From NCBI GenBank assembly GCA_023245865.1, contig JAHFJN010000001.1:124001-188000 (forward strand): DNA of 64,000 bases. The letters run 5' to 3'. Shown piece after piece: positions 1-64,000 of this stretch. The DNA comes from Candidatus Peribacteria bacterium (GTDB taxonomy: Bacteria; Patescibacteriota; Gracilibacteria; Peribacterales; Peribacteraceae). Each line of letters begins with the position of its first letter. The first letter of the stretch is position 1. Under the pieces are notes generated by a model that saw only the letters and a list, made by a program, of their open reading frames with translations, searched no databases and had not been told where the DNA came from. A program made the translations under genes and the position numbers.

Positions 1-1518
1 ATCAACGGGACTCCAGACCGCCCTTGCTCCTGCCAAGTAGCCGCCGTATCGGGTTTCGCTTGCAACCGTGGCCAATTGCATCGTGTTCGCCCCTATATCA
101 TACCGATAGATGGCACCGCCACGGCCCAGCAGATACAGCGCATTGGTACCGGTGGCTGCGACCCCTGCATCCGCTTCCACCCATCCCGAAACGTTCGAAT
201 CATAGATGCGCGCAGAGACGGATCCATTTTCATAGACGTACATTTGTCTTGTTTTATTGAACATGTAGGTCACACCGGTTTCCGGATTATGAATCGTGAC
301 AAGAACTCCGTAATTATTGGCAGGGAACGTCGCAGGTTTCGTTTCGAGACTGTCGCATGCGGTTGGGGTTCCATTGATGGAGGAAGAAGAGGATGAAGAA
401 CTGCATCGCCACGGTTGCATCTGACAGATGTCCTCAGAGCGGGTTGATGATGAAGAACTGCTACTGAGAGAGGAACGAGAAGATGATGATGACAGGCAGA
501 GAACCGTCAGTGTAACAATACTGCTCTGGTTATTGGAGAGATCCGGATCGCTCGCCCCGCCGGTGGGTGACACAGTTGCCTGCACACTGACTGTCGAGCC
601 GCACTGCATATTTCCCGTATTAAAATTCGCCCACTCCGTGACCCCTTGTCCGGACCCTCGCGGTTGCAAATCATGAAGATAAAATATTCCATTTTGAATC
701 ACGCCTCCGGGCGTTGAGTCGGCCGCACGTAGGCTCCATGTTGCAGGGAGTGGGATCGAGAGGACAGAGGTGCTGGTGGATGGTCCGTTATTTCCCACCG
801 TGATGCCGAAAAGAACATTGCTATTTGCGTACACAGTCGTCGGACTCGGAACCTGGAGTGCAGCGAACTCAGAAATTTGCAGATCTGCCGTCGGACTTTG
901 ACTGCTCGTTGAAGCTCGACTGCTGGAGGAAGCACAGACCATCGGCCCGCAGGAGAGAACACATCCATTGGAATTACGTGTGATATTCGGAAAACTGCAC
1001 CCCGCTTGTGCATCACAATGTGTAGCGCAGGTAGATGAACTCTGTGCAGAGGAAACCGAAGAAGCACTTGATGAAGAGCTCTGTGGCACACGCCCAATCC
1101 CTGCCCCACAACGGAAGATCAACGTCTGTGTCGGGTGGATATCATAGATTTTGCCTCTCTGAAAAACCGTTAGCGTTGCGGGCGAGGCATCGGGAGTAAG
1201 GAATCGCTGTGCGGTTGAGAGATAGTATTGTCCCTTCACACTCGGCTCGTGTCCTGTGTATTCGTAGATCATGAGCGCTACATTCGGATCCTGCGCATAC
1301 GAACTATCCATCAAAGGAAAATTGCCGTTGCCGACGCACGTCACGAGGTTGTCCTGATTTGCCACCAAGGTGATGCCACTTTCAGAGTTTTCAGGATGGA
1401 ATAATCCAAACATGATAACCTGCGCCGGCACGTTCAATGTCCGGAACAAAAGGATTGCAAGACCGATCGCGACCGCAAGCATGACAGCGACAAGGCCTCT
1501 GTGGGACGGACCGGACAT
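1..1518 (-). CDS. Partial serine-rich secreted/surface protein (C-terminus beyond left edge)
   Basis: An open frame runs from ATG at 1518 to the first base of the window without a stop, giving 506 visible residues. Residues about 8-30 form one hydrophobic segment (signal anchor). A globular part with isolated cysteines follows, then a serine-rich linker, a Cys-containing segment, and a beta-rich domain at about 215-330 that resembles DUF11/CARDB-type repeats of surface proteins (phrases such as VGNNGPSTSTSV and SDPDLSNNQS). Two more polyserine linkers follow at about 340-375, and then a beta-rich region with YMFNKTRQMYVYENGS that could begin a propeller. Polyserine linkers recur in the LTD nuclease at 3382-6447, suggesting a common class of cell-surface protein. 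Function unknown; the reading frame itself is secure. Confidence 0.8.
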   Translation of the reverse strand, partial: MSGPSHRGLVAVMLAVAIGLAILLFRTLNVPAQVIMFGLFHPENSESGITLVANQDNLVTCVGNGNFPLMDSSYAQDPNVALMIYEYTGHEPSVKGQYYLSTAQRFLTPDASPATLTVFQRGKIYDIHPTQTLIFRCGAGIGRVPQSSSSSASSVSSAQSSSTCATHCDAQAGCSFPNITRNSNGCVLSCGPMVCASSSSRASTSSQSPTADLQISEFAALQVPSPTTVYANSNVLFGITVGNNGPSTSTSVLSIPLPATWSLRAADSTPGGVIQNGIFYLHDLQPRGSGQGVTEWANFNTGNMQCGSTVSVQATVSPTGGASDPDLSNNQSSIVTLTVLCLSSSSSRSSLSSSSSSSTRSEDICQMQPWRCSSSSSSSSINGTPTACDSLETKPATFPANNYGVLVTIHNPETGVTYMFNKTRQMYVYENGSVSARIYDSNVSGWVEADAGVAATGTNALYLLGRGGAIYRYDIGANTMQLATVASETRYGGYLAGARAVWSPVD

Positions 1519-1557
1519 AGCGTACCTAACTGTAGCGCGGACACCCTTGATTGCAAG

Positions 1558-1604
1558 TGTCATGGTGAGCCATGCCTACCGGCAGGCAGGCACAGTCGAA
1601 CCAT
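1558..1604. repeat. Dispersed TGTCAT...GTCGAA repeat with nested palindrome
   Basis: Copy of the dispersed family, arms TGTCATGGTGAGC and CAGTCGAACCAT, interrupted by TGCCTACCGGCAGGCAGGCA. The identical 20-mer, in reverse complement apart from one end base, recurs inside nrdJ near 35978-35996. The element directly abuts the stop codon of rny and separates it from the surface-protein gene. Confidence 0.8.
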
Positions 1605-3160
1605 TACTTTGCAATCTCTTCTATACGGCGTTCGCGAATGACGTTCACTTTGATCACGCCGGGGTAGGTGAGCTCATTCTCGATCTTCTTCGCGATGTCC
1701 TTGGCTAGTTTCTGTTGCTGCAGATCATCGATGCGAAGCGTGTCGACGTACACGCGAATCTCACGACCGGCCGAAATGGCGAACGCTCTTTGGACGCCTT
1801 CGAATTTCTTCGCAACTTCCTCGAGCTCGCGCAATCTCTTGAAGTACTCCTCTATCGACTCGCGCCGTGCCCCCGGACGCGCTCCGGAAATCGCATCGGC
1901 CGCGGCGACGACGAACGCCTCGGGCGTTTCCATCGGAATGTCCTCATGGTGCGCGGCCACGCAGTGAATGACCTCGGGGCGGATCTTGTAGCGTTTGCAG
2001 ATCTCCACGCCTATCTCCACGTGCGTGCCCGCGACTTCGTGGTCGAGCGCTTTGCCGATGTCATGCAGCAGACATCCTTCGGTCACGATCATGACATTCG
2101 CGCCGATTTCTTCCGCGAGCATCCGGCCGATGTGCGCCATTTCCACCGAGTGCTTGAGGACGTTTTGTCCGTAACTCGTGCGAAATCTGAGCCGGCCGAT
2201 GATCTTCAGCAGATCTTGCGGATAATTGGCGATCCCCAGTTCTTCCGTCGCGCGCTTGCCGAACTCCAGCATCATTTTTCCGACTTGCTCTTTCATTTTC
2301 TGGACGATCTCTTCGATCCTGGCGGGCTGAATGCGACCGTCTTGAATCAGTTTCTCCATCGAAAGTTTTGCGACGTACCGACGCGCGAGATCATACCCGG
2401 AAATAACGATCGCTCCCGGCGTATCATCGATGATCACGTCGACGCCGGTCGCCGTTTCAAACGCGTTGATATTCCGTCCTTCCTTGCCGATGATCTTTCC
2501 TTTCACGTCGTCGCTCGGCAGCTGCACCACGGTCGCCGTCGACTCCGTCGCAACTTCGCTGGCATACCGTTGCATCGCCTGTGCCATCAGATCCTTAGCC
2601 TTGTCCTCGGCTTCTTCTTCCATCCGCTCACGTTGCAACTTCACCTGCGCTGCAAAAAATCCGGAGAATTCCTGTTCCAGTTCTTTACTGAGCGCTTCTT
2701 TGGCTTCCGCAGTGCTCAGCTTTGAAACTTTTTCGAGAGCCTCACGATGCTGCGTTTGTGCGTCCTTCAATTCCGCCTTCAGCTCCGTGACATCCGACTC
2801 TTCCTTTTTCAGAACGTCGCGCTGGCGTTCGACCTCTTTCACTTTTTCGTCGAGGTTTCTTTCTTTTTCCTCCAATCTTGCCTCATCTTTCTGAAGTTTT
2901 GTCTCGAGTTCCGTTGCTCGGAGCTTTGCCTCGGTCACGATCTCCTTTGCTGATGCCTTCGCCTCCGCTTCTGCTGCTTTCACCTGTGAGCGGGCTTCGC
3001 TCATTTGGATCTTCACGTTCGTTAGTTCCTGTTCATGGCGCTGAATCTCCGCTTGGAGCCCGCGCGAAATCGCTTTTCCTTTACTAAACCAAAACCAGCC
3101 GAGAAGAATGCCGAGCAGTAATCCTGCAAGAGGTCCAACAAGGACGCTTGTGTAGTCCAT
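1604..3160 (-). CDS. rny: Ribonuclease Y
   Basis: Membrane-anchored endoribonuclease that starts mRNA decay. The 518-residue length matches the family (about 520). An N-terminal membrane segment (GPLAGLLLGILLGWFWF) is followed by a long charged coiled coil to about residue 190, a KH RNA-binding domain with GKIIGKEGRNINAFE at about 220-235, and an HD phosphohydrolase domain with HSVEMAHIGRML and LLHDIGKALDHE, which holds the metal-binding His-Asp pair. The C-terminal tail is also typical. It stands alone and is divergent from the nuclease gene at 3382. A TATACT -10-like hexamer lies about 70 bases upstream. Identification is very secure. Confidence 0.97.
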   Translation of the reverse strand: MDYTSVLVGPLAGLLLGILLGWFWFSKGKAISRGLQAEIQRHEQELTNVKIQMSEARSQVKAAEAEAKASAKEIVTEAKLRATELETKLQKDEARLEEKERNLDEKVKEVERQRDVLKKEESDVTELKAELKDAQTQHREALEKVSKLSTAEAKEALSKELEQEFSGFFAAQVKLQRERMEEEAEDKAKDLMAQAMQRYASEVATESTATVVQLPSDDVKGKIIGKEGRNINAFETATGVDVIIDDTPGAIVISGYDLARRYVAKLSMEKLIQDGRIQPARIEEIVQKMKEQVGKMMLEFGKRATEELGIANYPQDLLKIIGRLRFRTSYGQNVLKHSVEMAHIGRMLAEEIGANVMIVTEGCLLHDIGKALDHEVAGTHVEIGVEICKRYKIRPEVIHCVAAHHEDIPMETPEAFVVAAADAISGARPGARRESIEEYFKRLRELEEVAKKFEGVQRAFAISAGREIRVYVDTLRIDDLQQQKLAKDIAKKIENELTYPGVIKVNVIRERRIEEIAK

Positions 3161-3312
3161 AGGGAGAGGAGGGTATCAATGCCGGGAAGGGCAAAGGAAT
3201 ATGCATGAAAGGTTGATGAGTGGCGGGAGTATAGGGAAGGCCATAGGCTCTGTCGAGCGGCGTTCCATCGGCATATAGAACATTCAAATCATTTTAATGG
3301 AAGCCAAAAAGT

Positions 3313-3347
3313 ATGATTCGATCGTAGCGAAAGATCCTCCAGGATCT
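3313..3347 (+). promoter_or_regulatory. Putative promoter -10 and leader hairpin before the LTD nuclease
   Basis: TATGAT at 3313-3318 could be a -10 element. About 15 bases later the perfect inverted repeat GATCCT-CC-AGGATC (3334-3347) lies in the predicted leader of the downstream gene. No good -35 was seen, so this is a weak call. Confidence 0.3.
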
Positions 3348-3381
3348 GCCGGAACGCAGGTTCTCGTGGTCTGATGTCCCC

Positions 3382-6300
3382 ATGCTTCGCACTCTCATAT
3401 GTCTCTTTCTCTTTCTTGCCCCGTTAAGCTCGCTTGCGAGCGGCGTGGGGACCATCATCATCTCTGAAGTCATGTGGATGGGCAGCGACATCAGTACTGC
3501 CGATGAATGGGTGGAAATAACAAATACCGGAGAGCAGCCTCAGTCAATCGGTGGGTATGCACTGACGATCATGAAAACGACCGGTGAATCGACGATCGCA
3601 ACATTCCCTGCGGGCCTTACAATCGATCCGGGGCAATATCTTGTGATCAGTAACTATGGGCGCTTGCAATCGAGATTAGACATTGATCCTGCCTTCAGCT
3701 CGACAAGCATGACCCTTCCAAATACCAAACTTCTGCTTCGTTTGCATGACGCGGGAGGCAATCTTCTCGATGAAGTAGATGATTATGTCGGTGAGCCCTT
3801 TGCGGGCACCAACGCTACCGGTCAACCGAAGGCGAGTATGGAGAGGATTGATCTAGCGGGTTCGGGAGCACTCAAGACCAACTGGCGTACCGCAAGCATT
3901 TCGATTGGCTTTGACTCCGGACTAACAATCTTCGGAACATCAGGATATTCAATTCAGTTTGAGTCCTCATCATCAATACAAAGTCAGAGTACAAATAGTA
4001 TTCAAGAATATACCCCGCAAAGCTCTTCGCAACAGAGCGACGTGGGGTCGACATGCCTCCTCGCTTCGGGCTCAACTCTTAACCCGACTATTCTCATTCA
4101 ATCAGGACGTCTCAGTGGTACCGAACCTGTGACCGTCAATCTTCAGGCAGTTGCAAGTTCTGGATCCCTGAAAAACATCACTTGTCATTGGGACTATGGC
4201 GATGGTTATACGAGTGAAAGTTGCAACCCCGGTACGCATACCATGCGAGCAAAGGGGAGCTATTTCATTCACCTCTTCACTCATGACCAGTGTGTTAATA
4301 CAGTGGAACGTACTGTACAGGTAAATGTTTTGGAGAAAGGAGGTTCTTCCTATTTTACGCAGGATAACTCTCCGAGCAAAGCATGTATGGCCTCTGCATT
4401 CAGTGGAGCCCTCATCAGTGAATTTCTCCCAAACCCCGTGAGTGGCGAGGAGCCCGGTGAATGGATTGAGCTCTACAACCCGACCGATGTTTCCATTCCG
4501 CTTTGCGGGTGGTTTCTGGATGATGCTTCCGGAGGGAGCAAACCCTACTCGCTTTCGCGCTATCAGTTGCCATCGAAAGAATATCTTCTGATCGATCGAC
4601 ATGAATCAGGCATAGCGCTCAATAATAGTCAGGATACTGTCCGACTCCTCGCTCCTGTTCGAGGTGCAGGGACAGGAGTGCTCATGCAAGTGCCCTACAC
4701 ACAGGCTCCAAGTAATCAATCGTATGCACTGCGACAAGATGGCAATTGGCTCTGGACAGATCATCTGACACCTGGGAAGCCGAATGCATTCCCCAACCTT
4801 TCCTCTGTAACTGTGCCCGCTGTCGTAATACGATCGGCATTTCCAAACCCAAGAGGCAAAGACGAAGGAGAGGAGTGGATCGAGTTTGAGAATCTTCTTA
4901 CCGATAGGCCTCAGTGGCTCAATGGATGGACGCTATCGAATCTTCGTGGGAAGGAGATACCGCTGAACGGGATAGTGCTCAAAAAGAAAGAAACGAAACA
5001 AATTCTCGTGGCGGACATTTCCCTTTCCCTTGCAAACAGTATTGATGGATTGATCTTGCGTGATGCCAAAAAGGACATCGCATCTGTTCTTCAGTGGGAC
5101 AATGCAAAGGAGGGAAAAATTGTTCGTACGCCTCTCAAAGCGAAGCAAATTGAAGGAATGGTTACGCGCGTTATTGATGGAGATACCGTTGAAGTGAGTG
5201 TGAACAGGGAGCACCTTACAATAAGACTCCTTGGTATCGATGCACCCGAATTCTATGATGATTCAGGAAGTATTTCTGACTATGGATTAAAATCAAAAAA
5301 TTATGTTTCAGCCCTTATAGAAAACAAAAAAGTAGAACTAGAATTTGATTCAAATAAGACAGATAAATATGGCAGAACTTTGGCATATTTGTTCCTTGAT
5401 GACGCAGTGGACATCCAGCGAGAACTTGTATTAAAAGGCTTGGCCTATGCATATCGGGCTTTTCCCGTGTCACGACTCGGAGAATATGAAGTCTACGAAT
5501 CCCTCGCGCGGGAGCAGAAGCTTGGCATTTGGAGCAGCGTGGCAAGTTCAGAGTACTATCTCGCGAAGGAAAAAGAACAGGAGCAGTGGGCAGAGGTGGA
5601 GAATCAAGGATTGCAGATTTCGATCGATCAAAAATCGGGTCTTGTCGAGTCTGGCACGGTCGTGCATCTCAAAACCAGCATCCCATGGGCAAAGGTCTAT
5701 GTGTCGCTCAATGGCAGTTCCTTCTTGGCATTTTCCGGTGCATTGATTGTTGATAAAGACACAACAATGCAGGCATTTGCTCAGACAAAAGGCAATGAAT
5801 CCGGAGCTGTGATGACGTCCAAGAAGCAAGATCGTTTTTATGTGCTCAAACGTGATCACTATCCACGTGGTATCGTGATCAGTGAAGTCTATGCCTCGCC
5901 GCAAAAAGGCGAACAGGAGTGGGTGGAGGTTTGGAATCCAAGTGACCAAACTATTGATCTCTCCGGATGGAAAATCAATAAATTTTCTGTCCCGATGGGG
6001 ACATCCATTGCAGCCGGCGGGCGTATGATGTTTGAAAAAAATCTGACACATCAGGTACTGCGAAATACCGGAGACACCGTGCGACTGCTCGATCCCAATG
6101 GTGCGATCGCAGCAAGTGTGACCTACCCGAAATTAAAAAACGGCCAATCGTATAGCGTGCGTGATGGTGCCTATTGCATTACCGATGATGCGACACCCGG
6201 AGAAGAAAATACATGTGTCATTCATAGCAAGAAGCGTGCCTCAAAAAAATCTCTTGTGAAAGATACCGGTGGCCTCGCCGATGCGCGCAGTCTCCTGGCA

Positions 6301-6447
6301 TCGCTTGAAGGGCAAGTCGTCGAGAAAGCAGATGCGTTCTCCCCCCACCTCGAACCCTCCAGCCAAAAAACCATCGCGGAGGCGATTCTCCTCACAATTT
6401 GCTTCGCTTGGGCGATGTTTGTGCTCTGGGTGCTGCTTAAGAAATGA
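3382..6447 (+). CDS. Surface-anchored multidomain nuclease: lamin-tail domains plus thermonuclease (SNase) domain
   Basis: A 1021-residue exported protein. Signal peptide at residues 1-20, lamin-tail domain (LTD) at about 20-140 (IIISEVMWMG...DEWVEITN), serine-rich linker, PKD-like beta domain at about 225-315, and two more LTD domains at about 340-470 and 475-585 (EWIELYNP, EWIEFENL). A staphylococcal-nuclease domain follows at about 591-725, with all catalytic landmarks visible: VIDGDTVEV, R615 of IRLLG, E622 of GIDAPE and R665 of KYGRTLAY. A fourth LTD lies at about 830-935. A transmembrane helix with a KK tail ends the protein. It should cleave extracellular nucleic acid at the cell surface; scavenging of nucleotides is inference. 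Part of the nuclease domain (about 5270-5400) is much more AT-rich than its flanks. Confidence 0.92.
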   Translation: MLRTLICLFLFLAPLSSLASGVGTIIISEVMWMGSDISTADEWVEITNTGEQPQSIGGYALTIMKTTGESTIATFPAGLTIDPGQYLVISNYGRLQSRLDIDPAFSSTSMTLPNTKLLLRLHDAGGNLLDEVDDYVGEPFAGTNATGQPKASMERIDLAGSGALKTNWRTASISIGFDSGLTIFGTSGYSIQFESSSSIQSQSTNSIQEYTPQSSSQQSDVGSTCLLASGSTLNPTILIQSGRLSGTEPVTVNLQAVASSGSLKNITCHWDYGDGYTSESCNPGTHTMRAKGSYFIHLFTHDQCVNTVERTVQVNVLEKGGSSYFTQDNSPSKACMASAFSGALISEFLPNPVSGEEPGEWIELYNPTDVSIPLCGWFLDDASGGSKPYSLSRYQLPSKEYLLIDRHESGIALNNSQDTVRLLAPVRGAGTGVLMQVPYTQAPSNQSYALRQDGNWLWTDHLTPGKPNAFPNLSSVTVPAVVIRSAFPNPRGKDEGEEWIEFENLLTDRPQWLNGWTLSNLRGKEIPLNGIVLKKKETKQILVADISLSLANSIDGLILRDAKKDIASVLQWDNAKEGKIVRTPLKAKQIEGMVTRVIDGDTVEVSVNREHLTIRLLGIDAPEFYDDSGSISDYGLKSKNYVSALIENKKVELEFDSNKTDKYGRTLAYLFLDDAVDIQRELVLKGLAYAYRAFPVSRLGEYEVYESLAREQKLGIWSSVASSEYYLAKEKEQEQWAEVENQGLQISIDQKSGLVESGTVVHLKTSIPWAKVYVSLNGSSFLAFSGALIVDKDTTMQAFAQTKGNESGAVMTSKKQDRFYVLKRDHYPRGIVISEVYASPQKGEQEWVEVWNPSDQTIDLSGWKINKFSVPMGTSIAAGGRMMFEKNLTHQVLRNTGDTVRLLDPNGAIAASVTYPKLKNGQSYSVRDGAYCITDDATPGEENTCVIHSKKRASKKSLVKDTGGLADARSLLASLEGQVVEKADAFSPHLEPSSQKTIAEAILLTICFAWAMFVLWVLLKK

Positions 6448-6472
6448 GGTACCCAAAAGTCCATTTTTCTGG

Positions 6473-6478
6473 TATCAT
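6473..6478 (+). promoter_or_regulatory. -10 element TATCAT, 6 nt before start (leaderless)
   Basis: TATCAT is followed by exactly six bases and then the ATG at 6485. This spacing recurs before about a dozen genes here and predicts a transcript that starts at, or within a base or two of, the start codon. Confidence 0.5.
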
Positions 6479-6484
6479 TGTGTG

Positions 6485-7369
6485 ATGTCTCCAGATGCTT
6501 CCATACCACCTGAACCGAGTGCCGGTGCATCATCACAGCCTGATCCCGCTGCTGCGCAAGCTAGGACTGATGCCGAGCGTGCACAGCGTGCTCAAGCATC
6601 GCAAAATAATGTCCAAGCACTCATGGATGAATTGGAAAGTCTTGAAGCAGATCCAATGTGTGTTACGCATGCAGAAGTAGAATCAACAAGAAGGAGAATA
6701 CTATCAACGATCAACAAAGTTCTTCGCGATCACAAAATTCAGGATATCGTTTCAGAATTTTTGATACAGTCACAAGGGTCAACTGTGACGGAAGGATACA
6801 AACAGGTAAATGAAAACATAACGATTGCAGAGGCGAAAAAACTCCTAAAACTGGTTGAAAACAGGCTTGCAATAGAATCCGGCAATGCAAGAGTGGAAAT
6901 GTGGGCCCTGCTGGATAATGATCTTGCTGCATATAAAAATGCGAAAAAGGAACCAGTCGAAAAGTCAGAAAAGCCAGCGGAAAAAACAGAAGGAAAAGAC
7001 GAAACTGTATCAAAAAAGAAATCAACTGAATCTCAGCATCATGAAGAAGAAAAGGGTTTTCATGCTTGGAATTGGTTCTGGTACGGAAAGGGCGTTGTTG
7101 AAAAGAAAGATCCAAACGCTCGATTCTGGAAGAACCTTGGCCTTTCAGCAAAGGAAGAATTACTGGCTGCGTTATCATTGGCATGGGAAAAATTCACCGG
7201 TGGATCAAAAATGGTTTTTCTCGGCGCACGTTATGTACTTCCCATTCATAAGCTTTTCTGGAAAAAGTCGATTCCATACATTGCCAGAAAGCTCACAATT
7301 TTCGAAGATGACTTTTGGATGAAAGGAGGCAAGGGTGGATCTTCCAATAGTTCAAGTGGTCATCACTAA
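6485..7369 (+). CDS. Hypothetical charged helical protein, first gene of a two-gene operon
   Basis: 294 residues from ATG 6485. A longer frame extends upstream, but this start is favoured by the -10 hexamer six bases before it and because the extension overlaps the nuclease gene. N-terminus rich in Ala, Pro and Gln; helical, charged middle (LESLEADPMC...EAKKLLKLVENR); Lys/Glu-rich low-complexity linker at about 165-190; then a more ordered aromatic part (WNWFWYGKG, WKKSIPYIARKL) and a Gly/Ser/His tail. No signal peptide and no recognised domain. It lies 2 bases before the next gene and repeats the theme of a gene followed by a larger helical partner seen at 10165, 17888 and 20129. Function unknown. 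Confidence 0.75.
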   Translation: MSPDASIPPEPSAGASSQPDPAAAQARTDAERAQRAQASQNNVQALMDELESLEADPMCVTHAEVESTRRRILSTINKVLRDHKIQDIVSEFLIQSQGSTVTEGYKQVNENITIAEAKKLLKLVENRLAIESGNARVEMWALLDNDLAAYKNAKKEPVEKSEKPAEKTEGKDETVSKKKSTESQHHEEEKGFHAWNWFWYGKGVVEKKDPNARFWKNLGLSAKEELLAALSLAWEKFTGGSKMVFLGARYVLPIHKLFWKKSIPYIARKLTIFEDDFWMKGGKGGSSNSSSGHH

Positions 7370-7371
7370 AT

Positions 7372-8577
7372 ATGAAGAAACTTCATTCAATCGTCGGCAA
7401 ACATAATGAGCGCGAGCGACGCTTACTCCACATGTCCCCAATTGGCCCCGGAGGCGGTATCGATAAATTGCAGAGTGTAAATGATAATGCTTTTGCTCAT
7501 GAGGAATTTAAGAAATGGAAAAAAGAAACGCCCGGCGCACAAGAAATATTCGATGCGCTTGAGCAAATCAAGACACCAACGATCGAGGATGTAAGAGGGT
7601 ATCTTGAAGATCGACAGGAGCAAGGAAAATCTGCTGATTTCGATGAAGAATTACGAACGAAATTGGAAACAGTCGATGATCCCGCCGCCGACAGTAAAGA
7701 GCGTTTGAAAGCGGAGCACTATCTTAAGATCTTGGTAGAGTACATTCAAAAGAGAAATGTGTGGCTCAAGGAATCTCGTGACAAAATGAATAGCATCATG
7801 GACCAACCGGAATTGCCGGGGCTGACAAACACAATGTGGGAAGGAACAAAGGATACCGTTGCTGCATGTGTGGAAGGATTCAAAGAAGCGAGTGGGAAAG
7901 AAAAAGTACTCATGCTTGCGGGAACTGTGGCGGGGTTTCTCATGCTTCGAATGCTTTGGAATGAAGCCGGCAAAATACCAGGGTCCTCCGGAATGAAAAA
8001 AATCTTGAAATTTGGGCTGGGTGCCGGGGTGACATGGATGGCCTTTGAAGCAGTGAATAAAACCCTGGAAAAAACGAGAGGTCGACCTTTGGTGAATTGG
8101 CATGGCTGGTTACCAGAAACTCCCGCTGCTCCCTTTAATAACATTTGGAATAGATTACCCGGTCAAACACAGGAGCAATGGGATGCAGAAGTACATCAGA
8201 ATGAAATAGATCGAATTGCGAACGAACTCAGGCGGATGGAGGTACCAGAAGATTTTCTGAAAGATATGCCAAGTGAAAACGCCAATTACGTTTTTGGGAT
8301 TGCAAACTTAAGTACATTGAGTGTTGATATATTTGAAAAGCTGTACGAATCTGGCAAATCTTCACGAAGTATCGCAGATGGTAATTCCCTCTATCCTCAG
8401 CGTCCAAAACGAGATGACAAAAAGAGCAAACTGTCACCCGTTGAACGCTTTGCACTCGTACAAAAAGTCGGACAGACTCTTGGCCTCATCGATACTCAGG
8501 GCGACTTTGTGTTACCTGAAGATGAAAACAGGAGGAATAAGAGTTTGCTCTATCTGATGCTTGATTGGGATCAGTAA
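7372..8577 (+). CDS. Hypothetical protein with one hydrophobic segment, partner of the 6485 gene
   Basis: 401 residues, starting 2 bases after the preceding stop, so almost certainly cotranscribed. The N-terminus (MKKLHSIVGKHNERERRLLH) is basic. Residues about 20-150 are charged and helical. A hydrophobic stretch near 180-200 (KVLMLAGTVAGFLMLRMLW) could cross or lie on the membrane, and a second weaker one follows (ILKFGLGAGVTWMAFEAV). The C-terminal 150 residues are charged. I recognise no family. The bacterial style of coupling and the shared theme with three other pairs in the window suggest a lineage-specific system; no biochemical role can be assigned. Confidence 0.75.
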   Translation: MKKLHSIVGKHNERERRLLHMSPIGPGGGIDKLQSVNDNAFAHEEFKKWKKETPGAQEIFDALEQIKTPTIEDVRGYLEDRQEQGKSADFDEELRTKLETVDDPAADSKERLKAEHYLKILVEYIQKRNVWLKESRDKMNSIMDQPELPGLTNTMWEGTKDTVAACVEGFKEASGKEKVLMLAGTVAGFLMLRMLWNEAGKIPGSSGMKKILKFGLGAGVTWMAFEAVNKTLEKTRGRPLVNWHGWLPETPAAPFNNIWNRLPGQTQEQWDAEVHQNEIDRIANELRRMEVPEDFLKDMPSENANYVFGIANLSTLSVDIFEKLYESGKSSRSIADGNSLYPQRPKRDDKKSKLSPVERFALVQKVGQTLGLIDTQGDFVLPEDENRRNKSLLYLMLDWDQ

Positions 8578-8589
8578 AATCTTTGAAAT

Positions 8590-8608
8590 CCCCGGCTTTC
8601 GGCCGGGG
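8590..8608. terminator. Hairpin between convergent genes
   Basis: Perfect 7-bp stem CCCCGGC / GCCGGGG with loop TTTCG, in the 55-bp gap between the convergent ends of the 7372 and 8633 genes. There is no strong T tract on either side, so it may act as a weak bidirectional terminator. Confidence 0.55.
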
Positions 8609-8632
8609 GGTCAGAGAACATCGAATCGGAGA

Positions 8633-9937
8633 TTATGGTGCTTGGGTTGTCTTGAACATTTGCTTGAAGATTTCCACTCCTGCTTTACACCATGCTGTAA
8701 CCGGATGGCCTTCAAGCAGGCTTCCTCCCACATTCACGAGTGTGGTCGGTTTCATGCCGAGATTTTCAGCGAGCTTGCTGAGAAATGCGGTGAATTGTTC
8801 AGGGGAAAGGTGTGCCAGGTTGGAAGCGAAGATCTGGACCTCGCGATCTTTAACCGCTTCCAACTGCGCAATAATCGTTTGCTGTCCGATCTGTGCAGCT
8901 TGACGCTGGGTTTCGATCACTTTTTTCAAAGCGGCAAGCTCGGCATCAGCAATTTTTCCGCGTTCTTCTTGCTCCTTCTCGGCGGCTTCGCGATTTTGGG
9001 TGGCCTGCACTTTGCGAGCAGTTGCCTCGTATTCCGCGACTCGTTGGTCGGCCTCTGTCTTCTGTCGCATCGCATTTTTCCGTTTGAGGTTCGCGACATA
9101 CCCATTGGGGTGAGTATCGTCCTCATTTGCAATTGCGGCATTGTTGATGAAGACACCGAATTCTGCGTAACTGTCTCTCAATCTTTTAGTCAAAAGAGGA
9201 TTCAAATCTGCTTTGTCTGAAATGACTGCGGCCATGGTCTGTTTCTGCAAAAATTCATCAGCCCATGCCAGCAGGAAATCCAACATTTGTTTGCTTGGTG
9301 ATTCCTCCATTTCCTCGAGGGTTTTGAGTGAGTTAATTTCAGTGTATTCGTCCAAAAACATTTGGATGACGGTCGCCGCTCTTTTGAAATCGAATGAGAA
9401 GGCAAGGTGGATTTCGATGATCTGGTAGTCTCGATGCGAAAGGTCATCTTGTCCCACGCTGCTGATCAATGCATTGGGCGCATTGATGTTCTCGATTTTT
9501 GCAGGTGCCGTTTTGATTTTCTGAATATCCCTCGGCAAATACACTTGCCGTGTCAGACCCGGAAACTGAAATGCACGACAATCACTGAAGAGCTGTGGTT
9601 TTCCGGTGAATTGTCTGTAAAGAACGGCGGTTGAGGGTACCACCCCGAAGGTGCCGAAGAAGATCGCAATTCCGATCACGATTGACATTACTCCGAGTGC
9701 GCCTTCCACGAATGATTCTTGTCGCAGGACGAACAACGACCCCACAATCAATGGCATCCATACAAATGGGATCACCCACAAGTCGAATCGATGAATGGTA
9801 GGATCGAAATGGATCGTTCGTGTGTTGCGTCGTGGAGAGGTTTTGATCGCCCCTGACCTCTTGGCTGACACTTCCTTGTTGATCGTAACAATGACTTGTC
9901 TTGTGAACAATTTTCGCAGTACATCGCGAAGTGACAT
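8633..9937 (-). CDS. SPFH/Band 7 (flotillin-like) membrane protein
   Basis: 434 residues. A basic cytoplasmic N-terminus is followed by two membrane helices at about 54-71 and 79-100, then a beta-rich segment with PRDIQKIKTAPAKIEN, and an Ala/Glu/Gln-rich coiled coil at about 290-365 (RQKTEADQRVAEYEATARKVQA) typical of SPFH proteins. The C-terminal part is helical. The family scaffolds membrane microdomains or forms large cages; the partner NfeD protease seen in many SPFH operons is absent here. The start is supported by a purine-rich GGGAGA about 8 bases upstream. Family assignment rests on architecture and is moderately sure. Confidence 0.7.
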   Translation of the reverse strand: MSLRDVLRKLFTRQVIVTINKEVSAKRSGAIKTSPRRNTRTIHFDPTIHRFDLWVIPFVWMPLIVGSLFVLRQESFVEGALGVMSIVIGIAIFFGTFGVVPSTAVLYRQFTGKPQLFSDCRAFQFPGLTRQVYLPRDIQKIKTAPAKIENINAPNALISSVGQDDLSHRDYQIIEIHLAFSFDFKRAATVIQMFLDEYTEINSLKTLEEMEESPSKQMLDFLLAWADEFLQKQTMAAVISDKADLNPLLTKRLRDSYAEFGVFINNAAIANEDDTHPNGYVANLKRKNAMRQKTEADQRVAEYEATARKVQATQNREAAEKEQEERGKIADAELAALKKVIETQRQAAQIGQQTIIAQLEAVKDREVQIFASNLAHLSPEQFTAFLSKLAENLGMKPTTLVNVGGSLLEGHPVTAWCKAGVEIFKQMFKTTQAP

Positions 9938-10125
9938 GACATTCTCCCTGGTTGGTGAAGTTTGGTTGAAAGGTACATGTATCTCAAAACGCGTACGCGT
10001 TGGAATCCGATCCGATGTTGTAAAAGAACAATCCTAGAATTGCTCTATTATAAATATATATAACTATTTGTTATTATGTCAATTATAAGTGACAATTCCC
10101 TTGCTGCTTTAGGGTATATGAGACC

Positions 10126-10154
10126 TTGTTAAAAGTGGTTTATATTGCTATAAT
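10126..10154 (+). promoter_or_regulatory. Promoter TTGTTA-17-TATAAT before the 10165 gene
   Basis: A -35 TTGTTA at 10126-10131, 17-bp spacer ending in TGC, and a consensus TATAAT at 10149-10154. Transcription should begin about 3-4 bases before ATG 10165. The 19 bases from the -10 to the ATG are nearly identical to those before the 17888 gene (two mismatches). The upstream 100 bases are strongly AT-rich. Confidence 0.75.
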
Positions 10155-10164
10155 GGAATGATTT

Positions 10165-10494
10165 ATGGCAAAATCTACCAACACCAATATCGATGATGTG
10201 AACGGGCTCTATAACGCATTCATGTTCGAGATCGAGCCTGAGCTGACAACGGAAATCCTCCCCGAATTGGAACTCCTGTATTTCAATGAATCCGAGCAGA
10301 ATCGTAAGAGCCGCTATGCATGGTATGCAATTGCTCTCGAAATTTTTGCAGATCGTTATACTTCTTTTCTTCACACCTGTAAGGATTATTTGCTTGGTAT
10401 TAGTAAAAGTATCACACAATTGAGTAGGGAGGGAGATATTGAAGCCAATACCTCACGAATTTCCACGATCGAGCAATCACTTGCGAATCTATGA
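10165..10494 (+). CDS. Small acidic helical protein with IEPELTT motif (small partner, locus A)
   Basis: 109 residues, no signal peptide, predicted helical. It is a clear homologue of the 17888 product. Both share a pattern of Y-N-x-x-M, then the exact motif IEPELTT, an aligned Tyr/Ala-rich helix (RYAWYAIALEIFADRY versus RYRKAFEMYDIAYQKY), and a terminal S-x-I-E-x-x-L-x-x-L. Its stop overlaps the start of the large downstream gene by 4 bases, so translation is probably coupled and the two proteins may form a complex (inference). No known family recognised. Confidence 0.8.
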   Translation: MAKSTNTNIDDVNGLYNAFMFEIEPELTTEILPELELLYFNESEQNRKSRYAWYAIALEIFADRYTSFLHTCKDYLLGISKSITQLSREGDIEANTSRISTIEQSLANL

Positions 10495-12551
10495 TGTTTC
10501 CTTTTCATTTCCAATGTGGCAATCATGAATCTCTTCGCGAGCGAAGGGAGGTGTATTTCGCGACGCCGGAAAAAAAGGATAGCAATCCCTCAAATCCAGA
10601 ACAGACAGCCAAACTTATTGATCTACTGAAAAAATTCTCCGCAGAGGGCAAAGACGATTCTCTCTCGAAAGCAATTCATTCATATTTGAAAAATGATGCA
10701 AAATTTAAAGAGGATGAGATTCTTCAATTCAGCACCAGGGCTCATGATAAATTGAGAAATTTACCAGATATGAAAACGAAGACAGTCGAAGAGTTGAATG
10801 CTCTTATTGATGCACTTCCTACAACGCATGAGCAACTCTTGGACTTTGCTGTTAAAGCAGGATTCATCAGTGCAAATGACTTACTGTCGATTGTTCAGCG
10901 TGGCAGTGGCTATCAGAAGGATCGTAAGAATGCTTCCACTGAGAATATGTCTGATCAGGAGATCTTGGATGAATTGAATAAGACACGATTGAAAATGGAA
11001 GAGTATAACGTTGAACGTGCTCACAAGATCGAGCAATTCAACAAGATAACAGCTCCCCGCCTTCCTCGTTCAGCAAAATCAGCCGCCTATGCAAAGGTGT
11101 TGAGTGAAATAAAACAATTAAAATCTGACGCAGGGGATCCTGTTGTGAATTATTGGAGATTGCGCAAGGCGTATGAAGAACGAACCGGTATAAGTTACAC
11201 AGAGACAGAACTCCCTGAGATGCTCAGAAGTCGTTCCGCGGTCATTGACCAGGCCAAGGGGGAACGAATGGATAAAGAAGATAGCCATGTGTTGCGTTTT
11301 GGCAGGAATGCGCCGGCATGGATGAGTGATTCAAACTACGAAGCCTCCGACTCAGGTCGTATCCTCAAATCGTTCAATCGCCAACGAGGAAATACCACGA
11401 TCACGCGGAGCATATACGACAATCGTGCTCGTGCAGCTGCCGTGATGCCGCCGGGATTTTTCGGTGCTGTCCGCGGCCCCGTGACCGATGGCGACATTCA
11501 TCGTTCACAATTGATTCGAAGTCGAGGGGGAGTGGACAGTATCTCACCATCTGGAAGACATATTGTATTGCCCGCACGTGGTGCAACTGCCCAGATTCCT
11601 CTGGATGGGTCCAGTTTAATGCCAAAAAAAGGATCACCACACAAGCGTAATTCCCAAGAGGAACTTAAGGAATATTATGCGGATGATTTACTCAAAGAAA
11701 TCGATCTCTTTGCCGCCGCGAAAGATTTAACTGAGACAGACGGATACAAAAAGATTCAGAAGACGATTCTGAGAAGGAAGAAATTGTGGGAAACACAGCC
11801 CGACCTTCGCTACGGCGACCTTGCCTGGGCACGATCACAAATTGAAGCGCTTGCCGTTGCACATGACCAACACAAAATCATGCAAGCGAATACTGAACGT
11901 TTGAAGAGCCGAAAAGTATTACGCAGCGTTGAGGTATCGGTACCCAAAGACCCGAATGCAAAAATCAGGATCATTGTCCCGCATCAGCTTATGCCGTTTA
12001 GAAATGGTCAAGATAAGGAGATCATCTATGATCCCAAAACCGATACCGTGCGAAAGGAAGATCTTGCCGATCTTGCTGACGCTGGGGTTGTTTTCCAACG
12101 GTTCATGGGTGGATACAAAGACGGCCTCGGACGTGAAGCTGTACGGGGTGTTGTTGTGCACTTCACGCGCGAGGGGAAATATCAACTCAACGGCAATTTA
12201 GTGGATGTATCGAAGGATGGGCCTGTAGAATATGCAGGTACGTTGGAATACCGCGAGCCGCTCATTTCGCGTGATGTAGATTTCAACAAACTTTTTGGAA
12301 AGAATGGCGTTGCGAATCGGATTGTTATCCATAGGAATACGTCCAAGACTCCGCTTACATTTGACATTGCTTCGCTTCAGCCGGGACAAAGACTTGTTGG
12401 ATTGCATGGCATTACGGTGATAAAGGGGCCAAACAATACGGTGCGTGTGCAATTTGCGGAAACGGGAATCTTCGACATCATGGCGATCGAAAAAACCGGC
12501 CGCAACGCAGAGATGAAAAACATCGTCGTTGGGCCAAGCTCACTCGCATAA
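10491..12551 (+). CDS. Large hypothetical protein (large partner, locus A)
   Basis: 686 residues, overlapping the small gene by 4 bases. Residues about 25-270 are charged and largely helical; 280-400 are basic and Gly/Ser/Arg-rich, probably flexible; 400-500 helical; 500-686 beta-rich. The last segment ends in MKNIVVGPSSLA, similar to VKTLIIGPSAG near the end of the 20455 product, and the preceding beta-strands also look alike, which suggests a shared C-terminal domain. No signal peptide, transmembrane helix or catalytic motif was seen. It is probably a cytoplasmic or peripherally attached structural protein; function unknown. Confidence 0.78.
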   Translation: MMFPFHFQCGNHESLRERREVYFATPEKKDSNPSNPEQTAKLIDLLKKFSAEGKDDSLSKAIHSYLKNDAKFKEDEILQFSTRAHDKLRNLPDMKTKTVEELNALIDALPTTHEQLLDFAVKAGFISANDLLSIVQRGSGYQKDRKNASTENMSDQEILDELNKTRLKMEEYNVERAHKIEQFNKITAPRLPRSAKSAAYAKVLSEIKQLKSDAGDPVVNYWRLRKAYEERTGISYTETELPEMLRSRSAVIDQAKGERMDKEDSHVLRFGRNAPAWMSDSNYEASDSGRILKSFNRQRGNTTITRSIYDNRARAAAVMPPGFFGAVRGPVTDGDIHRSQLIRSRGGVDSISPSGRHIVLPARGATAQIPLDGSSLMPKKGSPHKRNSQEELKEYYADDLLKEIDLFAAAKDLTETDGYKKIQKTILRRKKLWETQPDLRYGDLAWARSQIEALAVAHDQHKIMQANTERLKSRKVLRSVEVSVPKDPNAKIRIIVPHQLMPFRNGQDKEIIYDPKTDTVRKEDLADLADAGVVFQRFMGGYKDGLGREAVRGVVVHFTREGKYQLNGNLVDVSKDGPVEYAGTLEYREPLISRDVDFNKLFGKNGVANRIVIHRNTSKTPLTFDIASLQPGQRLVGLHGITVIKGPNNTVRVQFAETGIFDIMAIEKTGRNAEMKNIVVGPSSLA

Positions 12552-12564
12552 ATTTTGGTATGAC

Positions 12565-12595
12565 AAAACCCCCCTCGCCACTTGCGTGGACGAGG
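12565..12595 (-). terminator. Rho-independent terminator for the 12617 gene
   Basis: Read on the minus strand, the stem CCTCG(T)CCAC / GTGG-CGAGG with tetraloop GCAA is followed by GGGG and TTTTG. It lies in the 65-bp gap between convergent genes and may also stop the plus-strand transcript, where no T tract follows. Confidence 0.65.
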
Positions 12596-12616
12596 AGGGC
12601 TTCGCGGGAACTGAAA

Positions 12617-13852
12617 TCACGGACATGGCACGTACGGGTGCCGATGTTGTTGTTGTCCTGTGCGCAATTGCTGGATCTGAATGTTGATCTGTTGCAATTG
12701 CGCTTGCAAACTTTGTTGTTCCTGTTGCTTCTGGAACAACTCGGTCCGCGCTTGCTGGTCTCTCATTTGCTGCGCATAGAGGGAATCGAATGCGGAACGG
12801 TCCGCCTTCGAGTCGAGCACGCGCTGCAACTCACGTTTTTTCTCCAAGACTTGGTCCATTTTATCCTGAAGTTTTTCCATTTCATTCCGCAATTTTTCAG
12901 CCTGCTCATCGCAGGCTTTAGCGTTGCGGCCGCGGCCAAAAATTTCGGCGGCGGGGAGAGGTCCGTTCCCATCCCATTTCACGTAGAGCCCGTCCATGAC
13001 TTCCAGATGGGCTCTCGTGTCAGGATGAGTTGTCACTTGAGTAGGTTCGGTTGACTCAGCTTTTGCTGGAGGGACCGGATCAGTTGGCAATGGAACCGTT
13101 TGGCCTTTCGGCCAGAAATACCATGCCAACAAGATCAAGAGCACCACGAGAAGGATCGCGAGCAGGACCTTCCACCAAACCGTCTCATCGTGAAGGACAT
13201 CCTCCTTTTTGTTTTTTGAATCGTCAGGTGAATCGTCAGGCTCTTGGTCGTCATCTCTTCCCGAAATCTTGTCGTGGTCTGGAGGGCTCGGAGGCTTCGG
13301 TGGACCCGAACCGTTTCCAGCAGGCATCACGCCGACCTTAGTGGGACTTTCCGGTTGCTTGATGGTTTCTTTTTTGACGGTTTCTGCACTCCCACTCGTG
13401 ACAGTCTGCTTCGGCTCGGTCTTCGGAATTGTCACGGTTTCCGTTTCGGGTAGGATGACCGGGATCACTTCTTCAGTCTTCGCGGCCTCTTGGACTTTGA
13501 CCTCTGGTTTAGTCTCGCTGGAGACTTCGACCTTCGGCGGATCCGTCGTGACTGACACTCCCCCGACATCTTCCGTTGTAACGGAGATAATGGGGGGATT
13601 CGGGGTCGTCGGCTTCGCCTCGGTGGTAGTGGTGGACGTATCTGCCACTGCTTGGGGCACGCTCTCGATTTTTGCGTCGGGGGCGGGTTCCGTCACCCGC
13701 TTGACGCTGGGTGCGACAGCTTCCTTCGGTTCGTTGTTTTCCTTCTTTTCGAGACGTTCGGCGATCACCTGGACCGCCTTGTTCATCTCGACGACGCTGC
13801 GAGCCAGTTCTTCCACGGTGACTTTCTTGTGCTTCGTTTTCGGAGTCGACAT
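12617..13852 (-). CDS. Pro/Thr/Glu-rich single-pass membrane protein with C-terminal coiled coil
   Basis: 411 residues. A short basic and helical N-terminus is followed by about 160 residues of low-complexity Pro/Thr/Val/Glu sequence, an Asp-rich patch (DDDQEPDDSPDD), and one strong transmembrane helix at about 226-247 (WWKVLLAILLVVLLILLAWYFW). After it come a short ordered region (LEVMDGLYVKWDGNG) and a long Gln/Glu/Arg coiled coil ending in a His/Pro tail. A purine-rich AAGGAA about 10 bases before the ATG supports the start. The composition is typical of surface or envelope proteins that span the wall; which side each part occupies cannot be told. No family recognised. Confidence 0.75.
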   Translation of the reverse strand: MSTPKTKHKKVTVEELARSVVEMNKAVQVIAERLEKKENNEPKEAVAPSVKRVTEPAPDAKIESVPQAVADTSTTTTEAKPTTPNPPIISVTTEDVGGVSVTTDPPKVEVSSETKPEVKVQEAAKTEEVIPVILPETETVTIPKTEPKQTVTSGSAETVKKETIKQPESPTKVGVMPAGNGSGPPKPPSPPDHDKISGRDDDQEPDDSPDDSKNKKEDVLHDETVWWKVLLAILLVVLLILLAWYFWPKGQTVPLPTDPVPPAKAESTEPTQVTTHPDTRAHLEVMDGLYVKWDGNGPLPAAEIFGRGRNAKACDEQAEKLRNEMEKLQDKMDQVLEKKRELQRVLDSKADRSAFDSLYAQQMRDQQARTELFQKQQEQQSLQAQLQQINIQIQQLRTGQQQHRHPYVPCP

Positions 13853-13955
13853 GTTTTTGTTCCTTGTTCAAGAGAAATGTATTTGAATCCATGATTTGTA
13901 CGTTCCCGCGTACCTCCACTCTCATATACATGAGAGCGGAGGTCGCAGGACTGTT

Positions 13956-13976
13956 CAATGACCGTAAAAGTCATTG
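13956..13976. other. Small hairpin in the gap before carA
   Basis: CAATGAC / GTCATTG inverted repeat with a 7-base loop. The 287-base gap from 13853 to 14139 otherwise holds only AT-rich sequence and the dispersed repeat ending in the carA start. An open frame through it exists but looks non-coding. Confidence 0.35.
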
Positions 13977-14116
13977 ATCGGTGCTTTTAATGAGCCTCGA
14001 TGAAACTTTATTAAAATACTACAATTACATAAAAAAGTCAATAATTTTCTCTTCTTTCTTAAGCTGGTCGCTTTGCCTATTTTGCTCGTGTACACTCCCA
14101 CAAGCTCGTTTCTTGC

Positions 14117-14147
14117 TTCCTTCCTCGACTACGCTCGGAATGACACA
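14117..14147 (+). repeat. Dispersed repeat overlapping the carA start codon
   Basis: TTCCTCGACTACGCTCGGAATGACACA, a diverged copy of the family. The ATG of its GGAATGACAC end is the most likely carA start (14140), so the repeat appears to provide the initiation codon. Confidence 0.7.
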
Positions 14148-15336
14148 TTTGCTTCTCTCCGACGGCACTGTTTTTCAAGGGGAGGCATTTGGTTCCTTCG
14201 ACTCCGCTCAGGATGACACGTTTGGAACCGGCGAGGTGGTGTTTAATACAGGCATGGCGGGGTACCCCGAGAGCATGACGGACCCGAGTTACCGGGGGCA
14301 GATACTCGTCACGACGTATCCGTTGATCGGCAACTACGGAGTCCCCAGTGAAGAATTAAATGAATGGGGGTTTTCCAAAAATTTTGAGAGCGAAGAGATC
14401 CACATTCGCGGCCTCGTCGTCGCGCAAGTGAGTGATACCTACAGTCATCATAGTGCCGTGAGCAGCTTGCAGCGCTGGATGGAACATCACAAGATCCCGG
14501 GGATCACGGGGGTCGATACGCGAGCGTTGACGAAACATCTGAGAGAAAAAGGTGTTATGCTGGGCAGAATCACTCATGATTCTGCAGCGATAAGCGATAA
14601 GCGATTAGCGGTGAGCGAAATAGAAGATCCGAACAGTCGCAATCTTGTGGCGGAGGTGAGTTGTAAGGAGCCGATCACATACAATCCAAAACCAGAAACC
14701 AGCAACGAGAAACCAGTAACGATTCTTTCATATGATTGCGGCATGAAACGCAATATCTTGCGAAGTTTTCTGAGGAGGGGAGTGAAAGTCATTCGCGTGC
14801 CGTGGGACTATGATCTCGATAGCTGCAAAGAGCACTTCGACGGCGTCTTCATCAGCAATGGCCCGGGCGATCCGAAAACCTGCGTCCCCACAATCAAAGC
14901 GATCAAGCGTGCGATCGAAAAAAATATTCCGACGTTTGGGATATGCCTTGGCAATCAACTGATGGCACTCGCTGTCGGCGGCGACACATTCAAATTGCCG
15001 TACGGGCATCGGGGGGTGAATCAGCCATGCTTGGAGCGAAGAGCGATAAGCGATAAGCGACAAGCTGACTCATTGTTACCACCCGCTGCCCGCTACCCGC
15101 TACCCGCTGAGCATCATTGCATTATTACTTCCCAAAATCACGGCTTCGCCGTCGATGAAAAAAGTTTGCCAGCGGGCTGGCATGTGTGGTGGAAGAATGG
15201 CAACGATGGGACCGTGGAGGGGATCCGCCATGACAGCGGCCGCTTCTTCGCGGTGCAGTTTCACCCCGAGGCGGCGCCAGGTCCGGAGGATGCAGGGTAC
15301 CTTTTTGACCAGTTTATTGCGTGTTTAAAAGTTTGA
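14140..15336 (+). CDS. carA: Carbamoyl-phosphate synthase small (glutaminase) subunit with repeat-derived insertions
   Basis: Hydrolyses glutamine and channels ammonia to CarB for carbamoyl phosphate, the precursor of pyrimidines and arginine. 398 residues from ATG 14140 (MTHLLLSDGTVFQGEAFG), chosen because it matches the family N-terminus; a frame open to 13981 has no family resemblance. The N-terminal domain carries GEVVFNTGM. The class I glutaminase domain has GICLGNQ with nucleophile C269, and VQFHPE with H375 and E377. Four insertions relative to the family look derived from DNA repeats: SFDSAQDD (about 19-26), AISDKRLAVSE (about 148-160), PKPETSNEKP (about 184-194) and a longer one at about 297-323. 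All fall where loops are expected, so the enzyme is probably active. carB is not nearby. Confidence 0.93.
   Translation: MTHLLLSDGTVFQGEAFGSFDSAQDDTFGTGEVVFNTGMAGYPESMTDPSYRGQILVTTYPLIGNYGVPSEELNEWGFSKNFESEEIHIRGLVVAQVSDTYSHHSAVSSLQRWMEHHKIPGITGVDTRALTKHLREKGVMLGRITHDSAAISDKRLAVSEIEDPNSRNLVAEVSCKEPITYNPKPETSNEKPVTILSYDCGMKRNILRSFLRRGVKVIRVPWDYDLDSCKEHFDGVFISNGPGDPKTCVPTIKAIKRAIEKNIPTFGICLGNQLMALAVGGDTFKLPYGHRGVNQPCLERRAISDKRQADSLLPPAARYPLPAEHHCIITSQNHGFAVDEKSLPAGWHVWWKNGNDGTVEGIRHDSGRFFAVQFHPEAAPGPEDAGYLFDQFIACLKV
14193..14219 (+). repeat. In-frame dispersed repeat inside carA
   Basis: TTCCTTCGACTCCGCTCAGG followed by ATGACAC. Translates as SFDSAQDD. The same element in the same frame yields SFDYAQDD in ribD. 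Confidence 0.85.
14586..14723 (+). repeat. Two 7-bp-period repeat clusters inside carA
   Basis: Cluster 14586-14620 has five consecutive heptads: agcgata twice, then agcgatt, agcggtg and agcgaaa. Cluster 14689-14723 has aaaccag twice, caacgag, aaaccag and taacgat. The heptad register is unbroken within each cluster. The second shares unit types with the ribE cluster at 33244-33306. Confidence 0.88.
15035..15109 (+). repeat. Third and fourth 7-bp-period clusters inside carA
   Basis: 15035-15069 holds agcgaag, agcgata twice, agcgaca and agctgac. 15082-15109 holds cccgctg, cccgcta twice and cccgctg. They encode the insertion between GHRGVNQPC and CIITSQNHGFAV of the glutaminase domain. Confidence 0.88.
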
Positions 15337-15357
15337 AGGTTTTAAAGTTTGAAAGTT
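15323..15357 (+). repeat. GTTTGAA-type heptad cluster, left flank of the four-helix-bundle gene
   Basis: Degenerate 7-8 bp units (gtttaaa, agtttga, aggtttt, aaagttt, gaaagtt). The carA stop codon TGA (15334-15336) is formed within it, so the cluster also sets the carA C-terminus. Confidence 0.75.
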
Positions 15358-15373
15358 ACGGTACAGTAGGATT

Positions 15374-15772
15374 ATGGGGAAGTTCAATTCGTTCGAAGAG
15401 ATCGAGGCTTGGAAAGAAAGTAGATTATTGATACAGAAGATTCGAAGTATCTGTAAAAAGAAAAATGTTGTTAGAGATTTTTCTTTTGTCGATCAAATTA
15501 CTCGCGCCAGCAGATCCATAGCGGCAAATATTGCTGAGGGGAATGATTCAATGAATCCATTAGAGTTCATTACTTTTCTTGGATATGCAAAAAGGTCTGC
15601 AGCAGAAGTTCGCTCTCATTTATACGATGCTCTCGACGAAGGCTACATCGACGAAGGGGAATTCACTGTTCTCAACGAACAATCAAAGAAAATTGCAAGA
15701 ATGCTTTCAAACCTTGCGAGCTATTTGCAAACGTGTGACCTGAAGCAAAAAAGAATCGCAAATGCATTGTAG
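15374..15772 (+). CDS. Four-helix-bundle protein (S23/23S rRNA intervening-sequence, Avd-like family)
   Basis: 132 residues, the usual size of this family. The start FNSFEEIEAWKESRLLIQKI, the central RASRSIAANIAEGND and the later FLGYAKRSAAEVRSHL are the family hallmarks. Relatives include proteins encoded in intervening sequences of 23S rRNA genes and Avd, the accessory protein of diversity-generating retroelements, which form pentameric barrels that bind nucleic acid. No reverse transcriptase is seen near it. The gene is bracketed by heptad-type repeats in inverted orientation that touch the stop codons of both neighbours, so gene plus repeats look like an inserted cassette between carA and the flavin reductase. 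A link with the other heptad clusters is inference. Confidence 0.9.
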   Translation: MGKFNSFEEIEAWKESRLLIQKIRSICKKKNVVRDFSFVDQITRASRSIAANIAEGNDSMNPLEFITFLGYAKRSAAEVRSHLYDALDEGYIDEGEFTVLNEQSKKIARMLSNLASYLQTCDLKQKRIANAL

Positions 15773-15773
15773 T

Positions 15774-15812
15774 AAACCTTTAAACCTTCTACTTTCAAAC
15801 CTTTAAACTACT
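15774..15812. repeat. AAACCTT-type cluster, right flank of the four-helix-bundle gene (inverted relative to left)
   Basis: Units aaaccttt, aaaccttc, tactttc, aaaccttt and aaactac with 7-8 bp spacing. It is the inverse orientation of the left-hand GTTTGAAGG units. It begins one base after the gene's stop and ends within the stop codon of the convergent reductase gene. Confidence 0.72.
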
Positions 15813-16527
15813 AAATGTATCCTTCGACGTGGAGATCGGTTTTTGTGATTGTCCATTGTTCGAGGCATAATTGTTTGAGTTCTTTCGTCATCTCCGGACT
15901 ACCGCAGACGTAGACGGATTTTCTTGAAAAATCATGGATGATTTGCGGCATGAGCGTCTGCACGCGGCCGCGGTGCCCCTTCCAATCGTTTGTTGGATTA
16001 CTGAGGGCGAGGTGGAGGAAAAAATTGTCGTAGGTCTGCGTGAGTGCGATGAGTTCCTGATCCCAGAAGAGATCTTCCTGCGACCGTACGCCGTAGACGA
16101 GATCCATCCGACGTCGGTCGCCGCGCTTGAGCGCATCGATAATTTGTGAACGGAACGGTGCAACACCCGTGCTCGTTGCGATGAAGAGATAGTCTTTGGG
16201 AGTTTTTTCATCGAGAGTGAAATTTCCGAAAGGCCCCTGCATGCGTACAGTTGATTCGACCTTCAATAATTCCATGATCCACCGGCTCGCACGACCTCCT
16301 TCTTTCATCTTCGCGACGAAGATCAATTCGTCTTCACTCGGAGTTGAAGCAATCGAAAGTGCTCGCGTTTGAATGTCTGCACTATTCTCAACGAGTGGCA
16401 CGTCAAAAAGCACAAATTGGCCCGTCTTGAAGTTGCATTCTTTTGGCTTTGCAAAGCGGAATTCATAAATGTCCTGCGCAATGAGTAAATTTTTTGTACA
16501 AGAAACGATGTAACTGGGTACTGGCAT
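15811..16527 (-). CDS. Ferredoxin-NADP reductase-type flavin oxidoreductase
   Basis: 238 residues with an FAD-binding barrel, then an NAD(P)-binding Rossmann domain. Visible marks are TGQFVLF, the FAD motif TRALSIAS (R-x-L-S), the glycine-rich ATSTGVAPFRSQI that holds the nicotinamide nucleotide, and YVCGSPEMTKEL near the end. There is no iron-sulfur domain, so it resembles stand-alone ferredoxin/flavodoxin reductases or the reductase subunit of multicomponent systems. The electron partner is not evident. The start is favoured by TACAAT six bases before the ATG. Confidence 0.88.
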   Translation of the reverse strand: MPVPSYIVSCTKNLLIAQDIYEFRFAKPKECNFKTGQFVLFDVPLVENSADIQTRALSIASTPSEDELIFVAKMKEGGRASRWIMELLKVESTVRMQGPFGNFTLDEKTPKDYLFIATSTGVAPFRSQIIDALKRGDRRRMDLVYGVRSQEDLFWDQELIALTQTYDNFFLHLALSNPTNDWKGHRGRVQTLMPQIIHDFSRKSVYVCGSPEMTKELKQLCLEQWTITKTDLHVEGYI

Positions 16528-16533
16528 GGTTTG

Positions 16534-16539
16534 ATTGTA
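16534..16539 (-). promoter_or_regulatory. -10 element TACAAT, 6 nt before the reductase start (leaderless)
   Basis: On the minus strand TACAAT is followed by CAAACC and the ATG at 16527. No clear -35 found. Confidence 0.5.
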
Positions 16540-17049
16540 TCACGGTATCACCAGCTCTCCTTCTTTCATTAAATAGACCTCATGGTCGGAAGTTCTTTTT
16601 TCAACGTCAGTCGAGGTGTAGCGGATCTTGAGGGGAACGCCCGAGGGGTTATGGATGCGAACATTGATAAAGTCGCTCTGACTGTGAAACACAATCAGCC
16701 CTCCGGCGGGAATCTGCCATCGCCGAAAGCCGAGGCTCGGAGGTTCACTTGTTACCTGCGTGAGCGGTACCCCCCGTACTTCCCCCCGCTGCCACTCCTC
16801 AGGAAGACTCACGAAAATTGTTCTAGGTGCATCGTGACCAAGCTCAATCAGTCGGAGCATTTTGTTTTGAGTAACACGGAGGCGAATAGTGAGGGGTTGC
16901 GTGTGTTCCACAGCGATGTCCGCAATTTTCTCGGGTATGTGCGCAGTTTTTTGGGTCACGAGCACAATCAACCCCGTGAGGAGCATGAGTGTAAGCGCAA
17001 AACCTGCAATTCTTGGCAAGAGCCTGGTTATATGGACAAGAGGGGACAT
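16540..17049 (-). CDS. Membrane-anchored beta-rich hypothetical protein
   Basis: 169 residues. Residues about 14-33 form a membrane anchor (AGFALTLMLLTGLIVLV). The rest is predicted beta-rich and exported (TIRLRVTQNKMLRLIELGH, GGLIVFHSQSDFINVRIHNPSGVPLKIRY), reminiscent of a small beta-sandwich such as a cupredoxin-like fold, though no metal-binding His-Cys-Met set is seen. Cupredoxin identity is therefore not claimed. The gene starts only 19 bp from the divergent 17069 gene and ends a few bases from the reductase promoter. Confidence 0.7.
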   Translation of the reverse strand: MSPLVHITRLLPRIAGFALTLMLLTGLIVLVTQKTAHIPEKIADIAVEHTQPLTIRLRVTQNKMLRLIELGHDAPRTIFVSLPEEWQRGEVRGVPLTQVTSEPPSLGFRRWQIPAGGLIVFHSQSDFINVRIHNPSGVPLKIRYTSTDVEKRTSDHEVYLMKEGELVIP

Positions 17050-17068
17050 CCGCTGCTAGAATAGCACT
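17050..17068. promoter_or_regulatory. Back-to-back overlapping -10 elements between two divergent start codons
   Basis: The whole intergenic region is 19 bp. Plus-strand TAGAAT (17057-17062, preceded by TGC) lies 6 bases before ATG 17069. Minus-strand TATTCT (17058-17063) lies 8 bases before the ATG at 17049. The two hexamers overlap in five positions, so both mRNAs should be leaderless and the promoters mutually exclusive. Confidence 0.6.
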
Positions 17069-17431
17069 ATGGAGTTCGATCCCCACACTCTCCACCAGAT
17101 CATTCAGAGGATTTCGCAGCAAATGCGTTGTCCGCAGTGTGGTGAAAAGGTTCCGGTCGATTTCACTGCCATGCGCATGACCGGTGATGATTTTGTTTTG
17201 ATGCAGCTCAAGTGCCAGGTATGCGATGCATACATCGTGCTCCACGCTTCCCTGCAGGGAGTGAGGGGGGTCACATTGGAGCCGCAGGAGCGGGACAAAA
17301 TTTTGAATGCCTCCTCGTCGCTGTGTCTCAAGGAAGATGAAGTGGAGTTACTGCGCAAAGCACTCGAGAGTGCGAAGGGATCGTTTGAGCAGATGTTTGT
17401 GGAGAATAATAAGGAGCAGAAGAAGATCTGA
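17069..17431 (+). CDS. Small zinc-ribbon protein
   Basis: 120 residues. Two CxxC knuckles, MRCPQCGEKV at about 20-29 and LKCQVCDAY at about 48-56, form a treble-clef or ribbon that should bind one zinc. The C-terminal half is an acidic helix (LKEDEVELLRKALESAKGSFEQMF). The N-terminus is helical, with no signal peptide. The fold suggests a cytoplasmic nucleic-acid or protein adaptor; no family name can be given. The start is fixed by the -10 element six bases upstream. Confidence 0.8.
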   Translation: MEFDPHTLHQIIQRISQQMRCPQCGEKVPVDFTAMRMTGDDFVLMQLKCQVCDAYIVLHASLQGVRGVTLEPQERDKILNASSSLCLKEDEVELLRKALESAKGSFEQMFVENNKEQKKI

Positions 17432-17450
17432 TTCGATTCCCTTAACCCGA

Positions 17451-17617
17451 GCCTGTACTGAGCTTGACGAAGTACGCACTGGACGGCGCCCCTCCACAGA
17501 GTGTGTCATGGTGATCCCTTCGGCGTTGCTCAGGACAGGCTCCGTCGAAGGACGATCCATGGTGGCGGGCACCTCCGCGTCTTCCCTCTCCCTGAGTGAG
17601 AGGGTAGGGTGAGGGGT
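17451..17617. repeat. Composite cluster of dispersed palindromic repeats
   Basis: Within 170 bases: a CCTGTACTGAGCTTGACGAA unit at 17453-17472, a TGTCATGGTGATCCCTTCGG element with TTGCTCAGGACAGGCTCCGT after it (about 17505-17565), and a CCCTCTC / GAGAGGG hairpin (17584-17590 with 17598-17604) of the widespread CCCTCTCCCT-type family. No coding signal. Its end supplies the purine-rich sequence before the lipoprotein gene. Confidence 0.75.
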
Positions 17618-17827
17618 ATGAAAAGATGTTTCTTTGTCGCAGTACTTTTTTTCCTCGTTGGTTGTAAACCTGTTGCAGAAATCAAGGATCGTGGTGCAGA
17701 GGTAGTTCAGCCGGTGATCGATACGGCAAAAAGCATCCAGAAGCGTGCAGAAACGGTTAAAACAGGGATTCAGATGGTCAGGGATGGAGTGCATGCGATT
17801 GGGAGTGGCACCAAAGTGTCATGGTAA
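17618..17827 (+). CDS. Small predicted lipoprotein
   Basis: 69 residues from ATG 17618 (a GTG three codons upstream is also possible). MKRCFFVAVLFFLVGCKP is a lipoprotein signal: basic start, hydrophobic core, and lipobox LVGC with the modified cysteine at residue 15. The mature part is a single amphipathic helix-forming stretch. It resembles entericidin-like or other short envelope lipoproteins only in form. The palindromic repeat cluster ends directly before it, and GAGGGG lies too close to the ATG to be a normal ribosome-binding site. Confidence 0.65.
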   Translation: MKRCFFVAVLFFLVGCKPVAEIKDRGAEVVQPVIDTAKSIQKRAETVKTGIQMVRDGVHAIGSGTKVSW

Positions 17828-17837
17828 AACCTCCTCT

Positions 17838-17877
17838 CCTAAGTGTCATGGTGAGCGGAGACGAACCATGCTATAAT
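17838..17877 (+). promoter_or_regulatory. Promoter with extended -10 (TGC-TATAAT) overlapping a dispersed repeat
   Basis: TGTCATGGTGAGCGGAGACG, a member of the dispersed family (17844-17863), runs into TGC-TATAAT with the hexamer at 17872-17877. The region 17 bases upstream of the -10 lies inside the repeat and matches a -35 poorly. The 19 bases from -10 to ATG 17888 match those of the 10165 gene except at two positions. Confidence 0.65.
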
Positions 17878-17887
17878 GATATGATTT

Positions 17888-18232
17888 ATGTCAGATCAAA
17901 CACAAACCACCACCGTCCCTCCGAAGCTCCTTACAGGAGAGCAAGTTTATAATTTAATTATGCAAGCAATCGAACCGGAGCTGACGACAGATCAGCGCTC
18001 AGTCTTGGATGAAAAATACAAGGGAGAAACACCTGAGCAAGCAAAGGAACGAGTGGTGAGGTACAGGAAGGCATTTGAAATGTACGACATTGCCTATCAA
18101 AAATATATGGAAGAACTTGCAACTGCAGTGCGTGGGTATCAGACAGCTCTGCGACGCGACATAGAGCAAGGTGCAAAAGAAAAGGATTCCACAGGTCTGA
18201 CTTCGATCGAATCTGCACTATCTACCCTCTAG
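17888..18232 (+). CDS. Small helical protein with IEPELTT motif (small partner, locus B)
   Basis: 114 residues, homologous to the 10165 product: VYNLIMQAIEPELTT aligns with LYNAFMFEIEPELTT, and the C-terminus TSIESALSTL with STIEQSLANL. Glu/Lys/Tyr-rich, helical and without signal peptide. The following large gene begins 4 bases after its stop. As the large partners of loci A and B differ more than the small ones, the small protein may be the common adaptor of several larger proteins (inference). Confidence 0.8.
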   Translation: MSDQTQTTTVPPKLLTGEQVYNLIMQAIEPELTTDQRSVLDEKYKGETPEQAKERVVRYRKAFEMYDIAYQKYMEELATAVRGYQTALRRDIEQGAKEKDSTGLTSIESALSTL

Positions 18233-18236
18233 GTTT

Positions 18237-20045
18237 ATGAATATCTTTCTGCATCAACGCGCACAAAAATTTGCATGTACAGGTGAAGCGAGATTCCTCT
18301 ATGAGGAAGCCGCACCAGTACAGCCTGAAGTGGAGCAGGTGAAGAAGATGCAGGAAAACCTGACAGGATTACTTGAAAATATAGACACAGCGAATGCAGA
18401 TGCACTGCGGGGAATTCAGGATGCAAAAATAGCAGATGCAGAGGCTGATGTATCAAAAGTGCATGATCAAATTCTGAAAGCAGTCGCTAAAGCTGCCACT
18501 CTGGAAACAGAATATTTGCGGGGGCAGGGAATAACCCCGGAAGAAGCCCAGACAGAGGTCAAAGAAAAATTCGCTCTCAATAAATTTACCGTGACGTTTG
18601 ATGCAACAGGCAAGGCAAGTGTTGGTGAGGGCTCGGGACACACACCTCCTCTTGCTCCTGAAAAAACAAACGAACAGAAACTTCAAGATGCAACTAGAGA
18701 ATTGCCGGATGATCTAAAGAAATCTGTGACAGATGCGTACAATATTGCGAAACAAGATCCGACAGCTCTCAAAGCATTCATGGAAATTGTCGGCGATGTT
18801 CTTGATGAGTCAAAAGGGAAGGCATTGAGCGATGTCGTAAAGGTCCTTGCAAAACTGTCTTTTGAAGAGCAAATATTCATGTTCAAAAATGCCAGTAATG
18901 TACTCAACGATAAAAAGGTGATAGACACGTTTCCTGTCGCCATGAAGAGAGCGGGGCTTGCGATGAAAGCAATGAACGAAGATCAACTTCGGATGCTTGG
19001 AGCGCTCGGTGAAAAATTCGAACAGTCGGCCAAAGAACAAAAAGATGCGGATAAAAATATTTCAGAAGAGGACAAAAAAAAGATCGAGGAGGAAGCAAAT
19101 AAAGCATTGAAAGACGTTGACCTCTCCAAGATCAGCGATGTCGAAAAGCAAATCCAAACAGGGCTGGTGATGATGCAGCACGGTGTGAACGTAGTGGAGG
19201 AAGGTGGAAAGCTTGTGGCCAAAGCTCCGAACACAAATTTTGATCAATTTATCAACAGATTCATGGGCCTGCTGATATGGGCCTCGGGTCTCTATGAAAA
19301 GATCAAGGGTGGCGTACAGAAGGCGACGGAGAAGAATAATACAAAGCCTAAAACGATAGAAGAAAGGGTCGCTCAATTAAATGCAAATCAAAAGAAGACT
19401 TCCTTTACGTTCGAGCTTCAGCAGAGAGAAGAAGACAAAAAACAAGTCAAGGATTTGAAGATAGGATCGAAAGATGGCGGTGTGTTCAGTGACGAAGTGG
19501 TGGCGGAGTTTGCCGCACTGGGGTCTGAAGTGACCGCTGACGGTAAGGCCGTGCTCTTTAAAAATATTGATGACGCGGCATTGGCAAAAATTGAAGAAAT
19601 GATCGCAAAGGCCAATGGTCCCTCGGAAGACGAGAAGAAGGAGCAGGAGAAAATCGCTTCCATTCCGAAGGATGGGAAATGGCACACGAAGGATGAAGTG
19701 AAAAATGGTGCGGACGGTTGGGTGTATAAGATTGCATCTGATGGTCGAGCGTATGCAAACAAGGGGAATCAAGTTGGAGTGTTCTCAAAAGACAAATGGG
19801 TGGACGTTGCGGAGGATGCACACATCACTGATGGGGGTGAAGCGGCAAAATACAGGCAAACGTTCATGAAAGGAGGGGATGCAGCCTGGGCTACCATTGA
19901 TGCAGGCAAGCCGAATTGGCAATACAGTATTAATATTAAGACAGGTACGTTGTATACAAAAAAAGGCGATGAGTATCAGCAATATGAGTATGCACTGAAT
20001 AAGTGGACTGTGACGCCAAAATATGAACCTGGCCCGAAGGCATAA
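18237..20045 (+). CDS. Large hypothetical protein (large partner, locus B)
   Basis: 602 residues following the small gene by 4 bases. The N-terminus (MNIFLHQRAQKFACTGEARFLYEE) is followed by a long Lys/Glu/Ala-rich helical region to about residue 480 containing coiled coils (KEQKDADKNISEEDKKKIEEEANKAL cut here into its charged core). A Trp/Tyr/Lys-rich beta region fills about 480-600, with three similar strands of the type DGKWHTKDE, DKWVDVAED and NKWTVTPKY, perhaps a small propeller or repeat sheet. A weak hydrophobic segment occurs near residue 345 (FMGLLIWASGLY). No family recognised and no catalytic motif seen. Confidence 0.75.
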   Translation: MNIFLHQRAQKFACTGEARFLYEEAAPVQPEVEQVKKMQENLTGLLENIDTANADALRGIQDAKIADAEADVSKVHDQILKAVAKAATLETEYLRGQGITPEEAQTEVKEKFALNKFTVTFDATGKASVGEGSGHTPPLAPEKTNEQKLQDATRELPDDLKKSVTDAYNIAKQDPTALKAFMEIVGDVLDESKGKALSDVVKVLAKLSFEEQIFMFKNASNVLNDKKVIDTFPVAMKRAGLAMKAMNEDQLRMLGALGEKFEQSAKEQKDADKNISEEDKKKIEEEANKALKDVDLSKISDVEKQIQTGLVMMQHGVNVVEEGGKLVAKAPNTNFDQFINRFMGLLIWASGLYEKIKGGVQKATEKNNTKPKTIEERVAQLNANQKKTSFTFELQQREEDKKQVKDLKIGSKDGGVFSDEVVAEFAALGSEVTADGKAVLFKNIDDAALAKIEEMIAKANGPSEDEKKEQEKIASIPKDGKWHTKDEVKNGADGWVYKIASDGRAYANKGNQVGVFSKDKWVDVAEDAHITDGGEAAKYRQTFMKGGDAAWATIDAGKPNWQYSINIKTGTLYTKKGDEYQQYEYALNKWTVTPKYEPGPKA

Positions 20046-20066
20046 AGTGAGCAAAATTTCCTACGA

Positions 20067-20095
20067 TTGCATTTTATCTCTGAATCTGCTACAAT
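20067..20095 (+). promoter_or_regulatory. Promoter TTGCAT-17-TACAAT before the 20129 gene
   Basis: -35 TTGCAT at 20067-20072, 17-bp spacer, -10 TACAAT at 20090-20095. The predicted leader is about 27 bases, longer than for loci A and B. Confidence 0.6.
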
Positions 20096-20128
20096 AGCAA
20101 AGAAACACACATTCACTCCATTACCCTC

Positions 20129-20425
20129 ATGACCTCTCAGCAATTCATTGATGCAGTGCAAGGCATGAGCGGGCTCGAAGAGCTCGTAAGCGAGCACTTA
20201 GTAGCGCTCGCCGATAAACTAACGGATGACGAGCGTATTGCTGCGATCACGAAACTGACGGATGCGAATGCTGTAATCGAATCGGCTATCGCTGATCAGA
20301 TTAAATTATATAAGGACGGTGAGCAGCACATTCAACATGAAATGCAGGCAATTGCGAAAGTGGAGGAACAAGGCGAGCGCGTGGAGGAGGAGGCAAATGC
20401 CGCATCCCTTCTAACCACTCTGTAA
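20129..20425 (+). CDS. Small acidic helical protein (small partner, locus C)
   Basis: 98 residues, acidic and helical throughout, with the same position and size as the small genes of loci A and B and a similar terminal hydrophobic pattern (ANAASLLTTL versus TSIESALSTL). It lacks the IEPELTT motif, so homology is plausible rather than shown. The large gene starts 29 bases downstream. No known domain. Confidence 0.7.
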   Translation: MTSQQFIDAVQGMSGLEELVSEHLVALADKLTDDERIAAITKLTDANAVIESAIADQIKLYKDGEQHIQHEMQAIAKVEEQGERVEEEANAASLLTTL

Positions 20426-20454
20426 TTCTTTTCATATTTCTTTCCTTCGGTCCT

Positions 20455-22530
20455 ATGGAACACAGACTCATTCACAAGCACGGCGAAGTTGCGCAGAATT
20501 GTCCTCCGCTGCAGCCGGAAGGATCCAAGGATCGTACATATGCGAAAGATCAACGACTGACGCACTACGCGAAAGTATCGAAGGAGAACTTCATCGAGCG
20601 TGTAAGCAAGCTGGAACAGAAGCTAAAAGAAATGGATGAAAAGGCCAAGAAGGAAAAGAAGGATGGGGTATCGCAAGATGCAAAAGACTATGCACAGCGC
20701 ATGAAAACTTATGCGGAAGGGGATTTTAAGAATTGGATCGAGAAATATGAACGCCTCGAACTTAATAGTGCAGACCAATTGGAAAAAGGCCTCGCAATGG
20801 CCGAGCAGATTGCAACGGAGCTCGAGGGTCGGGTGTATGTTGAAGAGAATCGAGGAAAAATGTCAGATTTACCCGATGGCCAGTTACTGCGTGAGCGTTA
20901 CATCAAGGACTCAGGCGATACTCTTCTGAAGAATGGGTATGCTGAAGTCGGGTTCGTGGGCGGAAAATATTTTATTGAGGTCCCGAGGGATTGGATGCTT
21001 TCCAGCCAGAGCCTTCTGAACATCAGCACAGATCCCAACAAAGTTGAATACAAGCAGGACATCTCCGGTGGTCGCAAGCGCATTTTCTTTGCAGGTGGAG
21101 CAGGCACCAAATTTGAAGTGACGAAGACGAATGGTGATGTACTAAAAACCAGTATCGTCGAAGGATCTGACAAAAAACTTCGTCTTGATCTGAGTGAATT
21201 CGGCAAAAAGACTGCAATCGAGAAATTCGAAGAGCCTCTGCGCATTAAGAAGGAAAAAGGTCTCAAGACAGCCCCTCAAATGAGTCCGGAGAAGGCACAG
21301 AACGTTGTAGATTTTATTGAGGAACAGATTCGTGTCGTCAATGAGGACAAATCTCTTTCCCCTGAACAAAAGAGTAACCGGCTGAAGGATCTGCAGAGTC
21401 AATTGGATACATATAAAGAGGAAGTAGATCAGAAGCGCCTGCAAACGGTCGTGAGAGCTCTACGGGAAGGGAGAGAAGAGGATGCAAAGTCTCTGATTAA
21501 GCAGATCGAGGATTCATTTAAAGGGATCTATGGTAAATTCATCATGCCGTTTGAAGTGTTTAAGGAAGTGAATAAGCAACAGCTTGAGCGAACCGATCAG
21601 CCGTATATTTTTAGGGTTAACTCATCGGGTACCAATGAAAATCCCATACTCAAGCTTCGTTATGAAAAGAATTCTGATTTCACGGAGAAACAAGAGAAGG
21701 TGACTGCAGAAAAAAACAGCAAGCTCGCAGTAACTAAACTGCTCGATGCATTCGAAATCCAACCGGAGTCTGTGACAAGGCAAAGTGTCGGAAACATAGC
21801 AAAAAACATGATTAACCTTTTGAAGCAGCCGAGTGCTGGTAAGAACTACGGACTGTACTTGGATCCGCAAGGCAACCTTATGGAATGGGATACAACGCTA
21901 ATCGGTACGAATGAAGCTGTGTACACCGGCTTCGAAAAGGCGATTCTTGAAGATCCCGTGAAGGTGTTGAGAAACTTGAGTGGATACAAGGTGGATACTC
22001 TCGAGGATGAAAAGACAAAGGGAGCCATGAATCGAACAAAGGATGCACGCAGTGCATTCGAAAATGAGCGCGACCGTTTGCCGGATGAAATCGAAAAGGC
22101 GCTCACGCAAATCAAGTCAAAAATGGACAGCATCAGGACAAAAATGCAAGGAGGCGCATACAAGACAGCGGAAGAGATCAAAAATGAACAGGCGAAGAAT
22201 CAGGCTCCCATGGAGGAAGCTCGCTCAAGCAAAAATACTATGAAGGCAAAGCCGAAACAGCAGCCAGAGAGGATGACTCCTCCGGAAAATGTTGAGAGAG
22301 ATCTTGCAGAGGTGAACCAGCTGCTCCAACTTGAGGTGAAGGGAATTCGCAGCGGAATTGTCCGAGTGAAGTCTGCTCTTGGAAACTTGGATACGCCGAT
22401 CAAGAGTTTGGACGGTACAAAGCAGTATATTTTCTCCTATGATGAGAAAACGAGGAAAGTGAGTGTGAAGACCCTCATCATAGGCCCCTCGGCTGGGAAC
22501 GGAATTGTTGGGAATCGCAACGTCGCGTAA
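20455..22530 (+). CDS. Large hypothetical protein (large partner, locus C)
   Basis: 691 residues. The first 120 residues are charged helix; 150-260 look beta-rich with Gly turns (GYAEVGFVGGKYFIEVPRDWML, GGRKRIFFAGGAGTKFEVT); 290-360 is a coiled coil; a mixed domain follows to about 560; a Lys/Gln/Pro-rich linker at 590-630; and a final beta domain ending with VKTLIIGPSAG, like the end of the 10491 product. No transmembrane helix or signal peptide. The shared C-terminal signature suggests that loci A and C are paralogous. Function unknown. Confidence 0.75.
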   Translation: MEHRLIHKHGEVAQNCPPLQPEGSKDRTYAKDQRLTHYAKVSKENFIERVSKLEQKLKEMDEKAKKEKKDGVSQDAKDYAQRMKTYAEGDFKNWIEKYERLELNSADQLEKGLAMAEQIATELEGRVYVEENRGKMSDLPDGQLLRERYIKDSGDTLLKNGYAEVGFVGGKYFIEVPRDWMLSSQSLLNISTDPNKVEYKQDISGGRKRIFFAGGAGTKFEVTKTNGDVLKTSIVEGSDKKLRLDLSEFGKKTAIEKFEEPLRIKKEKGLKTAPQMSPEKAQNVVDFIEEQIRVVNEDKSLSPEQKSNRLKDLQSQLDTYKEEVDQKRLQTVVRALREGREEDAKSLIKQIEDSFKGIYGKFIMPFEVFKEVNKQQLERTDQPYIFRVNSSGTNENPILKLRYEKNSDFTEKQEKVTAEKNSKLAVTKLLDAFEIQPESVTRQSVGNIAKNMINLLKQPSAGKNYGLYLDPQGNLMEWDTTLIGTNEAVYTGFEKAILEDPVKVLRNLSGYKVDTLEDEKTKGAMNRTKDARSAFENERDRLPDEIEKALTQIKSKMDSIRTKMQGGAYKTAEEIKNEQAKNQAPMEEARSSKNTMKAKPKQQPERMTPPENVERDLAEVNQLLQLEVKGIRSGIVRVKSALGNLDTPIKSLDGTKQYIFSYDEKTRKVSVKTLIIGPSAGNGIVGNRNVA

Positions 22531-22549
22531 TCACAGAAGTGTCGTGGAT

Positions 22550-22604
22550 TCGTGTCCTTCGACTGTGCTGAGGATGACACGGCTAACCATGACACTTTTC
22601 ATAT
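22550..22604. repeat. Dispersed repeat copies downstream of locus C
   Basis: GTCCTTCGACTGTGCTGAGG followed by ATGACAC, then a second ATGACAC. The 288-base gap to rpoC contains these, a promoter, a nested palindromic copy and a heptad cluster. Confidence 0.75.
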
Positions 22605-22618
22605 GCCAAATAATTCCC

Positions 22619-22646
22619 TTGCATCGATCTCTGATTTCCCTATAAT
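22619..22646 (+). promoter_or_regulatory. Promoter TTGCAT-16-TATAAT for the rpoC operon
   Basis: -35 TTGCAT (22619-22624), 16-bp spacer, consensus -10 TATAAT (22641-22646). Predicted leader about 165 bases, containing the hairpin ATCGTT / AACGAT near 22673-22690. It is the best promoter upstream of rpoC-rpsL-rpsG-fusA. Confidence 0.65.
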
Positions 22647-22726
22647 GCTTCCACATTTCCGGTGTTTCCCGATCGTTTCAGACGAACGATGACTGGGGGC
22701 AGCGGAGTTTCGTGTGTTTACTTCTG

Positions 22727-22767
22727 CCTCGATACATCCGCCTTAGGCGGACACTCGGCATGACACA
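22727..22767. repeat. Dispersed repeat with nested TCCGCC-TTA-GGCGGA palindrome
   Basis: Arms CCTCGATACA and CACTCGGCATGACAC enclose the palindrome TCCGCCTTAGGCGGA. The position matches the loop in which the copies at 1558 and 35967 carry a different palindrome. Confidence 0.7.
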
Positions 22768-22782
22768 TGAGTACGTTCAGTC

Positions 22783-22817
22783 ATTCTCCAATTTCAATTC
22801 TCCATTCTCCATTCTTC
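22783..22817 (+). repeat. Heptad cluster immediately before rpoC
   Basis: Five units in unbroken 7-bp register: attctcc, aatttca, attctcc twice, attcttc. It ends one base before the rpoC ATG, so it occupies the ribosome-binding region; no Shine-Dalgarno is present. Confidence 0.85.
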
Positions 22818-22818
22818 T

Positions 22819-25800
22819 ATGCTTCCCTCCACCGCTACCTCCGCAACAGACAGCTTCGATGCCATTGCCGTCAGTGTTGCCAGCCCCGATGACATTCTCG
22901 GTTGGTCGCGCGGCGAAGTGACCAAGGCTGAGACGGTGAACTACCGCACGCAGCGCGCGGAGCCGGACGGACTTTTCTGTGAGCGCATATTCGGACCCAC
23001 GAAAAATTTCCAATGCTTCTGCGGCAAGTACAAGGGCATCCGCTATAAAGGAGTGATCTGTGAGAAGTGCGGAGTCGAAGTGACGCGATCGATCGTGCGA
23101 CGCGAGCGAATGGGTCACATCAACTTGGCTGTTCCGATCGCCCATATTTGGTTTTTGCGTAGTAGCCCCTCACGCATCGGATTACTTCTGGATCTGCCGA
23201 TCAAAACGCTCGAACAGATCGTGTACTTCGCGGCGTACATCGTAGTCTCCGTGAATGAGGAGGTGAAAACGGAAGCGGAAAAAGAGCTGAATTCCAGCAT
23301 GGAAACGAGGAAGAAGCAGGTGAGTCGCGAGTACGAGGATGCCAAGAAACAACTCGCAGAGAGTAAGGCAACGACTGCGCAGATGGACGCCCTTAATAAA
23401 GAGGCGGCTGACAGACTTGAGTCCCTCAAGCAAAATCACCGCGAAGCCCTTGAGGACCTCAAAAATCTGCATGCAGGCAGTGTGCTCTCCGAATTGAAAT
23501 TTCGTGAAATGAACATGAAGTTCGGGCACGTGTTTCGCGCCGGTACCGGAGCGGAGTCGCTGCGCGAAGTGATTACGAACATCGAACTGCCGGCTCTTGC
23601 GACCGGACTCCAAGCGGAGCGTGAAAAGAGCAGCGGACAGAAACTTAAAAAAGTGATGAAGCGGATGAAGTTCGTGAACTCCATCATTCAAGCGGGCATG
23701 AGTCCGGAGTGGATGATCCCGACGAGGCTGCCGGTGCTCCCGCCGGATCTGCGCCCGATGGTGCAGCTCGATGGAGGACGCTTCGCGGCGTCGGACCTCA
23801 ATGATTTATACCGACGCGTGATCAACCGGAACTCGCGTCTGAAAAAACTGATGAGCATTGGGGCTCCTGAAGTGATTTGTCGCAATGAAAAACGCATGCT
23901 CCAAGAAGCGGTCGATACGCTCCTCAATAACTCCGCACGCGGGGGAAAGACGCTCTTTACCGCGGGAGATCGCAGAAAGCTGCGTAGCTTGAGTGACATG
24001 CTTAAAGGAAAGCAAGGAAGATTTCGCCAGAACCTTCTCGGCAAGCGCGTCGACTATTCCGGACGTTCTGTGATCGTTGCAGGACCTCATTTGAAATTGA
24101 ATCAATGCGGACTTCCGAAGGAAATGGCGATGAAACTCTTTAAGCCGTTCGTGATCGGCACGATCATTCGCCGCGAACTCGCGCACAACGTGAAGGCCGC
24201 GGAGCGATTGATTCAGGATGGCGGCAAAGAGGTGTGGGATATTCTCGAGGAGGTGATCAAGGACAAACACGTGCTCCTCAACCGTGCGCCGACGCTGCAC
24301 CGTCTGGGAATACAGGCATTCAAGCCGACGCTCATCGAAGGACTTGCGATTCAACTCCATCCGCTCGCTTGTACCGCGTTCAACGCAGACTTCGACGGTG
24401 ACCAAATGGCCGTGCACGTTCCGCTCTCCGAAAAAGCGCAGGAGGAAGCGCGTACGCTCATGTCTTCGTCACGAAACGTCCTAAAGCCCTCCGCTGGAGA
24501 ACCAATCATCAACCCGGTGCAGGACATGGTGCTGGGCTGTTACTTTCTCACACAGGTGCACGATGGGAAGAAGGGAGAGGGGATGATTTTCAGCAATCCT
24601 GATGAAGCGTTCCTTGCCTACGACCACCGCATCGTCGATCTGCAGGCGAAGGTCAAGGTTCGCGTCGCGCCCGGCGAAATCATCGACACATCCATCGGCC
24701 GTCTCAAGTTTGAAGAAATCATGCCGAAGGGTCTCCCGCACATCACGACCCCGATGACCAAGAAGGTCTTAAGTAACTTGATCGCAAAAACTTTGGAACT
24801 CACGAACGAAGAGGAAACGACGCAGTTCGCCGACCGTATCAAGGACGTTGGGTTCAAGTATGCGACGCTTTCGGGCGTTTCGATTGCATCTTCCGACATT
24901 CTGGTACCCAAGGAATGGCAGACGCTCGTTGACGCTGCGAACGAGAAGATCCGCCAGATGAACAATTACTTCTGGAAAGGATTTATCACCGCGGACGAGC
25001 GTTACAATCACTCGATCCGTATTTGGAGCGATACCAAGAACCAGGTCAGTAACGCGATGGTTCGCGATTTCTTGCTCCAGCCCGAGAACGACATCACCTA
25101 CGTGATCGATTCCGGCGCGCGCGGAAACTGGGGACAAGTCACGCAGCTCGGAGGCATGAAAGGACTCGTCGCCAATCCTTCGGGTCGTACGATCGAACTG
25201 CCGATTCAGAGCAACCTCAAGCAAGGATTCTCTGTGCTCGAGTACTTCATCGCGACGCACGGAGGACGCAAAGGAAAGTCGGACACCGCTCTCAAAACTG
25301 CGGAAGCCGGCTACCTCACACGCCGCCTCGTCGATGCGGTGCAGGATATTATCATTCGTGTGGAAGACTGCGGATCGATGAGCAGTCACAGGATCACGCA
25401 CGAAGATTCGGAGCGTATCGGCGAGAAGTTTGAGAGTCGCATCTTCGGTCGCACCCTTGCGGTCGATGTGAAAGCGGATGGCAAGACGCTCGCCAAACGG
25501 AATTCCGAAATCGATGCGGATCTCATTGATCTGCTTCATGCGCACAAGGTGCTTGCCGTGGATGTCCGGTCGGTCATGACATGTAAAACGAAGCAGGGGA
25601 TCTGTGTGAAATGCTATGGCAGAGATCTCGGCAACAACAAGACGGTGAAGATCGGCACGCCGGTCGGCATCATCGCCGCGCAGAGTATCGGTGAACCGGG
25701 AACGCAGCTGACCATGCGTACCTTCCACATGGGAGGTGTCGCGGAAGGCGCCGACATCACCCAAGGACTGACCCGGGTTGAAGAACTCTTCGAGGCCAGA

Positions 25801-26664
25801 AACCCCCGTACCAGCGCGCAGCTCAGCGACATCGCGGGCAGCGTGAAAGTGAGCCATCAGGGCGGCAAGACCACGGTGACGGTGCACGAAGAGGAACCGG
25901 GCGAGGACAGTTATCACCTGCTCGCAGGATTCGAAGTCGTTGTGGAAAAAGGGGCGAAGGTGGAGGAGCGTACGGTGCTCGCGAAGTCCCGCTACGACAA
26001 ATCTGTGATTCGTGCTCTGTCCGCGGGCAAAGTCACCGACATCGTCGACGGGGTGATCAGCGTGAAACACTTTGATGTGCAGGAGCGCGCCTACCAGTTC
26101 GGTTCGCGTGAATCACTCATCGTGAAAACCGGAGGATCCGTGAGTGTCGGTGATCCACTGAACGTCGGACACTTCAACTTGCAAGACTTGCTCGAGAAAA
26201 AAGGAGTGTATGCGGTGCAGAATTACGTCGTCCAGGAAGTGCAGCACATCTATGCCAGCCAAGGGCAGACGATCAACGACAAGCACCTCGAGATCATCGT
26301 CCGAAAAATGTTCAGCAAGGTTCGTGTGTCCGATGCCGGGGATACGAATTTCCTCTCCGGTGAGGTGGCGGACAAGGGCGAAGTGGATTACGACAACGAA
26401 CGATTGCTCGAAGAGAAGAAGACGAAGGCAAAGGCTGCCACGTACGAGCAGCTCTTGCTCGGGATCACGCGCGTTGCGCTTGCCACGGACAGCTGGCTCT
26501 CGGGCGCCAGTTTCCAAGAAACCATTCGTGTTCTCGTGGACGCGGCAACAACTCGCAAGATCGATATGCTGAAAGGTCTCAAAGAGAACGTGATCATCGG
26601 TCGGTTGATTCCGACGGGTGAGGTATACCGCAAGCGCTTTGAAGCTGAAAATGAACAAGCCTAG
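22819..26664 (+). CDS. rpoC: RNA polymerase subunit beta-prime
   Basis: 1281 residues. The N-terminal zinc ribbon has cysteines at 66, 68, 81 and 84 (CFCGKY, CEKCGVE). The catalytic Mg-binding loop NADFDGDQM is near 522-530. Clamp and bridge-helix sequences are conserved, and the second zinc site is formed by EDCGS and CKTKQGICVKCYG. A full-length, functional subunit. Unusually, rpoB is not upstream; instead locus C and a repeat-rich gap precede it. rpsL follows after 45 bases, so it probably leads an rpoC-rpsL-rpsG-fusA operon. The start overlaps the end of a heptad repeat cluster. Confidence 0.98.
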   Translation: MLPSTATSATDSFDAIAVSVASPDDILGWSRGEVTKAETVNYRTQRAEPDGLFCERIFGPTKNFQCFCGKYKGIRYKGVICEKCGVEVTRSIVRRERMGHINLAVPIAHIWFLRSSPSRIGLLLDLPIKTLEQIVYFAAYIVVSVNEEVKTEAEKELNSSMETRKKQVSREYEDAKKQLAESKATTAQMDALNKEAADRLESLKQNHREALEDLKNLHAGSVLSELKFREMNMKFGHVFRAGTGAESLREVITNIELPALATGLQAEREKSSGQKLKKVMKRMKFVNSIIQAGMSPEWMIPTRLPVLPPDLRPMVQLDGGRFAASDLNDLYRRVINRNSRLKKLMSIGAPEVICRNEKRMLQEAVDTLLNNSARGGKTLFTAGDRRKLRSLSDMLKGKQGRFRQNLLGKRVDYSGRSVIVAGPHLKLNQCGLPKEMAMKLFKPFVIGTIIRRELAHNVKAAERLIQDGGKEVWDILEEVIKDKHVLLNRAPTLHRLGIQAFKPTLIEGLAIQLHPLACTAFNADFDGDQMAVHVPLSEKAQEEARTLMSSSRNVLKPSAGEPIINPVQDMVLGCYFLTQVHDGKKGEGMIFSNPDEAFLAYDHRIVDLQAKVKVRVAPGEIIDTSIGRLKFEEIMPKGLPHITTPMTKKVLSNLIAKTLELTNEEETTQFADRIKDVGFKYATLSGVSIASSDILVPKEWQTLVDAANEKIRQMNNYFWKGFITADERYNHSIRIWSDTKNQVSNAMVRDFLLQPENDITYVIDSGARGNWGQVTQLGGMKGLVANPSGRTIELPIQSNLKQGFSVLEYFIATHGGRKGKSDTALKTAEAGYLTRRLVDAVQDIIIRVEDCGSMSSHRITHEDSERIGEKFESRIFGRTLAVDVKADGKTLAKRNSEIDADLIDLLHAHKVLAVDVRSVMTCKTKQGICVKCYGRDLGNNKTVKIGTPVGIIAAQSIGEPGTQLTMRTFHMGGVAEGADITQGLTRVEELFEARNPRTSAQLSDIAGSVKVSHQGGKTTVTVHEEEPGEDSYHLLAGFEVVVEKGAKVEERTVLAKSRYDKSVIRALSAGKVTDIVDGVISVKHFDVQERAYQFGSRESLIVKTGGSVSVGDPLNVGHFNLQDLLEKKGVYAVQNYVVQEVQHIYASQGQTINDKHLEIIVRKMFSKVRVSDAGDTNFLSGEVADKGEVDYDNERLLEEKKTKAKAATYEQLLLGITRVALATDSWLSGASFQETIRVLVDAATTRKIDMLKGLKENVIIGRLIPTGEVYRKRFEAENEQA

Positions 26665-26709
26665 GTCTTTACTCCTGTTTGCTTCTCCATTACTATCCGA
26701 GCCTCCTTT

Positions 26710-27132
26710 ATGCCCACTATTAACCAACTGATTCGCAGGCCTCGCAGGAATAAACGTGTGAAGAGCAAGGCTCCCGCCCTGCAATACACCTGGAACGCAC
26801 TCACCATGCGTCCAGTCCCGCTGCCGAAAGGCAGTCCGTTTAAGCGGGGGGTGTGTTTGAAAGTAACGACGATGACGCCGAAGAAACCGAACTCCGCTCT
26901 GCGCAAAATCGCGCGCGTCAGGCTCACGAATGGCCACGAAGTGAAGGCGTACATCATGGGGGAAGGCCACAATCTTCAGGAGCACAGCGTTGTGCTTGTG
27001 CGCGGCGGCCGCGTGAAAGATCTTCCGGGCGTGCGTTACCACATCATTCGTGGCGTGCTCGACACCGAAGGCGTGCGCAATCGCAAGCAAGGACGTTCGC
27101 GCTACGGTGCCCGTCGACCGAAGACCTCATAG
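26710..27132 (+). CDS. rpsL: 30S ribosomal protein S12
   Basis: 140 residues. Decoding-centre protein that monitors codon-anticodon pairing. [31 protein letters not shown] and [15 protein letters not shown] are the family signatures; the last two hold the lysines whose change gives streptomycin resistance elsewhere. Length is typical of forms with the short N-terminal insertion. It sits between rpoC and rpsG, 48 bases before the latter. Confidence 0.98.
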
Positions 27133-27180
27133 GTCCTCTGACTCTACTTATTCCTCTGGTTCTTCTCACTCTTCTCATCC

Positions 27181-27633
27181 ATGGCAAAACCCGTTAAGCC
27201 CTACATCGTCAGTGACAGCAACCCGCAAGTGGAGAAGTTTCTGTGCTGCATCATGAAGCAAGGCAAGAAGTCGATTGCACGGCGGATCTTTAAAGATGCT
27301 CTCGAAGTTATAAAAACACGGACCAAAGAAGCGCCGATGGAGGTTTTTTCCAAGGCTCTCCTCAATGCCACCCCGCTCGTGGAAGTGCGTCCCAAGCGCG
27401 TGGCAGGTTCCGTGTACCAGGTACCGGTCGAAGTCACGCCGAAGCGTCAGGTTGCGCTCAGTATTCGCTGGATTCTCGGTGCCGCGCGGGAGCGCAAAGG
27501 CATGCCGATGTCCCAGAAGCTCGCTCTCGAACTTCTCGACGCCAGCGCCGAGCAAGGTGGCGCCATAAAGAAGAAGCAAGATGTCCTCAAGATGGCGCAA
27601 GCCAACAAAGCATTTGCCCATCTCGCGAAGTGA
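27181..27633 (+). CDS. rpsG: 30S ribosomal protein S7
   Basis: 150 residues. Binds the 3' major domain of 16S rRNA and nucleates head assembly. KSIARRIFKDALEVI, VEVRPKRVAGSVYQVPVEV and LSIRWILGAARERKG are family signatures. The C-terminus (KANKAFAHLAK) is full length. It is followed by a gap containing a dispersed repeat and then fusA, keeping the ancestral str-operon order. Confidence 0.97.
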   Translation: MAKPVKPYIVSDSNPQVEKFLCCIMKQGKKSIARRIFKDALEVIKTRTKEAPMEVFSKALLNATPLVEVRPKRVAGSVYQVPVEVTPKRQVALSIRWILGAARERKGMPMSQKLALELLDASAEQGGAIKKKQDVLKMAQANKAFAHLAK

Positions 27634-27648
27634 TATGGATTTAAAACA

Positions 27649-27677
27649 CCCTTCGTCAGGCTCAGGGCAGGCTCACA
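27649..27677. repeat. Dispersed repeat between rpsG and fusA
   Basis: CCCTTCGTCAGGCTCAGGGC followed by AGGCTCACA in the 66-base intergenic gap, directly before a pyrimidine-rich stretch and the fusA start. Confidence 0.7.
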
Positions 27678-27699
27678 TTTTTTCTTTCTTGATGAAGCA

Positions 27700-29808
27700 A
27701 TGGATCTAAAAAATGTGCGCAACATCGGCATCATTGCGCATATTGATGCGGGAAAGACGACCACGAGTGAGCGTATTCTTTTCTATACGGGCAAAAACTA
27801 CAAGATCGGTGAAGTGCATGAAGGCGAAGCAACCATGGACTGGATGGAACAGGAGCAGGAGCGCGGCATTACGATTACTGCGGCTGCAACCCAATGTCAT
27901 TGGAAGGCTCCGTCTCCGGGAGAGGGTGTGGTCGATATCACCATCAACCTCATCGACACCCCGGGACACGTCGACTTCACGGCCGAGGTGGAGCGCAGTC
28001 TCCGCGTTCTCGACGGAGGGGTGGTGGTTTTCGATGGTTCGCAGGGCGTGGAACCCCAGAGTGAAACCGTCTGGCGTCAGGCTGATAAGTATCATGTGCC
28101 GCGGTTGGCTTTCATCAATAAAATGGACAAAACCGGCGGTGATTTCTACATGTCGTTGGCATCGATTCACGATCGACTGAGCAAAAATGCCGTTGCCGTG
28201 CAACTGCCGATAGGACAGGAGAGTGAATTTAAAGGAATCATTGATCTTCTCCAAAAGAAAGCGTTCGTATTCAAGGGCGAGCACGGACAGGACATCGAAG
28301 AAATTCCGGTTCCCGAGGACATGGTCAGTCCCATCCAGGAGTACCGCGCGGTCCTCATGGAGAAAGTTGCAGAGAATAATGACGATCTCATCGACAAATT
28401 TCTGGAAAACGGTGCACTCACGGACGAAGAACTTTTCCGTGGCATTCGCCAGGCGACCGTCTCCGGCAAGATTTACCCCGTCTTCTGCGGATCGAGCCTG
28501 CAGAACGTCGGCGTCCAGCTTGTACTGAACGGTGTGGTTGCGTATTTGCCCTCTCCGCTCGATGTGCCGTCCATCAAGGGGACAAATCCCGATACCAATC
28601 AGCCGATGGAACGCAAACCAAGCGACGACGAACCCTTCTCCGCCCTCGCATTCAAGATCGCGACCGATCCGTTCGTCGGACGCCTGACCTTCGTCCGCGT
28701 CTACTCGGGAGTGCTCAAGAGCAGCACGGCTGTCTATAATCCCCGCAGCAACAATAAAGAGCGCATCGGCCGGCTTGTTCGTTTGCATGCAAACTCTCGC
28801 GAGGAAATCGCGGAAATTCGCGCGGGGGACATCGGGGCTGTCATCGGACTCAAAGATACCCGCACGGGCGACACGCTCTGCGACGAAGCGAAGCCGATTC
28901 AACTCGAAAACATCACCTTTGCAGAACCTGTCATTTCCATTGCCATTGAACCAAAAACGAAGGCAGATCAGGAAAAGATGGGTATTGCGCTCCAGAAGCT
29001 GTCGGAGGAGGACCCGACGTTCCGCGTTCGCGGCGACGAGGAAACGGGCCAAACAATCATCTCGGGTATGGGTGAGCTGCACCTCGATATTCTTGTGGAT
29101 CGCATGCGACGCGAATTTAAAGTGGAAACAAATGTCGGTACGCCACAAGTCGCCTATCGTGAAACCATTACCAGGGAGATCGAAGGAGAGAGCAAGTACA
29201 TCAAGCAGACGGGTGGACGCGGTCAATATGGTCACGTTGTGTTCAAGCTGTATCCGCAGGAACCGGGCAAAGGATATGAATTCGTGAACAGCGTCGTCGG
29301 AGGACGCATTCCGCGTGAATTTATTTCTCCCTGCGACAAAGGTTTCCAAGAAGGCATGAGCCGCGGGATCTTAGCCGGGTATCCCGTTGTCGATATCAAA
29401 GTGGAACTCCTCGATGGCAGTTACCACGATGTCGACTCCAGCGAAATGGCCTACAAGTTCGCAGCTTCCATCGGGCTCCAAGAACAGGCCAGAAAGGCGG
29501 ATCCTGTGATCCTCGAGCCTATTATGAAAGTCGAAGTTGTTTGTTCCGAGAATTATCTCGGTGACGTGATGGGAGACCTGAATGCACGTCGCGGCATGAT
29601 TCTGGGCCAAACGGATCGCGGCATGGCGAAGGTGATCGCTGCGGAAGTGCCGCTCTCGGAAATGTTTGGCTACGCAACAGAACTTCGCAGCATGACGCAA
29701 GGCCGCGCGAGTTACTCTATGGAGCCGGGTCACTATGCAAAGGTTCCAAAGAATAAAGCGGAAGAAATTGTCGCATCGCGTGCGGGAGTGACACCGTCGA
29801 GGTCATAG
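27700..29808 (+). CDS. fusA: Elongation factor G
   Basis: 702 residues. GTPase that drives translocation and, with RRF, ribosome recycling. G1 AHIDAGKTT, switch [13 protein letters not shown]3 DTPGHVDF and G4 NKMDKTGGD are all present. Domain II, the domain III motif GMGELHLDI, domain IV with [10 protein letters not shown], and domain V ([23 protein letters not shown]) complete the protein. The last gene of the probable rpoC-rpsL-rpsG-fusA unit, with repeats on both sides. A long minus-strand frame opposite it is a shadow. Confidence 0.98.
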
Positions 29809-29833
29809 TGCCTCGGTAATAAAAATGTGTCTA

Positions 29834-29908
29834 TCCTTCGTGGTTCGACTGCGCTCACCATGACATTACTGTGCTCAGGATGACACATTTTTCACCCGGC
29901 ATGACACA
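29834..29908. repeat. Two to three dispersed repeat copies after fusA
   Basis: TCCTTCGTGGTTCGACTGCG with CTCACCATGACA, then a half copy GTGCTCAGGATGACACA, then CCCGGCATGACACA. The 146-base gap to the next gene has no other feature apart from possible promoter sequence at its end. Confidence 0.75.
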
Positions 29909-29954
29909 AAGATAATGCTGGACAATCTATGTCATACCGTGTTAATACAGTGGC

Positions 29955-30362
29955 ATGAAGCGACGTTTCACGGAGGAAAGCTGGCGGAAGGAACCGTGGT
30001 TTAAGGCACTCTGCAGTGCCTTCCGTCAATGTAAGTCTGAGGAAGAGGTAGGCAGCTTTCTGCGCGACATAGCAACACTCGGAGAACTCCAGGCCCTGAG
30101 CGAGCGTTTGGAAGTGGCTCGCTTACTAGGGAGGGGCTATAGCTATAGGCAAATCGCGGCAGAGACCGGCGCGAGCACAACCACGGTTACCCGCGTTGCA
30201 CATTTTCTGGAAAACGGAGAAGGGGGTTATAGGAATTTTCTGAAAGTACATCGGCATCATGATATGCGTAAGCTTATTAAGGTTGAGCCCTCAGGAGAAG
30301 CTAAAAGTAAGAACAAAAATAGTATTCAGTCTCCACTGCAAAAATACCTCGAAAAATCCTGA
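29955..30362 (+). CDS. TrpR/YerC-like transcriptional regulator
   Basis: 135 residues. The first 95 match the YerC/YecD group of TrpR-superfamily proteins: a helical dimerisation part (FLRDIATLGELQALSERLEVARLL) and a helix-turn-helix with GYSYRQIAAETGASTTTVTRVAHFL. The basic C-terminal 35 residues are low complexity. In other bacteria YerC proteins are small DNA-binding regulators of uncertain ligand. Its TGA overlaps the ribD ATG by one base (TGATG), so it is cotranscribed with ribD and could control flavin synthesis (inference). Confidence 0.88.
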   Translation: MKRRFTEESWRKEPWFKALCSAFRQCKSEEEVGSFLRDIATLGELQALSERLEVARLLGRGYSYRQIAAETGASTTTVTRVAHFLENGEGGYRNFLKVHRHHDMRKLIKVEPSGEAKSKNKNSIQSPLQKYLEKS

Positions 30363-31375
30363 TGGCCCATGAATTTTTCATGCATCGGTGTATTGAGCGG
30401 GCGAAGGAGACGCAGGGAAGGGTCGGGAATGGTGCACTCGTATGGTCGGTTCTTGTACGGGAAGGAAAAATCATCGCAGAAGCGCACCATCGGGCATTTG
30501 GATTACCTCATGCCGAGAGAAGCTTGCTCGATGGTATTGAACAAAAAATTAGTTCATCAGATATTCTCTACGTGAATATGGAACCTTGTTGTCACTACGG
30601 CAAAACTCCTCCGTGTACCGATATCATCATTGAAAAGGGCATCAAACATGTAGTGTATGGCATGCGAGACCCGGATCAACGTGTTGCAGGCAAAGGCATT
30701 GAGCTTCTGAAAGCAGCGGGAATCGAAGCTGTTGGTCCTGTCCTTCTTCCCGAATGTGAACGCTTGAATAGGGGGTTTGTTTCTGTGCGAAATAAAGGCA
30801 GACCGTGGATTACCTTGAAACGTGCACAGATGCGGGATGGTACAACGGCGAATACAGGAGGAGCACGATTGATGATTACCTCACAGGAGCAAAATGTCTG
30901 GTCGCATACATTCCTTCGCTCCACGCATGATGCGATTCTTGTGGGGGTGAGGACCGTCACTACCGATGATCCGGTGTTGGATGCTCGTTTCTCGTCCTTC
31001 GACTACGCTCAGGATGACACTCAGATTAGATATCAGCCCTCGAGGATTGTGCTCGATCCGCATCTTCGCATACCGATGCGTGCAAAAGTTGTGAGTGATT
31101 CTCATACGGATCGTACAATGATCGTGACGTCGCACGTTGCGAACGAGAAGTGTAAAGAAGCGTTACGAATGAGGGGGGTGCGTGTACTCGAAGTCGCCAT
31201 GGATTCAGATCAATTGGATTGGAAGGATTTGTGGCGGCAGCTGATCACTCCCTCCAATGACTATCATGGGCTTACAAGTATATTGGTTGAAGGTGGTGCC
31301 AAGACGTGGGATATTTTTAAAAAGGCGGGGATGGTCGATGAAGAAGTGATTCTCACAAGATGTGACCCATCTTGA
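30362..31375 (+). CDS. ribD: Bifunctional riboflavin deaminase/reductase, apparently truncated at the C-terminus
   Basis: Second and third steps of riboflavin synthesis. 337 residues. The deaminase domain has zinc ligands H50 (HAE), C76 and C85 (EPCCHYGKTPPC). The reductase domain runs from about 148 with GRPWITLKRAQMRDG, DAILVGVRTVTTDDP and ILVEGGAKTWDIF. An insertion SSFDYAQDD at about 211-220 is a translated dispersed repeat. The protein stops at MVDEEVILTRCDPS, about 40-50 residues before the usual end of the reductase fold, and overlaps the 3' end of ribBA by 23 bp on the opposite strand. The PNP-x-VG motif of the deaminase is also degenerate (GNGALVW). Deaminase activity is likely; reductase activity is uncertain. 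Confidence 0.88.
   Translation: MAHEFFMHRCIERAKETQGRVGNGALVWSVLVREGKIIAEAHHRAFGLPHAERSLLDGIEQKISSSDILYVNMEPCCHYGKTPPCTDIIIEKGIKHVVYGMRDPDQRVAGKGIELLKAAGIEAVGPVLLPECERLNRGFVSVRNKGRPWITLKRAQMRDGTTANTGGARLMITSQEQNVWSHTFLRSTHDAILVGVRTVTTDDPVLDARFSSFDYAQDDTQIRYQPSRIVLDPHLRIPMRAKVVSDSHTDRTMIVTSHVANEKCKEALRMRGVRVLEVAMDSDQLDWKDLWRQLITPSNDYHGLTSILVEGGAKTWDIFKKAGMVDEEVILTRCDPS
30992..31020 (+). repeat. In-frame dispersed repeat inside ribD
   Basis: CGTCCTTCGACTACGCTCAG followed by GATGACAC. Inserts SFDYAQDD into the reductase domain. Confidence 0.85.
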
Positions 31376-32555
31376 TTTTCTTCGTCTGCAAATACTTTTT
31401 CTGACGATCGGATGTCGGTTCAATCCGAAGTGGAAGTTGCTCCGTTACCTCAAGGTCGAACCCTTGCAGGCCTGCCATTTTCTTCGGATTATTCGTGAGC
31501 AGGCGCAGTTTCCGGACCCCCACATCGCGCAGAATCTGAGCACCGATGCCATATTCGCGAAGATCTGCCGGGAGCCCTAACTTTTCATTGGCTTCCACGG
31601 TATCGAGCCCTTCCTCTTGCTGCAGTTTATAAGCGCGGATTTTATTCAAGAGTCCGATTCCGCGTCCCTCCTGGCGAAGATACAGCACCACCCCCGAACC
31701 TTCCTCCTCGATCTGACGCATGGCCACCTTCAATTGCCCTCCGCAATCGCAGTGCAGAGAATCAAACACATCACCGGTTAAGCATTCCGAATGCACGCGC
31801 ACGAGTGTCGTACTGTCAGGATGGATCGTTCCTTTGATCAGGGCGAGGTGTTCGCTTTGGTGCACCGTGTCGCGATAGATCTTGAGTTGCCAATGACCCG
31901 TTTCCGTCTCGAGAGACGTTTCTGTCTCGAACGTGATGCATGACTCGTGTCGGCGGCGGTAGGCGATGAGATCGGCGATCGAAATGATGAGGATCTTGTG
32001 TTCTTTTGCAAATTTCTGGAGAGCAGGGAGGCGCATCATCGTGCCGTCATCGTTCATGAGTTCCGCTCCAACCGCACCGCACCGCAGTCCTGCCAGTTTC
32101 ATCAAATCGACGGATGCTTCGGTGTGGCCGGCGCGCACGAGGACGCCGCCATCCTGCGCTCGCAAGGGAAAGATGTGCCCCGGGCGGCTGAGGTCGGAGG
32201 GCCTAGCATCGGGCGCGATCGCCGTTCGAACCGTCCACGTTCGATCTTTTGCGGACACTCCCGTATCAACATTCTTAGCGGCCTCGATGCTGACGGTGAA
32301 AGGCGTCCCACGCTTGGAGGTATTTTTCACGACCATGGGCGGCAGATCCAATTGGTCGGCGACAGCATTGGTGAGAGCGAGAAACACGATGCCGCTCGTG
32401 TGACGAATGATGAATGTCATCTGTTCCTGCGTGAGGTGTTCTGCGGATGCAACGAGATCTCCCTCATTCTCCCGATTTTCATCATCGACGACGATCAGGA
32501 TTTCTCCTCGCTTGAGCGCGTCGAGTGCCTGCGCAATGGTGTCGAATGATGTCAT
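31353..32555 (-). CDS. ribBA: Bifunctional 3,4-dihydroxy-2-butanone-4-phosphate synthase / GTP cyclohydrolase II
   Basis: Makes both entry compounds of riboflavin synthesis. 400 residues. The N-terminal RibB domain has VDDENRENEGDL (metal-binding acidic loop), RPGHIFPLRA, and GHTEASVDL. The RibA domain begins at about 230 with the zinc site ECLTGDVFDSLHCDCG, then YLRQEGRGIGLLNKI and LLTNNPKKMAGLQGF. Translation overlaps ribH by 4 bases, so this is the last gene of the ribE-ribH-ribBA operon. Its 3' end overlaps ribD convergently. Confidence 0.96.
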   Translation of the reverse strand: MTSFDTIAQALDALKRGEILIVVDDENRENEGDLVASAEHLTQEQMTFIIRHTSGIVFLALTNAVADQLDLPPMVVKNTSKRGTPFTVSIEAAKNVDTGVSAKDRTWTVRTAIAPDARPSDLSRPGHIFPLRAQDGGVLVRAGHTEASVDLMKLAGLRCGAVGAELMNDDGTMMRLPALQKFAKEHKILIISIADLIAYRRRHESCITFETETSLETETGHWQLKIYRDTVHQSEHLALIKGTIHPDSTTLVRVHSECLTGDVFDSLHCDCGGQLKVAMRQIEEEGSGVVLYLRQEGRGIGLLNKIRAYKLQQEEGLDTVEANEKLGLPADLREYGIGAQILRDVGVRKLRLLTNNPKKMAGLQGFDLEVTEQLPLRIEPTSDRQKKYLQTKKIKMGHIL

Positions 32556-33019
32556 CGGAGAGCGCGGAGCGTGGAGAGCGAATGCAGAACGGCAAGAGCC
32601 GCTTCCGTTCCTTTATTGTTTTTTCCCCTGATTCGCGCCCGGGCCTGCGCAAGGTTTTTTACGTAGAGCACTTCGAACGCAAAGGGAATCAGGAAATCGA
32701 GTTGCACCTCCATGATCCCGTGGGCGGTTTGCGTTGCGAGCAGCTCTGCATGGTGCGTCTCGCCTTCGATGATGATGCCGAGTGCCATGAGAGCGTCGTA
32801 TGTTCCGGTCGCCGCGAGCGCACTTCCAATCAGGGGAATTTCAAACGACCCCGCTGCGCGGTGAATCACGATATTTTTTTCTTTGATGCCTGCATACAAG
32901 AGTGTTGCGCGAGCAGCCTCGATCATCGGTTGAATCATTGCATCGTGATACTGTGATGCGACGATACCGATCTTCCAGTTCGGGTTGATGCGCGGCGGGA
33001 GAGCGAGAGTTTGCTTCAT
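32552..33019 (-). CDS. ribH: 6,7-dimethyl-8-ribityllumazine synthase
   Basis: Condenses the RibB and RibD products. 155 residues. Substrate-binding AAGSFEIPL and the catalytic-His loop IIIEGETHHAELLA are clear, as is the final helix (NKGTEAALAVL). It overlaps ribE and ribBA by 4 bases each. The last ten codons (32558-32580) show a weak 7-bp periodicity (ggagagc, gcggagc, gtggaga), but the family normally ends with a similar helix, so repeat origin is uncertain. Confidence 0.95.
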   Translation of the reverse strand: MKQTLALPPRINPNWKIGIVASQYHDAMIQPMIEAARATLLYAGIKEKNIVIHRAAGSFEIPLIGSALAATGTYDALMALGIIIEGETHHAELLATQTAHGIMEVQLDFLIPFAFEVLYVKNLAQARARIRGKNNKGTEAALAVLHSLSTLRALR

Positions 33020-33612
33020 GTGCGTTTGAGCATGATATCAGTTTCCACGTTCACGCGAACGCCGGGTTTTAGGCTGCCCAATGTCGTAGAGCGAATGGTG
33101 AGTGGAATCAGTGCAATTGTACACAAATTTTGTTCAATAGATGCGATCGTCAGTGAGACGCCGTCGATGGCGATGGAGGATTTGGGAACAACGTAATCCC
33201 TAAGATTGAAAGGAATATCTATAACAATGATCGACTCAGTTTCGTTTCTGGTTTCTGGTTTCTGGTTTCTCGCTTCCGTAGCCAGCAACGAGTAACGAGC
33301 AACAATGCCGACGCCTTCGACGTGGCCTTGCACGATATGTCCATCCAACCTGCTGTCGGCTCGCACAGCGCGTTCCAGGTTGACCCGATCACCTTCCTCG
33401 AGAGTTGCCAGTTTTGTTTTTTTCCATGTTTCTTGAACCACGTCGAAAGACATGCTGATGTTGTTCATTTCCACAACACTGAGACAAACCCCAGTGACGC
33501 AGATGCTTGAGCCGATCGTGATGTCATCGAAGATCTTCGGCCGCTCGATCACGAGCGTGTGATCTGTGCGTTTCAAAACCTTTGCCGTTGCCTCAATGAT
33601 GCCTGTGAACAT
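33016..33612 (-). CDS. ribE: Riboflavin synthase alpha subunit with a heptad-derived linker
   Basis: Final step, dismutation of two lumazines to riboflavin. 198 residues with two lumazine-binding repeats: MFTGIIEATAKV...GSSICVTGVCLSVV and DGHIVQGHVEGVGIVARY...SSIAIDGVSLTIASI. Between them lies an extra LLATEARNQKPETRNETE stretch encoded by the 7-bp-period cluster at 33244-33306. The position is a loop on the second barrel, so folding may tolerate it. First gene of ribE-ribH-ribBA; a TATAAT hexamer 6 bases before its ATG predicts a leaderless transcript. No FMN riboswitch is possible in that space. Confidence 0.95.
   Translation of the reverse strand: MFTGIIEATAKVLKRTDHTLVIERPKIFDDITIGSSICVTGVCLSVVEMNNISMSFDVVQETWKKTKLATLEEGDRVNLERAVRADSRLDGHIVQGHVEGVGIVARYSLLATEARNQKPETRNETESIIVIDIPFNLRDYVVPKSSIAIDGVSLTIASIEQNLCTIALIPLTIRSTTLGSLKPGVRVNVETDIMLKRT
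33244..33306 (-). repeat. Nine-unit heptad cluster inside ribE
   Basis: Plus-strand units in unbroken register: gtttctg three times, gtttctc, gcttccg, tagccag, caacgag, taacgag, caacaat. Read on the coding strand these give the gaaacca and ctcgttg unit types also present in carA. The longest cluster in the window. Confidence 0.9.
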
Positions 33613-33618
33613 GGCTCT

Positions 33619-33624
33619 ATTATA
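33619..33624 (-). promoter_or_regulatory. -10 element TATAAT of the rib operon (leaderless)
   Basis: Minus-strand TATAAT, then AGAGCC, then the ribE ATG at 33612. A perfect -10 at six-base spacing. The -35 is weak. Confidence 0.6.
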
Positions 33625-33630
33625 CGCTTC

Positions 33631-34338
33631 TTATTGAAACGTACTGATCGGATACATCACCCGATTCCCCACACGATACAGGAACGAAAACCAGCCATGC
33701 CAAAAGCGGCTGCCAAACGGCAACGTACCGCTCTGTGCGTATTGGAGGGCAACATTCCCAAATGCTGCACCCGCGCGATTCATTGCCTTGAGTATCTCAA
33801 GGCGCTTATCGACGACGAGACCGAATTTCCCCTTCCCTTGGACACATTTTGGTTCGAAGTGACGGTACAGGATCGTCCCGCCGTAATATTTGAGTGCCTC
33901 CGCAATGTGTAGCGTTGTGAGGTACATGAGCGCCTTCCATGCGATCATCGGCGCGCCACCTGTATAGATCAATGCAAAGGGTTTGCTTTGGAGTTGCCCC
34001 TTGGAATGTGTTTCCTGATCAAGCGCGAACGCACCCATGCGATCGATCAGATTTTTCAGGTGTGACGGGACCGAAAAATTCCAGATCGGCGAAGCAATCA
34101 CGATGCCCGCAGCATCACGCAGCGTGTTTTCGATGGTGCAGAAATCATCATCTGCTTCGCACGCGGGGTTGTACCGTTCGATCGTAAAATGGGTGATGTG
34201 GAGATTGTTCAGATGAACGATCTTCACCTCAATTCCATCAACAGTTTTGATTCCTTCCGTGAAATGCTGCGCCAGTACAGCACTATTGCTCGGATTGTTG
34301 GTCCCTGCGATAACGACGACGATCGTGCATGGTTTCAT
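33631..34338 (-). CDS. NADPH-dependent FMN reductase / flavodoxin-fold NAD(P)H oxidoreductase
   Basis: 235 residues from ATG 34338. A longer frame would begin inside a palindromic repeat and is rejected. The N-terminus IVVVIAGTNNPSNSAVLAQHF is the phosphate-binding loop of the NADPH_dep_FMN_red family, and IVIASPIWNFSVPSHLKNLIDRM is the flavin-contact segment. The C-terminal 80 residues are less typical. It should reduce free or bound FMN using NADPH. It lies next to the riboflavin operon on the same strand but has its own -10 (TATACT) seven bases before the start. Confidence 0.9.
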   Translation of the reverse strand: MKPCTIVVVIAGTNNPSNSAVLAQHFTEGIKTVDGIEVKIVHLNNLHITHFTIERYNPACEADDDFCTIENTLRDAAGIVIASPIWNFSVPSHLKNLIDRMGAFALDQETHSKGQLQSKPFALIYTGGAPMIAWKALMYLTTLHIAEALKYYGGTILYRHFEPKCVQGKGKFGLVVDKRLEILKAMNRAGAAFGNVALQYAQSGTLPFGSRFWHGWFSFLYRVGNRVMYPISTFQ

Positions 34339-34345
34339 GATGGAC

Positions 34346-34351
34346 AGTATA
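34346..34351 (-). promoter_or_regulatory. -10 element TATACT, 7 nt before the FMN reductase start
   Basis: Minus-strand TATACT, seven bases, ATG 34338. Supports the shorter start and a leaderless mRNA. Confidence 0.5.
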
Positions 34352-34371
34352 TGCTGAATCAAATTTTTCTT

Positions 34372-34399
34372 GTAGGGGCAAGGCATGCCTTGCCCCTAC
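34372..34399. repeat. 28-bp perfect palindrome (GTAGGGGCAAGGC / GCCTTGCCCCTAC)
   Basis: A perfect inverted repeat of 14 bp arms without a spacer. This type of palindrome is dispersed in many environmental bacterial genomes. It may act as a terminator or be a REP-like mobile sequence. It lies between divergent genes. Confidence 0.8.
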
Positions 34400-34614
34400 T
34401 AGAGTTCGTCTTTTCAGGAATGCAGATCATGCTCCCACATGCATTTTTTTCGAAGAATTTTTCGTGCTTTATGTCTCGCCAAAGCCTCCTTTGACAGGGG
34501 TGATATTCGCTGCTCATACATTCTTGCGAAGGATCTCTGACTACAATATCTTGGGGGTTACATTCATCAGAGCTACTACATCGTGTATTTTACTTGTCAT
34601 TCCCGCTTCCCGCT
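34400..34614 (+). other. nrdJ upstream region
   Basis: No gene recognised. TTGACA near 34491 and TACAAT near 34539 are candidate promoter parts, but their spacing does not make one convincing promoter. No cobalamin riboswitch could be recognised by eye. Two exact heptads, tcccgct at 34601-34607 and 34608-34614, directly abut the nrdJ ATG. Confidence 0.4.
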
Positions 34615-37600
34615 ATGAACCCGCGCGCCGCCATGCAAGCTGATCCTGCTACTCTCGAACAGGAGACGATTCTTCCGCCGAAAGGCGGTATGACGGTGCA
34701 TCGTCTTTTTACGACTCCCGGGAGTGATCCGCTCGAGGAAGTGACGTACGAAAAACGCACGAGCAGGATCAAAAACACCGACGGATCGATTGTGTTTGAG
34801 ATGGAAAATGCGGAAATTCCGGCATTCTGGAGCCAGGTGGCGACCGATATTGTCGTGAGCAAATACTTCCGCAAAGCAGGCGTGCCGGAGAGGGATCGTG
34901 AGGGGAATCTGCTGCGCGATGCGCAGGGAAAGGTGATCACGGGGCCGGAGCGGTCCGTGAAACAGGTGGTGCGGCGGCTTGCCGGTTGTTGGCGAGTCTG
35001 GGGGGAGAGTCACGGATATTTCGCGACGACGCAGGACGCGCAGGCGTTCGAAGACGAGCTGAGTTACATGCTTGTGCGCCAAATGGCGGCTCCCAACAGT
35101 CCGCAGTGGTTCAACACAGGTCTGCATACCGCCTATGGCATCACGGGGCCTGCCCAGGGGCATTATTACTGTGAGCCGGAGACGGGGGAGGTGAAGCGAA
35201 GCCAGGATGCTTACACCCACCCGCAGCCGCATGCGTGCTTCATTCAGTCTGTCGATGATGACATGGTGAACGAGGGCGGGATCATGGATCTGTGGGTGCG
35301 GGAAGCCCGTCTCTTTAAATTCGGTTCGGGGACGGGGACAAACTTCAGCAATCTCCGAGGAGCAGACGAGCCGCTCTCCGGTGGGGGCAAGAGCTCGGGA
35401 CTCATGAGTTTCCTGAAGATCGGTGACCGCGCCGCAGGAGCGATCAAATCCGGCGGCACGACGCGCCGGGCCGCCAAGATGGTGTGTCTGGATCTCGATC
35501 ATCCGGATATCGAAGAGTTCATCAACTGGAAGGTGAACGAGGAGAAGAAAGTTGCTGCGCTCGTGAAGGCGGGGTACGACACGGATTTTAACGGCGAGGC
35601 CTACCTGACGGTCTCGGGCCAGAACAGCAATAATTCCGTGCGCGTTCCGCATGCATTCTTCGAGGCAGTCGAGCGTGACGAAGACTGGAGCATGACGTGG
35701 AGAACGGAGCTGCGCAAAGCTCGTGAGGAGGGAAGGGCGGCGAAGCCTTGTAAAACAATGAAGGCGCGCACGCTCTGGGACCAGATCGGCTACGCCGCGT
35801 GGTCGTGCGCGGATCCGGGTGTCCAGTACGACACGACGATCAATGACTGGCACACCTGCCCAGCAGATGGCCGCATCAAAGCGAGCAATCCCTGCAGCGA
35901 GTACATGTTCCTCGACAACACCGCCTGCAATTTGGCATCGCTCAACTTGCTCACCTTTTATTCCGACCCTTCGACAGGCCTGCCTGCCGGTAGGCAAGGC
36001 TCAGGGCAAGACGCATTTGATGTGGAGAAGTTTTGCCATGCAGTGCGACTCTGGACAATTGTGCTCGAGATCTCCGTGCTGATGGCGCAGTTTCCAAGCC
36101 GCGAGATCGCGGAATTAAGCTACCGTTTCCGGACGCTCGGTCTTGGCTACGCGAACTTGGGGGCAATGCTCATGCGGATGGGAATTCCGTACGATTCACC
36201 GGAAGGCCGCAGCATCGGCGGGGCGATCACCGCGATCCTCACGGGGCAGTCGTATGCGACCTCCGCAGAGATGGCTCGTAATCTCGGAGCGTTTCCCGGG
36301 TATCTGAAGAATCGCAACCACATGCTGAGAGTGATCCGCAATCATCGTCGCGCTGCGTACGATGCGCCCGCCAAAGAGTACGAAGAGTTGCACGTCGCAC
36401 CCGTCGGACTTGATCAGCGTGCGTGTCCGCAGTATCTCTTAGAAGCGGCGAAGGAATGTTGGGATCGCGCCCTTTCCATTGGAGAAGAGCATGGCTACCG
36501 CAACGCTCAAGTGACGGTGATAGCGCCGACGGGGACGATCGGACTTCTCATGGATTGCGACACGACCGGCATCGAACCCGATTTTGCGCTTGTGAAATTC
36601 AAGAAATTGGCGGGTGGCGGTTACATGAAGATAGCGAATCAGTCGGTAGAGCCTGCGTTCAAGGCGCTTGGTTATGATTCCGTACAAGTACGCGACATCA
36701 TGCGGTACGTGATGGGAAGCTTAAGCCTCGAGGGCGCGCCGCACATCAACCGGACATCACTTCGCGAGAAGGGATTCACAGATGAAGACATCGCGAAGAT
36801 CGAGAAGCAGTTGCCCACGGTCTTCGAGCTCGGATTCGCGTTCAACAAGTGGGTCCTTGGAGAAGAAACGATGAAAAAGTTTGATTTTACAAAAGAGCAG
36901 ATCGAGGAGGCGAACGTCGCAGTCTGCGGACACATGACTGTGGAGGGTGCGCCGCACCTCAAGAGCGAGCATCTCCCTGTCTTTGATTGCGCGAACAAGT
37001 GCGGCAAGATCGGGCGGCGCTTCATCGCGGCGGAAGGACACATTCGGATGATGGCTGCCGCGCAACCGTTCATCTCCGGGGCCATCAGCAAGACCATCAA
37101 TCTCCCGCATGAGGCGACCGTTGAGGATATCAAGAATGCCTATTTCCTCAGCTGGAAGTTGTGTCTCAAAGCCAACGCCCTGTATCGCGATGGAAGTAAA
37201 ATGAGCCAGGCGCTGAGTAATAAGTCTGATTCGAAAGACCCGGCTTCGTCCGCGGATTCCGCCGTGGCAAAAGAAAGAATTGTGGAGAAGATTGTGTACA
37301 AGGAAGTGCCGCGGCGCAAAAAACTGCCGCCGGAGCGCATGGCGATCGCGCACAAGTTCAGCATTGCCGGCCACGAGGGGTACATCCACGTGGGCATGTA
37401 CGAAGACGGAGCGCCGGGGGAGATCTTCATTAAAATGAGCAAGGAAGGTTCCACGCTCAGCGGCGTGATGGATACGCTCGCGCTCAGTCTCAGCATGAAC
37501 CTGCAGTACGGAGTTCCGCTGGAGGTGCTCTGTGAGAAGCTCGTGCACACACGCTTCGAACCGATGGGGATGACCGGTAACAAGGAGATCCCGATGGTCA

Positions 37601-37932
37601 AAAGCATCATGGATTACATGGGTCGCTGGCTCGCGCTCAAATTCCTCACGAAGACCCAGGCGATGAAGTTCCATAATCACGAACTCGTCGAGAAAGCGTA
37701 CAGCGAGGGAACGAAGAGCAAGGATGCCTTTGCCATGCGGTTACAGGTGATCGATGAGGGGACATCGGCGGTTGTGAATGTCGCTACATCTGCCGAAACA
37801 GACACGTTAGAAGTCGCAAAACTACAAGGATTCACGGGGAGTATTTGCGGCGGATGCGGCAGCACCAAGATGAAGCGAAACGGTTCGTGTGAACTGTGTT
37901 TGGATTGCGGTGGGACAAGTGGCTGCAGCTAG
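34615..37932 (+). CDS. nrdJ: Adenosylcobalamin-dependent (class II) ribonucleotide reductase
   Basis: Reduces ribonucleotides to deoxyribonucleotides with a cobalamin-derived radical, oxygen-independent. 1105 residues from ATG 34615 (a TTG seven codons upstream was rejected). Landmarks: NSPQWFNTG, QPHACFIQSVDDDM, FKFGSGTGTNFS, the active-site ASNPCSEYMFLDNTACNLASLN near residues 421-441, and APTGTIGLLMDCDTTGIEPDF. A TSCPD-type domain occupies about 900-1010. The tail is Cys-rich (CGGCGSTK, CELCLDCGGTSGCS) and suits re-reduction of the active site or zinc binding. An insertion at about 451-466 (TGLPAGRQGSGQD) is a translated nested repeat. The cell must obtain B12, as no synthesis genes are in view. 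Confidence 0.96.
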   Translation: MNPRAAMQADPATLEQETILPPKGGMTVHRLFTTPGSDPLEEVTYEKRTSRIKNTDGSIVFEMENAEIPAFWSQVATDIVVSKYFRKAGVPERDREGNLLRDAQGKVITGPERSVKQVVRRLAGCWRVWGESHGYFATTQDAQAFEDELSYMLVRQMAAPNSPQWFNTGLHTAYGITGPAQGHYYCEPETGEVKRSQDAYTHPQPHACFIQSVDDDMVNEGGIMDLWVREARLFKFGSGTGTNFSNLRGADEPLSGGGKSSGLMSFLKIGDRAAGAIKSGGTTRRAAKMVCLDLDHPDIEEFINWKVNEEKKVAALVKAGYDTDFNGEAYLTVSGQNSNNSVRVPHAFFEAVERDEDWSMTWRTELRKAREEGRAAKPCKTMKARTLWDQIGYAAWSCADPGVQYDTTINDWHTCPADGRIKASNPCSEYMFLDNTACNLASLNLLTFYSDPSTGLPAGRQGSGQDAFDVEKFCHAVRLWTIVLEISVLMAQFPSREIAELSYRFRTLGLGYANLGAMLMRMGIPYDSPEGRSIGGAITAILTGQSYATSAEMARNLGAFPGYLKNRNHMLRVIRNHRRAAYDAPAKEYEELHVAPVGLDQRACPQYLLEAAKECWDRALSIGEEHGYRNAQVTVIAPTGTIGLLMDCDTTGIEPDFALVKFKKLAGGGYMKIANQSVEPAFKALGYDSVQVRDIMRYVMGSLSLEGAPHINRTSLREKGFTDEDIAKIEKQLPTVFELGFAFNKWVLGEETMKKFDFTKEQIEEANVAVCGHMTVEGAPHLKSEHLPVFDCANKCGKIGRRFIAAEGHIRMMAAAQPFISGAISKTINLPHEATVEDIKNAYFLSWKLCLKANALYRDGSKMSQALSNKSDSKDPASSADSAVAKERIVEKIVYKEVPRRKKLPPERMAIAHKFSIAGHEGYIHVGMYEDGAPGEIFIKMSKEGSTLSGVMDTLALSLSMNLQYGVPLEVLCEKLVHTRFEPMGMTGNKEIPMVKSIMDYMGRWLALKFLTKTQAMKFHNHELVEKAYSEGTKSKDAFAMRLQVIDEGTSAVVNVATSAETDTLEVAKLQGFTGSICGGCGSTKMKRNGSCELCLDCGGTSGCS
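35967..36010. repeat. In-frame nested repeat inside nrdJ
   Basis: Arms CCTTCGACA and AAGGCTCAGGGCAAG enclose GGCCTGCCTGCCGGTAGGC, the same palindrome found at 1573-1590. The reading frame is kept open through it. Confidence 0.82.
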
Positions 37933-37938
37933 TATACT
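37933..37938 (+). promoter_or_regulatory. -10 element TATACT, 6 nt before the 37945 gene (leaderless)
   Basis: TATACT, then GACGAC, then ATG 37945. It starts 1 base after the nrdJ stop codon. Confidence 0.5.
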
Positions 37939-37944
37939 GACGAC

Positions 37945-38385
37945 ATGTCCGACTCCTATCTCGACCATATTCCCTCCGCAGAGCGGGAGAAAATACGCAA
38001 GCGTATGCGCAGTGCTGAGGCCTACGAGAGGCTCCGTGAAAAAGTAAAAGGGCCGGAGGATCTTGAACGGGAGATGGAACGGAGCGAAAAAATGGCAGAG
38101 CTGAACTTTGAGATGGAGTCGAATCCTGAGCTCAAGGAGCGAGTGAAATCGGCGATCGAAAAAGATATAGCAGAGGAGGGGATTGAAAAAATTTTGGAAA
38201 TCTCAGGCATTAATCCCGATGTGCAGATGAAGATCGAACAAGGTAAATTTCTGTTACAGGTCTCCGCACATCCCATAACAAACGAAGACACATTGATTAT
38301 TGTTCCCGAAGGAAATGTACAAGAAAAAATTCCGGTGAAGACCAGCTTCTGTGAGAGGTATGTGTCGCAGTTTATCGTTCACTAA
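37945..38385 (+). CDS. Small charged hypothetical protein
   Basis: 146 residues. The first 85 are highly charged helix (REKIRKRMRSAEAYERLREKVKG); the remainder is mixed alpha/beta (IEKILEISGINPDVQMKIEQGKFLLQVS...DTLIIVPEGNVQEKIPV). No cysteine motif, signal peptide or membrane segment. The own -10 at leaderless spacing indicates it is transcribed independently of nrdJ. Function unknown. Confidence 0.7.
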   Translation: MSDSYLDHIPSAEREKIRKRMRSAEAYERLREKVKGPEDLEREMERSEKMAELNFEMESNPELKERVKSAIEKDIAEEGIEKILEISGINPDVQMKIEQGKFLLQVSAHPITNEDTLIIVPEGNVQEKIPVKTSFCERYVSQFIVH

Positions 38386-38607
38386 ACAGTCATGAACAGG
38401 ACACCGAACGCGCAGATGAATAGAAACAGCTTCATGGGACCAGAGCCTACGTGATCTACTAATTTGTTCGCAAGGGCATGTCACTCAATATCGCTTGCAT
38501 CAGGGCTCAAAGTTGAACAAATTAGTATATCAAGAAGTAAAATTTGACAGAATTTGATTTTGAAAATTTTGGCGCGTTTGGTACGCACGGATCCTCTGAA
38601 AAGGAGT
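38386..38607. other. Intergenic region without recognised gene
   Basis: 222 bases between convergent genes. AT-rich around 38515-38575. I see no tRNA, hairpin with T tract or coding signal. The right end merges into the GC-rich repeat-like tail of the RNHCP gene. Confidence 0.5.
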
Positions 38608-38952
38608 TCAGGGGGTGTTCGTCCACCCCACTTCGCTCCCTGCGGAGCTTCGCGGGGCAGGCCCTTCCTCCGGCATTGCATCATCCGGAGCTCTCTTATT
38701 TGCGATTTTCTTTCCACACCGCACGCATGTGTGGACAATCATCCAGCCCTTTTTGGCTTGGTACTGAGCTCCTACGGGTTCCATCAACCCCCCACAGAGC
38801 GAAGCTCTATCTCCCGGGCCGCTATCATCCACATGTTTGGAGCAGAGACACGCAGGACAGTGATTGCGGTAGCTGCCGTTTTGCAGCGGCTCGACCTGCT
38901 TGCCGCAGTGTTCGCATGTAAAAGGTTCCTGACGTGGAATAAATGGATTCAT
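38608..38952 (-). CDS. RNHCP domain zinc-binding protein
   Basis: 114 residues from ATG 38952. Named domain motif YRNHCPACLCSKHVDD preceded by FTCEHCGKQV and followed by CGGLMEP and HTCVRCGKKIANK, giving three CxxC/CxxH-type knuckles. The RNHCP family is widespread and of unknown function; the cysteines probably bind zinc. The start overlaps the upstream gene's stop by 4 bases (ATGA). The last 20 residues (EEGPAPRSSAGSEVGWTNTP) exceed the family and are encoded by a palindrome-rich CTCCCTGCGGAGCTTCGCGG stretch that looks like a dispersed repeat. Confidence 0.88.
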   Translation of the reverse strand: MNPFIPRQEPFTCEHCGKQVEPLQNGSYRNHCPACLCSKHVDDSGPGDRASLCGGLMEPVGAQYQAKKGWMIVHTCVRCGKKIANKRAPDDAMPEEGPAPRSSAGSEVGWTNTP

Positions 38953-39269
38953 GGCATGTGTATCGGATTTTCGTAGAGAACTTGCCACGAATGCCTGTCT
39001 ACACTGCGAGAATGTGGAACCATCCTTGGTGATTCTTCGAGATGTGCAAACATTTCACTTGCAACATTGACATGATGCATATCATCTTTGCACAGAAAAT
39101 CCCGCAAATAGATATCGCCGTTTTCGCGCCAAAACTTCATGTAGCGTTCCAGGCGATCATGGACTGCCTTTCGTTCACTCAAAACATGATCGAGCCTATG
39201 TGATCTTGATATTTCTGTCCTGCGTCCAACGGACACCGGTACACTCCATTGATCAATAGAATTTGGCAT
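38949..39269 (-). CDS. Hypothetical protein coupled to the RNHCP gene
   Basis: 106 residues. Rich in Arg, His and acidic residues, with helical segments (LSERKAVHDRLERYMKFWRENGDIYLRDFL) and a final WQVLYENPIHMP. No known motif. It is kept because it ends with a 4-base ATGA overlap with the RNHCP gene and fills the gap to ychF. Composition alone cannot exclude a chance frame. Confidence 0.5.
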   Translation of the reverse strand: MPNSIDQWSVPVSVGRRTEISRSHRLDHVLSERKAVHDRLERYMKFWRENGDIYLRDFLCKDDMHHVNVASEMFAHLEESPRMVPHSRSVDRHSWQVLYENPIHMP

Positions 39270-39283
39270 AGCGTGGAAGCGTA

Positions 39284-40384
39284 TCAGACATTAAATCGGA
39301 AGTGCATAATATCACCATCCTGCACGATGTACTCCTTTCCTTCCGCCCGCATACGTCCGGCTTCTTTGGCTTTCAGCTCACCTCCGTATTGAACAAAATC
39401 TTTATACGATATGGTCTCGGCACGGATGAATCCTTTCTCGAAATCGGTATGAATCACGCCCGCTGCTTGCGGTGCAGTGGAGAGTTTTCGTACGTTCCAT
39501 GCTCGCACTTCCTGGGGGCCCGCGGTGAAGTAGGTGATGTATCCAAGTGCGCGGTATGCCTCTTGAATCAGGCGATCGAGACCAATGGAGTCGACTCCGA
39601 GAGACCCGAGGAATTCTTTCGTTTCCGCCGGGCTCAGATCTTGAAGATCTTCTTCGACTTTGGCGCACATGAGGACCAAGCACGCAGAGGGATCCAGTCC
39701 CAGTTGCTCTCGGACTTTTTCGATTCTCAGGGAGGAAAGTTGTTCCTCCGATACATTGGCCGCGTACACGATGGGTTTACTGGTGAGCAGCTGGAAGCCC
39801 TCCATGACAATACGTTCCTCGGGCAGCAGCGTCACAGTCACCGTTGAGGCATTGCGACCGTCATTGAGAGCTTTCTCGATCTTCTCGCAGACCTGCAATT
39901 CCAATTGTTTCTCCTTATCGCCGATTGCGGCGGCTTTGCGAATTTTCTGCAAACGTTTTTGCACGTTGTGCAGATCGCTCAAGATCAACTCGGTTTCGAT
40001 GATCTCGCGGTCGCGCTTGGGGTGGACCGATCCTTCGACGTGAATGATATCTCCGCTTTCAAACACACGCACTACATGGCAGATGGCATCCACCTCTCGG
40101 ATGGCGCTCAGAAATTGATTGCCGAGCCCCTCGCCTTTGCTTGCGCCTTTGACAAGCCCGGCAATATCCACAAATTCGATCGCGGCGGGGATCACTTTTT
40201 CCGGCTTCACGAGCTCCGTGAGTTTCTCCAAACGACTGTCCGGTACTTCCACGATGCCGATATTCGGTTCGATCGTACAAAAAGGGTAGTTGGCCGCTTG
40301 CGCCCCTTTCGTCCGTGTGAGCGCATTGAAGAGGGTCGATTTACCGACGTTGGGAAGGCCTACAATTCCGATCCTGAGTGACAT
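39284..40384 (-). CDS. ychF: Redox-regulated/translation-associated ATPase of the Obg-related YchF family
   Basis: 366 residues. G1 [15 protein letters not shown], switch region [33 protein letters not shown], and the relaxed G4 motif NVSEEQ that favours ATP over GTP in YchF. Coiled-coil hairpin at about 130-200 and C-terminal TGS domain ([13 protein letters not shown]...[13 protein letters not shown]). Ribosome-associated P-loop protein of universal distribution. Stand-alone, with a TAGGAT hexamer about 12 bases before the start. Confidence 0.97.
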
Positions 40385-40470
40385 AAGATCCCGGCTATCC
40401 TACATGATTTTTGTTGAATGAAACGGCTAATTTGGCCATTTTGCAGGACCCATTCCCCTTCCCCAAATAG

Positions 40471-40498
40471 TTGACAAAATTGTATTATATGATAAGTT
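40471..40498 (+). promoter_or_regulatory. Putative promoter of the sortase gene
   Basis: Consensus -35 TTGACA at 40471-40476 followed by very AT-rich sequence. The -10 is ambiguous: TAAGTT at 40493-40498 has 16-bp spacing but matches poorly, while better hexamers lie too close. Confidence 0.45.
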
Positions 40499-40511
40499 AT
40501 CTATCCATTCT

Positions 40512-41624
40512 ATGAAGAGATTTTTCATCCTTCTGGCTATTGTCGTCTGCGCGGGATTCTTCACGCGTGCATTTGCAGCGACTCCGGAGCAAGGTCCACA
40601 TGCTCTCGTCAGCAGGGCCGGGGCAGTGGTGCTCTTGGTTCAGTCTGATGCATCCGCAGTCAAACGTGCGGAGTGGTTCGCTCATCATATGCCGCCGATA
40701 GCGCTCTTTGCCGACACCGATCAGAGCCAGTGGTATGCCCCGTATCTGGAAGTTGCCTTCGAGCAAGGGCTGATCAAAGGAAATGCTGACGCAACATTCC
40801 GTCCCGGTGATGCTCTCACGCAAGAAGAAGCCGCTGCACTCGCCGTGCGATACAAGGAACAGAAGGATCCATCCGCAGGAGTGATTCTCAATTTGCCCTC
40901 CGATACGACTACAACGACGAATTGGTTGGTGGCTTCTGTGAGTAATGCAACATGGTACGGTGTGAAGCTGCCACTCCCCGTTCGTTTTGGTGCTGCGATG
41001 GAGAGAGGTCAATGGGATGACATGATGCAGTCGCTCGGGATTCATAACCCCGATCAATTACGTGCTATTGCATTCCCATCGATGCCCCTCACTTCTGCTG
41101 CCAAACCGCAGTTGCGCCCGCTTGTCCTGCCTGCGCGCAGTGGAACTGTTGCACAATCACCGATGCCTTTACCCACGGTCTCCACAAAAATATTTTCGAT
41201 TTCAATGCCGAGTCTCGGTATCAAAGATTTGACGGTGACACATCCGAGTGATCCCTTTTCAAGCAAGGGACTCCTCGCAGTGCTGAAAGATGGCGTCGGG
41301 CATCTGTTCAGTTACCCGGGACAAGGCGGCAAGATTTTCATCTACGGCCACTCAAGCGGATATCCGTGGGACGTGTCGCAATACACGAAAATTTTCCGGC
41401 AGATCAACAAGCTCAGTGTGGGTGACAAAGTGACCATCAGCTACGCCGGACGGCAATTTACGTATCAGGTGACTTCGAAGCAGACGGTACCTGCCAAAGA
41501 CATGAGTGCCTACGGGCAGGAGGGCAGGGAAGAGTTGGTGCTCTACACGTGCTGGCCTCCGGACAGCATCTCGCAGCGTTACCTCGTCCACGCGGTGCCG
41601 GTGGAGACCGTGGTGGCACGGTAG
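40512..41624 (+). CDS. Sortase fused to an S-layer-homology-like domain
   Basis: 370 residues. Signal peptide at 1-23 (cleavage after AFA). An SLH-type domain at about 62-112 (FADTDQSQWYAPYLEVAFEQGLIKGNADATFRPGDALTQEEAAALAVRY, broken here by FRPG) could bind the wall or S-layer. A sortase domain occupies about 220-365 with the complete triad: H280 in YGHSSG, C347 in LYTCWPP and R356 in SQRYLV. The C-terminal placement and signal peptide resemble class D/E or F sortases. No LPxTG substrate was seen in the window's exported proteins, so its targets are unknown. Divergent from ychF. Confidence 0.9.
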   Translation: MKRFFILLAIVVCAGFFTRAFAATPEQGPHALVSRAGAVVLLVQSDASAVKRAEWFAHHMPPIALFADTDQSQWYAPYLEVAFEQGLIKGNADATFRPGDALTQEEAAALAVRYKEQKDPSAGVILNLPSDTTTTTNWLVASVSNATWYGVKLPLPVRFGAAMERGQWDDMMQSLGIHNPDQLRAIAFPSMPLTSAAKPQLRPLVLPARSGTVAQSPMPLPTVSTKIFSISMPSLGIKDLTVTHPSDPFSSKGLLAVLKDGVGHLFSYPGQGGKIFIYGHSSGYPWDVSQYTKIFRQINKLSVGDKVTISYAGRQFTYQVTSKQTVPAKDMSAYGQEGREELVLYTCWPPDSISQRYLVHAVPVETVVAR

Positions 41625-41628
41625 CTTT

Positions 41629-43356
41629 TCAGGGAGTGATATTCAGCAGTGGCGCGAGGATAAGAAAAATTGCGGAGAGCAGAACGAATGCGCCGAGTGC
41701 GACGTTTGCAATTTCCTGAAACCATGCCGGGGCGCTGCGAATGCCAATTACGATGTAATACGAGAAGGGGAGTGCGAGGCCCGTCACAAAACGGAAGTCT
41801 TGATTGGGTGAGAACGGAAAGGCAATGCGGTAGATGATGAGTGTCGCAAGCAGAACGATCGTTGTCACGATGAGTGGAAAGAAATATCTCGAACGTAAGC
41901 GGCAATCTGCGGTGATGCCGTACAAAAGCGCAAGGAGCAAGATCATCCCCGCCAGTGCCAGGTGCGCGCAGAGCATCCAGAGACGCGTAAATTGAAATTC
42001 TCCGAACAGCACGGAGCGGAAGAAAAATTCCCAGAACAGTTGTCTCCTGCCGATATCCAGCCAGGGTGTGTTGAATGGCAGTTGGAAGATTCTTCCCGGA
42101 TGAAATATCAGATAGTCGGTGATGGAATTTCCGACCCGTAAATCGTCGTTGAGAAATCCATTACCCATGCTGAGCAGTCTGCCGTGGTCCGGTTCGAGAT
42201 TTCTGAGGACGACCAACCAAAATGTCAGAAGAAAGAGAATGCTGATGCCGATTGCGCACAAAGAAAGTTTCCGTTTCCGAGAAATGTGCGTATGCGAGAG
42301 CAGGCAAAGCAGTGCGATGATGATGAATGGAAGCAGTGTTTCTTTCACGAGTACACCGACAGCGATGATGATCCAAAGCATAATCCATGCGGTCATGTCA
42401 GGCGATCGCCACCACCGAAGCAGGAGGAGAATTATGAGGAAAGCAAAGAACGTCGCAGGCACGTCGTTATTGATCCATGCACTGAGAAAAACAAGAGAGG
42501 GGATCGTAGCCAGGAGCAGCAAAAATTTAGTGGCATCGCGGTGAGCATCTTGACGACTGAAGAGGATAGCGGCCATGGGCAGTCCAATGGCGAATGCTGC
42601 GATCGAGAGAAGCAAGGAACCAACTTGGAGATCACGCAACATCTCCGCCGGCGATCGTGCTATCCATTCTCCCATTCTCCACCAGAGACCGCTGACAATG
42701 TAGTACAGGGGCGATTGGTGAAACTCCCATCCGCCGCCTGAGGGAGGCAGTCGTAGGTACCGAGCGACGTGGCGAATGTACTCCACATGTCCCGTCACAT
42801 CGTGGAAGCGTACGAAGGCTCCGGTGGTGAGAAAGTACCACACTCGCAGCATACTTCCGCCAAGAAAGACGAATGCGAGTGATTGCGACTGCGATCCTCT
42901 GTTCCATCGTCGGATGCACAGGTACCCGAGCATGGAGAGCAAGATGCAGTACAGAATATTGAAGGAACATTCCAGAGGATCCCATGGTGAAATACGGACA
43001 TCAATTCCCGTTTGATTGTCGAGGAGCGCATTGATCATGACGCTCACGATGTTTGCTTCTTTCTGCATGAAGAAGTGAGTCGGAAGTTCCAGCCCCATTG
43101 AACTGTTGCAGAGAGGAAAAATATCACTCGCAATGCGATGATCGTTGATGCGAATACCGTTGATACAGTTCATACCGCTTACGAGAAATGTGCGGGGAAA
43201 GACCGGGCCCATCGAAATGGGGAATCGCACTTCCAACATGGCAGGTGAAGCGCGTACACGGTGCTCTTGGATCGTCGGCGTACCAAAAACGGGGCTGAGG
43301 ACTTGATGAGTGACGATGAGGAGGACGAGCAAAGCGAACGTCCAAAGAATGCGCAT
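41629..43356 (-). CDS. Polytopic GT-C glycosyltransferase with N-terminal beta domain
   Basis: 575 residues from ATG 43356 (ATG four codons upstream is the alternative; TATGCT seven bases before 43356 favours this one). One N-terminal helix, then about 110 residues of exported beta-rich sequence (GMNCINGIRINDHRI, EANIVSVMINAL), then about 10-11 membrane helices. The first large loop has FHDVTGHVEYIRHVARYLRLPP and WEFHQSPLYYIVSGLWW, which corresponds to the acidic catalytic loop and PPLYY motif of GT39/GT83-like enzymes. Paralogous to 59041-60816. Probably transfers sugar from a polyprenyl-phosphate donor on the outer face; substrate unknown. Confidence 0.8.
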   Translation of the reverse strand: MRILWTFALLVLLIVTHQVLSPVFGTPTIQEHRVRASPAMLEVRFPISMGPVFPRTFLVSGMNCINGIRINDHRIASDIFPLCNSSMGLELPTHFFMQKEANIVSVMINALLDNQTGIDVRISPWDPLECSFNILYCILLSMLGYLCIRRWNRGSQSQSLAFVFLGGSMLRVWYFLTTGAFVRFHDVTGHVEYIRHVARYLRLPPSGGGWEFHQSPLYYIVSGLWWRMGEWIARSPAEMLRDLQVGSLLLSIAAFAIGLPMAAILFSRQDAHRDATKFLLLLATIPSLVFLSAWINNDVPATFFAFLIILLLLRWWRSPDMTAWIMLWIIIAVGVLVKETLLPFIIIALLCLLSHTHISRKRKLSLCAIGISILFLLTFWLVVLRNLEPDHGRLLSMGNGFLNDDLRVGNSITDYLIFHPGRIFQLPFNTPWLDIGRRQLFWEFFFRSVLFGEFQFTRLWMLCAHLALAGMILLLALLYGITADCRLRSRYFFPLIVTTIVLLATLIIYRIAFPFSPNQDFRFVTGLALPFSYYIVIGIRSAPAWFQEIANVALGAFVLLSAIFLILAPLLNITP

Positions 43357-43382
43357 GCGTTTCAGCATACAGGTTCCATGTA

Positions 43383-45854
43383 TTACACCCCAATCCTTCG
43401 CAGGATCTCTCTGTTCACAAACTCTTTCGGACGACCGTGCTTCAGACGGCTGAGTTGCTTGTACGCTTCTCCCGCCTGCTCATCCTTCGGGTATGTTTTA
43501 TCGAGCCATGGTCGGGGCACTTCGAGCGTGAATGGTCGACTCGGTTGGCCGTCGATGCTGAGCTTCATTGCACCTTTGAACTTGTCCATATTCACGAGGT
43601 CCTGCTCGCTGAAGACCGGACCCATTTCCTTGGCACACACTTCTGCGTCCTGCGGACCGATCTTGTACATCATCATTGTTCCGACATTGCCGAAGATCGC
43701 GCCTTTCAGACTCACGTTCCCGCTCAGCTTGCTCTCTTTTTCCAATTGATCGATGTACTGGTGCGCGAGGATGAGTCCCAGACGGTATTTGCGCGCCTCA
43801 GAGAGGATGGATTCGATCGAGGGCGTCACGAAGTTTTGGAATTCGTCGATGTAGAGGAAAAAATCTTGACGCTCTCCGGCGGTCTGACGTTGACGACGCA
43901 TCGCGGCGACTTGGATTTTATTGACGACGATCATACCGAGCAGTGTGGAGTTGATGTCGCCGATGAGACCTTTGCTGAGGTTCATAAGAATGATCTTTTT
44001 CTGGTTCATGCAATCGGCGATGTCGAATGAACTCTTGGTTTGTCCGACAATGTTGCGCATCAGGGAATTCGTGACGAACTGCCCGAACTTCGCTGCGAAG
44101 TAGGGGATCATCTCCTGTTTTTCACGCTGGCCGGTTTTTGCCATCTGATTTTCCCAGAAACTGCGCACAATAGGATTTTTGACTTTGCTCACCTTGTATT
44201 TGCCCCACTCGTCGTCGGTGAAGAGGCGAACCAGGTCCGTGATCGCCCCGCCCTCTTCCTCGTCTTCCATCAGCGTGAGGCAGCCGTTGCGGAAATAGTC
44301 CTGAATGCGCGGTCCGAATATTTCCTCGCCGTACATTTTGACCATCATGTTCATGGCGTCGAGTGCGATAAGATCGCGCTCCTCGGGGGTTTTTCCTTCG
44401 AGTAAGTTGAGTCCCATCGGTCGTTCGGTATCGGATGGGTTGAAGTAGATGACGTCATCGGCACGCTCACGCGGAATATAGGGAAGCAAGTTTTCGATCA
44501 GTGATCCATGGGGGTCCACGACGCAGACACCCTTGCCATTATGAAAGTCCTGACGCGCCATGATTTCAATGACGGATGATTTTCCCGTTCCGGTCTGTCC
44601 GATGATGTAGAAGTGACGGAATCGGTCCTCCGTCCCCATGAAAATTTTGTGCTTGTCCCCGCGAACGGTATTGGTGCCGAGGAACAGTCCCTCCGTCGGA
44701 ACATTCTTGGGAGCGATTGCGATCTTAAAATTCTGCCACTTGATGGTTTCGACTTTGTTGTACTTGCTGTGCGGCAGGTGAAACAGGCTGGCGAGCTCGG
44801 CGGTGCCCAGCAGCATCTTCGGTGCCTGAATCCATTCTCGGAATGATCTTCGTGCGCACCTTCGTATGAAGCGTTGGACGGTTTGCCGGCGGCTTTCGAG
44901 TTTCAATTCTTTGAAGCTGTTTCCGCGCACGTCGTTGAATTGGCCGAAGCCGGCTTTGACCGTTTCGAGGATCAAATGGGCGCGCGCGGTACTGTTGCCG
45001 GAGGCGATGATTCGTGTGACGCAGGTGAATCCCGGGTTGCCCGCTTTCTCATCAACCGCTTTGCTGTATTCCTCGACCATCTGGGATACGCGTTCATTTT
45101 TCATCTGCGGGTCCTCGGGCTTGCCCGTATCGTCCGATGTAAACATCGAAAAGAGCGCGCTGAGCCACGTGAGCGGATTGAACAGTGACGCATGTTTCTT
45201 CTTGGGGTTCAGGAGTTCCATCGCCTCCTTCTGCAGTTTTTTCTGCCAACCGGATTTGGCCGGACGAAGAACGAATTGCACGGAGGCGCCCTCGTCGCTC
45301 TGGAGCTTGCTGAAGGCATTGGTGATGGCATTGAGCGGGTCGCTCTTGAGTTGCGCGTACGTTTTGAAGACATGCCAGTAAGGATGGTGGGGCAGCAGGC
45401 TCTTGGCCATCACGACGGACTCGGGCGTGAAGATATTGTAGTCCTCCACTTCGTCGATGATGCAATCGGGGTAGAATGATGTGATCTGCTTTTCAATGAG
45501 AGGGGCTAGTCGACGCGGACAGACGACGAAAAACAGAATTTCTCCCGCGAGCGCGGCGTATTCAAGCGAGAAGAATGGTTGCCCCTTCCAGAAGCGATTG
45601 AAGTGATGGTTGTAGAGCCCGTGCAGTGACTGAAAGAGATGATCCATCACGCCGATCACTTCTTTGTAGTCCTTGCCAAATTGATCGGATTCCGCGTCCT
45701 TCTCTTCGCGCGATTCTTTTTTCGGTACCAGCAGCTGCAAGAAAATGATGTCCTCCTCGCGATGCCGATCCTGCACCCATCGAAGCGCCGTGAGCATCAC
45801 CCAGGACGAGAGCCCAAGTACGAGGACGATGCCGACGAGGTCGAGAAATAGCAT
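43383..45854 (-). CDS. TraD/VirD4-like membrane-associated ATPase (type IV secretion/conjugation coupling-like)
   Basis: 823 residues from ATG 45854. One N-terminal membrane helix (LDLVGIVLVLGLSSWVML), a long unique region to about 380, then a RecA-like motor: Walker A IIGQTGTGKSS at about 425, VDPHGSLIENLLPYIP, and Walker B FFLYIDEFQNF at about 665, followed by LSEARKYRLGLILAHQY. The order and motifs fit the DUF87/TraM recognition-site/VirD4 coupling ATPases. CPR genomes often encode such an ATPase next to type IV pilus or surface genes; no other secretion gene is here, so whether DNA or protein is moved is unknown. Confidence 0.87.
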   Translation of the reverse strand: MLFLDLVGIVLVLGLSSWVMLTALRWVQDRHREEDIIFLQLLVPKKESREEKDAESDQFGKDYKEVIGVMDHLFQSLHGLYNHHFNRFWKGQPFFSLEYAALAGEILFFVVCPRRLAPLIEKQITSFYPDCIIDEVEDYNIFTPESVVMAKSLLPHHPYWHVFKTYAQLKSDPLNAITNAFSKLQSDEGASVQFVLRPAKSGWQKKLQKEAMELLNPKKKHASLFNPLTWLSALFSMFTSDDTGKPEDPQMKNERVSQMVEEYSKAVDEKAGNPGFTCVTRIIASGNSTARAHLILETVKAGFGQFNDVRGNSFKELKLESRRQTVQRFIRRCARRSFREWIQAPKMLLGTAELASLFHLPHSKYNKVETIKWQNFKIAIAPKNVPTEGLFLGTNTVRGDKHKIFMGTEDRFRHFYIIGQTGTGKSSVIEIMARQDFHNGKGVCVVDPHGSLIENLLPYIPRERADDVIYFNPSDTERPMGLNLLEGKTPEERDLIALDAMNMMVKMYGEEIFGPRIQDYFRNGCLTLMEDEEEGGAITDLVRLFTDDEWGKYKVSKVKNPIVRSFWENQMAKTGQREKQEMIPYFAAKFGQFVTNSLMRNIVGQTKSSFDIADCMNQKKIILMNLSKGLIGDINSTLLGMIVVNKIQVAAMRRQRQTAGERQDFFLYIDEFQNFVTPSIESILSEARKYRLGLILAHQYIDQLEKESKLSGNVSLKGAIFGNVGTMMMYKIGPQDAEVCAKEMGPVFSEQDLVNMDKFKGAMKLSIDGQPSRPFTLEVPRPWLDKTYPKDEQAGEAYKQLSRLKHGRPKEFVNREILRRIGV

Positions 45855-45860
45855 AGAACT

Positions 45861-45866
45861 ATCATA
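45861..45866 (-). promoter_or_regulatory. -10 element TATGAT, 6 nt before the ATPase start
   Basis: Minus-strand TATGAT, then AGTTCT, then ATG 45854. A second hexamer TATACT lies 3 bases further upstream. Confidence 0.5.
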
Positions 45867-45936
45867 CCAGTATACCACGTTTGTCTCCTTTCTTCACCAT
45901 CACTTTCATGGTCTATACTGGATCTCTTCTTGCGCT

Positions 45937-47106
45937 ATGACCTTTTTCTCTCGCATCCATTCGCTTCTCCGCGCTACGAATACTGAAATTCGTGGCCTGT
46001 CGCGGTATGTATTTGGTAAACGAGGTGGACGAAGAGTGGCAGGTTTGCGCCTCTTTTTTCGATTGCGATCGATGATCATGATCCGTGCGGGAGAGCAATG
46101 CGCATCTTTGGCCAGACGTACAGACGTGCGTGTCTGGGTGGATGGCAAAGACGCTTTTCGTAGAATTGAAAAACTTATCGGAAGAGCGCAGCACAGCATT
46201 GTCATTCACATGTTTATCTGGAAAGACGACGATGTAGGAAGGCTGATTGCCGCTCTCCTTCTCGAAGCGGCTGAGCGTGGAGTGCAGATCGATATCACAA
46301 AGGAAGCAGTTGGCGATTTGTTCGAATGGGACGCAGATTTTTTTGGCACGGGACAATCACACAACCCTGTGTGGAAAGCTTTTTGGCACCATCCCCACAT
46401 TCGTATCACACATGCGTCCGACCACAATCACACGAAAGCATTCGTGATCGATCAGCAGATATTGCTGCTCACCGGCATGAACATTGCGCGCGAGTACCGA
46501 TATGACTGGCATGACTATATGGTGGAGCTGAAGGGAACGTCGTTCATTGAACAATTTTTTCAGAGAAAATCACAGGATGTATTGCAGCAATCCGTTCGAC
46601 TTGTCATGAACACGGAACGTGAGAAGAACATACGACCGACCCTGCAATGTATGCTGGACGCCGCGAAGCGCTCCGTGGTTGTGGAGCATTGTTATCTTTC
46701 CGATCCTGATACGACAAATCGGCTGATAGCTCTCAGTAAACGGCGCGTTCGAGTGACGGTTCTGCTGCCGACAGCGATGGATTTTCACAACCACGCGAAC
46801 ATGCGCACATGTGACCGATTGCTTTCGGAAGGGCGAAGATCGCATATGAAAGTACTTCTGTATCCGGGCGTGTTCCATGCAAAAATTATTCTCGTCGATC
46901 GAGTACAAGCGTTCATCGGTTCCGCGAATTTCATGCGTTCGTCGCTCGATGATATGGGAGAAGTGAACGTTCTGATTCGCGGGAGACGCCGCGCATTGAA
47001 AAAAATTCGCGAGTCACTGCGTCATGATATTCTCCTGAGTCATCCGATGAATGTGAAGCACCCACTTCTCTGGATGTCGAGGTGGATGGCGTGGCTGGGA
47101 TTATAA
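45937..47106 (+). CDS. Phospholipase D family cardiolipin synthase-like protein
   Basis: 389 residues from ATG 45937; the frame is open much further upstream but overlaps the divergent ATPase gene, and TATACT at 45914-45919 lies between. Two HKD motifs: HTKAFVID (H165, K167, D172) and FHAKIILVD (H314, K316, D321), each followed by the Gly/Ser-Asn pair (TGMN and GSANF). It lacks N-terminal transmembrane helices, so it resembles ClsB/C types. Expected to form cardiolipin or related phospholipids from phosphatidylglycerol; substrate is inferred. Confidence 0.88.
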   Translation: MTFFSRIHSLLRATNTEIRGLSRYVFGKRGGRRVAGLRLFFRLRSMIMIRAGEQCASLARRTDVRVWVDGKDAFRRIEKLIGRAQHSIVIHMFIWKDDDVGRLIAALLLEAAERGVQIDITKEAVGDLFEWDADFFGTGQSHNPVWKAFWHHPHIRITHASDHNHTKAFVIDQQILLLTGMNIAREYRYDWHDYMVELKGTSFIEQFFQRKSQDVLQQSVRLVMNTEREKNIRPTLQCMLDAAKRSVVVEHCYLSDPDTTNRLIALSKRRVRVTVLLPTAMDFHNHANMRTCDRLLSEGRRSHMKVLLYPGVFHAKIILVDRVQAFIGSANFMRSSLDDMGEVNVLIRGRRRALKKIRESLRHDILLSHPMNVKHPLLWMSRWMAWLGL

Positions 47107-47107
47107 A

Positions 47108-47494
47108 TCAGGGATGTGTACGTTTCCACTGTTCATACACTTTCTCCACCATCTCGAGGAGCGACTTGATGGTCATGTCTTTCTTAATGAAGTAATCGTC
47201 CGCTCCGAGTTCTCGTCCCCGTGTTCGTGAGGCCTCATCGGCAAAGTTCGTGAGCATCACGACCGGGAACTTGCGCGTCTCACGTGGGAATTTTTCCAAG
47301 ACTTGAAATCCGTCCATTTTTGGCATGTGAATATCGAGGACGACCACTTCCGGCGTCTGACGTGCGATTTCCGCAAGCGCCTGTTCGCCATCTTCCACGG
47401 CGCGGATGGTATACCCGGCGACGGAAAACTTCTTGATGTAGAGGTTCCGAAGCACCGTATCGTCTTCGGCAATGAGGATATCTGCTTTTGCCAT
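47108..47494 (-). CDS. Single-domain response regulator (CheY-like receiver)
   Basis: 128 residues, one receiver domain only. Acidic pocket E10-D11-D12, phospho-acceptor D54 in VVVLDIHMPKMDG, Thr in VVMLTNF, and Lys in DYFIKKD complete the active site. No output domain and no kinase nearby, so it works through protein contacts or in a phosphorelay elsewhere. Extended -10 TGC-TATACT seven bases before the ATG. Convergent with the cardiolipin synthase gene, 1 base apart. Confidence 0.93.
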   Translation of the reverse strand: MAKADILIAEDDTVLRNLYIKKFSVAGYTIRAVEDGEQALAEIARQTPEVVVLDIHMPKMDGFQVLEKFPRETRKFPVVMLTNFADEASRTRGRELGADDYFIKKDMTIKSLLEMVEKVYEQWKRTHP

Positions 47495-47501
47495 TGAGTA
47501 C

Positions 47502-47507
47502 AGTATA
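47502..47507 (-). promoter_or_regulatory. Extended -10 TGC-TATACT of the response regulator (leaderless)
   Basis: Minus-strand TATACT preceded by TGC and followed after seven bases by ATG 47494. Confidence 0.55.
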
Positions 47508-47594
47508 GCATGGATTCATGGTCCGACCTATATATATCACGAAATGATGCTCTCTCTTTGGCAATTGTCGGGTCTAGGCAATGGACCGCAAAAA

Positions 47595-47603
47595 TGCTAT
47601 AAT
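47595..47603 (+). promoter_or_regulatory. Extended -10 TGC-TATAAT before the Cys-rich repeat protein
   Basis: TGCTATAAT with the hexamer at 47598-47603. No -35 match, as usual for extended -10 promoters. ATG 47618 follows after 14 bases; ATG 47606 would be too close. Confidence 0.55.
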
Positions 47604-47617
47604 GGATGGAAACGTCT

Positions 47618-49360
47618 ATGAAAAAACAAATCCATGCCGTCGCGCTCCTTGGCGTACTCACCTTGCTCGGGATGGTCATCATTCCGAGTCTCGGACTCTC
47701 TGCGACGACCACATCTGATTGTGTGGGCAAGCCGTACGGCTACCCGGGGTGCCCGGTGAAGTCCGCTTCCAGCAGTTCTGTCCCTGCCACCTGCGGCAAC
47801 GGGGTACTTGATACGGCGGAAGAGTGTGATTTTGGGAAAGCGCGTAACGGACTCACCAATTGCACGAGTGCGTGCGAGCTTCTCTACTGCGGCGATGACA
47901 TCATTTCCCCGTCCTTAGCCGAAGAGTGTGAGCCGGACAAGGAGGAAATGTATGTGAAAGATCCTACAACGGGCGAACTGACGACGGAGATCCATTACCT
48001 TTCGCCGTCCTGCGGCGTGGTGTGCACCGTCCCGACGTGCGATCTGCAGAATAATTGCAACGGAGGCTGCAAGAGAAAATTCAACCCCGCGTGTCCCGCA
48101 AGTAAGACTTCGGAAAGTTCCATGAGTTCCACAATGTTGGTGAGCTCGTTCAATGCGGTCAGCTCGGTGAATGTCACACCCGCACCGAGCGCTGCTCGTG
48201 CTCCGGTTGCAGCTGCGATCTGCGGCAATGGAACGATGGATGCCGGAGAGCAATGTGATGACGGCAACCAGATCAATACTGACAATTGTACCAACAGCTG
48301 TCGGCTGCCGATCTGCGGGGATGCCTTCGTCCAGCCGTGGGAACAGTGTGATGATGGGAACAGCGTTGATACCGATGCCTGTTCGAACAAGTGTAAGTTG
48401 CCGGCTTGCGGCGACGGCATCGTGGAGTCGGGCGAAGAGTGTGACGACGCGAATCAGATCAATGCGGACAACTGCACGAATCAATGCAAATTGCCCAAGT
48501 GCGGCGATGCGATCATGCAACCGGGCGAAGAGTGTGATGACGGACTGAATAACTCGAATGCGTCAGGTGCGCACTGCCACACGACCTGCAAACTGCCGAA
48601 ATGCGGCGACGGCGTCATGGATATGGGCGAGGAATGCGATGACGGAAACGCGACCAACGATGATGCGTGCTCGAATCAATGTAAACTTCCCCGTTGCGGA
48701 GACGGGGTGATACAGGCGAGCGAAGAGTGTGACGACGGGAACCGTGTGAACAATGACGATTGCAATAATCTTTGCAAACTTGCGGCCTGTGGCAACGGTA
48801 TTCGTGAGGCAGCCGAAGCGTGCGATGATGGGAATCAATCGAACAATGATTCGTGTACGAACGAATGCAAGAAACCGCTGTGCGGCGACGGATTCGTACA
48901 GCCCGGTGAATACTGCGATCATGGTCAGAGCAATGGCGTCGACGGACTCTGCGACACAACCTGCCGTGTTCCTTCTTGCGGCGATGGCATCGTACAGTCC
49001 GGGGAAGAGTGCGACAACGGCCGGAATAATTCCGATACGTTCCCGAATAGCTGCCGCACCTCCTGCCGAAAGTCGAGCTGCGGTGACCAGGTAGTCGATA
49101 AAGGCGAAGTATGTGATGGCACCAAAGATTGCGCGCCTGATTGCAGTGCAATTCTGAAGCCCGCAGCACCGGTGCAGACACAACCGCCTTTCACGCTCTA
49201 CGGTATCGCACTTGCGGCTTTCGGATCATTCGGCGTGATTGCGTACATCTTGCGCAAACGTCTGCACAGCCTCATCAGCAAATTTGCGGGAGAGAAAGTG
49301 GCGCAGTCCCTCGATGATATTCCGCTCGATGAAATAGAGATGCCGTGGCACAAGTGGTAA
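47618..49360 (+). CDS. Surface protein with tandem cysteine-rich DUF4215/Myxo-type repeats
   Basis: 580 residues from MKKQIHAV. Signal peptide at 1-31. After an initial Cys-rich section and a Ser/Ala/Val linker, ten tandem repeats of about 32-36 residues occupy about 200-530, each of the form CGDGxxxxGEECDDGNxxNxDxCxNxCKLPx. The consensus cysteines suggest stacked disulfide-bonded modules, and the acidic DDGN loops could bind calcium. A C-terminal transmembrane helix (LYGIALAAFGSFGVIAYIL) anchors it, with a 50-residue cytoplasmic tail. Related repeats occur in eukaryote-like and myxobacterial surface proteins. Probably an adhesive or structural stalk; ligand unknown. Confidence 0.9.
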   Translation: MKKQIHAVALLGVLTLLGMVIIPSLGLSATTTSDCVGKPYGYPGCPVKSASSSSVPATCGNGVLDTAEECDFGKARNGLTNCTSACELLYCGDDIISPSLAEECEPDKEEMYVKDPTTGELTTEIHYLSPSCGVVCTVPTCDLQNNCNGGCKRKFNPACPASKTSESSMSSTMLVSSFNAVSSVNVTPAPSAARAPVAAAICGNGTMDAGEQCDDGNQINTDNCTNSCRLPICGDAFVQPWEQCDDGNSVDTDACSNKCKLPACGDGIVESGEECDDANQINADNCTNQCKLPKCGDAIMQPGEECDDGLNNSNASGAHCHTTCKLPKCGDGVMDMGEECDDGNATNDDACSNQCKLPRCGDGVIQASEECDDGNRVNNDDCNNLCKLAACGNGIREAAEACDDGNQSNNDSCTNECKKPLCGDGFVQPGEYCDHGQSNGVDGLCDTTCRVPSCGDGIVQSGEECDNGRNNSDTFPNSCRTSCRKSSCGDQVVDKGEVCDGTKDCAPDCSAILKPAAPVQTQPPFTLYGIALAAFGSFGVIAYILRKRLHSLISKFAGEKVAQSLDDIPLDEIEMPWHKW

Positions 49361-49364
49361 ACGG

Positions 49365-49397
49365 CATGGGATGGCCACCTACGGTGTCCCTCCCATG
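49365..49397. terminator. Hairpin between convergent genes
   Basis: CATGGGA / TCCCATG outer stem and CACC / GGTG inner stem with a TAC loop. No T tract. A second hairpin AGTTTT / AAAACT (49462-49479) overlaps the tsf stop. Confidence 0.5.
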
Positions 49398-49477
49398 TAA
49401 CCCACCCTTCTCTAAGAGGAGTCGCTTAGCAGCGGGGCCCGCAAGACCCACTGCACGCGACAGTTTTAGAATGAAAA

Positions 49478-50251
49478 CTAGACCACTGACACCCTGATGT
49501 AGGCAGTTATCTTCGCATCGCCCAAATGTTTCTCCACGGTCTTGGAGGGATCCTTCACGAACGCTTGTTTGACGATGGCGTTCTCCTCGCGGAATTTCTT
49601 TTCTTTGCCCATCATGATTTTATCAAACATCGCTTCGGGTTTGCCTTCCTTCTTCAATTGCTCGCGCCAGATTTCCTTTTCCTTCTCGAGCACGTCAGAT
49701 CCGACCTCCTCGGGGTGCACGTACCGAGGGCTCAGGGCTGCTGCGTGCATGCTGATGTCGCGGGCGACGTCTCCGGTACTGCCATCGAGGCCGATGATCA
49801 CGCCGATCTTCGCGTTGCTGTGGAGGTACGTCCCGAGGACCGGTGCTTCGATCACGTGAAAGTCCTCCACGGTGATGTTCTCGCCGAGCTTCTGGACGAG
49901 TTCCGGCAATTGCATTTCCGCTTCCTTTTTCATTGCGTCCATTCCTTTCTCCAGCAGTGTTGTCGCGAGTGCATTACCGACTGCTTGAAACCCGTCGTCG
50001 CGTGCGACGAAGTCCGTCTCGCAGCGAAGAACCAGCACGGCGGCTTTGGCACCCTGTTCCTTCAGGAAGACCAGCCCTTCCGACTGCTCGCGTGCCGCTT
50101 TCTTGGCTGCTTGAGCGATCCCGCGCTTGCGGAGAATCTCGATTGCTTTTTCCTCATTGCCGTTTGCTTCCTCGAGCGCTTCCTTGCAGGCACTGATCGA
50201 GACACCTGTGCGGGCGCGAAGAGACTGAATGGCGGAGGCGGAGATGGACAT
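49478..50251 (-). CDS. tsf: Elongation factor Ts
   Basis: Nucleotide-exchange factor for EF-Tu. 257 residues. N-terminal UBA-like domain ending SLRARTGVSISACKEALEEANGN; the exchange motif RCETDFVARDDGFQ; one core subdomain repeat with ISMHAAALSPRYV, then the C-terminal NAIVKQAFVKDPSKTVEK. Downstream of rpsB in the usual order, but the 29-base spacer between them is a heptad repeat cluster. Confidence 0.97.
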   Translation of the reverse strand: MSISASAIQSLRARTGVSISACKEALEEANGNEEKAIEILRKRGIAQAAKKAAREQSEGLVFLKEQGAKAAVLVLRCETDFVARDDGFQAVGNALATTLLEKGMDAMKKEAEMQLPELVQKLGENITVEDFHVIEAPVLGTYLHSNAKIGVIIGLDGSTGDVARDISMHAAALSPRYVHPEEVGSDVLEKEKEIWREQLKKEGKPEAMFDKIMMGKEKKFREENAIVKQAFVKDPSKTVEKHLGDAKITAYIRVSVV

Positions 50252-50257
50252 ACGACG

Positions 50258-50292
50258 AGTTGGTAGTGTGTAGTGAGTAGTTAGTAGGACGA
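50258..50292. repeat. Heptad cluster between rpsB and tsf
   Basis: Plus-strand units agttggt, agtgtgt, agtgagt, agttagt, aggacga in 7-bp register. It includes the rpsB stop codon (50281-50283) and encodes the last residues SSY of S2, and it fills nearly the whole spacer before the tsf ATG. Confidence 0.8.
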
Positions 50293-51018
50293 GGAAATCA
50301 CATGACGGACTTCGGGGACTTCTTCCTTTTTCTCTTCCTTACGCTTACCGCCGACCATCGATTCGTTGACGGTGTGGAGCAAGATCTCGATGGATTTGAC
50401 GGCATCATCGTTGGCAGGAATGCATGCGGTGAATTCATCGGGGTCCGCATTGCTGTCGCAGATGCCAAACACCGGAATGCTGAGTTTCTTTGCCTCGAGC
50501 ACCGCCACGTGGTCGCGCACCGCATCGACCACAAAAACCGCATCGGGAAGTCCCGTCATGTGCGACACTCCTGAGAGCGCGGCATCGAGCTTCGTTAATT
50601 TTTTGCGCAGACTCATTTGCTCTTTCTTCGTGTACTTTTCCACCTCGCCGGTCTGAAAAGATTTGCGAAGATCCAAGTAATACTGGAGTCGTCGCTTGAG
50701 CGTCGGCCAATTCGTGAGCAGTCCTGCGATCCATTTCTTCGTGACGACAGGTTGCCCGAGGCTGGCGCCCATTTTCTCGATCATTGGGATCGCCTGTTGC
50801 TTGGTGCTCACAAACAGAATCACTTTCCCTTCGCTCTGTAATTTCTTGAGTGATTCGCAGACGCGCTCGAGTCCCTCACGGGTTTTTGTGAGGTCAAAAA
50901 TATGGATGCCCTTGCGGGATCCAAAGAGGTACGGTGCGATCTTCGGGTTCCATTTTTCCTTCGGATGGCCGAAGTGGCAGGCGGAAGCCAGGAGTTCTTG
51001 TTCGGTGGGAACAGACAT
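50281..51018 (-). CDS. rpsB: 30S ribosomal protein S2
   Basis: 245 residues. HFGHPKEKWNPKIAPYLFGSRKGIHIFDLTKT is the N-terminal signature; LTNWPTLKRRLQYYLDL, LPDAVFVVDAVRDHVAVLEAKKLSIPVFGICDSNADPDEF and IPANDDAVKSIEILLHTV follow. The tail is Lys/Glu-rich and ends at the heptad cluster. Platform protein needed for translation initiation. Probable operon rpsB-tsf with a promoter about 140 bases upstream. Confidence 0.98.
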   Translation of the reverse strand: MSVPTEQELLASACHFGHPKEKWNPKIAPYLFGSRKGIHIFDLTKTREGLERVCESLKKLQSEGKVILFVSTKQQAIPMIEKMGASLGQPVVTKKWIAGLLTNWPTLKRRLQYYLDLRKSFQTGEVEKYTKKEQMSLRKKLTKLDAALSGVSHMTGLPDAVFVVDAVRDHVAVLEAKKLSIPVFGICDSNADPDEFTACIPANDDAVKSIEILLHTVNESMVGGKRKEEKKEEVPEVRHVISSSY

Positions 51019-51188
51019 AACAATAGGGTGAAGTCGGAAGCGGTAGAAAAATCCTTGGGGTCAGCTCTCAAACGTCTTATCGCCTAGTGCGGAGGAAGAG
51101 CGTGACCGGAAGCCACGCGGTCAGGACCGCAGCGATCAGTTCGAGAGGAAAGTAGAGGCTTTATACACGCACTCGCAAGCTAAGGCAA
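51019..51188 (-). promoter_or_regulatory. Promoter and long structured leader of rpsB-tsf
   Basis: Minus-strand -35 TTGCCT (51183-51188), 17-bp spacer, -10 TATAAA (51160-51165). The -35 overlaps the 3' end of the 51180 gene. The predicted leader is about 135 bases and holds a perfect GCGGTC-AG-GACCGC inverted repeat (51117-51130) and TGACCG / CGGTCA pairing. Given that S2 represses its own mRNA in other bacteria, this may be an autoregulatory leader (inference). Confidence 0.55.
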
Positions 51189-52019
51189 GTCGATTGACAG
51201 CAGATCACGAAGTATCTTACGTGCGGACATTTGAACAGATTGAATGCGAATGTGGCATAATTCTTCGATGATCGGTCGCGCGACATCGAGATCTTCCGGA
51301 CGCAAGGATTTGAGATAGGCGACATACGCAGCGATCACCTTACCCCGGCTTTTTTGTACAAGCGTGTGTAATTGGGCAGCTGACGTAATAGTTGGGGGAT
51401 ATGGGGAAGACCCTGTCCACTTTTCAAAATTACTTGCATGGATATGTCGCAGTCGATCATCGATCGTGACGCACTCTTCGATCTGTGGTCGCGGCATCCC
51501 CGCAGCAAGCAAGATCTGCTCCGCTTGTTCGGGAATGCCAAGGTACTCACCGGCATTCAAAAGGGGTCGGACGAGATCTCCGAGTTGTCTCAGGGAAAGA
51601 TCAAGCGGAATAGCATCCATGAATGCTTCGTACAGTTCTCTCGACCGAGGCAGGCGGGCATTTTCTCTTGCTCGTTCGAACAGATCCCATGACAGATAGC
51701 GACCGGGCGGATGTTTTTCAAGGAACACATCAATGAATGGATCGCGCAGAGCAGAGGTATCGCGAATGAGTACACGGTTTGTGGGAATATCTGTGGAGAT
51801 GTAGGGGCGTTCTTGATTCTCTTCTTGCGTGAGTACTCGCAGACGCGTGAGCAGTCGTCGATAGGGATAGAGTGGGGTGATCTCAAGTGTGCGCTCGTCG
51901 AGGACGAGGTAGCATGTTATTCCATCTTCTTGGCATGCCTGAATGCTACTCAGGAGAACCGCCAGATCTTCTCTCGACAGAGCGTCCGGGCATTGGTAGC
52001 CGTCATCGAATGTTTCCAT
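51180..52019 (-). CDS. Hypothetical protein, second gene of an unknown pair
   Basis: 279 residues from ATG 52019 (a GTG two codons upstream would overlap the previous stop by 4 bases). Mixed acidic and Arg-rich soluble protein without signal peptide or membrane helix. Helical C-terminal half (KSRGKVIAAYVAYLKSLRPEDLDVARPIIEELCHIRIQSVQMS broken by PED). A short N-terminal alpha/beta part has ITCYLVLDERTLEITPLYPYRRLL. No family recognised. It is 2 bases from the 52022 gene and must be cotranscribed with it. Confidence 0.72.
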   Translation of the reverse strand: METFDDGYQCPDALSREDLAVLLSSIQACQEDGITCYLVLDERTLEITPLYPYRRLLTRLRVLTQEENQERPYISTDIPTNRVLIRDTSALRDPFIDVFLEKHPPGRYLSWDLFERARENARLPRSRELYEAFMDAIPLDLSLRQLGDLVRPLLNAGEYLGIPEQAEQILLAAGMPRPQIEECVTIDDRLRHIHASNFEKWTGSSPYPPTITSAAQLHTLVQKSRGKVIAAYVAYLKSLRPEDLDVARPIIEELCHIRIQSVQMSARKILRDLLSIDLP

Positions 52020-52021
52020 AC

Positions 52022-52990
52022 TCACGATTCACTCAGAGAACCTTCACGAATACGATCAAGGAGATCGTTCATCTTTACGTGCTCAAATGCCGCATCGTCC
52101 GTCGCAGCTTCATATGCGTCGCCAGACGTCGTCTCTGCGTATTTTCTTTGGAGATAATCGGCCAGCTGAATGCGGTGAACTTTCGGAAGGCCATTCACCA
52201 ACCATCCTGTGTATTGCCAACTTTCCGGCCCCGCCGGAGAGACACAGTGGTTGTTTGACCAACAGAGATGTGTTTCAGAGAGGGTGATCCCGTGACTGCC
52301 GGTAATATCCAGATCGTACGAAAGCGCATCTTTGTCTTGATGCACTCTCAGCAAATCTACATTCACAGGGTGTATGCCACGAAGAATGGACTCACCCGCA
52401 AATTTTTTCCACCGATCCAACAAAGCTGCAAAGCCCATTTTTGTCTTTTCATTTCTTTCCTTTGCATCGTCCACGAGCGGTTGGGGCGTGGAAAATGATG
52501 AGGGTATTTTGTAATTTTGCATGGCATCTCTCACCATGATCGCATCAGTATGTCTGATTTTCTGATGTTTGAGTAGCGGTGCGCAGAGCAGTGCTGCGAC
52601 GGTGACACGATTCGAATCGGAAATACGTTCGAGTGCTTTCCATACGTATTCCGGATAGATGGTCACTGTCTTACATTCAGTGCGTCGGACATCATTGGAT
52701 TCTATCCTGCATTCCCTCTGCAAACGCAAAGAGATGCTTGCCAGTATCGCATGGTCGGTGAAATTCCCTTGAGGAAAACAGACAACGGACATGGTGTCAG
52801 GTTCTCCCTTGAACTCTGCCAGTTGATCGATTTCCTTGCCTTTTTCATGACAAATGCGCGTGACAATTTCGTAGAGGGCAGATTTTACATCGTTTGCAAC
52901 TTGCTCACTGATGGCGAGATCGTAAGGTCGTCTTCTTTCAGGATCATGTTCACCGCGCTCAAGCCGTTCGTCGTCCTCGAAACTTGGCAT
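52022..52990 (-). CDS. Hypothetical protein, first gene of an unknown pair
   Basis: 322 residues from ATG 52990, chosen because TATGAT stands six bases before it; a longer frame starts 11 codons upstream. Highly charged N-terminus, then helix with IVTRICHEKGKEI, a beta strand SVVCFPQGNF, a helical middle and a C-terminal part with Trp/His/Cys (LCWSNNHCVSPAGPESWQYTGWLVNG). Soluble, no recognised catalytic motif. Function unknown. Confidence 0.72.
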   Translation of the reverse strand: MPSFEDDERLERGEHDPERRRPYDLAISEQVANDVKSALYEIVTRICHEKGKEIDQLAEFKGEPDTMSVVCFPQGNFTDHAILASISLRLQRECRIESNDVRRTECKTVTIYPEYVWKALERISDSNRVTVAALLCAPLLKHQKIRHTDAIMVRDAMQNYKIPSSFSTPQPLVDDAKERNEKTKMGFAALLDRWKKFAGESILRGIHPVNVDLLRVHQDKDALSYDLDITGSHGITLSETHLCWSNNHCVSPAGPESWQYTGWLVNGLPKVHRIQLADYLQRKYAETTSGDAYEAATDDAAFEHVKMNDLLDRIREGSLSES

Positions 52991-52996
52991 GCGTTT

Positions 52997-53002
52997 ATCA
53001 TA
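52997..53002 (-). promoter_or_regulatory. -10 element TATGAT, 6 nt before the 52990 start
   Basis: Minus-strand TATGAT, then AAACGC, then ATG 52990. Confidence 0.5.
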
Positions 53003-53029
53003 GCACTTTGCCAGCACTGTCAACTCTCT

Positions 53030-54538
53030 TTATGGCTTGGCATTCACTGATTCTGACAATTCAATCAGCGCGAGATTCGTCCGTGCGTCGCTGGCGTTGA
53101 TTTCATTCTCGATCGCGATCCGAAAATGTTTTTTTGCCTCGGCGAGGTTGCCCTGTTTCCAGAAAATGTATCCGAGATTCACATGCGCGGGGGCATACGT
53201 CGGTTCCAAAGCAATCGCCTTCTGATTTTGAATCACAGCATTCGCAAAATCATTTCGTTCCAGAAATACGAGTCCCAGATTATAGTGCGCGCGGGGGTTC
53301 TCTTTGAGTGTCAGTGAGGTTCGAAATTCCTTCTCCGCCGCATCAATATATCCGTTGTCGAATAATTGGCTGCCGACTTTATTGTGCGCGAGGGAAGAGT
53401 CGGGGGAGACCGCAAGGACATGTTCGAAGAGGGTTTGCGTGTTTTCCCAAATGAGAGATTGCGTATGTGCTGTTACCGCGAAGAAACAAGACACAAGAAG
53501 TAGGAGAAAAATTTGGGTCTTGGTGAGAGAATTTCGAAATAGGAATGCACCGAGAATCAACAGGCCAATCATCGGCAGATACATGTACCGATCCGACGTC
53601 ACGTACAGATCACCCGCCTTCACGATGTTGGAAAATGTCGGGAGCAGCGTGAGGAGAAAAAAGCCGAAGCCGAGAAGGATCATTTTATTTCTCCGTGCGG
53701 CGATGACTGCGATTGCAAGCAATGCAAACGAAGCAATCAATGGAAATGCGAGATCGGGTGAACTCCACACTACAGTCTTTGTATAGGGATAGAGGACCGA
53801 GAGATGTACGGGCCAGAAGAAATGCAGCAACGAAAGCGTCACGCCCTTTGCGCCGATCAGGATGTATGTGACGGGGCCGGCGCCTGTGATGACATCGTGT
53901 TTTCCGAAGAGCGCGATGATGCCAAAGAGGAGTGCAACCAGGACATAGGGAATTTTTTCGATGAGCGCTCGTCGGTTGATCACTCTTCCTCTGTAGATAT
54001 CGATCAGAATCAAAATGAGAGGTAATGAAATGATCGAGACTTTGGAGAGGAGGCCGAGGGTAAAGGTCAGGACAGAGATACGACGGTGATTGTGACTGTA
54101 TGTGAGTAAGGAGAGCAGGAAGAAAAAAGACGAGAGGAGATCCTTCTGCGCGCTGATCCAACTGACGGCCTCGGTATTGAGCGGGTGAACGGCAAAAATC
54201 ATCGCGCATGCAAACGCCAGTACGCGACGCTCCGTCAGGAACCATAGTAATTCCATCACGAGCAGAGCATTTGCAATGTGAAGTATAAGGCTCACGATGT
54301 GAAAGGCGAGGGGAGAACCGCCGCCGATGAACCATTCCGCCTGATAAATCAGGAATGTGAAAGGAATGTAGAGTTCCGGATCGAAGTGCGTGAAAACGAA
54401 CCAAATATTGGAGAGCGTCATCGCATGCACCACGGGATTATTGAAGACTAAGATATCGTCGTCGAAGGTGACGAAGCCGTTTCGTAGCTGCATTGCATAT
54501 ACGATGAAGGTGACGACGATAAGGATCGCTCTCAGCAT
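53030..54538 (-). CDS. TMTC-like membrane O-glycosyltransferase with C-terminal TPR repeats
   Basis: 502 residues. The N-terminus NGFVTFDDDILVFNNPVV followed by about ten membrane helices matches bacterial relatives of TMTC O-mannosyltransferases (the double-Asp loop is the catalytic site of the GT-C fold). At about 385-490 lie three tetratricopeptide repeats (LAHNKVGSQLFDNGYIDAAEKEF, RAHYNLGLVFLERNDFANAV, PAHVNLGYIFWKQGNLAEAKKHF). The TPR part should face the outside and bind acceptor protein. Its start overlaps the glyS stop by 7 bases, so it is expressed from the glyS transcript. Confidence 0.87.
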   Translation of the reverse strand: MLRAILIVVTFIVYAMQLRNGFVTFDDDILVFNNPVVHAMTLSNIWFVFTHFDPELYIPFTFLIYQAEWFIGGGSPLAFHIVSLILHIANALLVMELLWFLTERRVLAFACAMIFAVHPLNTEAVSWISAQKDLLSSFFFLLSLLTYSHNHRRISVLTFTLGLLSKVSIISLPLILILIDIYRGRVINRRALIEKIPYVLVALLFGIIALFGKHDVITGAGPVTYILIGAKGVTLSLLHFFWPVHLSVLYPYTKTVVWSSPDLAFPLIASFALLAIAVIAARRNKMILLGFGFFLLTLLPTFSNIVKAGDLYVTSDRYMYLPMIGLLILGAFLFRNSLTKTQIFLLLLVSCFFAVTAHTQSLIWENTQTLFEHVLAVSPDSSLAHNKVGSQLFDNGYIDAAEKEFRTSLTLKENPRAHYNLGLVFLERNDFANAVIQNQKAIALEPTYAPAHVNLGYIFWKQGNLAEAKKHFRIAIENEINASDARTNLALIELSESVNAKP

Positions 54539-55938
54539 GTCAGGCGCTTAAGGAGATCGCCGATCGGCAGGCGTTCCTGCTGCAAGCTGTCCCTATCACG
54601 GATGGTCACCGTATCTTTTTTTCCTTGGGCGCTGTCTTCCCCGATGGTCCCGAAGTCGACTGTGATGCACTTCGGAGTACCGATTTCGTCCTGGCGGCGG
54701 TAGCGCTTGCCGATGCTGCCTGTGACATCAAAGTCGATGTAGAGATCAGTTTCTTGAACAATTTTTTTGTACAATTCTTGTGCTTTGCAGATAAGGTTTT
54801 CCTTCTTCGAGAGTGGCAAGATTGCGAGGTCGAATGGAGCAACCTTTGCATCGAGTTTCAGGACCGTTCGCACATCATCTTCCAGTTTTTCCTCCGTGTA
54901 GGCGTCGAGGAGCACCGCGAGTGCGATACGATCGGCGCCGAAGCTCGGCTCCATCACGTGGGGGATGATTTTGCGTGTCGGATCATCGGGGTCCGTGTAG
55001 TGGAGATCTTCGCCGCTGTGTTTCTCGTGTTGCATGAGATCAAAGTCAGTGCGGTAGGCCGCCGCGGCACAGAGCTCACCCCACCCCCATGGGAATTTGT
55101 ATTCGATGTCGGTGGTTCCTTTGGAGTAGTGCGAGAGTTCATCTTTTTCGTGATCGCGGAAGCGCAGATTCTTCGGATCGATACCAAGCACATCGACGAG
55201 GAACGACCAACTCGCTTTTTTCCATTCATTAAATACGTCCTCCCATTTTGATTGCGAAGGGTCAAAGAAATATTCTATTTCCATCTGCTCGAACTCGCGC
55301 GTGCGAAACGTAAAGTTGCCTGGGGTGATCTCATTGCGAAACGCTTTTCCGATCTGTGCGACGCCGAAGGGGAGTCTCAGCCGCATCGTCTGGGAAACAT
55401 TCTTGAAATTGACAAAAATACCCTGCGCTGTTTCGGGGCGGAGGTAAATGGTGTCGCCTTCACCCTCGATAACGCCTTGCTCCGTTTTGAACATCAAATT
55501 AAATTTCTTCGCGGGCGTCCAATCGCAGTTGCCGCAGTGCGGGCAATTTATTTTTTCCGCCCGCAGCATCGGCTCGATTTGGTCGAGTTTGAGGACTGCA
55601 GCCGCTTCCACGCCAAGTTTCACTTCCAGCAATTTATCGCCGCGGAAACGCTGCTTGCACTTCTTACAATCGATCAACGGATCGTTGAAATTGCTCACGT
55701 GTCCGCTCGCTTCCCAGACTTTGCGATTCATCAAGATGGAACTGTCGAGCCCGACCATGTCAGCGCGCTGATGCACAAACATCTTCCACCATTCCTTCTT
55801 GATGCGATTTTTCAGTTCCACCCCGAGCGGCCCGTAGTCCCAGGTGTTTGCCAGTCCACCGTAAATCTCGGAGCCGGGGAAGATAAATCCTCTGCGTTTG
55901 CAGAGCGATACCAATTGATCAAGCGTGGAGGCGGGCAT
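54532..55938 (-). CDS. glyS: Glycyl-tRNA synthetase (homodimeric type)
   Basis: 468 residues from ATG 55938 (MPASTLDQLVSLCKRRGFIFPGSEIYGGLANTWDYGPLG). Class II motif 2 FRNEITPGNFTFRTREFEQMEIEYF and motif 3 EPSFGADRIALAVL are present, as is the C-terminal anticodon-binding domain (APFDLAILPLSKKENL). A CKKCKQRF / CPHCGNCDW insertion looks like a zinc knuckle. Single-chain alpha2 type rather than alpha2beta2. A TATGAT hexamer lies about 20 bases before the start. Confidence 0.97.
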   Translation of the reverse strand: MPASTLDQLVSLCKRRGFIFPGSEIYGGLANTWDYGPLGVELKNRIKKEWWKMFVHQRADMVGLDSSILMNRKVWEASGHVSNFNDPLIDCKKCKQRFRGDKLLEVKLGVEAAAVLKLDQIEPMLRAEKINCPHCGNCDWTPAKKFNLMFKTEQGVIEGEGDTIYLRPETAQGIFVNFKNVSQTMRLRLPFGVAQIGKAFRNEITPGNFTFRTREFEQMEIEYFFDPSQSKWEDVFNEWKKASWSFLVDVLGIDPKNLRFRDHEKDELSHYSKGTTDIEYKFPWGWGELCAAAAYRTDFDLMQHEKHSGEDLHYTDPDDPTRKIIPHVMEPSFGADRIALAVLLDAYTEEKLEDDVRTVLKLDAKVAPFDLAILPLSKKENLICKAQELYKKIVQETDLYIDFDVTGSIGKRYRRQDEIGTPKCITVDFGTIGEDSAQGKKDTVTIRDRDSLQQERLPIGDLLKRLTC

Positions 55939-56036
55939 AACTGAAACGGACAGAACATGCGTTATCATACCAGAGCCTTCTCATCTTGCTATCCTCTCTG
56001 GTTTTCAGGAAGATGCGCGCGTTCCTTAAAGTTCAT

Positions 56037-57359
56037 ATGAAGATTGCTGTTATCGGTGGTGGCATCACAGGCCTGACTGCAGCCTATGAGTTGTCGAAGC
56101 TCGGTCACTCAGTAGATATACTCGAAGCCTCCGATCAGATCGGCGGTCTGGCAGCGGGTTTTCCACTGAACGGCACGTCGCTCGAGAAAACGTATCATCA
56201 CATCTTTTTAACAGATCGAGATATTATTGATCTTGTGAAAGAATTGGGAATCGAAGCAACATTGCTGTGGAGGCCGAGTTCCATAGGTTGTTATGAGAAT
56301 GGCAAGATCTATCCGTTTGGAACGGTAACTTCCCTGCTGTCCTATAGCCCCTTGCTTTTTCTGTCTCGCATACGGCTTGGTATTGTCACATTCTATCTTC
56401 AGAAAACAAGTCGCTGGTCGAGGTTCATACATGTACCTGCAGCTGAATGGATGACACGTTGGTGTGGAAAAAGTGTTTTCGAACATCTCTGGAAACCATT
56501 ACTCATCGGAAAATTCCATCATTTCTACAACCGCGTATCGATGGCGTGGCTGTGGGCGAGAATTCATACGCGCGGAAGATCAAAAACAAATATTTTTGCC
56601 AAGGAAAAATTGGGTTATTTTCAAGGTGGGTTTGCAGTATTGATCGACAATCTCTCGAAAGCCGCCAAAAAAAATGGCGTAACAATGCACACGCATGCTT
56701 CTGTTCGATCCTTGCGTGCGAATGATGAAGGAAAAGTTCAAGTGCAGACGGAATCCGACAGCACGGCCTATGATCGTGTGATTGCAACAATACCATCCTC
56801 CGTTTTTGCGAAACTGATCGACGGAGATTCTCATGTCAGTGAGAAGGACATTGAGCTCCTGCGAAGTATCGACTATCTCGGTGCAGTGTGTTTCGTATTT
56901 ACTTCTACCCAATCCTTGGCCGAGCAGTACTGGACCAATGTTCTTGATGCCGGACTTCCCTTTCTCGTATTCGTCCAGCATACCCGGCTGATCGATCCGT
57001 CAATGTATGGAGGAGAGCATGTGTACTACGCGGGGACCTATCTGCCGCACGATCATTCGTTTTTTATTCAATCGGAAGATCACGTATGCCGTATCATGCT
57101 GGAAGGGGTGCAAAAGATGTTCCCGCACTTTGATACTTCCGCTGTACGACAGACATTCCTGTTTCGGTTGAAAAATGCACAACATGTAGTTGATACCGAC
57201 TATGTGAGGAAAATTCCGCCCTCTCTCTCTCGGTTGCCAGGAGTCTACCTCGCAAACTTTTCACAGATTTTTCCGGAAGACCGTGGTACGAATTTTGCAG
57301 TGCGGGAGGGGCGCAAGATTGCAGCATTAGTTTTGAATGGCCTTCCGGTGAACGGTTGA
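56037..57359 (+). CDS. FAD-dependent amine oxidase/UGM-like flavoprotein
   Basis: 440 residues from ATG 56037, where MKIAVIGGGITGLTAAYELSKLGHSVDILEASDQIGG forms the dinucleotide-binding motif; an upstream frame of 17 codons is rejected. Later LEKTYHHIFLTDRDIIDLVKELGIE and a C-terminal LPGVYLANFSQIFPEDRGTNFAVREGRKIA, which closes the FAD site, suggest the protoporphyrinogen oxidase / UDP-galactopyranose mutase / amine oxidase clan. Among surface glycosyltransferases a sugar- or polyprenol-related role is plausible but not proven. Divergent from glyS. Confidence 0.83.
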   Translation: MKIAVIGGGITGLTAAYELSKLGHSVDILEASDQIGGLAAGFPLNGTSLEKTYHHIFLTDRDIIDLVKELGIEATLLWRPSSIGCYENGKIYPFGTVTSLLSYSPLLFLSRIRLGIVTFYLQKTSRWSRFIHVPAAEWMTRWCGKSVFEHLWKPLLIGKFHHFYNRVSMAWLWARIHTRGRSKTNIFAKEKLGYFQGGFAVLIDNLSKAAKKNGVTMHTHASVRSLRANDEGKVQVQTESDSTAYDRVIATIPSSVFAKLIDGDSHVSEKDIELLRSIDYLGAVCFVFTSTQSLAEQYWTNVLDAGLPFLVFVQHTRLIDPSMYGGEHVYYAGTYLPHDHSFFIQSEDHVCRIMLEGVQKMFPHFDTSAVRQTFLFRLKNAQHVVDTDYVRKIPPSLSRLPGVYLANFSQIFPEDRGTNFAVREGRKIAALVLNGLPVNG

Positions 57360-57423
57360 ATGTGGAGGAGAGTGCATTTTATAAACTTGAAGGGCGCGCC
57401 AAGCATTTTTTTCGTTGTGTAGC

Positions 57424-57429
57424 TACACT
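57424..57429 (+). promoter_or_regulatory. -10 element TACACT, 7 nt before the 57437 gene
   Basis: TACACT, seven bases, ATG 57437. It supports this start over the longer frame that opens within the preceding gene. Confidence 0.45.
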
Positions 57430-57436
57430 GCTATTC

Positions 57437-59017
57437 ATGCATCACTCTTCTGATTCAAAAAAATGGACGCTCAGAAAGCGGGTGCTCATCATTCTGTCCT
57501 GTATGGTATTTGCCATTGCTGGTCTTTGGGGAATGTACGACCTGTACCATCGTCTTCTCTATGAATCACAAGGTCCCATAACGTGGGACACAACGGTCTA
57601 TTTAGGTGTCGGAAGAGGCATTCTCAATGGATTGATTCCATATCGTGATCTTTTCGACATCAAGCCACCGGGCATCTATCTTTTGAGTGCCGCGTCTCTA
57701 TGGCTTACGGGTGGGGCTGCGTTCGGGAGCATCATGGAAGTCATTGCTATTGCAGGGACGTGCGTTTCGCTAGTCATACTCAGGCTTATGTGGATGTCCC
57801 ATCGCGACATCAGGAACTGCTATGTACTCTTCACTCTTTGTCTCAGCCTTCTTTTTGGTATTGCCATTGCACTCTATGCAGCGGAACGCAGTGGAGAATT
57901 CCAAGTGGAATCTTTCGGAGCATTCTTCTTGATTGTCTATCTTATCGTGATCGCCGATCTTAAGAATGCAAATAAATGGACATGGATAAGGATTGCATTT
58001 GCTTCTCTCTTTCTACTTTTTTCGATCGGAATGAAGGAACCATTCCTTTTTGTCTCAATGGGATGCGCTCTTCTACTATGCGCCGACAAGCCGCACTCCT
58101 TCCTTCATGCTTACGTTCTTCCACTTGCGATCGCCGCTGGCACTGGCATCTTCATTATGGTGATCTTGCAATATGCACTGCCGTATTCCAGTATCTATCT
58201 TCCGGAGATGATCGGGAAACACATCAATACATTCGGATCTCCTTGGCTGAGAGCATTCCATCTGGAAAGGATTTTCTGGGATCTATGGGCCTATGAACCG
58301 GCCCTTTCTCTCACTATCACATTCCTATCACTCTCATATCTCCTCGGTGTCCTTCCACATGGCAACCGATGGCTGTTCGTCCGTCGCTCGTGTGCCGCGC
58401 TCTGTGCTTTGTATCTCTTTGGGCTGTCAGTGGGGCTTGGTGGTGAATACTACAATCATCACTTTGTTTTCGCTGTGCCGGGGTTCATTACATTCTTCAT
58501 AATCTTCCTACAAGACATACAAAGAACACCGAAGAAACGATTGCAGTATATTCTTGGCGGAGTGATGGCATTTTTTCTTTTTGCAGTGACGTTCACTGAA
58601 CGCAAGATCGATTATATCGGCCGACTACAGTTTATTCGTGCAGACAGCACTCCGGCTAGGGAAGCAGCCGACCAGATTGATGCGATTCTCGATGCCTGCC
58701 ATCTCTCCCGCTATCTGTTTCTCGGGTCAAATGGACAGCAGCCATATGCCTACACCGTGCATTCTCCTCTCGGTCCGCTTTTCCTTCAATTTGATAAGCT
58801 TTTAGATAGTGACCATCCACAATTTCGACAGGCATTTCTGCAAAGTGTGACGCAGGCCGAACTCGTGGTTCTGCGCGACTATCATATTAATGATTTACGA
58901 TCTACCGTTGAGCAGGAACTCCAAAGGAACTTTTCAAAAGTACCGTGGCCATGTGTGCCAGAGCTCTCCGAAACAGGCTATGTATTCTTTTTTCGATCAC
59001 AAAATAAACCCATCTAG
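57437..59017 (+). CDS. Polytopic GT-C family glycosyltransferase
   Basis: 526 residues. Basic N-terminus, membrane helix, then the lumenal-type loop GPITWDTTVYLGVGRGILNGLIPYRDLFDIKPPGIYLL, which has the acidic residue and PPG motif of GT39/ArnT-like enzymes; about ten more helices follow and a soluble C-terminal tail of about 110 residues. It presumably transfers a sugar from a lipid-phosphate carrier to a surface acceptor. 24 bases separate it from the convergent 59041 gene. Confidence 0.82.
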   Translation: MHHSSDSKKWTLRKRVLIILSCMVFAIAGLWGMYDLYHRLLYESQGPITWDTTVYLGVGRGILNGLIPYRDLFDIKPPGIYLLSAASLWLTGGAAFGSIMEVIAIAGTCVSLVILRLMWMSHRDIRNCYVLFTLCLSLLFGIAIALYAAERSGEFQVESFGAFFLIVYLIVIADLKNANKWTWIRIAFASLFLLFSIGMKEPFLFVSMGCALLLCADKPHSFLHAYVLPLAIAAGTGIFIMVILQYALPYSSIYLPEMIGKHINTFGSPWLRAFHLERIFWDLWAYEPALSLTITFLSLSYLLGVLPHGNRWLFVRRSCAALCALYLFGLSVGLGGEYYNHHFVFAVPGFITFFIIFLQDIQRTPKKRLQYILGGVMAFFLFAVTFTERKIDYIGRLQFIRADSTPAREAADQIDAILDACHLSRYLFLGSNGQQPYAYTVHSPLGPLFLQFDKLLDSDHPQFRQAFLQSVTQAELVVLRDYHINDLRSTVEQELQRNFSKVPWPCVPELSETGYVFFFRSQNKPI

Positions 59018-59040
59018 GCTACGCAAAAATTGTGGACGCA

Positions 59041-60816
59041 TCATGTTATCAGAAGAACGCAAAGAATGATGGTCGCTTCCAGCGCGATCAACGCGGTTCG
59101 CGCAAGAATCGGGTGACGCAGCCCCTCGATGCCGATTGCGAGAAAGTATGAGAAGGGTGCTAGTAAGATAGTGGAATAGCGAAAATCCTGTGAGGATGCG
59201 AAGGGAAAGGAGAAGCGAAAAACCAAGTGCCCGACCAGCGACCAGAGTCCGATTTGTGCCATCGGCAACCAAGCGGAAAATCGATATCGAAAGCCGCAGA
59301 ATAATCCATAGAGAGCAACGACACACAGCGGCAGTGAAAAGAAGAGGACGAAGGAGGCGATCGTCCGGTGCTCAGGCCCGAAATCAAATTCGCCGAAAAA
59401 TGCCGCACGGTACAAGTATTCCCAGAAGTATTGTCGACGAGCCTCGTCGCTCCAGGGACTGTTGTACGGATGCTCAAGAACGGATGCAGGATTGAAGGTG
59501 AGTAAATACGAAGCATTGTTTTGTAGTCGCAAGCCGCCGTTCAAGTTGCCTGTATTGCCGACGATCAGATTCTGCGAGGTACCCAAGAACGAACGATAGA
59601 CTGTGAACCACCCGGCAATGATGAGGACCGTCATGCATGCTGTGGCAGCTAAGATCGCCTTTTTCTTCCATAGTCCTTTGCCCTTCAAAGGAGGTTGGAG
59701 CAGGAGAGAGACTGTGAATGCGGGAAGTAAGACGATGGCATTATTTTTCGTGAGAATCGCAAGGCCCGTTACCAAAGCTGTAGCGATCCACACAAGACGT
59801 GATGGCCTATGCCACCATTCTATGAAGAGCGTCACTGCGAGAAATTCCAGGAACGTCACCAAAATATCGTTATTGATTCGAGCACTGAGAAAAACGAGCG
59901 ATGGCAGAAACGCAGGAACACTGAGCAAAATCGGTATCAGGTTTCGCTGATCCCTTCTAAAGACACGCACCCCGATTCGGAACATCAGGAGCAGTGATCC
60001 AATGGAGAGTGCGAAGGACCACCATTGTATGCTTTGGACTATGCTCTCCTCTGTGAATCCCGTTGCACGTCCTGCATCTGTCCAGAGACCTCCGAGGGCG
60101 TAGTAGAGCGGAGGTTGATAGAATTCCCAGCCTTTATTCGGTTCCGGCAGAGTGTGATGATCTGCAATGTATCGTATGTATTCGATGTGTGCGTCGGTGT
60201 CGTGCCCGCGTACCCAATAGGGTGTTGTGAAGAGATAGTATCCTCGCAGGGTTATACCGAGCATGAGCACGACGCACGATGCAATAATCCATGTTGGCGT
60301 ACGCAAAAGAACGACGGCAAGAAAACAGGTTGCTGCAAAGGTCACGAGCAGGAGCAGCAGCGGCAGTAACCAGACAATGTCCGAAAATGACGGATGCATA
60401 AGCAGTCCAAGGTCTCCGATGCCATTATGGATCGTGACCCGTACGTTGTTGACTCCTGCATGCAGATACGGACTCAGATCCAGCGTGCGTCCCCTTACGT
60501 AGTCACAGAAAGGAAACTCAGGCGCATGAACGGCCACGCCGTTTATGAAAAGTTCCTGCAGGCAGTCGTCCGGCAGAATGTAGTAACGCGCAGGTCGGAT
60601 CCGTCCGACTGAAAGAGGAAAGGTGATCGTGTAGTCTCCCTCGGGTGCTCCGGGTAGACGTATCGGAAAGCCCGATAGACGTGCGGGCTGTCCGTTTGCA
60701 GTGATTGTTGCTTGACCGAGCGATACCTGCGAAAGCATTCCTTGCATGGTGCTCAGCGCGATCCCGACACATGCAAACAAGATGATCGGGAGCGCAGTGC
60801 GTTTGGCTTGATGCAC
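59041..60816 (-). CDS. Polytopic GT-C glycosyltransferase with N-terminal beta-sandwich
   Basis: 591 residues, the paralogue of 41629-43356. N-terminal anchor, exported beta-rich domain at about 30-140 (LQELFINGVAVHAPEFPFCDY, HAGVNNVRVTIHNGIGDLG) that looks like a jelly-roll carbohydrate-binding module, then about ten membrane helices. The catalytic loop RGHDTDAHIEYIRYIADHHTLPEPNKGWEFYQPPLYYALGGLW aligns with FHDVTGHVEYIRHVARYL...WEFHQSPLYYIVSGLWW of the paralogue. Same predicted activity, acceptor unknown. Confidence 0.82.
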   Translation of the reverse strand: MHQAKRTALPIILFACVGIALSTMQGMLSQVSLGQATITANGQPARLSGFPIRLPGAPEGDYTITFPLSVGRIRPARYYILPDDCLQELFINGVAVHAPEFPFCDYVRGRTLDLSPYLHAGVNNVRVTIHNGIGDLGLLMHPSFSDIVWLLPLLLLLVTFAATCFLAVVLLRTPTWIIASCVVLMLGITLRGYYLFTTPYWVRGHDTDAHIEYIRYIADHHTLPEPNKGWEFYQPPLYYALGGLWTDAGRATGFTEESIVQSIQWWSFALSIGSLLLMFRIGVRVFRRDQRNLIPILLSVPAFLPSLVFLSARINNDILVTFLEFLAVTLFIEWWHRPSRLVWIATALVTGLAILTKNNAIVLLPAFTVSLLLQPPLKGKGLWKKKAILAATACMTVLIIAGWFTVYRSFLGTSQNLIVGNTGNLNGGLRLQNNASYLLTFNPASVLEHPYNSPWSDEARRQYFWEYLYRAAFFGEFDFGPEHRTIASFVLFFSLPLCVVALYGLFCGFRYRFSAWLPMAQIGLWSLVGHLVFRFSFPFASSQDFRYSTILLAPFSYFLAIGIEGLRHPILARTALIALEATIILCVLLIT

Positions 60817-60903
60817 GATTGTTATGTAAGAAGGAATGAGGTTATTCTAGCGCAATGCAAAAAAAGATGACAAAAAAATGTGTTGCGTCTAGCATGCAAC
60901 ACT

Positions 60904-61590
60904 GTGAATCTTTCCATTATTCTTCCGTGCTATAACGAGGAGCAGAACATCGCTGCGAGCGTGCAGGACGTGCATGAGTGGATGAAGAAAAAAAACATCG
61001 AGGGTGAGATCATCGTCGTGAATGACGGGTCGACCGATGGAACTGCCGATGTGCTGCAGTCACTCGTGCAAACGTACGACAATCTCTGCATTGTTTCCCA
61101 TCATCCAAACAAAGGATACGGTGCGGCTGTGCGGGCGGGTTGCGACAGAGCGAGGAGTGACATCGTCGCCTTCATGGACAGCGATGGACAATTCCGTGCG
61201 GAGGATTTCGATAGACTGCTGCCGCATCTTGAGCGCTTCGCTTTCGTGACAGGACGAAGAAGGAGGCGCGCCGATCCTTTTATGCGCAAGCTCAATGCGA
61301 AGCTTTTTGGCCTGCTGACGTGGGTGGTACTGGGCGTGTGGGTGCGCGACGTGAACTGCGCGATGAAGATCTTCCGGCGTGATATTTGGCAGAGGATCCG
61401 TCCCGTGCATGCGACCGGCGCACTCGTGAACGCCGAGATGTTTCTGAATCTCAAAAAAAACGGAATCGCTTGGCATCAAGTCGACGTCCCGCACTACCCG
61501 CGAAAATTTGGTGCGCAGACCGGGGCAAATCTCTCGGTGATTCTCAAAATGTTTCGGGAACTTCTCACGTTGGCGGGAGCAAAACTGTGA
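60904..61590 (+). CDS. Family 2 glycosyltransferase, polyprenyl-phosphate sugar synthase-like
   Basis: 228 residues from GTG 60904 (MNLSIILPCYNEEQNI); GTG 60880 is the alternative. GT-A fold: nucleotide-binding VVNDGSTDGT, HHPNKGYGAAVRAGCDRARSDIVAFMDSDGQF with the DSD metal-binding motif, then RRRRADPFMRKL and CAMKIFRRDIW. This is the pattern of dolichyl-phosphate mannose synthase-like proteins. It may make the lipid-linked sugar used by the neighbouring GT-C enzymes (inference). The last 26 bp overlap the convergent mazF gene. Confidence 0.88.
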   Translation: MNLSIILPCYNEEQNIAASVQDVHEWMKKKNIEGEIIVVNDGSTDGTADVLQSLVQTYDNLCIVSHHPNKGYGAAVRAGCDRARSDIVAFMDSDGQFRAEDFDRLLPHLERFAFVTGRRRRRADPFMRKLNAKLFGLLTWVVLGVWVRDVNCAMKIFRRDIWQRIRPVHATGALVNAEMFLNLKKNGIAWHQVDVPHYPRKFGAQTGANLSVILKMFRELLTLAGAKL

Positions 61591-61909
61591 GCTTCTGTGC
61601 GACGTTTTGCAGCATGTCCGGTGAGAGACGTTCGATGAAGCGTGCGTTGCGTGCGGACCAGTCAAGGCTTTTCACATGATCCGCAAGGATGACGCCATGT
61701 GTTTTCATACTTGCTGGAAGCGCAACTTCAAAGGGATATCCTTTCGAATGACTCGTAATCGGACAAGCGATCATGAGCCCCACACGTGTATTGTATTCCT
61801 TGGGTGTCAGTACGAGTGCCGGTCGCCTTCCGGCTTGTTCACGGCCACGTTGCGGATTGAACTGAAGAGAGACGATATCGCCTCGTGATGGTGCAAATTT
61901 CTTTACCAT
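61565..61909 (-). CDS. mazF: MazF/PemK-type mRNA interferase toxin
   Basis: 114 residues. SRGDIVSLQFNPQRGREQAGRRPALVLTPKEYN and the later MIACPITSHSKGYPFEVALP and GVILADHVKSLDW are the MazF signatures; the Arg and Thr of the RNA-cutting site are within them. Cleaves single-stranded mRNA at specific short sites when free of antitoxin. Its start overlaps the mazE end by 7 bases. Confidence 0.93.
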   Translation of the reverse strand: MVKKFAPSRGDIVSLQFNPQRGREQAGRRPALVLTPKEYNTRVGLMIACPITSHSKGYPFEVALPASMKTHGVILADHVKSLDWSARNARFIERLSPDMLQNVAQKLTVLLPPT

Positions 61910-62136
61910 ACCTCGCGACCGACCGCGGGACCTGTCTCCGTCTCATGGTGCAATGACTTTGATGTCACTTTCTTGAGCAGAGATCCAAGAGATTCGACTG
62001 GTTTTGAGATGGTGATGTTGTTTTCGTGCAATTCAATCTCGACTTCTTTCCCTGGAATAATGCCCATTTGCATCATAAATACTTTCGGAAGACGGATGCC
62101 AATGCTGTTGCCCCACTTGGTGAGTCGTGCTCGCAT
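61903..62136 (-). CDS. mazE: MazE-type antitoxin
   Basis: 77 residues from ATG 62136; a longer frame opens 18 codons upstream within the promoter and is rejected. The SpoVT/AbrB DNA-binding half MRARLTKWGNSIGIRLPKVFMMQMGI and the acidic/hydrophobic C-terminus that occupies the toxin are typical. It should neutralise MazF and repress its own promoter. Confidence 0.92.
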   Translation of the reverse strand: MRARLTKWGNSIGIRLPKVFMMQMGIIPGKEVEIELHENNITISKPVESLGSLLKKVTSKSLHHETETGPAVGREVW

Positions 62137-62142
62137 AGCGAA

Positions 62143-62160
62143 AGTATACATTGTATATAC
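62143..62160 (-). promoter_or_regulatory. mazEF promoter/operator
   Basis: Minus-strand TATACT, six bases, ATG 62136. The -10 lies in a palindrome-rich GTATAC...GTATATAC stretch, a likely binding site for the MazE AbrB-type domain. Confidence 0.55.
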
Positions 62161-62200
62161 TGAGAAAGCAAGCAAAAAATCCCACATCAAATATCACCGC

Positions 62201-63706
62201 TCACTTTGGCACGACGAGAGGATCGTTGAGATCACACCGGACGCATTTCAAGTCCCAGAGCCGTACGATATTGCGTTTCGCGAATTGCTTGTCCGTCAGG
62301 GGTTCGTAGTACGTGAAGGGTCGGTAAAATTGGTACGAGAGGAAGATGGCGATGCCGAGCGAAAGCAGCGCGATGGTTTTTCGGCGATCGGTCAGGTGGA
62401 AGCGGCCGATGACTTCCAGCTCATTGAGCACAAGCGCAAAGAGGAAGAAGGTGAAGAAAAGCGGCAGGAAGTAGTGGTACAGGTACATCACTCGATCGAT
62501 CCGGCTGACCGCTATGAGGAAACAGACGTACAGTGTGAAAAATACGGTCAGCAGGAAAGGGTTTTTTAATTTTGGGTTCGAGGGCAGAAGATATTGAGCG
62601 AGCAGAAGAAAAGCGGCGAGAAGAAGTCCGATGAATGCCGTCAGCCAGATCACAGGATTCACTTGCAGATACATGTACCGATACGCATTGCCACCCTCAA
62701 GTGATTCCCAGCGGTAGCTGATGGAGCGCGCACCAAACGGCCAGTAGAACCACGGACTGCCGTTCTCGTCCTTTTTACACATGTCGAGACGCGGGACGCC
62801 TTTTTCGTAATGAGTCACGAATGCGAGGGAGTCGCGAAGCATCACGGGAAAAGCGCTGAGTGAGCGTGTCCGGTGCTGATCGAGGATTGTTTTATATTCC
62901 GGCGACGCTTGGTAGTAGCCCTTGTCGGGGAGACTCGGATTAACGGTCGTCCCGAGTGCAAAATGGATGTACCAAATTCCACAGTAGAGAACGAGAAATG
63001 CGCTGAAGCCGTACCCCAGAAATATACAAAATTGTTTGAGGTGATGCCGTAGTTTGTATGCAAGGAACGGAATGACGAGAATGAAAATCAATCCGAACGC
63101 TTTGGTCGCGAGCAGGCAACCGAATGCCGCACCAAAGAGAATCGAAGCCCGGCGAAAAAGTTTCGGATCATCGTTCCATTCCAGGAGCCACAGAAAGGCA
63201 AGGATCGTGAGGGATCCGAAGAAGAGCATCGTCGACTCAAGCATTGCGGCGCGTTGATGCACGATGAGCGCATTATCAAATACGTAGAGGAAGCTGAGGA
63301 GCATTGCCCAGAGATGTCGTCTCGTGAGCAGCAGGAAAATGACAAAGAGAAGGGGCGCCGTCCACCACGCGAGGAGCGTTGGGAATAGCCGGAACCCGAC
63401 GAACGAAAATCCTGCGGGAGGATTCTGGGCGTAATCGGTGTTGATGAATTGATTGGTGAGTGCGTTCGGATGCACAATCTTTTCGCCGAGCGCGATAAGG
63501 AGCTTGCCGAGCGGCGGGTGCGGCTCCATGAAGGACACGCCGTTCAAATACTTCTGCGCGCTTGAGATATGGTAGTTTTCGTCCCAAAAGAGCGCGGCGG
63601 GGTTCCCGAAGTTATACGCGTACGTAAAGAAGGAGAGCACGATGATGAAGAGCAGACACAACCAGCTGTCGTTCTGCCTCGATGTTTGATCATTCGAAGG
63701 ATGCAT
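62201..63706 (-). CDS. Protein O-mannosyltransferase (PMT, GT39) family protein
   Basis: 501 residues from ATG 63706; the frame is open to 63955 but the extra 83 residues are highly basic and not family-like. ALFWDENYHISSAQKYLNGVSFMEPHPPLGKLLIALGE has the DE pair and PPLGK motif of PMTs. HQRAAMLESTMLFFGSL, LATKAFGLIFILVIPF and GSPWFYWPFGARSISYRW also match PMT-type sequence. Around eleven membrane helices. Expected to transfer mannose or another sugar from polyprenyl phosphate to Ser/Thr of exported proteins; the Ser-rich surface proteins here are possible acceptors (inference). Confidence 0.9.
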   Translation of the reverse strand: MHPSNDQTSRQNDSWLCLLFIIVLSFFTYAYNFGNPAALFWDENYHISSAQKYLNGVSFMEPHPPLGKLLIALGEKIVHPNALTNQFINTDYAQNPPAGFSFVGFRLFPTLLAWWTAPLLFVIFLLLTRRHLWAMLLSFLYVFDNALIVHQRAAMLESTMLFFGSLTILAFLWLLEWNDDPKLFRRASILFGAAFGCLLATKAFGLIFILVIPFLAYKLRHHLKQFCIFLGYGFSAFLVLYCGIWYIHFALGTTVNPSLPDKGYYQASPEYKTILDQHRTRSLSAFPVMLRDSLAFVTHYEKGVPRLDMCKKDENGSPWFYWPFGARSISYRWESLEGGNAYRYMYLQVNPVIWLTAFIGLLLAAFLLLAQYLLPSNPKLKNPFLLTVFFTLYVCFLIAVSRIDRVMYLYHYFLPLFFTFFLFALVLNELEVIGRFHLTDRRKTIALLSLGIAIFLSYQFYRPFTYYEPLTDKQFAKRNIVRLWDLKCVRCDLNDPLVVPK

Positions 63707-63746
63707 TGTGCGGCAGTGTAGCCGCAGTTCAGACCATTTCCAATAT

Positions 63747-63775
63747 TTGAAAGAAAGCACAAAAAGTGCTATAAT
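63747..63775 (+). promoter_or_regulatory. Promoter TTGAAA-17-TATAAT (extended -10), leaderless
   Basis: -35 TTGAAA (63747-63752), 17-bp spacer ending TGC, -10 TATAAT (63770-63775), then six bases and ATG 63782. The clearest leaderless promoter of the window. Confidence 0.8.
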
Positions 63776-63781
63776 AATACG

Positions 63782-64000
63782 ATGTTGTCTTTCTCTCTTC
63801 CCTCCCTCGATTTCTCGCTTGGCCGGAGCATCGTTGTGGCCTGCGCGGTGCTTGCCATCGCGAGTCTGGATCTCGTGCGGCGCATGGAGAAGCAGCCGAC
63901 GCAGCTGCTCTTTGCGACCGTGTTTGGGACCGCGCTTTCGGTCGCGCTCATTCAAATCAGCAGCGGATTTCTAAAGCCCGGCGCCACGCACAGTTCGTTC
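63782..64000 (+). CDS. Partial membrane protein (C-terminus beyond right edge)
   Basis: 73 codons visible. After a short Ser/Leu/Phe start there are two hydrophobic segments, SIVVACAVLAIASLDLV at about 15-31 and LLFATVFGTALSVALIQI at about 43-60, separated by a basic loop (RRMEKQPTQ). Too little is present to name a family. The start is certain from the promoter. Confidence 0.75.
   Translation, partial: MLSFSLPSLDFSLGRSIVVACAVLAIASLDLVRRMEKQPTQLLFATVFGTALSVALIQISSGFLKPGATHSSF

Follow-up and report, generated by a model that had tools for sequence, protein, structure and literature searches.

The riboflavin synthase gene and its heptad cluster

The window, the whole stretch of 64,000 nucleotides of Candidatus Peribacteria DNA that was analysed, carries a compact rib operon in the order ribBA-ribH-ribE, in which ribBA (31353-32555) and ribH (32552-33019) were named from sequence only. 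The ribE gene (33016-33612, minus strand) encodes a protein of 198 residues. The product scored 185 bits against NCBIfam PRK09289/TIGR00187, above the equivalog cut-off of 155, and contains two Lum_binding stretches, which together assign it to the riboflavin synthases. Matches in the PDB were 9ryj and 1i8d, with an alignment spanning residues 1-196, and RibE retains the family-invariant residues (the invariant columns of a 57-sequence alignment that includes the window protein). Elsewhere in the window, the gene for a class II ribonucleotide reductase (34594-37932) holds a further short in-frame repeat near 35990, the palindrome-encoded peptide LPAGRQG.

The heptad periodicity of positions 33244-33306 was confirmed by inspection and by TRF, which reported GTTTCTG in 3.9 copies at 33244-33270 (100% match) and a second array at 33284-33303. 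On the plus strand, 33244-33303 reads GTTTCTG three times, then GTTTCTC, GCTTCCGTAGC, CAGCAAC, GAGTAAC and GAGCAAC. The cluster is built from one degenerate word, [C/G]AG[A/C/T]AAC (SAGHAAC), arranged as two half-arrays in opposite orientation. Half-array 1 (33244-33271, on the minus, coding strand; sequence, TRF and word search) has the four units GAGAAAC CAGAAAC CAGAAAC CAGAAAC and covers approximately residues 115-123 (RNQKPETRN). Half-array 2 (33283-33303, plus strand; sequence, word search and model) has the three units CAGCAAC GAGTAAC GAGCAAC, which ribE reads as part of IVARYSLLA, the end of strand 100-109. They are separated by a non-repeat tip of 11 bp, GCTTCCGTAGC (33272-33282, assigned to no strand). 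The original prediction was a cluster of nine units encoding LLATEARNQKPETRNETE (residues 109-126). The spacing was as predicted, but the word fits no more than seven of these heptads, the others being the tip and the last heptad, CAACAAT, which is a repeat only in part; the encoded peptide is IVARYSLLATEARNQKPETRN, exactly codons 103-123. A coiled-coil (protein-level heptad) reading was rejected, as the period is seven nucleotides and not seven residues. When the half-arrays are paired, the mismatches fall at just the free positions of the word. The stability of the hairpin, as DNA and as RNA, was not above that of shuffled sequences (z −0.85), and a hairpin function at either level was rejected on this ground.

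An AlphaFold model of the window RibE, built from the 57-sequence alignment, had a mean pLDDT of 91.2 and preserved both barrels alongside a low-confidence loop. This extra loop (residues 110-126; 33235-33285, minus strand) lies between strands E100-109 and E127-132, with a pLDDT of ∼66 at residues 111-120. The segment encoded by the cluster thus falls in the second lumazine-binding barrel, where it forms the end of a strand and the low-confidence loop; as strand E100-109 precedes the loop in the model, half-array 2 encodes the strand end and half-array 1 the loop. The proposal of a frame-keeping heptad cluster that specifies an additional loop flanked by conserved strands was supported. The distance between the conserved anchors is 45 aa in the window RibE versus 32 aa for the commonest loop of the family (mostly 27-33 aa in members without large inserts), which gives a net gain of ∼13 residues; the loop is longer than the family norm, as anticipated, but not by the full 21 residues. 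Like the riboflavin synthases of E. coli (1I8D) and S. pombe (1KZL), the window RibE has two lumazine-binding barrels, and it differs from both by the ∼13 added residues in this loop.

Heptad arrays and their vocabulary in this genome

Arrays were sought in 612 kb of the 1.1-Mb genome (∼55%), with ORFs called mechanically. The sample contained 38 period-7 arrays and its Markov shuffles none; other periods yielded few (0-7 at lags 4, 5, 6, 8 and 10-13, 12 at lag 9, and 17 at lag 14, a harmonic of 7), so the heptad cluster is not a product of chance. Contig C7 (L142, 7.6 kb of this genome, G000) holds five dense AGTGAAA-type arrays, a word otherwise from another genus of the family, and may be misbinned. 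Since its arrays are of another type, it was excluded from the statistics on words, leaving 33 arrays in 605 kb. By extrapolation, the whole genome would hold roughly 50-60 degenerate heptanucleotide arrays.

Twenty-eight of the 33 arrays fall within ORFs of 80 aa or more, although a few placements at ORF edges are possibly spurious; such ORFs cover 92% of the sample, and the arrays are thus not confined to spacers. For most ORF-borne arrays the host has a Pfam match to a housekeeping family: CarA (four arrays), CarB, AlaRS, a class I tRNA synthetase, LepA, UvrC, Dus, GuaA, RsmG, YebC, Sua5, a MurB-like protein and glycosyltransferases. In the window, the array scan also found a GAGAATG array outside ORFs (22787-22817) and a GTAGTGA array at an ORF edge (50258-50287), neither assigned to a strand. 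Inverted half-arrays account for about 3 of the 33 and occur in ribE, in carA loop 3 and at L149.

The arrays of carA (13981-15336) lie on the plus strand in three loops. Loop 1 has an AGCGATA array (14583-14618; TRF, array scan and CarA alignment), loop 2 has an array of SAGHAAC, the word of ribE (14689-14722; TRF, array scan and word search), and loop 3 (15032-15112; TRF and array scan) has two facing arrays, AGCGATA at 15032-15066 and AGCGGGT on the opposite strand at 15078-15112. CarA also has, in its N-terminal part, the sequence SFDSAQDDT, which is reminiscent of a different dispersed repeat peptide.

Words are shared between unlinked loci of this genome and fall into a few consensus classes, SAGHAAC, AGCGATA/AGCGGGT, CAAGATN and CGAAGCT/CGAGCTA. 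Of 630 word pairs, 64 differed by at most one mismatch, against 16.5 expected and a maximum of 28 in 300 shuffles. For coding arrays matched for stop content there were 51 such pairs against 12.7 expected (maximum 23); as the excess survives this matching, stop avoidance is not its cause. Stop avoidance as the source of the common vocabulary was rejected as well on the number of stop-free coding words (23 of 28 versus 21.4 expected, P 0.26). A universally invariant AG dinucleotide, present in 34 of 36 words here (27 expected), was dropped because several relatives' words lack it.

Within arrays, the free positions are 1 and 4 in SAGHAAC, 5-7 in AGCGATA, and 1, 6 and 7 in CAAGATN. This clustering of variation at fixed heptad positions gave chi-square p-values of 7e-11, 3e-11 and 2e-7, which are too small because the test treats units of one array as independent. 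Since 7 is not divisible by 3, selection on codons cannot create a pattern in heptad phase, and the constraint must act at the level of the DNA.

The same loops in related genomes

Three consecutive SAGHAAC words gave 121 matches in 17 genomes of the family (this one included), versus 7 in the family for the backwards control; of the 353 genomes searched in the class, only 2 others had the run (6 matches). Three consecutive AGCGRTD words matched 12 times in this genome and rarely elsewhere. The array load varies among family genomes: the others are poorer in arrays (11 in 398 kb), and most of theirs lie outside ORFs (2 in ORFs). Several genomes of the class have in-frame TGA, fitting class Gracilibacteria.

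The RibE loop is an insertion site throughout the family. Heptad arrays with differing words were found there in five genera, the present one included: besides SAGHAAC here, AGTGAAA in one (L002, as facing arms, and L012; weaker in L004), and in others GGACATT (L015), GTGGATA (L020) and GAGAATT (L022). The background in 20 random family stretches was ∼28 arrays per Mb, from which ∼0.1 array is expected in the ∼3.6 kb of RibE loop sequence. In CarA, 19 arrays were found in 12 of 25 family sequences, all in the three loops and none elsewhere in the gene, again with different words in different sequences. Different words at the same sites point to independent arrivals at permissive loops. At other loci, facing inverted pairs of heptad arrays were seen in further genera of the family (L023, 1374-1480; L202, 15352-15473). 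In CarA loop 3 of L174, L175 and L178, REP-like GC-rich palindromes without DUF559 seem to occupy the heptad-array site.

These comparisons bear on two explanations. Assemblies of short repeats may have a wrong copy number; the ribE locus, however, lies on a 1.07-Mb contig with its reading frame intact, and independent genomes have arrays of this kind at the corresponding loops, so that an assembly or sequencing artefact is scarcely credible. The inserted loop might instead be a selected functional feature of the window riboflavin synthase, as its intact frame and the hydrophilic character kept in the loop half would allow. Against this, the relatives examined all lack the loop or have one of unrelated sequence, its word is repeated in unrelated enzymes too, and the prediction is of low confidence; we consider it very improbable. 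Most probably the ribE array is filler that the enzyme tolerates and that plays no part in catalysis, a function in regulation or interaction being conceivable.

It had also been proposed that survival may require unit numbers in multiples of three, to be checked by 21-bp length changes among close relatives. The lengths in the sample and in the family did not support this. Coding arrays in the 612-kb sample were 23-34, 39, 58 or 62 bp long, with no quantisation by 7 or 21 bp, RibE loops of the family 27-34, 40, 45 or 173-241 aa, and CarA loops at site 1 27-47 aa, varying by single residues; the RibE loops of L012 and L002, from one other genus, differ by 24 bp via a GC palindrome. With RibE loops, CarA loops and array lengths all unquantised, the 21-bp step model was rejected. 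The frame demands only that the net length change be divisible by 3, partial flanking units supplying the remainder.

The same lengths tell against an origin as a simple sequence repeat, in which a local 7-mer present by chance expands by strand slippage and, within genes, would grow in 21-bp steps. Bacteria are known to have an excess of heptamer repeats, for which polymerase slippage was put forward (PMC4692102), and the words differ between genera, as local birth would produce. But individual words are found again at unlinked loci far above chance, and across genera, and unit variants are confined to fixed positions. Slippage as the origin therefore seems unlikely, if still a serious possibility, and it may still alter copy number.

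Eleven family genomes from 9 genera (L111-L119, L121 and L125) have a nuclease-like DUF559 (PF04480) domain of ∼105 aa in frame within the RibE loop; it was confirmed by Pfam in two of these genomes and by genome search in ten. The inserts are flanked by GC-rich palindromes encoding P.PP..EEG-like peptides, and nearly all copies retain an E[VIL]DG..H-type motif. One genus (g14) has RibE members both with and without the insert, and in a model of the L117 RibE both barrels are kept, with DUF559 as a separate domain. The RsmG heptad array found here (residues ∼41-53) lies exactly at the DUF559 site of two relatives (L244 and L263). DUF559 was also seen in frame in or fused to further conserved proteins of these relatives, among them RsmG (L244, L263), RibD (L262) and a Mur ligase (L251), and likewise with an F420 ligase-like protein (L256) and an LTD protein (L242). 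This distribution resembles that of a mobile element which proteins can accommodate.

Because the RibE and RsmG arrays sit exactly at DUF559 sites of relatives, the arrays could be repair scars or element footprints, left by a dedicated process that writes degenerate heptad words and is tied to break-and-repair at DUF559-targeted loops. We regard this as a long shot; a common permissive loop accounts for the overlap without a causal link. The arrays could also be copies of a small mobile cassette resembling a Rickettsia palindromic element, the inverted half-arrays of ribE being its arms. The vocabulary common to the loci, the occurrence of inverted half-arrays (ribE, carA loop 3 and L149) and the use of the same loops as DUF559 elements would fit such a cassette. 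However, conserved ends, flanks or a fixed length were not seen, most arrays have a single orientation, the hairpin is no more stable than shuffles and no linked enzyme was found, which makes this origin rather improbable.

Origin of the arrays and comparison with known systems

Starting from the observed repeats, their frame, their position in the loop, the genome-wide vocabulary and the repeated use of the same loop, we propose that a repeat process at the DNA level makes heptad arrays and that selection keeps those in permissive loops, the ribE array being tolerated filler (probability about 0.78). The putative process would make or copy runs of a few 7-bp words, each with a fixed core and free positions, and would sometimes yield two inverted half-arrays; being a minority, these may also lie outside the mechanism. 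Within genes, a run would survive only where it lies in a surface loop, has a net length divisible by 3 and introduces no stop into the frame. The ribE run would have arrived in this way in the second lumazine-binding barrel, at the permissive loop that joins strands 100-109 and 127-132.

The arrays bear on why heptamers are over-represented among bacterial repeats, and their pattern of fixed core and free positions speaks against simple slippage alone. The family is a natural experiment, in which the CarA and RibE loops of different genera repeatedly received different heptad words in frame, so that alignments can show how arrays originate, grow and are filtered by selection. Repeat DNA here becomes part of essential enzymes, and annotators should be aware that variable loops of these genomes can be repeat DNA. 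Searches of open-licence papers brought up none that describes a riboflavin synthase with heptad arrays or DUF559 inserts.

The arrays are degenerate heptanucleotide repeats, with tandem 7-bp units, a fixed core with free positions, and many loci. In the P6b stem of the Nostoc tRNA-Leu intron (trnL), degenerate heptads of Class I (TDNGATT) or Class II (NNTGAGT) build the stem (PMC4476775). As here, the 7-bp units have fixed and free positions, the arms are complementary, and words are replaced between lineages at one permissive site. The P6b heptads pair as an RNA stem within an intron, whereas the ribE heptads have other words and are translated, and their arms do not form a stable RNA stem of that type. 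The heterogeneous heptameric repeats of Xanthomonas and Nostoc (GGGAATC/GGGANTN and GGGGA(C/T)T; PMC4692102) are likewise dispersed arrays of about four degenerate units, with one vocabulary per genome and inverted pairs. Those repeats were studied as G-quadruplex formers that are over-represented between genes, while the present arrays have no G-run words and, in this genome, are mostly inside ORFs. Rickettsia palindromic elements are repeats in frame within unrelated metabolic genes of a small genome (PMC10969869), and thus share the in-frame location inside unrelated genes. They form families of ∼150 bp with conserved peptides; the arrays described here are 23-62 bp long and use several words without common ends, and they show no conserved full-length element with defined ends and a conserved peptide. 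By analogy, the present case would join these two precedents, as heptad arrays of the Nostoc type that are kept in protein loops in the manner of Rickettsia palindromic elements.
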